From contig JAQGDQ010000258.1 of NCBI GenBank assembly GCA_030141605.1, positions 258,000 through 321,999 on the forward strand: DNA of 64,000 nucleotides, written 5' to 3'. Below are positions 1-64,000 of this stretch, one piece after another (position 1 is the stretch's first letter; every line of letters begins with the position of its first letter). The stretch comes from Tubiluchus corallicola. Its lineage: Eukaryota; Priapulida; Priapulimorpha; Priapulimorphida; Tubiluchidae. The notes under the pieces were generated by a model. The model was not told the origin of the DNA, ran no database searches, and worked only from the letters and a program-made list of their open reading frames with translations. The translations under genes were made by a program, and so were the position numbers.

Positions 1-3000
1 TGATATGGCATTATACAGCCTGTAGCTGTACCGTTTTTCTTCGGTACCATTTTTTTCGTGATATAATAGTTACACTGTAACTTTTGTGCACTGAGTGTAG
101 ATGCTCATTTAGTAATGCAGTAAAGCACTTTGATACTTCAAAAATAAACTTCTAGAATTTTGCATTTTGTAAAAAAATGTTCTAACTGAATAATTAAATT
201 GTAATAATTTTGCCACTGTGCAGACAATAGCTCACTGTTGTTGCAATTTCCTTAGAGTTCCATGTAAAGTAGCAGAACTTGAGTAAAAAACATTTTATAA
301 TTATTAAAAATTAAAACGGGTATACACAGTAATAGGATATTCACATTCTTTTTAAAGGTATTTATCAGTAGAAATATTAACTAAGGTCAAGCAAGTACCC
401 TAAAACTTATGTAATCTATTACATTATTAAATGTTCAAGCACTAACAATGCTAATTAGTGAGATACAACTGTTACAATGGGAAGACACATATGTATTCAA
501 TTGGCAATATAAACATATTCATATCAGAAAAAATTAAAAGTTTAGCGTAATATAAGAAAAATGTTATTTTAATCTAATCCTGTTGTTTTTCGTATGCAAA
601 TGGAGGATAAACACTTCTTTCATACCAAAAATAGGCAGACACTATGTTTGCGTTATAGTAATAAAGCATGACTCGCCCACCGTAATATGACGGAGTGTTG
701 CTCGCATTCACCGCGTGTCTTATTTAGGGATTACGTAGTAATATAGATATCTATGAGGATATTCAACTTCACTCAATCTGCAAATCTTGCAGATGCGGAT
801 ATTTACAATTGTGGATTTTGAGGTTGCAGATAAACAAGAAAGTGATATATTGCCCTTCTCTGACGGCGATTTCTCGTCAATATCTTTCGCGGTACGGATC
901 GATCCGTATTTTCTAGTGAATGCTTTCGAGACACGGATCAGTATTTTAACGGGTCCGTACCGTTAGTCACTGCCAAAAGTTATATATATGTTAGAAGTTT
1001 TTAAAAGATTTACAAAAGTGTTAAACTGAGATTTGATTGCTGCTATAAACTCGGTAGACAACTTAGGCTGTCACTTCTGTTTGATTCTGATTGCACCTAA
1101 TGAATTATTAAACTTAATACCCAGCTGTATATTACTACAGAAAAGGAATTTTTATATAAAATCTGCCATATTTACCCGCTAATACAATAAAATTATAATT
1201 TAGTAGTCAAATTGGTAAATTACTGCTATAGCAAATTTTTACTTGCCTTAAACTCCATAACTAATATGTATATTAGCCTTAGTCATGTATTATGTTTCCC
1301 ATCACTGCCCACTCTTTTGTACTAGCTAGCTGTTCACAATGTCACACTTTATGACTTTTTGCCCAGGATGCATAAATTTAAACATGTAATAGAAAGGTTT
1401 GCAAACTCCTTGCAATCAAGGAGGGTTGAGGGAAGGAGAGCACGAATATGAAAAAACGACGTTATTTACCAAGATGTTAGTTATCCGAAAAAGCAATTGC
1501 TTATTAGCATTCAGGCAAATTAAAAAAGTTTTTGTTTAAAATAATTCTTTAAAAATGTATATGTTCCTATTTTAAGAAGAAATCACATCCCTTTGATTAC
1601 AACTCATTAACTATAAACTGTTTTTTTTTATCGTCATACATACTCATTTCAAGACATGTTACTTAAACTTTTGTGAAAAAAGATTGTGAGAATGGGCATT
1701 TGCTTTAACAAAAACTTGCTGATATTAGTGCTTTGTTCAACTTCATAATAAAGATAAACATCACTGAAACTATTTTCGGCAAAACTTAGAGTAACCAACA
1801 AAAAAATCATACATAGTCATCTATTAAAATGTACTTTGTAGCTGCAACTGAAAGAAATTTAAGTTAAGATTTGGCAATACAGAAAAATGGAAATTGTAAT
1901 GCTTTATCTGGCCTGAAAAATATAGGGTAGCTTGCAGTTTGTATAGTTCCTTCTGATTAATACATGATTTGCACAAGTCTTTTTTTTTATTAAAGGAAAA
2001 CAGGGTGATTATTCATATCATACCACATTTTGAAGTTTAGCAAAAAATATACATTTTAACATCTATAATAATACCAAAACGATTTGCTAATTAAATAATA
2101 GGTTGAGAACTTAATTAATGGTGATGACACCCAACTAGTGGTGGCGTCACAACTAAACATAATTCTCAACAGCACAAGCATTCCACGAACAGGTTGCACA
2201 TGTATGCGAACATGAAAATTGAAATATACTGCTACAGTACAATATTCAGTGTGATATATAAAAACTCAGCAAATTTTAAGTTTAAAAATTCAGATTTCAA
2301 ATTTACCGCTGTGCTCACGCATGAGCTTTTGAATGGTTGCACTAGGTCACAAATGAACAACTGTAAAGTGAGCACCTGTTTTTAATGCATTTCCGAGATG
2401 CAGGCGCTGATGACCATCTGATCAAGTGAATGACAAAATGTGTGGGACAGCAAAGAATTAGCCACACGAATGTGAAATTACGTTTCTGTGGTAATAATTT
2501 TTTTCATTTCAGTCATTTTTCACGAAAAAGCATATGTTCCCTTTCAATGTTTTATAGGGTAGATTGTTTTGACCTATAGTTTCAGACTGAGTCTGGTGTA
2601 CCTTTAATGATTTCAATACGGCGATGAGTGTAGTTGCAAAAAACCACCTGAACTGCAAAAATTAATATTCTTTTTTCTTCCAAGTTTGTTCGAGAACTTT
2701 ATCAGCAAGAAATTTACATTGTTGAATTTTGATACTCTATTTCTCAATTAATCAAATTTTGAGGTTGTCTGCAGTTGGTAGTATATTAATAATCGTAATA
2801 ATTTTTATTTAAAATTTTTTAGACAATAAGTGTTTAAACATATTTTTAGATAACACAACTCAGCTTTGAGACTTTTATTGGTGGCTATATATAACATAAC
2901 AGAATATAAGAACATATTAACAAAGATTATTATTTCCCCTCTTTTGTCTTTATAAGATTGCGGAAGGCAGGGTAAAAGAAAATACCATGCTTGAAATCTT

Positions 3001-3300
3001 TGCCCTTATGTATGATCCAGCTGACAATCCTAACTGAAACCACAGGGTAGTTAGACTGTAATCTCAAAAGATGAAGGCAGTTGGAAAAATATACATGACT
3101 TCAAATTTTACGTCATTGGCGATGGTGGATTTGTCAAGGCATGTTTACAGTTCACATGGTTGATTTTGGGTTTTGGTTTTGAATTAAATTGAAAAATTAT
3201 GAAAGCTTAATCACAAAAAGTTTGATCTGCCCAGAATGTTAAAAAGTAATATCTATACTCTTATATTAATATTCTTGGTATATATATTTATATATATATA
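1..3300. other. AT-rich intergenic DNA, no gene seen
   Basis: I see no convincing exon, RNA gene or transposon in this stretch. It is AT-rich with frequent stops in all frames. The only structured piece is a short inverted repeat at about 890-962: a self-complementary ACGGATCGATCCGT is followed about 50 bases later by GGGTCCGTACCG, which pairs with the CGGTACGGA on the left. The stretch ends in a short (TA)n run just before a GC-rich island. Confidence 0.5.
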
Positions 3301-3785
3301 AGATTCGAGGCTACAGCTCCGACGAGGGCACCATTTGGGGCGATCTATACATCAAACGAAAGGTCTCGATCTAGTGTCGTGCCATTGATGGTTTATTTTT
3401 CGAATCGGGCCCACCGGGAGGAACGGGAGGCGAAAAACCTCCAAAAATGGCCCTTTTTCGGCCGTTTTTTGTAAAAGTTATACGGCTGAGATGTAGAGAA
3501 CGGGAACGGGCCGAGGGGGGTGCTGGGTATGGATAGATAGCCCGTTCAGCGGTGGGTGTAGTAGGCATATTTAGAATTCCCGAGAGGGCCAGGGCGCCCC
3601 GCAACGGGCGTTTTCCCGGACCCAACTCGCGATTTTTTCGAAATTTTGACCAAACAGCATGCGGGAAAAACGTTCTAGCGGCGCCCGGTGGGACTCTCGG
3701 AAGGAGATATATAGCTCATCAGAAAGAGGAAGAACGGGGCTACACGATGATGTGGGATATATTTTAGGGCAGGTCCACCGAGAGG
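3301..3785. repeat. GC-rich island, possible unclassified transposable element
   Basis: About 480 bases are far richer in G and C than the surrounding AT-rich DNA, with abrupt edges: a TA-rich run on the left and AT-rich DNA returning after about 3790. The piece has repeated C/G blocks such as CGGGCCCACCGGGAGG and GGCGCCCGGTGGGA. Short open frames of 71-84 codons occur on both strands, but none resembles a known protein and codon choice looks random. No clear terminal inverted repeats or target duplication were found. It may be an old repeat, a transferred fragment or the GC-rich part of a larger element. Nothing here supports a gene call. Confidence 0.35.
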
Positions 3786-4160
3786 AGTATCAACGAGTTA
3801 GTTAGGAGTTCTATTTTTGGCAATTTTCACTTAGAAAACTGCTGACGCAAAGGCATTGTTGTGACGTCATCCATTGTACTCTACGCTGCTTATAACTTTA
3901 ATTCAGCAAAAAGCTACAGGCTTTGCGTTAGTTAAACAAACAGTAGGCACGATGTTACGGGCTTTGTGTTATAAATGTGGACTAGGTAGGATGTTCGCGT
4001 ATTATTGATTACACGTGTATTTATACGCAAAATCTTTTGCGGGGCCTTTGCTATTTATTATATTATAGCACATAGTTTCAACTTTGTGAAAAATGTTTGG
4101 AATGGTTTTGTTGTAATGCTGTGCTGTTGGTGCTTGTGCTATAGGTGTTGTCATCGTTGC

Positions 4161-4192
4161 CACCATCATCATCATCATCATCAACATCATGA
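4161..4192. repeat. (CAT)n microsatellite
   Basis: A short run of CAT/ACC-type trinucleotides (CACCATCATCATCATCATCA) directly precedes the G/T minisatellite. The short open frames across it, with His runs on one strand and Met runs on the other, are by-products of the repeat. Confidence 0.8.
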
Positions 4193-4203
4193 TCACCACG
4201 TGA

Positions 4204-4822
4204 GGTGGTGGATTTGATGTGGTGTGGTGGTGGTGTGCTTTGTGTGTTGTGCTATGGATGGTGTGGTGGGGTGATAGGGTGTGTGGGGTGTGGTGTGGGT
4301 AGTGTGGTATGGAGTGGGTGGCGTGGTGTGTGGGTGGGTGTTGTGGTGCAGTGTGGTGTTATGGTGTGGTACTGTGCGGTGTGATGTGGTTGAGTATTAT
4401 GGTGTGGGTGGTGTGGTGTGGTGTGTGGGTGGTGCGGTGCAGTGGTATGGTGTGGTGTGGTGGAGTCGTATGGTGTGGGTGGTGTGGTGTGTGGGTGGTG
4501 CGGTGTGCTGCAGCGGTGTGGTGCGGTGTGGTGTGTAGGTTGGTGGGTGGTGTGGTGTTATGGTGTGGTGCTGTGCGGTGTGGTGCAGTGTGGTGTTATG
4601 GTGTGGTGCTGTGCGGTGTGATGAGGTGGAGTATTATGGTGTGGTGTGGTGTGTGGGTGGTGCAGTGGTATGGTGTGGTGTGATGTGGTGGAGTGGTATG
4701 GTGTGGGTGGTGTGGTGTGTAGGTGGTATGGTGGTGTGGTGTGATATGGTGGTGTGGTGTGTAGGTGGGTGGGTGGTGTGGTGCAGTGCGGTGTGATGAG
4801 GTGGAGTGGTGTGGTGTGGGTT
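4204..4822. repeat. G/T-only minisatellite (GTGTGGTGTG-like units)
   Basis: About 620 bases of the + strand are almost only G and T, built from degenerate 5- and 10-base units such as GGTGT, GTGGT and TGGTGTGGTG, with scattered GTGGGTGG and GTGCGGTG variants. Longer sub-blocks (for example GTGTGTGGGTGGTGCGGTG) recur, which suggests higher-order duplication. The open frames on both strands (Val/Trp/Cys/Gly-rich on +, His/Thr/Pro-rich on -) follow from the base composition and are not genes. The strand asymmetry and many GG steps could favour unusual DNA structure. Confidence 0.9.
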
Positions 4823-5045
4823 TTGTGTTGATTTGTGCACAAAATTCTTTTTGTGGGGTTTGGCTAGTGTATTATTATTACTATTAAATATTTTTGCTCC
4901 ATTTAAGTTGCCCAGAATGACAATTTTGCATCAAACTTTTGTGTGAATGAAAGTAGGAAAGTAACAATCCAAATGTACATTTACTTGCACACTAAATAGA
5001 TATTTTTGATATTTAAGTTTTTTTACTCACTTTTTGCATTTTTTA

Positions 5046-5047
5046 GA
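5046..5047 (+). promoter_or_regulatory. candidate splice acceptor in the BCAS2 5' UTR
   Basis: A pyrimidine-rich tract ending TTTTGCATTTTTTAG lies 60 bases before the BCAS2 start codon, with AG at 5045-5046. This is a good acceptor for either a 5'-UTR intron or a trans-spliced leader. No matching upstream exon was identified. Confidence 0.5.
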
Positions 5048-5091
5048 TAAAAACTGTTTATAAGCTGAGAAATTGGGAAGTTATTACATCC

Positions 5092-5127
5092 ATGCGAAAA
5101 TCACTATGGCAGGAGAAATTGTTGTAG
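5092..5127 (+). other. upstream ORF overlapping the BCAS2 start
   Basis: An out-of-frame ATG at 5092 opens an 11-codon reading frame that ends with TAG at 5125-5127, overlapping the BCAS2 start codon at 5106. If it lies in the mature mRNA it could reduce initiation at the main start. No mRNA evidence is available. Confidence 0.4.
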
Positions 5128-5765
5128 TAGATGCTCTTCCGTACTTTGATCATGAATATGACGAACCAGGAGTGAGAGAAGCTGCACTGGAATTAGTAGA
5201 AGAGGAGACAAGGAGGTACCGACCAACAAAAAACTACCTGGACTACCTTCCACCTCCTAATTTCAGTTTATTTGAAACAGAGGTTTTAAAGAATGAATTT
5301 GAAAGATTGTCTAATCGTCTACCAATGGACATGTTAAGTATGAAACGTTATGAACTTCCTGCTCCTCCTGCGGGAAAAACAACAGATGTTCAAGCTTGGC
5401 AGGAATGTGTGGAAAATTCAATGGCACAGCTAGAACATCAAGCCACTCGTATAGCTAATCTAGAACTGATGACGATGTACGGGGCCAATGCATGGAAAGT
5501 GCATAACAGTATTCTTGCACAGTTGGTTGAACAAAGCCAGAAACAGTTACAGGAACTAAACAAGATGATCCAAAACATCAACTGGCATCGTAAGCAAGAC
5601 CAGACCAAAGCCGGAGAGACGCTTAATAAGTTAGAAGCAAACTGGGTCGGACTAGTGTCAAAAAATTACGAGATTGAACAAGCATGTGCTCAACTAGAGA
5701 AAGAGTTAAATGAATTGCAAGAAAGTGGTGCCACCAAGCGAATAAAATATGATGCATACCAGTAG
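5106..5765 (+). CDS. BCAS2: Pre-mRNA-splicing factor SPF27 (BCAS2)
   Basis: BCAS2/SPF27 is a core subunit of the PRP19/NTC complex, which acts in the nucleus to activate the spliceosome. The reading frame gives 219 residues, close to the roughly 225 of vertebrate BCAS2. It is recognised by near-identical family blocks: VVDALPYFD near the N-terminus, [19 protein letters not shown], then [31 protein letters not shown] and LVSKNYEIE. The C-terminal third is a heptad-patterned coiled coil used in complex assembly. The start is set at the ATG giving [15 protein letters not shown], because the upstream in-frame codons are not conserved and begin with TTG. The coding region has no introns and no inactivating change. 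A consensus acceptor lies 60 bases upstream and AATAAA about 210 bases after the stop. It may have lost its introns or be an old retrocopy; no poly(A) remnant is visible. Confidence 0.97.
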
Positions 5766-5976
5766 TTAGCTGGAGTAATGTAAAATTTGACTAATTTCGC
5801 ACACATTTTTTAAATTTAAACAACAATTGAAGAAAGCTTTTAGCCTGTCTTTTTAAAAAGATTTGAGCACATTTATATGCATCACACAACTTGTGGTAAC
5901 TGTGAAATTTAATTATGTTTTAATAGTTCACAACTGCTGACATACATTTTATTATAATCTTCTGGAAATTATGGCA

Positions 5977-5982
5977 AATAAA
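5977..5982 (+). terminator. Poly(A) signal AATAAA for BCAS2
   Basis: A canonical AATAAA lies about 210 bases after the BCAS2 stop codon. It is the first such hexamer downstream and gives a short, plausible 3' UTR. Confidence 0.7.
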
Positions 5983-7977
5983 CGTGATTAAGTTTTGTGC
6001 TGGTGAAGTGGAATTTAATTATGACTTATTTTTAGCATTCCATCTATTTCAAAAAGGCATGCTAGTTATCATTGTAAAATACTGTTGGATATTAAAACAC
6101 ACTGTAACTGATTGTAAGCAGCTAAATTTATGTGTGAAAATTTGGATGTTCTCCTTCTCGATTAACATGATTTTGATTTTGGTTACTTTGGCTGGACCTC
6201 ATAATTTATTAACTCAGCATTTGTAAACTTAAAATAGTTTTTTAGAACTCTTGTTTTATCTCCATCTCAGTTAACTTTAACTAGTGTTTGGTAAGTACAG
6301 AGTTGCAGTCAACTAAGCTAGCTACCAATTTTACATTTAACTACACTTAACAGTTATTAGCAAAAATACATAGCTTGTTAAACTTATAGTTCCAATAATA
6401 GCAGTTACTTTGACTTTCTGTCTAAAGAAAAAAGTTTTGCATTTCACTATCGATTGCTTTATTTATGTGCATTCCAATTGTTTTTCTATTTTGTTTAAAC
6501 AAAGTAAAAAACAAGTTAATTGCTTAATAACAAAAGCTTGTCTAACACATTTCAATGTTTCTGGAAATATTTCTCTTTTAATCCAGTTCTCTTTCTAGAA
6601 TAACTGATCCTGTCTTCTACAGCAATATAGAGCTTTGCAAAAATTGAAAGCAAGTCTGTTGAACTGGCAACACTTTGAAACTTAATTTGCTTAGTGATTG
6701 TTAGCAGGCATTAGCTTATGCACTTAAAAAGTTTGTGACTAAGCATAAAAAATAAAATTGAGGCTTCGCTAAAGCTACTGAACAAATGAGTCAATTTTAG
6801 TTGCGCATCTGTACTGCTGACTCACATTGGGATTACATTGTCTTTGTTATTTTTTATGCTATTTCGTTTTCATTTTAGCATTTATAAGCAAATTCAAAAC
6901 AACAACAGTTAGCACATTTGACAAAATTTGTAAGTGGAAATAAATAGTGTTCACATTATTGTGACCTAGTTAACAATGTTCAAACAATATTTATAATTGC
7001 ACTAACCTTAGTTATATAAGCATTTATTTTATACTTTGAGTTTATTAACTTAAGCAGTCTCTAGCTTTTTTTATTGAATTTTGATAACCAATAACTATTT
7101 TGCTAACTTGTCAGGTAGTTTAAATGCATTTGGGCCGTGACTTCATTTATCTAAATAATTTTACACTTTGTGCTTTATATTACAGAGGTTTAAACGAGCA
7201 TGTCCTCTCAACCTTTCATTTTTCATAAACTAACAAATCCTAATTGTTTCTGGGGCAAAAACGCAAAGGCGTATCCATGATAACAAATAACATCGTTAGA
7301 TCTATGCTTGACAAAACCGGGATTCTGTCTTCAAAATGCTTTTCAATAAAAGGCTCTCATTTAGCTTGTTTTCTTTGTTTAATTTTTACTATTAGCTATA
7401 CTGTAGTTTATTCATTAGGTTTTTAGGTGTTAGATCTCTTGAAGCGTACTTCCACTAAATTTTCGAACTTTCTACCTCTGATACATGTTTAAACAAGCGT
7501 GTCAACTATTTTATAATAACATAATTATATTTGCGTTTATAGCTGGATTGATTCTCCTTGCTCTACTGGATATAATAATAATTGTGTTAACGTAGCAGGT
7601 AAACGCTATATAAAGGCTGATTAAAATTTCTCTCATGATATGACATCACTTGATACCAGACAGGTTATGAATCAGTTTCGTTTGACAGCTTTTCGTTGAT
7701 AATTGCTGATAGTTGGTAGCGGAACTGCTACAGTATTTTTTCATTGATATAATATAGCAGACGTCTTCACTTTCAATAACTATCTAGCATTGCAGTCGGG
7801 ACTACGGTATACATTGTAGACTTAATACTTACGTAAGGTACAACGTGTCTATCCACCTACCTTATTTATTTAAATTTATTGCATAGTGGAGAACATGTAA
7901 AATGAAGTCTAACGAAAGATACACACAGTTAAATTCTTGTTCTTCTCTTAACCAGGTTTTTCTGGTTTAGTACTGAT
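5983..7977. other. AT-rich intergenic DNA, no gene seen
   Basis: Several frames of 60-80 codons are open here, but they lack splice context, similarity or codon bias. I see no exon, RNA gene or transposon end. Confidence 0.5.
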
Positions 7978-8338
7978 CTACATTGACTGACTGACCGACC
8001 AATTTAACAACTGCCTGATGGACAGACATGTGGATGCTTGGATGGGTTGCTTCGCTGACTGAATTGGCTGATTGACTGGCTTGACCTAATGGTAGCTGTA
8101 CTGGCTGAATCATTTGTTAGTGTATTGAGTGATTGGTTAATAATTGGGCACATTCCCTTATTCATTGTTTGGTTGCATTATAAACTAATTGATCGGTTGA
8201 TTGACTGACTGATTCACAGATATTATTAATTGATTGATTCAGGCTGACTGACTGATGACCAATCCAGTGGTTATCTTGACTGAGAGAGAATGATTGGTAT
8301 ATCGAATGCTTAGTTGATTAATTGACTGACTCACTGAT
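7978..8338. repeat. Degenerate TGAC/TGAT tetranucleotide array
   Basis: About 360 bases are built on decayed four-base units (TGAC, TGAT, TGGC, GGAC), for example GACTGACTGACCGACC and GATTGACTGACTGATT. The phase of four is kept over long runs although individual units differ. This looks like an old microsatellite. Confidence 0.75.
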
Positions 8339-9336
8339 TATTTTGTTAATTCTAAAACAAAACGGTAAATAATTTGTCTTATTTCTTAATAAATATTGTG
8401 CAATAAAATTTCCTTATTGGTTTCTTGATTAATTGATTGCACTTATAAGTACGTTTGTTCACCATGACGGTGCATCCTTGTTTGTATTATTTTTGTTCTT
8501 TGAAATCAAAGCTTATCTCATTGCCGTAAAAGGTTTTTGCTTAAGATGTTGGCAGGACACTGAAATCAGCCCACTTGCTATGATGAAAATGGTGCATACG
8601 CGTTTTTAAACATCACATGTTTAGCTCACTACTGTAGTATATTGTTCTGTAATATTTTTCTCAAGTAGTGCTGTGTGTATATTGTGCCGTTACCTTATCC
8701 CCATCATTTAAATCTTAAAATATGTCTCTAAGCCATCAAATCTTGTTACAGCAAAAACTTGCTGTGCAACAAATATTTCTACGTGCATAATAGCATCTTA
8801 AAGATTGTAACTGTAATTTTACATATAACTTCTTAAATTTAAGCAAAAAACCACATCTAACATGTTATGATTAATTTTCATGAATCCTCATTAATTTAAG
8901 CCATAAATCCAAGATCTAGTACTACAATGCATATTAAGCCCTACTTCATTTTCTAATTAATATACAACGTCTAAAACACGACGGAGTTTTGACGGAGACA
9001 AAATCAGCAGATAATTGTAGGCCTAATTATAGTATCTGTAACTGACTGTTTATATATGCTGTTCTTTTTGTTTGTTACACTTAGACCTATATAATCTTCA
9101 TTCGTTGCTACTTGAAAAGACATACGTTTATTGTGGTAATTTTAGATTAGTTGTTGTAAGTTACCGTTTTGTTACAGATATACGTATATGTGCAGTTTGT
9201 CAATAAATAAATTAAATTTAACAGGAAAACTCGTGTTAAAATGGAAACCCAGAGTCCCAGACTGAGATGACCACCAGTTAATTCCCTAATATTTGTTACT
9301 AACTTTGATAGTATACTGCAAGATATGCCAGTAAAA
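8339..9336. other. AT-rich intergenic DNA, no gene seen
   Basis: No open frame of interest, RNA gene or repeat structure was recognised here. Confidence 0.45.
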
Positions 9337-9337
9337 T

Positions 9338-9428
<91 letters not shown>

Positions 9429-9458
9429 ATATATATATATAAATTATATATATAAAAA
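9337..9458. repeat. (AT)n microsatellite
   Basis: About 120 bases of nearly pure TA dinucleotide are broken only by a few AAT or TTA steps. The tract is self-complementary and could form a cruciform. Confidence 0.95.
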
Positions 9459-9939
9459 CTGACTCTTAGGCCTGTATATAATACGCGAACATTTTTAACC
9501 TAGTGCGTTGTTAACCCTGTTCACCTATTAAACACTGAACTGTCCTGTGGTAAATTTGTGGGTACACTGTCGCCATTCACACTGACTGAGCTATATCCAA
9601 AAGAGACTTATGGTGCGATATCCCTTTTTCGTAAGTCCTAGAGAACACCCTTTCTTCGAGGTGTTTGGAAAAAATTCAAAACTTTGAAAAAAGGTCGGTC
9701 GGTCGTAAAAAGTCAATTAAAAAACCATGGGGACCCCTTGAGTTCTAGGTAACCTTACTGCACCAGAAAGAATCTTTTGACCCCTTTTCTTTCTCGTTCT
9801 AAATAAGAAATAATTATCGGTTGAGGAAAATTCAAACAGAAACGTTTCATTTGAAGCATGGGGAGTAACATCTATACACATATGAGTAGAAGATTTGATT
9901 CGGTTTGATTAAATAGCTTACAGTTCTAGTTAGTAATGT

Positions 9940-9945
9940 TTTATT
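9940..9945 (-). terminator. Poly(A) signal AATAAA (- strand) for the chitin-binding gene
   Basis: AATAAA reads on the - strand about 330 bases beyond the end of the long open exon, the nearest canonical signal downstream of it. It would serve either the read-through 3' end or a short last exon at 9977-9996. Confidence 0.5.
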
Positions 9946-9976
9946 CTAATATTCGCAGCTTTCATTACATACTCGT

Positions 9977-27051
<17,075 letters not shown>

Positions 27052-28765
27052 GGTGAAACTATTGCATTAACGTAACAAAAATCTTTGCTGGAAATTCATC
27101 TTTTGCTGACGACACCTTCCCTATTTCCTCGAATGAGACGTTTGTCGTGTACAGGCGTAGCTAGCGTACCACCAACTTCAAACCTCTAACAAAGCAAGTT
27201 GTAAAATCCACCACCAAAAAACATCCAAGAGCTAAATTTTAAATGAATGTTTAGTTCCTCTGCACAGGATTACAGGCGATTCTCGATATTCTAGGCTGCC
27301 TTTCACTTTTAAATTACCTCAGTCAGGTTTTATTTCCTTTAAAGTGATAATTTCAGACTTGTAACTGTTCCATTGTCAATACGATTCAATGTCAGTGCTT
27401 TGTTTCATCATTGTCACTATCAGAATTATTGTAGTTGTAGGTAAATACCATTATCACATTGATTTTCGTTTACGCTGCTATGACTCGCATTGCCGTCGTC
27501 TGCTACGTTTCTCGTGCCACAAGAGTGCATCCTCTTCTTCGGGTGACAGTTATCCGTCCACGCACGCTATTATCGGTGGCGGGCAAGCGGCAAAGTGGTA
27601 CCCAGAAGTGTGCACTCTGGGGGTACAATAGCATGCGTTATTGAGCTCGAGTAAGTAACATGCAACTCATTAACAATACGCCACTGTGGTTATATGGGGC
27701 AGTGTGACTGTTGGTATGTGAATAAGTTTCATTGATTGGTTGAAAAAATCCTGCCCATCGTTACGTTAGTTAATCAATTGAATGACAGACAAACCATTAT
27801 TGTGGTGAAAGCAGCTGTCGTGAGAAGAGAAAGAGCTTTTTGTTTTTGTCTTGTATTCGTAAGAAATGCACATAAAGGTGGAACTAGAAAGGCACAAAAG
27901 GAAGAACAGCAAGAAACTATGTGCAACAGAATTGTGTCTGATGAAAACACACTGGCAAAAGAGCAATTAATGACCAAGACGAGAGGCTAATGTGAAAATC
28001 ACAATGTTTTTCGAAAAAACCTCTTGTTACGTTTCTTTGCCACTCCTTTGCAATCCTACCTACACCCACCATTTCAAAAACAACGTGTCTCAAGTATAAA
28101 GTAAATCTAATAGGCTTGTCTCAACTTTATCGTGATTATTGTTTGACGCAGTTCATTTCATTGACCCAGTAAAACTGTGTTGATCTATTAAGTAATTATA
28201 TTTTTTTATGATTTGAATTTTATTTGAGGAGCAAAATTTCACTTTGTAAGGTAATTTGTTTGTGAAGTGGTGTGTAAACAAATTCAAGCATTTAACCGCT
28301 GTGCATAGGTGAAAACAGCGAGGAGTTTACTGAAGGCTTAAATTAGTATATTTAGTAAAGGTGTAAAATTTATAAATTTTGTATTGAAGGTCTATTTAGG
28401 TATTTAGAACTGAATGTCTAAACAAACGACAAACAAACAAATAAATAAATACACACAGAACGCACGAATTTGCATTTGACGAAATTCATTAGTTTAAGTC
28501 AGGGTATGGCCTGCCAAATAAGGTTAACATAAACTTGCTTTATTAAATTTTAATTAATCAAAAGTTGAAAACTAAACTTTCATTAACTAAAAAAGTTAAT
28601 GACCGAATGACTGAGCAATTATTATGCAAAACGACCTGCATCGCATTAATTTAAAAGCGGCTTTATTTAACGTTTTTAAATGGAAACTTAGTGGGGGTGA
28701 TTAATTGAAATTTTATTAACATGAACTTACTAAAACGAACCTGTTTTCAGGACAAATGAAATAGT
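27052..28765. other. Upstream region of the chitin-binding gene; no other gene seen
   Basis: The promoter of the - strand chitin-binding gene should lie here. About 27450-27640 is locally richer in GC, with open frames of 61-80 codons that match nothing known. I could not identify a convincing TATA box or initiator. Confidence 0.4.
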
Positions 28766-28812
28766 TCTGAGTGAGCGAAGTTAAGCAGTAGGGCGTCTGG
28801 TTGGTAAACTGA
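28766..28812 (+). repeat. 5S-rRNA-like fragment (possible 5S-derived SINE)
   Basis: GAGCGAAGTTAAGCAGTAGGGCGTCTGGTTGGTA resembles the internal promoter part of animal 5S rRNA (GAAGYTAAGCAG, then GGGC and TGGTTAGTA). The flanks do not extend the match into a full 5S gene, so it is at most a fragment or the head of a 5S-derived SINE. Chance resemblance is possible. Confidence 0.3.
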
Positions 28813-29029
28813 CAGTTTCATCTGCTATACTGTTTATTCTTGAGGCGGATGTACACACATAGGTGAGACACCTCTTCCAGTTTAGGTTTTCATCTTGATT
28901 ATCCTTGATAATTACTCAGATTTACTCAGGTTTTGACGCAACTGTTAAAATAATAAGCAATTCAGACGTTTGTCAGTCTTTGTCAGACGTTGAATCAGTT
29001 CGCAATTTAGGATGCTGCTGTCATGCAGC

Positions 29030-29041
29030 TGCGCATGCGCG
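29030..29041. promoter_or_regulatory. NRF-1-like palindrome TGCGCATGCGCG
   Basis: The sequence contains the palindromic GCGCATGCGC core, the consensus of NRF-1-type sites found in CpG-rich animal promoters. It is rare in such AT-rich DNA. No gene start was found next to it, so function is unproven. Confidence 0.3.
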
Positions 29042-29642
29042 AGAGAGCCAAGCGCTAAGTTGACAGAAGTCGTGGGTGGTATGTAACAGATATCTTCGAT
29101 TGAACGGGACACATCTACTACACGCACCTTGGAAGAGGAACTTTTTGGACGTTCAAGCGAAGAAAAAAAATTACAAAGTAAGTTAATCAAGTATTTTTAA
29201 CGTTTTCGTGCGCAGACTGCGCATAATAATGCGACAACTTGTTAATTACTTAACAAATTCATTATAATACGGAGGAGGGGGTCAACTCTTAAATTGCTCA
29301 GTTTGGAGTCAATTCAAAGATAGATGAAAGTGTTGACAGAGTCAGAGTTATGATCGCATCACTGAAAATCAGTGCATAGGATAAAACGGGCTATCCTCGT
29401 TTTACGAGGAGTTTCAGGCTTTTACTAAAATAACAGGTTAGTATGGAAATTGTTTTTTCCTCTTTTTGTTAATAAAGGAGAGCCGTGTACGACATTAGCC
29501 CATGTTACCGTATATGCCGCAAAATATAACTGGACCGATTGGCACACAAGGAAGTCTTGCTTTTGTTTTATAAGAAATATTACAAAGAGAAAAACAAAGA
29601 TAAGGCTCAGAAAGAATCCTAAAAAGCAAAAACTGTAACAAG

Positions 29643-29745
29643 CATTGTGTTCAACTTATTGTAGCAAAAACAGCAACAACAAGGACGACAACGATGACGA
29701 TGACGGCAATGACAACAAGAATAACAACAACAACGACGACGTCAA
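29643..29745. repeat. Degenerate (ACA/ACG)n trinucleotide tract
   Basis: About 100 bases of AAC, GAC and ACG triplets (GACAACGATGACGATGACGG and similar) keep a three-base rhythm. Confidence 0.7.
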
Positions 29746-29993
29746 TTAAAATTACTACTATTTGGACTACGACAACGTCTTTCGTATTGTTGCGACATTT
29801 TTGATGTTTTTTCTAAAATTGTTTTTTTTAAATTTAATTGTAGAACATACTTTATATGGAGGATACTTAATTAGTTATATGACAGCGAAATTAGAATATA
29901 CTTATTTTAAGAGACTAACAAAAATTAATTACTGCTGCTGACATAACCGAAAACGTTAGCATGTTGAACGAGTTTTAACTACACGTAATTAAC

Positions 29994-30069
29994 TACAATG
30001 CCGGACTCGAACCTTATATTTCAACTAAAGAAAGTATTTGCAGCCCGCGATATGGACCATTCAGCTACC
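29994..30069 (-). mobile_element. tRNA-like SINE head or tRNA pseudogene
   Basis: On the - strand an A-box-like TAGCTGAATGG (30068-30058) is followed by GGGCTGCAAATAC and, 55 bases on, an exact B box GGTTCGAGTCC (30013-30003). The wide spacing resembles class II (Ser/Leu) tRNAs, but the T stem does not pair, so a working tRNA is unlikely. It is best read as a SINE head or relic. Confidence 0.5.
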
Positions 30070-30706
30070 GAAACAAGGACTAGTTTGCTGTAGATATAGC
30101 GTATTTTTAAATTCATTAATTTGAAAGCATTTTTTGTTTTTGGATATGGGTTTACATAATATTGCAATTTTGTATTTGATGGCATACACATTTATAAATA
30201 CACAATAGCAAAATACAGGTAACATTGTAAGCACACCTTTTTCTTCTGCAACAGATGTGTACTTTGATAGAAACTGTAACATATTGTGTGGTAAATACTA
30301 TTTTGATAGTAGCAGAAGTTAATAGACCTTATTTATGTTAGAGCATTATTTGTAGTATAAGTTTGTGTGAGGTGTCAAGCGAAACAGTAAATCGAAAGAT
30401 ACAATAGTGCAATTATAATTGCTCTTCTCAGTGTTAAAATAACGGCGAGGCAGAATGATATTCAAACATTAATAGGTTGTTAGTATTCATGACGCATTTA
30501 AAAGCATTCCCTACAGCTAAAAACTAATTGAAATCATCAAAATTTACATGGTTCCTACATTATATTACATTCCTAAATTTACATTATACTACATGGTTCC
30601 TTGTGCGATGCATATCTGTATCCGTCCTGTTTTCTACACTCAAGTTGTGCGACTGCAAGCGCATTCAAGAACTCATTCACATATGGCAGTATCAGTACAT
30701 ATTCAC

Positions 30707-31044
30707 CGGCCCGGATTATGATCTTTTGGTGCCCCTTGGCTACTGAAATTATGGGACCTCCTCAGACGAAGCCACGTTCTACACTCGCCCGCATCCGTCC
30801 TGGATACGTTTTAGCGACATTTATAGCTTGAAGTAAACTTATTGCAAATTCTTTAAGTAAACTAGAATATCTATCTTTTGTTTGTCAATAAAAATATTAT
30901 TTAAGAAATATCACTATTTTAGTATTTTTTGCTAACCAAATTAGCACATATTTCAACGCAACTGCAGCAAAAAACCTGTGATCAAAGCTTGAGGCCCACC
31001 AAGCATGAGGGACCCCTAAGCTGCAGCCTACACTAGCGTGTATT
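30707..31044. repeat. Possible remnant of a hAT-like non-autonomous element
   Basis: A locally GC-richer piece starts near CACCGGCCCGGATTATG and ends near GACCCCTAAGCTGCAGCC. The reverse complement of the right part (TAGGCTGCAGCTTAGGGG) resembles the inner TIR of the hAT MITE at 15706 (TAGGCTATAGCTTAAGGCC). The boundaries are uncertain and no target duplication was found. Confidence 0.25.
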
Positions 31045-33996
31045 GGATAATTCAACCATGCACACACTCGTATATAGCAAAACTCGCTACATTAGATACT
31101 TGGCAAAATAGCTAATAACAACAGTATTGTCTGATTGTATATATAAACAACATTATATATAAAAGTTGATCAATTATGCGGGAGAGACATTTCGTTAACT
31201 GTATAAAGTCTGTCCAATCAACAAAAAACGAAGACATGCATTGCTTATTAATAGCAACAATAGACATTTTTATCATTAAAAAAAATAATCTGCAGAAACA
31301 TCTTGTCTAGTGGAAACAGGGATGAAAAATTAACTCGGTACATTTACACGAGTGATGACCTAATGAGCTTAGACGAACAGCTTCAAGAGTCGCTTCATAC
31401 ACGTTTCTTTCTTTTAATACAAAACCCACGAGCGTGTTGGAAAGCTCGATATTATTGATAACAAGCTGTACTGACGCTGAAGTGACATTTATACTTAATT
31501 ACTCAGTCAAATAGGTTCACTTAAATTGTACAAATACAATTCATAAAATACAGTGACACCTTGTGACATTAATTAATCATTACCTGTTGTAATGATATTT
31601 TAATGCTTTATCAAATAGTATATTTTTTCGATTGAAAAACATTAAGTATAATGGTTGCACAGTCAAATTACGATCTAATAAGACAAACAATAATGATCAT
31701 CATAAAGAAAACAGTAAAAAACACAGCGAGGTTTTTTGTACCTTTAAATGCTACTACAAAATTAAGACGTTGACGTAAAAGATTTTTTTCAGCATTATCG
31801 GGAGAAATCTAATATTTTAACTAAATATGAATCATTGTTTGACGTCTTCACTGCTTTTTCGTTTTTCAATGCTTCGCACTGTCAAACATTTATATACGCA
31901 TTACTCAACCTTGATAAACCACAGAAGCAGAATAACCGCTTAAAAATTCATATGAAAATGGGGAAGATTTACAAAAATAGCAATTCCTTTTCCCTCAGTA
32001 GCGGAATTTGAAGTTTTGTCCAATAAAAATTAAAGTGCAGCGTCTAATGGGAAAATAAAGTTTAAGCAATGGTTAGGGTCAACCGTATAGAATAAGTAAA
32101 TATATAACGAAAAATCGTATGTAATGAATTATTAAGAGGATAACTCTACACCAAGGCATGTCAAATCAATGAAGTGCTTTAAGTGTGCATCTCCTTTGTC
32201 AGACGGTTGCGTGTGTATAGAATGCATTCAATTGTGACACATAACCGTCACATATAGTAGTGTACGCTGAACCCATGGCTGAACATACATACATGTACCA
32301 TGTAAACTACAAGTTTGCTCAGTAGATCTCTGTTACTAATCTTAAAAACAATTTCGCAGTAAGAGAAAGACAAAATATTTGGGCGAAAATACAAAATTAT
32401 CAAAGCATTTTTTATTTCTGAACCAGTTTATAGGACAAGACAAATAACATAACAAGATAATTTTCTGTCTGACAGACTAAGTCTCGATAAAACACCTTGT
32501 CAGGCAAATTTATATCGCGACTATAATTAGGGATGCTACTTTTACTAATTAACAACATAATTATACGACTAATAGCTGCATAATCATCTAAATTAGTGTA
32601 TGTTTTCTTCCAGAAATAAAGATTTTTACATTGGTAAAGAATTTAACGTATTTGTTAAGTACCCTGTAGTTATTAGAACCCCATGAAGATGATAGTACCT
32701 GATAGCGTTAAAGAGTTAAGCTTAAAACAGTATCGCTGATATTGGTTTATTAAATTAGAGCTCTTAATTCTCATTTGTTGTATTTAACACAAATCAATGG
32801 TTCCTAAGTATTGTTGTGTTTATTTATGGGATTGGTTATTTAAACTATTAAGGCTATATATTTATTTACTTATTCGAATTCCTGATTATAAACCTTCGCC
32901 GCCGCAGCTTTAACATCAAATAAACTTGTGCTTTAAAGTTTATTTATCGCAAATTAACATCTATGTGAGATTTAGTGGGCTCTACTATACGTATATCGAA
33001 AAATACCGAAAAACTCCGAAAAGAAATGAAAAAGCTGTAAAAAACCAGCAAAGCAAAAAAGCAAAATCTAACGGTGACATTTGGCAATGCGTCAATCAGT
33101 TTAGTTTTGTTTTCATGTAATGTACCATACTGCACCTTGTTCTATGAATACTTCAATAGAACAATCTCTTTTATGGAAAATCACTGTTGCTGTAATTTTA
33201 TTGCCTTGATTACATTAATTACACTTTATTACGTATTCTTATTGCCTTTGCGACAGAAATTTTATTAGTTTTGCAGTTATGGATATATTAGTTTACATTT
33301 TTGATTTAAATTTAAAATTTATGTTCATTGTTCAGAAGTACCGTGCAGACAGCAGAGCTCTAAAGTTCATTCCAGGGTTGGCAAAAAACCTCGGTTTGAA
33401 AAAGTAGCATCTTCTAGAATTAGAATTCTGCGTTTTGTCTGACCGTAAATGGGTCTTTGTCAGGTAAAAAAAATCTAACCTAATTTTGAGTCTAATTGGC
33501 CAGATAAGAAGGTAGCATGCTAAATAAAGAAGCGGCTATATCGGAAAGAGTAATAAACAAAAGTGACAGGGAATAGAAAATAAATGACCTAAAATAGAAA
33601 ACCGAACTTGCAATGCACACTATTCAAGTTGTTTTATAAAGCTCTTGCTTTTTCATTTATAATCAAAATCATAACAAACTGGAAAAGGATTATCTACTAA
33701 AATGATATGACAAAATCATTTGCAAGTAACTAGACTAACATCCGGGTGCATACATGAAGTGTATTAACTGAGCTTGTCGGTATTGTTACTGTAACAAATT
33801 TCTCTTTTTCATTCATGTTACTAAATCTTGCTTTGCACAATAGATTTCTACATTTCACTGCGTATTCCTCACATTTTCTTGAATTCACTTTATTTTGTGC
33901 CCAGTATGAGTTATTCGTTTCTGATTTCTTTTTTCCTGAATTCACTTTTCCTGTGACTTTGTGTTACAGTCTTTTACAGGTCAATTTACTTTGTAT
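31045..33996. other. AT-rich intergenic DNA, no gene seen
   Basis: Several short frames (up to about 70 codons) are open in AT-rich sequence, but none has a recognisable product, signal peptide or splice context. Confidence 0.45.
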
Positions 33997-34312
33997 CTGT
34001 TGCACATCACTCTTATTCAGTTCACGGCACTTCGCTCCTTGCACACCATCATATTTGCTGTATAAGTTTAACTACTGTACATCACTCTTCGTTCAGCTCA
34101 CTGTACTTCATTCCTTGCACACTATCATATTTGCTATATAATATTAACTGTTGCACATCACTCTTCGCTTAGCTGACTGCATTTCATTCCCTGCTAGCAT
34201 GCATGTTTAGGCGTATTCTACATATTCAGCTGCTGCACATCACTGTTCTTCAATGAGCACTTCGTTCCCTGCACACCATGCATGTTTATGATGTATTCGC
34301 TTTATAATATAG
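33997..34312. repeat. Tandem repeat, four units of about 73-83 bp
   Basis: Units begin at 33997, 34075, 34148 and 34230, each opening with CTGTTGCACATCACTCTTC or a close variant. Each continues through a TTCAG-like block, CACTTCATTCCTTGCACACC, and a (T)ATATTTG-like end. The copies have diverged by small indels and substitutions. The 108-codon open frame across it is repeat-driven and not a supported gene. Confidence 0.8.
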
Positions 34313-34781
34313 ACACATAAAGTTACCTACCATCTCATTAGGTGCGCTTATCCAATTGTTCAGTTATTGATCTACTGAATTTCACATTTTTTACACTACT
34401 CAATTTCCCCATCATCAATCCTGTTCTGCAAGAAACTTGGTACTTCACCCACTTCAGCAGGGCTTACTTCATTGTAAAGTCCTTCGGATCAGTATTTTTC
34501 TCTGCCAGTCAGTTCTGCGTGCCTTTTCATGGCATTCAATTCAGCAAACCTTATTTTCTTATCGTGCATTGTCTCTTTTCTTTATTTTTATTTTCTCTCA
34601 AGTTTTTGCTTCATTACTTGTTTTAGTTCTTTAATCTATTTTGTCTGCTTGGTTACTTCATTATCAGCAACTGCCTCTGTCATAAAAACGCATAATGTTT
34701 GTTAAGATCTTCAATTCAGCAATTAATTCTCGGCAGCTTTGCTGTTTGACGACGAATTATTCACATTGCAGACAAACTAAA

Positions 34782-36168
34782 GTATCCAAACCATGTTTAT
34801 TAGGCCGTTTCAATGTTTCGCATGTTATAAAATGCCGATTCGACAAGTACGCCTTAGTTTGCACGTACTTACCCATATAAACATCATAGTCATGAAAAAC
34901 AAATAACTTTGATACCATTAAACAAGTACTGGTGCAAAAAACATTTGAATGCGTTACCTGGTATGATCATGCATTATAGATTCAGCTGTTGACAAAACAC
35001 TAGGTGGAAAGTGAGCACATTATTGATTGTTGTTAGGTGGGTAACGTTAATGGCGTAGTGGCAGGGTAGCATGATGATGGGTAGTGTGTTGGACTGATGA
35101 AAGGAATTTATTGGCACGAGTGTCAGTGATGGGCTATAAATTAATTTGATGTATTTTGTTATTTTTCTTGGTTGGCTAAATCAGTGAATAAGGAAAAGAA
35201 AAATCCACAAACAAATGAAAGAAACAAACAACTAAGTAATAAATCGAGTGATTAGCCAGTTCAAACTACTCAATATCCAAATCGTTAACTACCCAACCAA
35301 CCAAGCAACCAAGCGTGCAACTGACCACATACCAGTAAACCAGCTAATCGAAAGTTATGCAAGTAGCTCTACAACTTGTCCACCTAGCATTTCACGGATC
35401 TTTTAGGAACAATACACTTTATGTATGCATATGCCTAACTCAAGCATAAAAACAGTGAAAACTGACTCAATCGATATCTTGTGCGTGCATAATAACACTG
35501 ATATTTCGTACACAGTAGTTTTTTAAATTAATGTAAGCTAACAGCATCTGGTTTGTTTTTTTACCTATGATAATGTAATGTCTACATATTAGTCTTTTAG
35601 TCTACAATTCCATGCAAGAGAAGCTGCAAAAGCTTCCATACTAAGAGGAAAGTGCACACATACTTGGCCGCTTGGTCGGTTAGGAAGTTGGTGAATTGGT
35701 TAACTGAGTAATTTGAACAGGCTAATTAGTTAGTCGTTTTATTACTTAGACGTTTGCTTCTTTCATTTGTTTGTTGATTTTTCTTTTTCCTTATTCCCCG
35801 CATTTAGCTAACTAAGCAAATTAACAAAGTAGCCAACGAAGCAACTAATTAATTTATAATCCATCACTGACACTTAATTCCTTTCATCAATCCAACACAC
35901 TACCCAACAACTACGCTGTCATTAACACTTCCCACCCAACTACAATCAATAATGCGCTCACTTTACACGTAGTGTCTTGTCAGTAGCTATAATGCGTGAT
36001 TATGCCCGATAACATATTCAGTTGTTTTTTGCGCCAATTCTTGTTTAACGTTATAAAGGTTATTTGTTGTGACGTTTATGTGGTTAAGCAAACTATGGCG
36101 TACTTGTCAAATCGGTATTTTATAACATGTGGAACATTAAAACAGCCTAATAAACATGGTTTGGATAC
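34782..36168. repeat. Long inverted repeat, arms of about 520 bp (foldback or TIR element)
   Basis: The left arm starts at 34782 with GTATCCAAACCATGTTTATT and the right arm ends at 36168 with its reverse complement. Matching blocks follow in inverted order: GACAAGTACGCC, the CATGCATTATAG region, GTGAGCACATTATTGATTG, TAGTGTGTTGGA, AAAGGAATT, GATGGGCTATAAATTAA and AGGAAAAAGAAAAATC. Similarity fades near 35320 on the left and 35660 on the right, leaving a spacer of about 340 bases. The inner arm is partly made of decayed AACC/AAGC tetranucleotides. No transposase frame is present and target duplications were not resolved. Confidence 0.85.
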
Positions 36169-37095
36169 CAGTTCTTCATATTAGTCAGGGATGAAATATT
36201 AGTGGTGGACACCCGATTGTGAATGTAGGAATAAGAAGTGAAATGAATTATGGTATGCGAGATGTGACAACCAATCTTGGGCATGCTGTCATACAGAATA
36301 GATTGAAGAATTTATTAAAAAAATAGCAGTAAAGTTATTGTCAAGTTTCTTCCATAAAGTTCTGACTCTTCCAATAGGATCTGCCAAAAAACCCGATTTT
36401 AATTATCAAGTTATAATTGTGGACTTCTTAAAATATAAATTTACCACGAACTCATCCTGCTAGGGTTTCGCACTAATGAAGAATAACGTCGCTAATAAAT
36501 CATTAAAAGTGGTTGCAAAAGTAGTACATGTACTGAGATTTTCCAGTTAGTTTCTTCCCGCCAGTCATAATTAACTATTCGCGCAATATGAAACCTTAGA
36601 AACCTTTGTATTACCGACTAGCCCACAATTTTTCAGCGTCTCGTTTCTTTCTCTAACTCATTACCCGTAATGGGTAATAATTGTTAAAATAAACCGTAAT
36701 AGTTTATAAAATTCTGGCAATCGCAGTCATAATTAATTAATGCTAGCTAATTTGATGAAAGCGTCAACACCTTTTAATTACATAAACTCAAGCCGAGGTA
36801 CTGTTTTTTGAATCTGCAAAGGTTATTTAAGTTTGGCTGAATCGCAGCAACAACAATAGTACCAACAACAACAGAGGCAGCAACAACAGCAGTAAACAGC
36901 ATTTCAACATGAATTCAGTAATTATTAAGTCACTGCTGGCCCATAAAAGTAAAATGCGCAATGCGAAAATCCAGTAACACCAGCGACCTTGTGGGCTATT
37001 TTTCGAGTATAGTAAGCAGCTACATGAAATTTTATCGATTTAATAAATGATGCAAGTTTAGCTCTTAAGTGTAAAGCTTGTTACCGGATATCCGG

Positions 37096-37381
37096 AATTC
37101 AATTACATTTACATGAGCGGTTATTAAATCACATGTAAGCAAACACCTATTGACTAAAGCAATCAAATGACCTACTATCTGCAATTCTGTTTCTGCGACA
37201 AGCAATTGTTGAACTGGATAATCATTTGCTCGTTAATTAACTTAATTATCCAGTTAAACAATTGCTCGTACAATAATACCTACAAAATACCTACAACAAT
37301 TGCAGATAAGTCACTTGATTGATTTAATCAATAACTATTTGCTTACATGTGATTAACTGCCCATGTAAATGTAATTGAATT
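37096..37381. repeat. Foldback MITE, 286 bp with arms of about 130 bp
   Basis: AATTCAATTACATTTACATG at 37096 pairs with CATGTAAATGTAATTGAATT ending at 37381. Further matching blocks run inward (ATCACATGTAAGCAAA, AATTGCAGAT, CAATTGTT, TGGATAAT) to a loop of about 22 bases at 37223-37245. The element is nearly all stem. It is separate in sequence from the larger inverted repeat about 1 kb upstream. Confidence 0.85.
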
Positions 37382-39842
37382 AATTATTTAATTATTTACT
37401 CAGCTAATTAACTAACAACTGAAAGCTGTCATAATGCTTGTTCACTAAGTTTGGCTATAACTATTCATCCTATCAAGCGAAATGAAAAGTTGTAAAACCT
37501 GTGTTTGTTTGTATGTTATTGTTGTTTTATAGTGAGCAAAAGTGTGGTGAGCATTACAAGCCACAAGAAAGAATTTAGGCCTGTCATGCCATGTTAGCAA
37601 AAAAATTTAAAATGGTAAATCACGATTTCTCTCCTGACAGTAAAATAGAATATGCAAACTTAGCATTTGTTAGGCTGGTAATTTGTACACTTACTTAAAT
37701 GAAGCTAAATTTACAGTTTAGACTATTATAACCACAACTATGTACAACCACTGCCTACGATAGTCTCTCACTGGCAGTTATTCTTCAACAGACGGATTAA
37801 ATTGGTATAACTATTACAACAGTTAAAAAAGTAATGGACGTGTTACAAGAACAATTAATTAGTTAATCGATAAAGGACGGTGAAGTGTATATAAAAATAA
37901 AAAATAACTGTATAGATTGCTTAGTTTCAGTAATAGGCGTTCACATGCACACATTAATTTTCATACGGCAGCATTAACTCATTACTAGATACGGCTTCTT
38001 TCACGTGCAAATCAGCAGTTTTTTCATGTGAAACCTAAAAACCTGTTACTGAAGCATATCTTCGGCTTTAGACATTTTAAGCTTGATTCACTATGTCCTG
38101 AATCTTAGTAAGTATAAAATCTTTCACAGTACGTCCGACTGACATTTCATCGTATTTTTAGATAGTTTTGCCTTAGGTTCTTTAAGGTACAAAACTCTTG
38201 ATTTAATTTTAAACGCCACCATCGATCAGTCTGACTTGCAGTTTCTTCGCAGAAGTATTCCATTAGGAACGTCAAAAATAAACAGCACGCGCTGAATATG
38301 TAATATGCAGTATTAAAGAGAAAGCGTATTTATTTAATAGATATAGCCAAGAAAATTCTTCGGGAAATGTACATTTGGTACATATTGGTTGTCAATTAGT
38401 GAGAAAACTCAGAAAAGTATTCTGTAAGTATATTATAGGCGTTTCTGTAATAATTATCGTAAAAAGTGTTCAGGAAATAGGATCTGTGAATTGCAGAAAT
38501 AAAGCATTATAATAGATACACTGTCTAGCGCAGTGTATTTTTCGACAAATGCAGCAAAATTACGAGAAATGTAGAATCGAATGTGTGGCTTTGTGCAGAA
38601 ATGTAAATTATGTTTTGCTCATTTCTTTAAAAACGTGGCTGTGAATAGTACAGTGCAAACCGATAGAGATTTATCGTAAACCTCGATTATTCGAGCCTCG
38701 TAAACTACTGTGATGAATATAAAAGAATCATTTTAACATTGAGACAAATGACTTCAGAGGTGCATTCGAGAATTACAGAGTTTTATGACCAGATTAGGAA
38801 TCGATTTGATAAGTATAAATACTAAAGAATCCACACCTGTTAGCATATACTATAGCTGCAACTTGAAAAAGTCATCTGAAAAAGAGCGAGTTTAAATTAT
38901 GTTTAACAGCAATAGTGTATATTAAAAATACATTTTTATAAATAATTTTTTTCTTTTTTGTCCATTCTTGAAAATATGACTGCAAATCGCAATTCTTTTA
39001 GCAATGGCTATTTGATAAATTCTCTACTGATATAAAACGAAGCCTTTAAAGATGATCTTTCTGCTGTTAGAAAAATAGTGATCAACAAATTGCATAGTAA
39101 TGTTGTATCTTACATTAGAATTATAGACATTGAACAGGCGGCACATAACGGTAAAAATTAATAAAGGTCAGCATAGTAACAAGCCATGATGTCTCCTGTT
39201 GTTATCTTGAAAGCGTTGATTTTTACTGTTATGTGTCTTAGTCATGTACACAGAAACATTTTCCGTTCTTAAAATAAAACAGATTATTCATACTTATTAG
39301 GATTTTCTTTGATCTTGAGATTAAAAGGCAGTCATTCATGCATATAGATTATATTGTTTGATAAAAATAGAAACTTCCCAACGACATTTGTGCTAAAGAA
39401 AAGCCGGAAAACTGATACGATAATAATGACATCAAAAGTAGCAAGTTATTTGATAGGTGGGTGTATTTGTGTAACATTCCTAATTCAAACGCAAGAGTTA
39501 TAAACAAGTAACACAAATTTTCTATTGAGAGTTGAGGAGACTAAAAAAACTTTTAAAGTTTAAACATTACTTTCACGATAATGGACAATACCTTCAAAAA
39601 CTTGAACGCGTAATTCCACAGATGGTCGATGAACGCTCGCGAGCTGACTTTTTGTGACATCTTAACCCATCAATTTGACCTACGTCTACGTGTGCTGAGC
39701 AAAAGATCATGTCAGTGGCAGAGTAGAAACGCTGTTTGTTGTTTGGAGCGTAATACTGTCGAGTTTCAATTGTTGCATGTCTCCGTGTCTCACATGTCTC
39801 ACTGTGTTTTGAACTGTAAATAGCGATAGAATAAGACACTCT
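37382..39842. other. AT-rich intergenic DNA; possible LINE 5' UTR at the right edge
   Basis: No exon or RNA gene was recognised. From about 39580 the composition becomes richer in GC (GATGAACGCTCGCGAGC), which may be the 5' UTR of the LINE that follows. Its exact start was not found because no target duplication is evident. Confidence 0.45.
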
Positions 39843-40142
39843 ATGCAATTTATTTTAAAAAGATTTGTATCCATCTTAAAAGTTGTGTACCTCAGTGCTA
39901 TAAGACAAATGCGTCATGTCAATCTAAAATACGTAGCTCTAAAAAAATTGGAAAAATTACAGATTTCATCTAAATTTGAAAGCACTCTATACTCATGTTC
40001 TGAACTGGCTTACATTTTAACCATAATTCGTTTACTACTTATACTTGGTGGTATCGAAACTAACCCTGGACCCATTTTGCCAAATAATAATAATAATAAC
40101 ACCAACAATAATAATACCAGTGATGAGCTAAAAAAATCATGA
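39843..40142 (+). pseudogene. LINE N-terminal segment with 2A-like motif
   Basis: The 99 codons start at ATG 39843. A basic segment is followed by a hydrophobic run (LTIIRLLLIL), directly before GGIETNPGP at 40047-40073, then an Asn-rich stretch and stop. The last residues match the 2A ribosome-skipping consensus D-(V/I)-E-x-N-P-G-P, but the Asp is replaced by Gly. 2A-like motifs at the N-terminus of CR1-type LINEs are known from several marine invertebrates. The segment ends in a different frame from the endonuclease, separated by A7. Confidence 0.8.
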
Positions 40143-41185
40143 TTACTTATAAAAAGAACATCAAATTTCTAAATATAAATATTCAAAGTCTCGTCAAAAA
40201 ACACTGGCTGCTGAAAGATACAATTCACGCCACCGAAAATCTGATTGTAGGCATAACAGAAACTTGGCTCCATAAACAAATACTTAGCAACACTATAGAA
40301 TTACCTAATCACACATTAATAAGAAGAGATAGATGTAAAAATAAGAAAGGTGGAGGGGGTGCGATGTATATACCTTCACACCTGAGACCACAAGAAATGA
40401 AAGGCATCAGAACCGGCAAGATTGAATCTGTTTGGTGCAGCATTGAGAACTATGTAATAGGAACCATATATAGACCACCCAATCTCAAACACAAAACATT
40501 TTTCAAATACTTTAGTGAAGAACTAGAACGCAGTGCTTTCGAAAATAAAAAAGTTCTTATAATGGGCGATTTCAACCTTGATATTTTAGCTACAAACACA
40601 CTGGCATACAAAACATACACAGAGCTCTTAAAACAATATAATGTCCACATACTTAACAACAATAAACCTACTCGAATTTCTAAAACATCAGCCACAGTAA
40701 TCGACCATTTCAGTTCGAATAGTAACAATAATTTCGTAGCATATGATACTTTCCCGTGTGATTATTCAGATCATCATTTCACAATATTAGTAGATAAAAT
40801 GACCCCACAGCATAATAATAACCAAAATTCAGTCTGGCATTTAATGAGAGACTACGCCCAATACAACAAACATTCATACTTAATCGACTTAGCAAAAATG
40901 AACTGGACCTCCGTATATATGACTGATAAAATAGATACACAAGTTAATATTCTGACATATAATGTCGAATATTGCCTTAATGTACATGCACCATATAAAA
41001 ACGTAAAGCAAATCCCACAACAAAGCAAACTCAATAACGAAAGTACCTGGACAACACCTGAACTTGACAAACTAAGAATAGCGAAAAACAGAATGTATAA
41101 TATATGGGAAAAGAACAAAACTAAAAACAATCATAACAATTATAAAAAAAGAGAAATCAATTTAATAATCTTAATAAATGCTTGA
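40139..41185 (+). pseudogene. LINE apurinic-type endonuclease domain
   Basis: The frame carries endonuclease motifs in order: LNINIQSLV near the start, GITETWLH with the metal-binding Glu, GGGGAMYI, IGTIYRPPN, IMGDFNLDIL (GDFN) and a C-terminal SDHHFTILV (SDHH). This enzyme nicks target DNA to prime reverse transcription. The frame ends just after A7 at 41144-41150. A one-base shift there restores a family-like continuation into the reverse transcriptase, so the stop is due to an indel. Confidence 0.88.
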
Positions 41186-42255
41186 AAAATAAACATATAC
41201 AACAACAATGTAAAAACGCAACAAATACCAAAGAAAAATGGAAAATTATTAACAATGTAATAAATAAATGCCGTAACAAACTAACGAGTGTTGACGAAAT
41301 TAAGATCAACAACACTGTTATTACAAAACCCAAAGATATTGCCAACGCGCTAAATGCAATATTCCTGAATCTTGGAAATTTTAAGGGAGTGGCTTCTCAT
41401 ATTAGCAATAATATAATTAATAAATTAAAAAACAAATCGTCTAACACAGTATTCTCATTCAAAAGCGTCACAGTAGGAGAAATCAACGACATATTAAATA
41501 ACCTAAGTTCCAACAAAGGGAGTGGACCATCAGATATTCCTATCAAAATTCTAAAAGATAGTGCATCTGTAATAGCCCCGCATATGACTTACATTGCTAA
41601 TCAGATAATTATGAGAGGCGAATTTCCAACGGTATGTAAAATGGCAAACGTGACTCCAATCCATAAAAAAGATCCAAAATGTGATCCCATGAATTATCGC
41701 CCAATTTCCGTAATCCATTGTTTCGGCAAAGTTTGGGAAAGGGTAATTTATGATCAGATAAATTCATATGTAAATAAACATGAACTTTTATCAAAACATC
41801 AGTTTGGCTTCCGTAAACACCTTTCAACCATTGACGCCCTAATACACACAACAGAAAATTGGAGACATAGTTTAGACAACAAGCAATACATTTTAGCAGC
41901 ATTTTTGGATTTAAGTAAAGCTTTCGATAGCATTAATCACGAACTACTTTACGATAATTTAAAACAAATCGGATTAGATTCGATATCGATAAAACTGATA
42001 CAAAATTATCTCAAAGATAGACAACAACGAGTAAAGTTAGATACAACCAACTTTTCTGACTGGGCCACGTTAAACAGAGGTATACCGCAAGGAACACTAT
42101 TAGGTCCGTTATTATTTTGCCTATATATAAACAACACATCCAGTGTATTAAAACACTCACAAATAACGCAATACGCTGATGACACTACAATCTACATAGC
42201 CCATGAAAATGTCCAAACTGCAAAAAATTATTTAGAAGAAGATATAAATGAATAA
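41182..42255 (+). pseudogene. LINE reverse transcriptase domain
   Basis: The frame shows the RT blocks GSGPSDIPIKIL, NYRPISVIHCFGKVWERV, HQFGFRKHLSTIDAL, FLDLSKAFDSINHELL (catalytic Asp), RGIPQGTLLGPLLFCLYINN and the catalytic YADD at 42172-42183. The active-site aspartates are intact. After LEEDINE it stops. The next frame starts at KTEFMILSP, and compared with the family the intervening segment of about 15 residues is missing, implying a deletion of 3n+2 bases near 42245. Confidence 0.92.
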
Positions 42256-43052
42256 TGACAAAACAGAATTCATGATACTGTCACCCTCATTAAATACTAA
42301 TGATGCATCATCAACCACTTTGACAATAGATAATGCTGTAATCAAACAAACTAAGAATGTTAAATTCCTGGGCATACAAGTAGACAATAATCTTTCATGG
42401 GATGATCACTTTAATAACGTATACACAAAAATGGCATCTAGCACATCATATCTCCGACAAGTTAAAGGGCAACTAACAAAGGAAACTAAAACACTAATAT
42501 ATAAAACTTTAGTTCTACCACACTTCTTATATGGATGTACGCTACTTCAAAAAACCAAAAGAGAAAATTACTTAAAATTAAATCTCCTTCAAAACTATGC
42601 GTTGAGATTGATAGCTGGGTACTCATACAAACACAAGGCAGGTAGACAAAAATTCAAAGCTTCAACAACTAACCTGAGAAAAACTTTAAAATTCCCAATC
42701 ATTGAAGCACACAAAGAATATTTTACTCTGCTTTTTATATTTAAATACATTAACAACATCAGCAAACCATTCCAGAATAACAGATTTACCTTTTTTTCCA
42801 AATCCTATCGTTAATTCCAGAACAAGCAATCTAAAACAAATTAGGACAAATACCCACTATGGAACGAACTCTGTAATCAAACAAGCAATTTTACTTTGGA
42901 ATTCTCTACCATTACAGGTTAAACAAATCAAGTCCCTATCAGCATTTAAAACAAAATTAAAATCACTAATATTAACCAGATATGAAATACCATCACACCA
43001 GTACGACAACATACACACTAATTCCGAATTCATATACCCACGGCCATATTAA
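42248..43052 (+). pseudogene. LINE C-terminal region (two overlapping frames)
   Basis: The frame from 42248 reads KTEFMILSP, VKFLGIQVDNNLSWDDH, LVLPHFLYGCTLLQ and LNLLQNYALRLI, the conserved region after RT in CR1-like elements. At T7 (42791-42797) the sense passes to the frame that ends at 43052, which reads THYGTNSVIKQAILLWNSLP and SLSAFKTKLKSLIL, the usual end of these proteins. The break is a single-base homopolymer shift. Confidence 0.85.
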
Positions 43053-43256
43053 TTAAATCATAGTTTTTTTTATATTTTTTGTGTATAGTTGTAAATATGT
43101 TTGATTTTATTCGTCGTTACTTTCCATTACTGCACAGTAGTTTAGATTGCACTGACGCATTTGCCTTCAGCAGTGTAAGTTTTTATTAACTAACACTGAT
43201 TGATTATCTCTGTAAAGTTTTTATCAGTGATTATCAATGTTTTTAATGGCAAATAA

Positions 43257-43258
<2 letters not shown>

Positions 43259-43307
<49 letters not shown>

Positions 43308-43339
43308 TGTGTGTGTGTGTGCGTGCACGTGCGTGTGTT
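43259..43339. repeat. (GT)n microsatellite at the LINE 3' end
   Basis: GT units begin directly after AATAAAGG and run, with one GAGT and some GCGT variants, to about 43339. Termination in a short tandem repeat rather than poly(A) is characteristic of CR1-like LINEs, so the tract probably arose with the insertion. Confidence 0.9.
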
Positions 43340-43662
43340 TGTAATATGTATGTAAGTAAATGTGTCTAGTAGTTTACAATGTTAAGTATCCGCTTGCTCT
43401 TCATTCCTGTGTGACATTGCGGTATTGCATAATTTGCATTACAGCTGACTAATTTACTGAAAGTCAAAATAAAAAATAGACAGATTTCATTTTTTTCGCA
43501 TTTTAGGAGCTAACTGTAAAGTGGGTTAGTGCCATTTAAGTACGGTCTGGCCGAATTTTTACGAAAACAGTCAACATATTAAATTAACAGGTGTTCATGT
43601 TTTGTACGAAAATATGTTGGCAATATTGCAGTAGAGCTTTGAAATATAAATGTTTTTTTACA

Positions 43663-43788
43663 ATGCGGTTTGTAAAATTAATTTTTTTATGTTATATGGC
43701 TTTTTTATCTCAAGTAAATGCCGATAATTTTGTTCATAAAGCATCTGAGGAATCTTTTACCGGCATCATCATTTTCCAAATCAAATAA
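43663..43788 (+). CDS. Candidate 41-residue secreted peptide
   Basis: ATG at 43663 opens MRFVKLIFLCYMAFLSQVNA, which has the form of a signal peptide: basic start, hydrophobic core, small residues at -3/-1. About 21 further residues (DNFVHKASEESF and following) precede the stop TAA. There is no recognisable mature peptide, and no good donor within it to link it to another exon. It may be a chance ORF in AT-rich DNA or the first exon of an undetected gene. Confidence 0.22.
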   Translation: MRFVKLIFLCYMAFLSQVNADNFVHKASEESFTGIIIFQIK

Positions 43789-45732
43789 GACTGACATAAT
43801 TTAATGCTAAACTAAGCACACTTTTACTGTTAAAATAAATCAGACTAAGCGTCTTTTCAAAATTCTTTAATGAAGCCAAACTTTTGCTCAGTAGACGCAG
43901 TTCGTGCATACATTGTGTTCTCACAGAGTTAAGTAATTTCGCTGTCTAAGCTGGAGGCTTGTCAAAGAATTGTTAACAAAGTTAAAAGTAATCCTTTCAT
44001 TCCCATTGGACTAATGACAGATCAAAAGCTTAACATGTTAGCAAGACCAGCTCAAAGAAATATCGAAGAGGCATCATTTAAGGTTAAGCTTACGTATGTT
44101 AATAAGAAGCCTTAAATGCACGTATGGTTGCGTTTTTTAATGATGAATGCCATTCATCAAAGTCCCCCTTCAGAAGAATGACCAATTAGCATTTTACAGA
44201 GATTTTGTTACTAGAATGAAACCATTGTACGCTTGAGACAGGTTATCTCAATACAAGGTATGATGTGCTATTGAGAGGTAGCTACAGAATAAATTTAAAA
44301 CAATAATGCTGAAAATGATTTAAAATTATAATTAATTGGATCAGGTTGTTTATTTCACAGATTTTAAATCGTAGCGATGTCGTTCTTTTGAAGATTTTAC
44401 TTTATTGACTTAGTTACAACAAGATTAAGAGTAACAGCTCTTACAGTATGCTACCTGTCTTATTTTATTTTACATGTTCGATTTTATTTTGATTTAAATT
44501 TATATCTCACCACTGTAATCCATATTCATTGGACCCTATGCAGTTTTAAATTCCTCTTTGTAGAATTATTACACGTTATTATACCACTTTCTCAACATGA
44601 AAAAATTATGGTTCCTCATACTTTCATTTATTCTCACTTTTTTGTGCAAAATTTGTAATATTTACCCTAATGTTCAGACCATAAGTTAGTACATCTAAAA
44701 CACGCTTACATTTTGTAAAATAGTCTGAGCAAAATAGTCTATTTAATTTAGGCCATTGATTTTAAATTTCCATTTTCTGTGTTTTTCTGTGTATTTTATT
44801 TGTTTTGTTTTATGGACGGCAAAGTACGAAAGCGATAACCAGATTTTTTTATAATCGGATATCATGGCCCTAATACGCTTTCGTAGCTAGGAGTTATACT
44901 CGTTCTATTGTTTAAATCCCGTCTTAAAATAAACTAGTACTTACGTACATAGTTAATTACTTTCTTATTTTTATCTTAAACAAGAAAAATTATTTTTCGT
45001 TTCATTTCCTATATTCCTCCTACCATGTTAGTCGTGGGATTTTAAAGAAATACAGTTTGGTGTATGTTTTATTACTGAATAGGATTTTCTTCTGTTTACT
45101 TAACAATTGCTCTGTTGTGGGCAGACGTATGAACCAGACAAAGTCAATAGATATCCGTTTACATGGTAAATGACGTAGTTGTACAAACTATAATCATCAA
45201 TGAAATTGATAAAGAAATGTCAGATTTGAAGAGCTAGTCAAATAGAAGATGCGCAAGAAATTTAAACTGTAGGTAAAAAGTATTTAAAGTGGTGCGTTGG
45301 TGTATTTGTTATGGCGTATTCACATGCATCAGGATTGTACTATGACGGTTATGTGATTGTTCTGGCAACGATAATTCTAGGGAAGGTGGAATAATGGGGA
45401 GGGCTGAGTGGTCACGATATGTGAGTAGTGATCGAAATTAAGCCAGTGTTTTACATGGTTGACGAAGGATGCATGTGCATCAGAATGCGGCTAAGAGCTC
45501 AACCGCCCAGAGCTCGGCGTCTCATCTTAAAAGAACATCAATGACAATACGTTTCCTCGTAATCCTACCACAAATATATAAATTAAGTAGCGCTCATGCC
45601 ATTAAGTACTGAAGCCTGACTTGTAGGATTCAAAACTGTATAAAAATAAATGAATATATTGGCAAAATTGCTTCTCACATTTTTACTCAATAATTGCTAG
45701 ATGCAGAATTGATGCTTATAAATTCAGATTCC
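43789..45732. other. AT-rich intergenic DNA, no gene seen
   Basis: No recognisable coding exon, RNA gene or transposon terminus was found in this stretch. Confidence 0.45.
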
Positions 45733-45793
45733 TAACTAATAGTAGGAGATAGACCTTATAAATACAGATAGGTCTACCTTCCACTACTAGTTA
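45733..45793. repeat. Short hairpin, arms of about 24 bp
   Basis: TAACTAATAGTAGGAGATAGACCT at 45733-45756, given here only in outline, pairs with its near-complement at 45770-45793 around a 13-base loop. It could be a miniature inverted-repeat remnant or form an RNA hairpin; the stem has several mismatches. Confidence 0.55.
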
Positions 45794-45920
45794 ATTAGTT
45801 ATAATCATTCAGTCTTTCTGGGCGTGTGTTCGTACTTTCACTTTTTAACCGTAGTTCTCTTAAGATGAATGGCCACCCGCTTATTTGGTGATTTGTATTA
45901 AAAAGCACCAGAACTTAAAA

Positions 45921-45963
45921 AGGATGATCCTTTTACATGACTACAGAACTGATGTCTTAACCA
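45921..45963 (-). repeat. Possible tRNA-like SINE relic
   Basis: On the - strand GTGGTTAAGACATCAG (A-box-like) is followed by TGTAGTCATG and AGGATCATCC (a decayed B box). The order and spacing suit a tRNA-derived SINE head, but the sequence is eroded. Confidence 0.3.
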
Positions 45964-48806
45964 CGTTCCGAAATAGTACGGCAGTTCAGGCAAATTTTAC
46001 TGAAGCAGTTCTGTATGGTTTCTATTCTATTAACTAACCAGGTCTAGCCTCGTTTAAATTCACTCGATACTACGTATATGAGTCCATTCCTTCTCTTAGC
46101 CATGGTAAATTTTACGGCGGTAAAGTAACTGTTGTAAGTGCACTGTACAACTTAAAACTTATTGTAGAATTACAGTAGATGACTACAAAAATCGAACCTT
46201 CGTAACCAGCAAAATGACCCCACAGAGAAGCCAGTGATGAACTTATATGGTTTAGAGTACGCCATACTGTACCCTTTTACAACCATTATTTGCTAACCAT
46301 TTGAGCGCAATTTCGACATCATTCGCCAATTATCAACCGATACTGTGAACATTAATTACTTATAACCACACGTGTGTACAAAACATCCCTAACTAAAGGA
46401 CGCGGAACAGCTGGTGCTCTTTAAGCATATATTCCAGCCTACGTAACTGACTAACTGCAGAGCAAAGGAGGTTGATTAGGTTATTAAAGGTGTAGAAATA
46501 AGTAGCATTTGCAAGCTTAATCATCCTTGACTACTCTCTGGAGGTGGGGTACATGTGTGGTCGTCATTATCTCATCTCAATGGTAATAATTAGACTATGC
46601 GTCTTAGGACCTCATTAGGGTATTGCAAAAATGGGAAAAAATCCTGAGATTAGGAGTTGAAATAGCATATATTGCATGAAAGAATGTATAACCACGGATG
46701 AGCATTTGTGCGTACTGAAAAGGGAAGTACATAGCTAAATATAATTGATTTTCAACAATATAGCTACGTATAAATTTTGTAGCTAGAAATAAACTAGTGA
46801 ACTAAGTCTAAACTTTGTTCTATAGGAACTAACATAGCTTAAACAAAGTTTTTTTATTGAGTACTTAATTACAAAAAAAACGTTTTTCATTTTTATGCGA
46901 AACCCATTTTTTTATATTTTTCGAAACAAGCTTTTATGTTATACAAGAAGGTATACAGAGAGTCAAAGAAGGGAGGACATTTTATATTTGTTTGCAGTAA
47001 ATTTAACAAATTTGACTGATAGAAAGCTGGTAATTTTTGCAAAGCAAAACTGCACTTACGCTGATAATATTGAAGGTACGGCCCTACATGAAATCTTATT
47101 CGACTCGGAAATCCCACTAACTAATACAGTTTTGCGGTCACATGAAATCAGCTCGACTGAAAACATGTATAAACTAATTTGCTTCATCAATTCATCGGTG
47201 CAGAAGGGAAAGCCACTTCCTGATCAAATCAGGAAATCGAATAACAAAAAGTTTTTTCTGCATATTTCCCTGATTCGAAGCAGCCGATTCGGTGGAAGAT
47301 CCAAGATTTAATCTGTTGCGTACGATTATTTTTATACTACATTATACTTAGCTTGAAAAATGTTTAATCTGTTTAGATGATCCCTTAGTTATTAATTACC
47401 AAACATTATTATGTAATAAAAAGTTCTTTAAATCTAGTTGTCAGCTGCCAAAATCATTTGCATGACCGTTACAGACATATAATTGCGCGAAGATGATCGA
47501 TAAAGTTTTTAATGCGCAAGAATAGTTTGTTCAACATGTTCTGTGCAGCATTCCAGACCAGACTTTAGATTGTATTTGACTTTAGACACCAATATGAAGC
47601 AGTTAACAAAACAAATCAATCAACTATTCATTTCGTATTGAAAATTTCATGGAACGATTTTAACAAATTCGAAAGTTTATCTACTCGGAAGTTGCTTTTT
47701 TCATTTTCCATGTAACTAGAGAGCACTGAGTAAAAGGGCATAGCTGTTTTGATGAGATCGACATACTTTGAGGCTACCACAAAAATTATTGCGAAAAAGC
47801 AGCTACTGTCTTGTGGAGTATCTAGTAGTGCCAGTAGGTTAATTCTTAATATACGTGGATGTAAAGCTTCAGAAAACGATGCCCATAAGCCCTCGCTAAG
47901 CAAATGAGCCATGCCTCACCGCGGTGCGAGGTATCAACTTTCTAGATTACTTTAGTGCGGAGAAAAAGTCGCGACAGGCTAACAGACAGACGGACAAATG
48001 CACAGACAGAACTGATAATTCTATAGTTACCCACTTATTTGGGGAAACTATACGATATTTTGAACAGACACCACCACCACCACACTAGCAAATCGTAGCA
48101 TAGATTTCGTCTAATTTAAAAAAAAGAAGTGAATACAATTTATCGAAAATACAAAAAGGTGTGGCTGATGCTTGAATTTTTGTGTATTTCTGGGTGAGAC
48201 GAGGCTCTTATTATTTGGCAATATAAGTAAGAATAAAAATAAGATAAGAAAACGTCGACATCCTTTTTTAACTAATTTCCAATTTCGGAGTACGTATTTA
48301 TTTAAAATTCCATCATCTGCGTTAAAAACTTTTTAATATCTTTTTGTACTTTCTACTTAGTTGCAATTGCAACAACTTCACATTTGACTGAAGTTGTGTA
48401 ATTTCAACTAAATGTAGAGCATAAAGAAAACTGGACAAATTGTATGCCACTGATAATAACTTCAACCAAACGTAAAATACAAAAATGTTGAAAAATTGTT
48501 TAGCACTGTTGATGAGTTTTAAATAAATAAACAAGCCGAAATCAATTTGGCTAATACAGTTCTTATCTTAATTTTTTTTGCTTGTATCAAAAATAAGTGT
48601 TCATGTACACCCCCCCCTCAGGAGCACATTTCAAGATCGTGATAGTCACGAGTTTTTCTCAAAATCTAAATTGACACGCAATTTGATTACATTACATTTG
48701 CGCTGGAAATGTTTTACCTGAAATAATATTTTTGCATTTAGTTCTTAAATCAACATTATGAAATTGTCTTTTGTTTTCAATAACAAAACTTTGTAGATCT
48801 ATGGGA
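45964..48806. other. AT-rich intergenic DNA, no supported gene
   Basis: A 138-codon frame at 46895-47311 is open on the + strand, but it has no recognisable domain, its composition matches the flanks, and an overlapping frame of 74 codons is open on the opposite strand. I therefore do not call it a gene. No transposon ends were found. Confidence 0.4.
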
Positions 48807-49181
48807 ATCGAACAAAAGGTTATTTTGACTGTGTACTTTTCCTTTCACATTTTTATTTAAATTCTTCTCATTTTAATTAATTTTCTCTAATTATCATTTC
48901 TTTAAATTCACCGCTATCACCTTTCCGTCCGTCTTTTTGCGTTTTTTTCTAGTTACTCCTCTTCTTATTTTGTTTTGTTTCTTTCTTCCATATTTGCTCT
49001 GTCCCCCTTTTTCTTTTTCTTTATTTCTCTCTCTCTCTCTCTCTCTTTCTCTTTCTGTTGTTATATCGTTAATTGTTCTTTGTGTTATTGTCATGTGCCA
49101 TAATTCAGTTTATTTTTTGTATTAATCTGTGATGTTTGTATGAACGTTGCAAAGTTTGAAAAAACATTAAATCAAATCCAC

Positions 49182-49240
<59 letters not shown>

Positions 49241-49260
49241 TCTCCTCCCCCTTTCTTTCT
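48807..49260 (+). repeat. Dispersed repeat, copy A (ends in (CT)n)
   Basis: This copy and 61671-62206 share long near-identical blocks in the same order and orientation: ATCGAACAAAAGGTTATTTT, TTAATTAATTTTCTCTAATT, CACCGCTATCACCTTTC, a first (CT)n run, GTTGTTATATCGTTAATTG, and GTATGAACG...AAAGTTTGAAAAAAC followed by a second, longer (CT)n. Together they define a dispersed repeat of at least 370 bp plus microsatellite. No coding content is recognised; the pyrimidine-rich open frame is an artefact. Confidence 0.85.
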
Positions 49261-50465
49261 CTCTCTCTCTCTCCTCTTTTTTCTCTTTCTGTCTCTTGTC
49301 CCGTCCATTTCTGTCATGTCATTTCATTGTCAGTCTCTTCCTCAACCCCATTCTCTCGTCTTTCCCTTTCTGCCTCACCTCTCCTCTCTTCTTTTTTTTC
49401 TTACTTCTGTTCCTAACTTACTCCCTCACTTCCACACCTTACCTCTCATTCACCGATTCTTTGTTTTATCTGCCTGCTGTCTGTCTTGTTAGCTGGCTGG
49501 CTTTTCTGTTTTTTTGTTCGGAGTCCTTTCTTATGTTCATAGATCTGTCTGCCCGTCCTCCATTTGTCCATCTGTCTATTTGTCATAATTATGATTGCCT
49601 CTTGCTTTCCTCTTCGCTGATTATTTTCTCACATTTTCCTGTTACATTCTATACTTTTACCTTATACAATTTTCTCTCAGCTTCTCTGTGCGCTTTTGCT
49701 GCTAGATTTATTGCCTGAGAGCTTTCGGCACTTGTAAAAATTTAACGCGGTTGGTCAGTAAGCAAGTGTCTCTTTCTAGCCTTTTCACTTTTCGTTCGGA
49801 GAATAGAAAGTGACAAGAAAAGTCAGAGCGTGAAAAGGCAGCTAAGTATTCCCCAGAGATAATTTTGTCTTTAAGAAACCATTTACGGTATTTAGCAATA
49901 GCAATGAAGCTGCCTGATGACACACTATAAGCCTGTGCAGACAAGTGTAGCAACTTTTTGGCCTTTACGTATTTTCCTAATTATTATTATTATTACTTTC
50001 TTCTCTGTTGTTCTTTGTATTAGAAATTATCAAAACCAACAAATAGGAAGAATTAGGTAGTGGAGGAATGTGTTCCAAGACTGCAAACGCGTTACCTCCT
50101 AGTTGTTTGACTGCAGCTGATACACGTTAGGCGATTAAGTTGTTTTTCGGATTTGAGGGAAAAGATAAAATTCAAACTGGCTATTTGACATTCTCGGTGA
50201 TATATATTTGTAAGTGTTCTAAACACGTATTACACATCCATACTATAAGTTACAAAAGGTTGGTTTTCAAGCTGTTTTCAGTTTTAATTGAAAATGACTT
50301 TTGGATACCCACTCAAGTTCCCATTACTTCTATCTATTATGTGGTACTATAAGTAATGCTGGTTTCGAAGCCCAATAGCTATTTTTGACGATGAACGACT
50401 CACTCAAGTTCCTAAACTGTGCGAATCAATAACAGGTTGTTGGTTCGAGGCCAATAATTAATTGC
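49261..50465. other. Pyrimidine-rich stretch, then AT-rich DNA; no gene seen
   Basis: 49260-49700 continues strongly C/T-rich on the + strand beyond the dispersed repeat, giving a long Ser/Leu/Phe open frame that is a composition artefact. The rest is ordinary AT-rich DNA. Confidence 0.5.
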
Positions 50466-50834
50466 CAGGTTGCAGCCCAATCACAATTTGCTAGCCATTA
50501 GCAGTAACTGGCAGTTTACAGACAATGATTCACTGACTGTGATTCGTTGCTAGGTTGCAGCCAATGGGATGTTGCTAGCTTGTAGCCAATGGCAGGTTTG
50601 GTAGGTTACAACCAATGACAGGTTGCTAACTTGTAGCCAGTGACAAGTTGTTAACTTGCAGCCAATGGCCGGTTGCTAGCTTTCCGCCAATGATAGGTAG
50701 TTGGTTGCAGCTGACAACAGTTGCTTAGGTTACAGACTATGATTGGTAGTAAGACTGCAGCCATTGACAGGTAGTTAGGTTGCAGCCATTGGATGGTTGC
50801 TAGACTGCAGTCAATGGCGGGTTGCTAGGTTGCA
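50466..50834. repeat. 25-bp minisatellite containing CCAAT motifs
   Basis: At least twelve diverged units of 24-27 bases repeat the pattern TTGCAGCCAATG followed by GCAGGTTGCTAGG. Several units keep a CCAAT pentamer (GCCAATGG), and others have CCATT or CCAGT. It is a decayed tandem array. The CCAAT content could in principle recruit NF-Y, but no promoter is evident nearby. Confidence 0.85.
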
Positions 50835-53800
50835 CTAATAACAATGGTGCAGGCTTAGTACATATGACATGAATAGAAACCACTTTTCTGTACTTTGAAA
50901 AACTACCGTTAGATTCTAATATTATGGAAGTACATATGGGAGGGATATAAACATTAGGGTATTACGTCGAATCAGTTGAGTTGACCGCCTAGCATTAAAA
51001 AGTCCAACTTAAACATTGATAGCTCCATTTTAACTCAGTTCATTCTGACTGACTGGGGCCTCGTCACGTCGCCCATTTTCCAAAAACATTTTCGAAATGT
51101 CTTGTTTATAATGAGATTTGAAGTTGATAATTTCAGTTGCCAGTTTGCTGTCATTATTGTTATATAATCCTAGGGTTATAATATGTATACCACTTAGAAG
51201 GCTGCATTTATTTGACACCTAAATGCCAGTACGCCATCTGTTGCTGTTTTTGAAATTTACAGTCAACTTGAAAATATCATAGTAACGGTACATAAAACGT
51301 CTGTCGATTACACGTCTAACGTTGTCCCAAAACTATACAAATAAAAACTAGTCATTAAAGCGACCAGATCCTCTCATAAAACAGATCGAAATCAGAAGAT
51401 GAAAGCAATAAATTCTGTACAAACTTAAACACTTTCTAGCTAGCAATGAGCATTTAGGAAATGAGTGGTGCAGAAAGTCTAACGAAACGCACGTAATTTA
51501 GAGCTGGAAGGATATAAAACCTCCTAGTTAGCCTCCAATATAAATTGACAAGTGATCGCTTCCACATTAACGTGTGGATTGTTGAATTGTGGCGCAAAAT
51601 TAACGAGGCTACTCAACGCCAACTTTGTTTGACAGCATTGCTTATGACGAGGTTATTTAACCATAGCTTTGACGGCAAACGCATTAATTGCTCTTTGATG
51701 GCAATGCGTGGAGGCAGTTGTTCGTCACTCCTTTTTCAAAGTTCTCATCCAGGCGTCTTGGACTTGCTCGAGTCATGTCAGTTTCTGTTCACTCTCGACT
51801 GTGTTGAAATTGTAGCACACTACATGATCTTCATATCTTCATATTTACCCTACCGTTTTCGACAACGATGCTCTAAAACCTATAGCAAAGCAGAAATTGG
51901 CCATGAAGCAGCTGACAGAGCTGTGTATTTTAAAACGGTCTAATGTTAATCTTACTCTTTTGCTGTAGACTGCAGTATAAGTAGGTATCTGATTACTAGA
52001 CATGCGAACTTTGAAAAAAATTATTGTGGTCAATAAAACTGAACGGGAATATTGAAAACCGTCGTAAAGATCAAAAGAAACTCCTCCAAAGTGTGGAAGT
52101 TTCCTCACGCAAGATTAAAAACGAAGACATTGCGTTAATAAATTCATTAATTGAATTCCTAAACCGGAAAGTTTTTTTCCTTCCAATAAGTTTTTTACGG
52201 TTAATTATTTTAACTGTGATTTTATTACACTTGTAGCGGGCTGTTTAAATGCATCAATTTATCAAGCATTTAATCTTACTCGTCTTTTTCTTTGAAATTC
52301 GAGGCGATTTGTCAGCCTCCTAGTGATGCTGTCACAATCATCATAGTACAATAAATACACATAATCAAAAATATGTTTAACAATGGAAATACCCTGCACA
52401 AAAACGTAAAAATTATGAATCTGAAATTACACCGATGAAATGCGCCGAAATTTCAAATAATATGTAAGCTAACATTACAAAATACACCTCAGCGTCAACT
52501 CTCGTTTAAGTCAAATGACAGCATGACATGTAAATTATTGAAAATTAATGAACAAGTGATATTACAGCCAAAGAAATGGGACGGAGGAATGAACTTTGTG
52601 GTATGAAAAATGCCACCAAATAGCAGAGCATTATAGCTGCAAATGGGCTTCTTCAATTACATCGTTAAACATTTATTATTCTCTGCGAAGGTAGATCAAA
52701 ATAGCACTTTATGTCTGGTCTAGCTCCCGGAGCTGCTTTATTCTTGTAGCGTTGCCTCATTTGACTGCCGGAAAATTTGAAAGTTTTTTGTCCTGCACTA
52801 ATATCTCTTCTCTAGAGGAAACTTAGCCCCTTCACGAGAAAAAAGACAGTATATTTTTGAGTACTTTGAGTAAACTGTACAGACGCTTCATAAAAGCAAA
52901 TGAGTATTTTTAGATGAAAATGCTTTAATTATTTTTATTACTAGTACAAATCTAATATTCAAACATACAAAATACAAACGTACATTCCAAGCCAAGCCAT
53001 CCAACGCTGGGCCAACGTTATAGAATGCTAAACACAATCACAATCATAACACTTTAAAACGTTTCTTGAATTGTGGTATTTCATTTGCGTCAAGCAGAAA
53101 TATTGGCAATGGTAAAAAGGCGTGTTGAGATCAGATCAAGAGTGACAGTGTATCATTGCCTATAGAATCAGTTGACGTGGGGCCTATGTTGACTAACTTC
53201 TCGGGCAGACGCCATGTTAAACAGTATTAGAAGAACATGTAGCCGTTTCTAATCGTTGCCCTTGCTTCAAACCAAAGCCACGAAAAAACAGCACGTTAGT
53301 TGATTAATTTTCTAAAGTAAAGTATTCAAAAATATTTCATTGTAAAAGCAAATGTATTAATTTACTAATTCAAGTCCTGCATATAAATATAATCTTTAAT
53401 GAGACAGAATTGTAATTACAACTGCTTAGACCTGCAACCAATTCCTGTGCTGCAAAGACTATTGAAACTGCCAGAACTTAAGAAATTGAAAGTCACAACT
53501 CGGAAAAATTATTAATGTCGTACACGTTCTCTAGCCAGTCATAATGAAAATGAATAACGACAGGTTAATTAACACCCAGGGACATTGTCCAGGTGAATTT
53601 GTAGGTGTAAATTGATGTTATTATATCGTGCGCTGTCTAAACAAACAATTATTAACTTTGGTGTACACAAATTGATAACGATTATGTAACAGTAGCACGT
53701 TGCTTGATAACCGCTATCAGCTTCCCTACATACAATGACTTTGCCAGAAAATGCCCGCCTCATTAATGTAAACTAATGTTATATTATTTAGTACCGGAGC

Positions 53801-54917
53801 AGAAAAGCAGTACGCCAGTTATTATGCAATTAAAAGCAAAATGTTTTTATAAGATTGCTCGAAGCTGATATAATGTAGTCAGCAGTGAATCTAATAGTGT
53901 ACCCTATTGCATACGCCGCTAGCAAATTTACTGCATATGTTATGCAAATGCTAAGCACCGATACGCAGGCTTATTACAAGCTGGGGGTCCAGGCAAAATA
54001 CTAGGCACGCATTTTCTTCTTTTTTTCAGAGAGAAAATATTATAATCAGTTGGACACTTTGTTGCACGTTATTTATGAGGTTTCTAATTGGTATTTGTGA
54101 CTTACCTAGAGCTATGTAATATAAGTACGACGTCAAGTCCCAGAATTGGCCACATATATATCCGCCGACGCTGCACTGTTATCGGTAGAATAACGTGCAG
54201 CAATATGGCAGTTCTATCATATTCAATCTTGGCTTCATTGTGTGCTTGGCTTCACGGAATTCTGTGCCCAATATAATAATCGTGAAAAACTATTAGAATG
54301 CCGATAAATAGTGTTGCAAATCTTAGTCTGTATAAATACTTTGTCTTTTTTGGTAAAACATTATTGAAAGGTAAAATTAAGAGTCTGGCAAAATTAATGA
54401 AAACGATATTGTGAATGTTGATCGTTTTTCATCACCTTAGGCATCCGTCTATTTTAACTAAATAAACAATGCCTTAACTTGTTTTTGTTAAAATTTTCTC
54501 TACAAATAGAGGGATTGTAAATAGCATTTCAAGTAAAGATTTATTATTATTCTGTGCCCAGTATAAACCAAGTTTTAGATTTACTACAGTGTGCAGACTC
54601 TGAACCCAACATTATGCAAACAACATCTGCAACTACAGAAAACGAACTTTCACGGTGCACAACAATAAATTTGCTGCTAGACAGTCTCTTGCTTTTGCAC
54701 CTCTGCTGTTGATTTTGACACTTACGTGGAATAAACTTGACATTGATCATTTAGCGTCTGCAAGTAATATTAACTCATCTGTCCAGGTTGATAAAGAGAT
54801 TTTTGTAATAAGGGCGCATTCTCAAGCATCAGATTCTACTAACCAATAGCCACCATTTGATTACTTGCAAGAACTTGTTACGTATAATGAAGATAACCAA
54901 CTGCAATGTTCTTTTTC
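50835..54917. other. AT-rich intergenic DNA upstream of the DH31 gene
   Basis: The 132-codon frame at 51545-51943 is open but unrecognised, with no splice context. The stretch just before 54920 should contain the 5' exon and promoter of the DH31 gene, because the first coding exon begins right after an acceptor. I could not locate that upstream exon. Confidence 0.4.
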
Positions 54918-54919
54918 AG

Positions 54920-55002
54920 ATGCAGTCAAATTCTCGTGTACCAGGACTTTTTGTTTTCATGATGTGCTTATTATTACCATTAATAACGGCTTCAGAAACA
55001 AG
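54920..55002 (+). CDS. Dh31: DH31 exon 1: signal peptide
   Basis: A CTTTTTCAG acceptor at 54911-54919 abuts the ATG directly, so at least one non-coding exon lies upstream. The exon reads [20 protein letters not shown]... to ASET, a hydrophobic signal core with likely cleavage after TA or TAS. It ends with two bases (AG) before the consensus donor GTGAGTG at 55003. Confidence 0.88.
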
Positions 55003-58000
55003 GTGAGTGTAAATTAACTCTGGGATATTTGTTAGTTCTATGTTTGTTTATGGAAAAATTCCCGGCTGGAGCTCAATTTTTATTCAATGAAACAACGTCA
55101 TTATTTCACATTCTCAATTTATTTTGTTCGAGATAAACTATGTAGAAGCATAAGCAATAAAGTAAGTATGAGAACGCTCAGGAAAAATGAACTAAATTGG
55201 GAATTAAACCCTGAAACGGGTAGGTCATGTTCTGAGGGTTACTGGACAGTTCATTTATCAAAGCTTTCCAAAAATCAATTCAGCCAGACAAAAACCAAAC
55301 AATTTCTTCAGAGAATGGATTTTGTGCAAAAATGCCATGCTTCATTTGAACACTAAGAACAATTGTTCATTTTGGAGATCAAAGAACTGATCTTGTTACG
55401 TGAATGTGGATACCGGACAGTATAGTGCCGGAAAAAATTAAGTAATTAACTAAGAACTTTTCACGAAAAGTTGATCATCACTGAATGAGCAAATGAGTGA
55501 GTGAGTGAGTAAATAAATGATAGAATGTGCAGTTGGCTAAAAGGAATTATCAATTAATTAAATGGTAGATAATTATTAAGAAAATACCAGTGTAAGGGTA
55601 CAAATATGAAGTAAGATACTAGAAATATGGTCATTATTGGTTTCTAATTATTTAAAATTCCCACAATTTAAACAATAGAAAGACACGATGTTTCAGACCG
55701 CCACTGCGCTTCCAACACAGTATCACAGAAAGACATTAAAAGTAATGGAAGGAATAAACAAAACCCCACACAATTTACATACCCTAAGCCTCACCGAACC
55801 CCTAACCATAACCCTGACCCTAATCCTATGACTAATCCCAACAGCTCACCTAACCCTGATCCTAACCATAATTCTAATCCGCTTCTGGAACCAATTTCTT
55901 GTGTGTGGGGGATTGTTAACTTTAGCCAAGCTGATTTACACTTAAAAATGCCACACTGAAAAAAAGGACACAATCACATACTAAAATCACGGGAGGTACA
56001 ATAAATAAACACTGGAAAAGCACAGAACCAGAAAACAGTATCATTGGCCACAATTACTGTAACTGGGAGAGAGACAAAAACTTTTGACATGTCTGTAGCA
56101 AAGATCATTAGTTATATAAGCAGGAAAGAGTCATCCTTGTCACTAAGAATCAATTGTCACCATTGGTTTTGCTTCGTTACAGAAATAAGCGTGAAACCGG
56201 TATTTCAGATCCACAGACAACTATCAGAGTCCTTGAAGAACTTATTGACATTATTAAAAGTCAACAAAATGATTTGTAAGTATTTTTTCTCATAGCGATG
56301 ACTCGGAATTCATCAAGAGCATCAGCTTATAATACTTTGTGTTTCTTGTCGATAGATGGAACCACATATCTTATACAACGAACGTATAAGCTCGGGAAAG
56401 ATTTTATAGCACATTTTTTATCATTTATAGAAATTTTTAGGCCCTAAAGATGGTAGGTAGTAGTATCTGGTGTGACTTTAAGTATTTCATTTTCAAGTAA
56501 TTTGCGAAATTGTGATTTTAAATGCTAGAAAATTAAGTGGAATGAAAAGAGAAATGCTATTAAACGGAAAAAGAAGTTGCAGTGAAAAATTATAACAGCG
56601 AAGCTGTTAAGTAGGTGTTTGTTCAATGGACCAAGTTTCGATACTGTCATTGAAAATGTACGTACGCAGCTTTATGCTATCGTACTTTAAGCTCAAATTC
56701 GATGTGTTATCCCTGGGCTACTAGTTTTTTCATTTGAAATACCACAATAATATACCTTCAGAATAGGGATAAACCTCTACCAAAACGTCAGTTGAAAACA
56801 TTACTCTTTGCCCTTTGATGTGGAAACAAATTCTAATTCTCTTGTGGAATGACGAATTTCATGTTTTCTTGTATAGACTATCTCTTGCTTATTCTTGTAG
56901 ATGGCCAACGTCATACATCATTCTGTCATTTTTCAAAACGCTAAGAACGGATTTAACTAAACAAATTTAGGCAGCATCTATCTGCCGCGAACCCTGCTTC
57001 TAACAAATGTAAATCTAATGGAGCAGTTCTGCATGTTTCTGATTATCCCTCGACTTCAACATTCAAAACGGTTATCTGTATGTGCCCTTTTGCTCATTAG
57101 TAGGTAGGGATTGTGCGCCCAGAAACAAATAATGAGCAAGTTTGTGTTACAAGACACCTCTCAGTCTTGTCATGCGTTTCTCTCTCGTTAAGCCTGATTA
57201 AAGTCTTCTCAGACCCGAATTTGCGGAGATGATCAGTTGATTTCTGTAAAATCTTCAGTAAAAATGGGTTGCAGAATGTATCAGGACATATGTTTCAAAT
57301 GAAGCGCATTTCACCCAGAACAGGACTAACTTAACATGACGGATTTGGTTTCAATGTATTAAATAACTTAATTATTCACTTGTGGAATAAAATGTATAAT
57401 GTTGCTCTTAGTAGAGCGTTTTATATTTGTGCACATAATTATGTTGCTATAGTTTAAGAAGTCGCATTCCTGCAAGGAAAAATTACATTCTATTTTGTGG
57501 TTGTATAAACTCTGATGTTTTATATAAGTCTCCATTTATTAAAACTGGCGAAACCTATTATGTGATGAATTTAAGCTGTAAATTTTTAGGCAAGGAGTTT
57601 TAATATGTATTTTAGATTTTAAATTAGTAATGTATAATCTGTTTTATCAATAATTTTTATGTGTGTTGTAAAAATATGTAATATAGTACTATGTGTACTG
57701 AATTAAGTTAAAATTTAAATTAAATTAAAAAGTATTCATTTGAGTAGTCACAGACATGCAATGTTTACTTTTCTTTTGGTCGTCAGTATAAACCTTCTGC
57801 TAGACAAGAAAAGCATGAATTCGAATTCATACAATATTACTAGTGTGTATATCTTTAATCCACCAAAGAGTTTAAGAATCTTTCGCAAAAGTTGACCTAC
57901 TATGTTTCTGTAATTACTGGAATGTATCAGACTTAAACAACAGCGTCAAAGACCAAAATAAGAACAGAATAAAACTAAATTAGCAAGAATATTGCAAAGT

Positions 58001-58906
58001 AAAACAGAAAAAACTGAAATGGTGCACTAAAATGCATAATTAAACAATATGCAATTTCCTGCCTTTTTCACATTTACTTTTTAAATTATGTTAAACAAAC
58101 ATTTTGGAAAAATTTTCTCAAAATTAACTTCGGGCTCTAGATAGCAGCAGAGTAAGCTAATTGGTCTTTCTAATAAAATATTAATGTTTATCGACTTTTT
58201 TCATTCAATTTTGCATTGCCCCGAGTGTCAGCTTTTTCAAAGCTTCCAGAGCAAACAGTGTAAACGTGATTAAATCACGAAAAGCTCATAAAATGTTTGG
58301 TTTAGCAAAAATAACAGAGATAATAGGAATCGGCAGAAACTTGATAATATACAGTTAAATAGCATGTAAACGAGGAAAAGAAGACATCATCATTACAATA
58401 ACTAACAAGTGCTTCGTTCACATCTGTACCACGCTAAAAATTTATCACAAACACAAATCTAGTAGTTGATGCAGAAAAGAGAACAAAATTTATTAGTGCT
58501 TTAAATAATAATTGTGATATGCATCATGTATACATGAAGCGAAGTGAAATTCTATTAGCAGCTTTTGTTAATCTTATAAAGGACGATTTTATCCTCTATA
58601 CCACATTATCAGGAAATCAAGATTAAACAAATCAACTTTCATATGATTATACAAGACATTGTCCATACTTACATGTATGTAAATCTTCAAATTAAAAATT
58701 TAAACTAAATTAATTCAAATTAAATTTTTGAAAAATTGAAAGTGTTAAATAATCTTACAGTGAAACACACGTGTTTTTCTAAATTTGCTATATGAACTAA
58801 CTTAGTATAATGGTACAAATTTTTGATTTTCGTAATGAAATTATTATGTTGTAAATCATATGCCCGTTGTAAATCTGTCGGTAATAAAGTTTAATAATAA
58901 ATGTTA

Positions 58907-58970
<64 letters not shown>

Positions 58971-59471
58971 TTACATTAATATATTAATATTATTATATAT
59001 TACTATTATTATTATTATTATTATTATTATCATTAATAAAGTATATTAATAATAGGAAGAATAACATTATCAACATCAACATTACCTCCATTACTGCCAC
59101 GACTGTCATCATCATCAGGCGCAGCAGCGACAACAGCAACAGCAGCAGCAACGACAACAACAATTGGCTAAAATTTCGCTTATCATGTAAAATCATAGCT
59201 CATGCACTGTTATTGTGCTAATGCTGTTAACAAAACTGAAGCTTATTGCATAACACGTAAAATATTTAGACCACGGTGTACAACCGTACATTTATACGCA
59301 AATTTTTACAATTGAGGATGTGCACTTAGTTCATTAAAATTTCTGTATTTTAGGAGCAAACGAAATGAATTTGGAAGTGGCCTAGCACGGAGTTATTCAG
59401 GAAATCAACTTGCCAAACACCTCCTTGGACTTCAGGCAGCCAATTTTGCAGCCGGACCAGGCCGACGCTAA
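54920..59471 (+). CDS. Dh31: DH31 (calcitonin-like diuretic hormone) precursor, 3-exon gene
   Basis: Exons 54920-55002, 56183-56275 and 59354-59471 join in phase to encode a 97-residue prepropeptide. DH31 is a calcitonin-family neuropeptide that acts on a class B GPCR through cAMP, with roles in fluid secretion, gut motility and sleep in insects. The signal peptide is about residues 1-24, then a spacer with a KR at 30-31, then SKR at 60-62. The mature peptide is at 63-94, followed by GRR and stop. It reads [15 protein letters not shown] then [17 protein letters not shown], to be C-terminally amidated on Pro. It matches the Drosophila DH31 pattern GLAR-YSG-Q-AKH-GL-AANFA-GP, with one extra residue near the N-terminus. 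Like arthropod DH31 it lacks the disulphide ring of vertebrate and molluscan calcitonins. The coding lengths of 83, 93 and 118 bases sum to 294, which is 97 codons plus stop. Confidence 0.94.
55003..56182 (+). other. DH31 intron 1
   Basis: The 1.18-kb intron runs from GTGAGTG to TTCGTTACAG. It contains a telomere-like degenerate repeat at 55790-55880 and a short TGAG tetranucleotide run at 55497-55514. Confidence 0.8.
55790..55880. repeat. Degenerate telomere-like CCCTAA repeat
   Basis: About 90 bases are built from variants of CCTAAC and CCCTAA (CTAACCATAACCCTGACCC and similar). Interstitial arrays of this kind are usually old microsatellites or scars. This one is in DH31 intron 1. Confidence 0.75.
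56183..56275 (+). CDS. Dh31: DH31 exon 2: propeptide spacer
   Basis: The acceptor GCTTCGTTACAG ends at 56182. The first base completes Arg28 with exon 1. The exon encodes [15 protein letters not shown], then a short acidic-hydrophobic helix-like part [15 protein letters not shown], and ends with TT before GTAAGTATTT. KR at residues 30-31 is a first dibasic processing site, so the 32-59 spacer may be released as a separate peptide. Exact splice consensus and phase on both sides support it. Confidence 0.88.
58907..59033. repeat. (AAT)n and (ATT)n in inverted array
   Basis: About 65 bases of AAT units are followed, after TTACATTAATATATTAATAT, by about 30 bases of ATT/TTA units, so the two runs are self-complementary and can form a long AT hairpin. 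Confidence 0.9.
59086..59165. repeat. (CAG/CAA/ACG)n trinucleotide tract
   Basis: Degenerate triplets such as GCAGCAGCGACAACAGCAAC run over about 80 bases inside DH31 intron 2. Confidence 0.7.
59354..59471 (+). CDS. Dh31: DH31 exon 3: mature amidated peptide
   Basis: The acceptor ATTTCTGTATTTTAG ends at 59353. The first base completes Leu59. SKR is the cleavage site before the peptide. The 32-residue peptide runs from Asn63 to Pro94, then Gly95 (amide donor), RR and TAA at 59469-59471. Conserved DH31 positions visible are GLAR, YSG, Q, AKH, GL, AANFA and the C-terminal GP. Compared with Drosophila, Ser replaces Gly before YSG, and Leu-Leu replaces Arg-Met in the middle. Confidence 0.95.
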
Positions 59472-59609
59472 ATTTGTCAAAACAATGACAGAGGAACATA
59501 AATATAGTAAATTCTACTTCATAACCTACGTTAAAAGGATAATTAGTCATTCGCTTTCTACTCACAAAACTAAAGACAGCCATTCAGACAATCAAATTTC
59601 CTTCGGATA

Positions 59610-59690
59610 ATGATGACGTTAATGACGGCGATGATAACAATGACAATGTTGACAACGAAAACGCTGACGACAATGATGGCAGAGTGATCA
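59610..59690. repeat. Degenerate (GAT/GAC)n trinucleotide tract
   Basis: About 80 bases of GATGAC, GACAAC and GACGG triplets lie about 140 bases after the DH31 stop, within its likely 3' UTR. Confidence 0.65.
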
Positions 59691-60129
59691 TGGTGAAGGC
59701 TCTTCGTTGTTTATCGATCAAAAAGCAATCTTCATTATTTTAATATCATGAGAGAAACACAAATTACTTTCTCATTTTCGTAAGTCTGCTATCTCTAGGC
59801 ACTATTGCAACGTGCTTTTATGAGGGTTGTAAGCTTATTATGCACTGATCATTGATTCTCTTAATAAGAACTGAAATGTTTCTGCGGTATTTTAGAATCA
59901 TCGTCGTTTGCGTGGTTAAAACACGGCGTGTCCCACATGCTGATGTCAGGGACACTAGTCCTATCCGCCACCACCAACCATTATGCATCATCTTTCAAAT
60001 GTAGAGTTGTACAGTATTTGCTGAATCTTTTTGCAGTACATCTATCTACGTCGGTAGCTGCCCCTCTCGGCTTTTTTATCGTTTCAAAAGCTTTATTAAT
60101 ACCATAGGAACTCGATGAATATAGTGATG

Positions 60130-60135
60130 AATAAA
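60130..60135 (+). terminator. Candidate poly(A) signal for DH31
   Basis: AATAAA lies about 660 bases after the DH31 stop codon, in the right orientation. Earlier AT-rich variants are possible. Confidence 0.45.
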
Positions 60136-61670
60136 CAAATCAAAATTGCGCGATTACCTACAAAACTTGCTATTTTATTACTTCTTCAATAATAGTTCAT
60201 TAGTTTTAATACTTTTTAGGTAATATGGAGAACTGGCCACTTAAGGACATCATTCAATTTAGCAACGGACAGTGATTCTTCGGTTAATACCATCAGTTAA
60301 ATTTGGAGCAGCACTAAAATAGTGACGCAAGAAATTCATCGACTTGAACCGATAATGTCTCTATATCAGAACTACTGATAAATTAAGAATTATGCATAAA
60401 TTAGAAACTTAGTACAATGTAAAAACAGAAGATTTCTTTTTTTAGACTTATGGCTGAAATCACATTGCTAAGCGAATTAATTTAAATAGATTAAGGTCGG
60501 GAGCATGTCTTCCAATAAAATGTTTATTGAAATATTATGCCTACTACTACGTACTGTTTGCTATGCAGTAAATCGTGGTTGTTGTTGGAAAATGGCAAAA
60601 CGAATTAAACACCATTTCTTCTTTTGTAATTACACACATTGCTGTATATATTGCTTTTCGGTCGTTTTCCTGATTGTTATAATAGCCTAACATTTTGTCA
60701 AACCGCCCAAATTAATTTGCAATCCTGCCCGATAGATGGCACAACGTAACTGCTTATGAGTGCAATGTGCTAACACTGCGCGTGCATAGTGAGTTCACCC
60801 AGTCTGTATCGACTTCAAACTAATTGTCTAGAAAAATGTTTTGTAGTAATTTTTCAATTCATTATTTTGCACAATTTATGTTTTTATTCGCCAATTAATT
60901 ATTTATTTCTGTTAAAACACTAAACCAAACTTTTAACTCATGTTAAATAAAATTTGAATTATTTAGCTTTTTTGTAAGTTTATGTGGTTACTTTTTCGCA
61001 CAAATAAAATTCTCTAAACCGGTTTCACAATGCTAATTGCGAACCATTATGACGTTTCACTTCGTTAGCATTTAGATAAAAAGTTTCAACTGCTATTTAT
61101 TATTAAGCATATTATGTTATAGTTAAAAATCAGTAACTGCTTTTAAGGTAATGCTGTATTTTACAGTGACATCAATGAATACAAGTATTTAATTAATTAC
61201 TTCTATTTAAGTAATTAATTATTTGTGCAATTTAATAAATGCAAGTGAATGTAAGGAAGCCATTATTATCAATTACCATACTTTATTAGATTTCCGTACT
61301 GAACCGGACTGCATGGCAATCTGGATTGCATTCAACGTGCCAACCAGTAATGTGGTAATGCAGTCGATCGTGAGTAGCCTTGCTTTACCGGGCCTGTCTT
61401 AAGGGATAACAGAACATTTCATATTGTGCTGAAATCCATTAAAACATAGTACCTGCAGACAATTGCTTGGAATTTCCACACAGACATATGTATAGTCATT
61501 TATTGCCTATATATGATCATGTCTATATAGACAACCTATCAAGTATTGATTTCTTCACACTAATCAACAATCGATACAATGAATTCAATAAATTTACCGC
61601 TATATGCTGCCGTGAGCGTGCCAAAGGCTTAAAGGATGTGGACAGTTCAACCTACGCTTTTTAGCCTCGC
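60136..61670. other. AT-rich DNA, no gene seen
   Basis: No recognisable exon, RNA gene or transposon was found here. Confidence 0.45.
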
Positions 61671-61895
61671 ATCGAACAAAAGGTTATTTTGACGGTGTAC
61701 TTCTCCTTTTACATTTTTATTAAAATTCTTCTCATTTTAATTAATTTTCTCTAATTATCATTTCTTTAAATTCACCGCTATCACCTTTCTTCCTTTCCGT
61801 CCGTCTTTTTGCGCTTTTTTCTAGCTACTCCTCTTCTTATTTTGTTTTGTTTCGTTATTCCATATTTGCTCTGTCCCCCTTTTTCTCTTTCTTTA

Positions 61896-61926
<31 letters not shown>

Positions 61927-62103
61927 TTCTGTTGTTATATCGTTAATTGTTTTTGTGTTATTGTCGTGTGTCATAATTCAATGTATTTTTTGTATTAATT
62001 TGTGATGTTTGTATGAACGCTGTAAAGTTTGAAAAAACGTTAAATCAAATCCTTTCTCTCTCTTCCTCTCCTTCTCCCCCTCTCTTTCTTTCTCTCTGTG
62101 TCT

Positions 62104-62200
<97 letters not shown>

Positions 62201-62206
62201 TTCTAT
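61671..62206 (+). repeat. Dispersed repeat, copy B (ends in (CT)n)
   Basis: This is the second copy of the dispersed repeat at 48807-49260, in the same orientation and with the same two (CT)n blocks. It starts at ATCGAACAAAAGG and reaches the long (CT)n at 62107-62206. Differences are scattered substitutions, a few small indels (for example an extra CTTCCTTT near 61794) and a much longer terminal (CT)n. Confidence 0.85.
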
Positions 62207-62789
62207 CCCGCTCAATAAAAATCCTAATGAAGACAACCAAAGAACATTCTCACTTTAATGGATTTATTGCTGTATTCATAAAGTTATATGATTCACGGTG
62301 TCAACGAAATAAATCATAAGAAACAGCATAAATTACCTGAGCCTGGGCAGCAAAAATATGGACTCATCTACTATTATAAATGTTATGTTATATGTTATTC
62401 ATGTATAATTTTTATATTGTAACCCAAGGAAATAGCTGTGTGTGTGCATGCGTCTATGTGCTGGTGCGCGTACGTGCAATGTCTGTCTTTAGTGATCGAA
62501 GTTAGTTAACACTGAGCCTAGTCAGCAAATTGATGGTGACTACCAGAAAAACTGCTTTTTTCCTGTCATACAACTCCCGAGCATTGACCTTCTCGAGGGA
62601 GGATGTAGGTATATCTGAATGAAGGAAGACAACCCTGTAGATTAAATGTCACATCTGCATGTGGTGTAGTTAGTTTCTTCTTACGTCACAATCGTCTACA
62701 TTAAATAGACCTGCTAATAAATGCCGAACCCCCGGCTTCGGAGTGTCTAATTGCATGAAAGTAACACATTTGTAGATCTGTATTATTTT
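62207..62789. other. Intergenic DNA, no gene seen
   Basis: The sequence is ordinary composition. A short GT/GC run near 62440-62480 is the only low-complexity piece. Confidence 0.4.
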
Positions 62790-63240
62790 CACAGCAAGAG
62801 CAAGAGCAACAGTAGCAGAGGCAACAACAAAACAACAAGATCGACAACAACAGCGACAACGACTACAACGTTCACAACAACAATGACTACGACAACAAAA
62901 ACAACTACTGGTGTGGGAAGTTCTATCATGGATTGTACCTCGATTTCTCCCTGCAGGATTGTAATATTCTGCAGTGAGTCCTCGAGCAGGATCATCATCA
63001 TCGTCGTCGTCGTTATCGTTATCATCATCGTCATCATCATTATCATCATCGCTATCACTGCCACCATCATCATTGGTGTTGCTGCCACTATTGACAATAT
63101 CGGAGTTGTCATTATTGTCAACATTATCATCAGTTATCATTATCATTATAATTGTTGTCAGAAGTAGATGATTGTCAACTGCACATTAAGGAGCGGCAGT
63201 AGCAGCAGCACCGTCAACAGTAGCATCTTCACTACGAATA
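62790..63240. repeat. Compound trinucleotide repeat region
   Basis: A left part of CAA, CAG, CGA and ACA triplets (about 62793-62910) and a right part of ATC, TCG and CAT triplets (about 62988-63160), then CAG-type triplets to about 63230, give long frames on both strands (Thr-, Ser- or Ile-rich on +, Asp- or Met-rich on -). These frames have no unique domain and are explained by the repeats. The short non-repetitive piece between them (62915-62985) is unrecognised. Confidence 0.75.
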
Positions 63241-63829
63241 TTGGCATAGCAATAATAGTCGCTGTCGCCTTGTTTTTTTGTTGTAGTCATATTGCTGTAA
63301 AATGTAAACTCTTCGCTTATACACGGGCAAACTTTCTATAAACACTGCACAGCTTATACCCTACACATGAAATGTTTCCAAGGTAACTAATATAAGTTTT
63401 TCGGTTAATCTTTTGTTCTTCTTTTCAATGGTCCCAATTTCATGCATCTAGCCTAACTCCTTTAATAACGAAAAAACTCTCAGTAAACTGGGTGAACGAA
63501 ATGTACTTTGCGTATTTTGAAAACTTCAAGGTTAACGCTAATCAATTTCTTACCAAAATCTGATTAACTTGTAACCACGTGGTGTCACCAAATCTAACCT
63601 GACTAACCTTGAACTTTCAGATAAGCTCGCGTGATAAAGATGCATGCCGTTTAGCTTTACATTGTATTTATCAAAAAGTAACACACGCTTTTAGTTTAAA
63701 ATTGGAACGTCACCTTTTGATCAAATGGCTCACATATTTAACACTCTTGGTTTGTTTTTAAAAATGACTGCATGAAAAAGAAAAGATTAAAGTTGCCGTT
63801 TTTTTCTCGTAAAAAGTGAAATATTTTTA

Positions 63830-63990
63830 TGGGAAATGTTTCTTCTCCTCCTCACCTCTTCTTTCATTTTCTTTTTTTTGCTTCCTTCCTTCCTTTCCTT
63901 TCCTTTCTTTGCTTTTTTCATTTCCTTTCTTTCCTTTCGCCTCCTTTCGTTTCGTTTCGTTTCTTCTGTTTCTGTTTTGTTTTTTATTTT
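63830..63990. repeat. Degenerate pyrimidine-rich (TTCC/TTTCC/TTTCG)n tract
   Basis: The last 160 bases are mostly T and C, with changing unit lengths (TTCCTTCC, CCTTTCCTTTC, TTTCGTTTCG). This tract may continue beyond the window. Confidence 0.8.
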
Positions 63991-64000
63991 ACTTTGCCGT

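Follow-up and report, generated by a model that had tools for sequence, protein, structure and literature searches.

Gene structure at the locus

A gene model for a DH31-type neuropeptide precursor with three coding exons and GT-AG borders was read directly from the window, i.e., the whole 64-kb stretch of Tubiluchus corallicola DNA under analysis (contig C2131, 258000-321999), which has a G + C content of 34.6%. The model occupies positions 54920..59471 on the plus strand (Table 1). Joined in frame, the exons encode a precursor of 97 residues followed by a stop codon, and the frame is intact. The hydrophobic core of the putative signal peptide has a mean KD value of 2.85 over 12 residues. At its other end the precursor stops directly after Gly-Arg-Arg (AAGP-G-RR-stop). 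On re-reading, the exon coordinates, exon lengths, splice sites, frame and 97-residue product given in the first-pass annotation were all recovered, and the same applies to the Lys-Arg site, the 32-residue peptide, the amidation glycine and the Arg-Arg-stop.

The gene had also been placed at 54920. This position marks where the coding sequence begins and not where the gene begins, because the ATG lies directly behind a splice acceptor. With 0 bases between acceptor and ATG in the window and 1 base in the paralogous gene described below, an untranslated 5′ exon upstream of 54920 is likely.

Table 1. Features of the predicted DH31-type gene (window coordinates) and coding exons of its paralogue (coordinates on contig C2128).
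Feature	Position	Strand	Length (nt)	Remarks
Likely 3′ splice acceptor, AG abutting ATG (end of 5′ UTR intron)	54918..54919	+		aatgttctttttcag/ATG; paralogue tttttcattttcag/gATG
Coding exon 1: signal peptide (24 residues, cleavage point by eye) and start of propeptide; phase 2 end	54920..55002	+	83	ttctttttcag/ATG...ACAAG/gtgagt; paralogue exon 1 also 83 nt; pairwise alignment
Intron 1, GT-AG, phase 2	55003..56182	+		degenerate TAACCC-like repeat near 55797-55880
Coding exon 2: propeptide with PxxTIxVLxxLIDxIxS, common to paralogue	56183..56275	+	93	ttacag/AAAT...ATTT/gtaagt; tblastn E 0.005
Intron 2, GT-AG, phase 2	56276..59353	+		
Coding exon 3: SKR, mature peptide, amidation Gly, RR, stop	59354..59471	+	118	attttag/GAGC...TAA; tblastn E 4e-13 from paralogue
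Lys-Arg convertase site 5′ of mature peptide (predicted)	59358..59363	+		
Mature DH31-type peptide, 32 residues	59364..59459	+		predicted amidated MH+ 3258.677; DH31 matrix; genome match C2131:317363-317467 spans peptide and GRR
Amidation Gly, Arg-Arg cleavage site, stop TAA	59460..59471	+		without C-terminal extension
Paralogue, coding exon 1	C2128:141298-141380		83	
Paralogue, coding exon 2	C2128:143831-143920		90	
Paralogue, coding exon 3	C2128:145194-145314		121	

Identification of the peptide as DH31

The window peptide scored 92.5 on a DH31 matrix, and the next-best place in the window 17.0. Among 100 windows shuffled in two-base blocks, the best score was 27.8 (mean 13.6, sd 4.1). The matrix was derived from four references, of which three are printed sequences (with the wasp 34-mer trimmed to 31 residues) and the fourth is the Drosophila sequence. 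An alignment of five DH31s, the window peptide among them (A1), has 17 invariant columns. The window peptide shares 18/31 residues with the DH31 of Polyneoptera and 20/31 with the Drosophila DH31, and is thus nearer to Drosophila. The paralogous peptide is the one nearer to Polyneoptera (24/31).

Similarity to known DH31s extends along the peptide, which is preceded by the putative signal peptide and the SKR dibasic site, and its C-terminal Pro is followed by the amidation Gly and a basic cleavage site. The 32-mer contains 0 cysteines, so that the N-terminal cysteine pair is absent; this absence and the conserved Pro-amide are named as DH31 hallmarks in the parts of the literature consulted. 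The length of the peptide is 32 residues in both the window copy and the paralogue instead of 31. A length of 31 does not strictly define the family, as one published wasp DH31 comprises 34 residues.

A Pfam search with the window precursor gave no real match, the only weak one being to SAPS (E 0.08, below its cut-off), and an insect DH31 peptide of 36 residues, used as a control, was not matched either. In the PDB, no real match to the precursor was obtained; the weak hits (best E 0.17) are to the Trp repressor and designed proteins. The gene had been expected to escape standard ORF searches, which is borne out by exons of 83-118 bases; because Pfam fails on both the precursor and the insect control, domain searches would miss it too.

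A second DH31 gene in the same genome

The genome (343,548,820 bases in 2344 contigs) was searched with the window peptide, and two places were listed, the gene itself and C2128:145216-145308, which is 71% identical to the window peptide over 31 residues (E 1.6e-8). The reciprocal search from the paralogue, with E values up to 10, returned the same two places only, with the window gene at 6.3e-9.

The paralogous gene (C2128:141298-145314) is a more conventional DH31 than the window copy and follows the same plan: three coding exons with a first one of 83 nt, both introns in phase 2, a precursor of 97 residues and a 32-residue peptide (predicted amidated MH+ 3215.671) that ends in Pro, followed by Gly and basic residues without a tail. 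The paralogue model is itself a prediction built with the window model in view, so that the two are not fully independent, although there was no free choice in how long exon 1 and the precursor are or in the phases of the introns.

A comparison of 26 kb around the paralogue with the 64-kb window by blastn, and by tblastn with 335 open frames, revealed no shared flanking gene. The matches obtained were two by blastn and, by tblastn, exon 3 and one more; those other than exon 3 were read as repeats.

Counted on the alignment, the two peptides are identical in 20/32 positions, distributed as 2/9 of the first and 18/23 of the last residues. Compared with its four relatives in A1, the window peptide is odd above all at its N-terminus (NEFGS), at the Ser before YSG and at AAGP, where the relatives have Gly before YSG and AGGP; accordingly, GYSG and AGGP are kept in the paralogue and replaced by SYSG and AAGP in the window copy. 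The first-pass annotation had called the peptide an unusual family member because of this Ser, its 32 residues and its Leu-Leu. The Ser is indeed peculiar to the window copy. The 32-residue length and Leu-Leu occur in both copies and are therefore traits of the animal, not of the window copy. A helical-moment calculation gave no useful separation of the two peptides.

The decisive evidence is the paralogue outside the window, which with its shared exon plan and phases upholds, together with the matrix scores, the DH31-type identity proposed at first pass, and the reading as a precursor with three coding exons is backed by the exon-by-exon similarity and the pattern of protein-level constraint described in the next section.

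Function of the window copy and alternative explanations

Judged from its sequence, the locus very probably carries a working nuclear gene that encodes a neuropeptide precursor of the DH31 (calcitonin-like) type; of the two paralogues, it is the one that has diverged further. Over the 35 codons of the peptide and GRR, the copies differ at 25/35 third positions, and at 18/70 first and second positions. dN between them is 0.30; dS was not estimable, hence no dN/dS value is given. A third-position excess is as expected from selection on the protein in one or both lineages, a pattern that is also fed by constraint on the paralogue alone or before the split. The comparison suggests that the duplication is old.

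The same figures bear on the explanation that the window copy is a recently silenced pseudogene, drifting while the copy on C2128 does the work. Its lower identity with the Polyneoptera peptide would fit such a history, as would the changes at Ser and AAGP, where the other four peptides in A1 agree. Against it, the start codon, splice sites, frame, Lys-Arg, Gly, Arg-Arg and stop codon are all intact, and the two copies differ above all at third positions, even if this also reflects constraint on the paralogue and old constraint on the window copy. Silencing is considered improbable, and the window copy is probably a working gene, N-terminally diverged and the less conserved of the two.

It was also considered that the peptide exon is real and exons 1 and 2 are misassigned, the true upstream exons being others or the peptide exon being spliced alternatively to another signal peptide. 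Short GT-AG exons can arise by chance, and tblastn with paralogue exon 1 against the window did not recover exon 1, the listed matches being others, mostly hydrophobic stretches. The support for exon 1 thus consists of its length, its splice sites and the pairwise alignment. In local alignments of the exon pairs 1/2/3, scores of 44/49/124 were obtained vs. shuffle means of 19.3/19.6/21.9 (exon 1, 19.3 ± 4.1), and 0/2000 shuffles reached the real score for each pair. In tblastn of the window with the paralogue exons, exon 2 was recovered as the best match and exon 3 was recovered too (Table 1), and the exon-2 motif is kept in both copies. Since the paralogue also has an exon 1 of the same size, introns in the same phases and a precursor with as many residues, a misassignment appears very improbable for the three-exon gene proposed here.

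A calcitonin-type gene with a disulphide-bearing peptide, or an alternatively spliced calcitonin/DH31 gene, is regarded as highly improbable. In vertebrate CALCA an untranslated exon, a signal exon, a propeptide exon and a peptide exon follow each other, which the present layout resembles, and alternative splicing between peptide exons is described for the calcitonin genes of insects. The peptide lacks cysteine, however, and scans by motif and matrix detected neither another DH31-like peptide in intron 2 nor, there or in the part of the window that follows the gene, a further exon for an amidated peptide.

Proposed mode of action and receptor candidates

By analogy with the family, the DH31-type precursor would enter the secretory pathway, a convertase would cut at Lys-Arg and Arg-Arg, and the C-terminal Gly would be converted to give a Pro-amide. 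The 32-mer would then be released by neurons or endocrine cells and signal through a calcitonin/DH31-type receptor of class B1 via cAMP or Ca, with gut, excretory or nervous tissue as the presumed target.

A search of the genome with the profile PF00002 gave at least 57 matches. Among 30 loci returned, 25 were translated, and two of them were chosen by eye for a PDB search. The best PDB match of the exon at C263:7765-7947 is the calcitonin receptor (E 1.5e-13), followed at 1.1e-9 by 5vai (“uncharacterized protein”) and at 1.7e-9 by the CGRP receptor. The exon at C2118:99820-99975 is ambiguous, matching the secretin receptor (8.5e-9) and the calcitonin receptor (1.1e-8). A receptor partner of the right type for the window peptide is therefore plausible, the pairing itself being deduced. 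Long bacterial-looking frames are present at the far end of contig C263, and the assembly of this contig should be treated with caution for that reason.

Other profile searches of the genome included PF00214 for calcitonin-type genes. The single match (E 0.85) contains stops and was rejected as a chance hit; the profile probably leans too far towards vertebrates for this result to demonstrate absence. COX1, PF00379 (arthropod cuticle), PF14830 (mollusc haemocyanin) and PF16915 (annelid linker) gave 0 genome matches each, in searches without an animal positive control, although PF00002 was matched at least 57 times with this method. The cuticle result suggests that the animal is probably not an insect. 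A SINE probe, tried on the suspicion of a cephalopod, had hits at chance level only. In searches for relatives, nothing was found with the LINE reverse transcriptase among genome contigs or with BCAS2 among viral contigs.

In the calcitonin family, the N-terminus activates the receptor and the amidated C-terminus binds it. The C-terminal two thirds of the window peptide, conserved with the paralogue, should therefore retain receptor binding, and the diverged N-terminus may alter potency or receptor choice. From this division of labor follows a bolder reading of the two peptides as a ligand pair with a common binding end and a different activating end: after the duplication, one copy would have kept the receptor-binding C-terminus and rebuilt the activating N-terminus, giving a second ligand of other efficacy or receptor choice. 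This could be a biased, partial or competing agonist at a shared calcitonin/DH31 receptor, or a ligand for a second receptor type. Such a specialization is regarded as rather unlikely and is put forward tentatively.

Comparison with known systems

The window gene is new and yet belongs to a well-known hormone family, so that no new kind of system is described. The exact peptide letters matched 0 papers, and the parts of the spiralian and lophotrochozoan literature consulted report no two DH31 genes in one species. The listing entry for a crab paper contains the phrase “two DH31” (PMC8449533). The window gene or its paralogue may be listed in supplements or publicly annotated under another name.

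DH31 is reported from arthropods, annelids, nemerteans and brachiopods, whereas most molluscs are said to have lost it, with a chiton as the exception (PMC3890597, PMC8557429, PMC6425005). In a mollusc other than a chiton the gene would be more surprising, and the 0 matches of PF14830 argue mildly against such a source. With exons of the size found here and without a Pfam match, a gene of this kind is easily missed, and reported losses of DH31 therefore need exon-level searches. DH31 and calcitonin are described as products of an old protostome duplication that were patchily retained (PMC8557429, as far as consulted).

Calcitonin-type peptides with an N-terminal disulphide, such as those of the scallop, share with the window peptide the C-terminal Pro-amide and are linked to calcitonin-type receptors of family B1, but carry the cysteine pair that is absent from the window peptide (PMC5996578). 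The insect DH31 (CT-DH) of Polyneoptera is closer, with the identities given above, Lys-Arg before the peptide and Gly with basic residues behind it. In the portion of that source consulted, the peptide has 31 residues and lies in the middle of precursors of 107-178 residues with RRRR behind it, whereas the window precursor ends after Arg-Arg (PMC7179676). The lophotrochozoan DH31 of annelids, nemerteans, brachiopods and one chiton is, like the window gene, a cysteine-free calcitonin paralogue outside the arthropods; this likeness is drawn from the descriptions in the consulted parts of the same reports (PMC3890597, PMC8557429, PMC6425005). For lophotrochozoans the pairing of ligands with receptor groups is stated to be open, in the part of the source consulted (PMC8557429). 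Two DH31 ligands with a common C-terminus and a different N-terminus in one animal represent a natural swap experiment for this question.

Further genes and repeats in the window and on other contigs

The splicing factor gene BCAS2/SPF27 is apparently single-copy and intronless; no second BCAS2 place was found among the matches listed for the genome. On the minus strand, a CBM_14 chitin-binding exon is located upstream of a long open frame, and both are perhaps parts of one secreted chitin-binding protein. Mobile and dispersed repeats were also detected (see table).

Features of the window and of other contigs
Feature	Location	Strand	Remarks
Degenerate TGTGG tandem repeat	4218-4819		~600 bases; one frame partly open
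BCAS2/SPF27	5106-5765	+	single unbroken open frame; Pfam E 1e-76
Open frame	10271-13810	-	1179 residues; no Pfam match
CBM_14 exon	17337-17633	-	E 6.7e-10
Non-LTR retrotransposon	40127-43052	+	endonuclease and reverse transcriptase; broken across several frames
Dispersed repeat	48807-49296, 61671-62182		CT-rich in part; two copies, 89% identity
TAACCC telomere-like repeat	55797-55880		degenerate
blastn match to window 55747-55828	C2128 ~139658-139745		
Long open frames (L038, L039)	G000:C263:17554-22469		bacterial-looking by eye

Telomere-like repeat and receptor contigs

The telomere-like repeat lies in intron 1 of the DH31 gene, and window positions 55747-55828 are matched on contig C2128 about 1.5 kb upstream of the first coding exon of the twin DH31 gene.

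Fragments of a secretin-type receptor were identified on six contigs (C1752, C1831, C1974, C2072, C2074 and C2107; loci L024-L029). They have equal scores, one common length and two stops each, and are perhaps copies of a dispersed repeat with a receptor exon inside.

Contig C263, which carries the calcitonin-receptor-like exon, also contains the bacterial-looking frames, which point to contamination or a chimeric contig. Judged by eye, they resemble bacterial nucleotide-sugar dehydrogenase, epimerase and glycosyltransferases.
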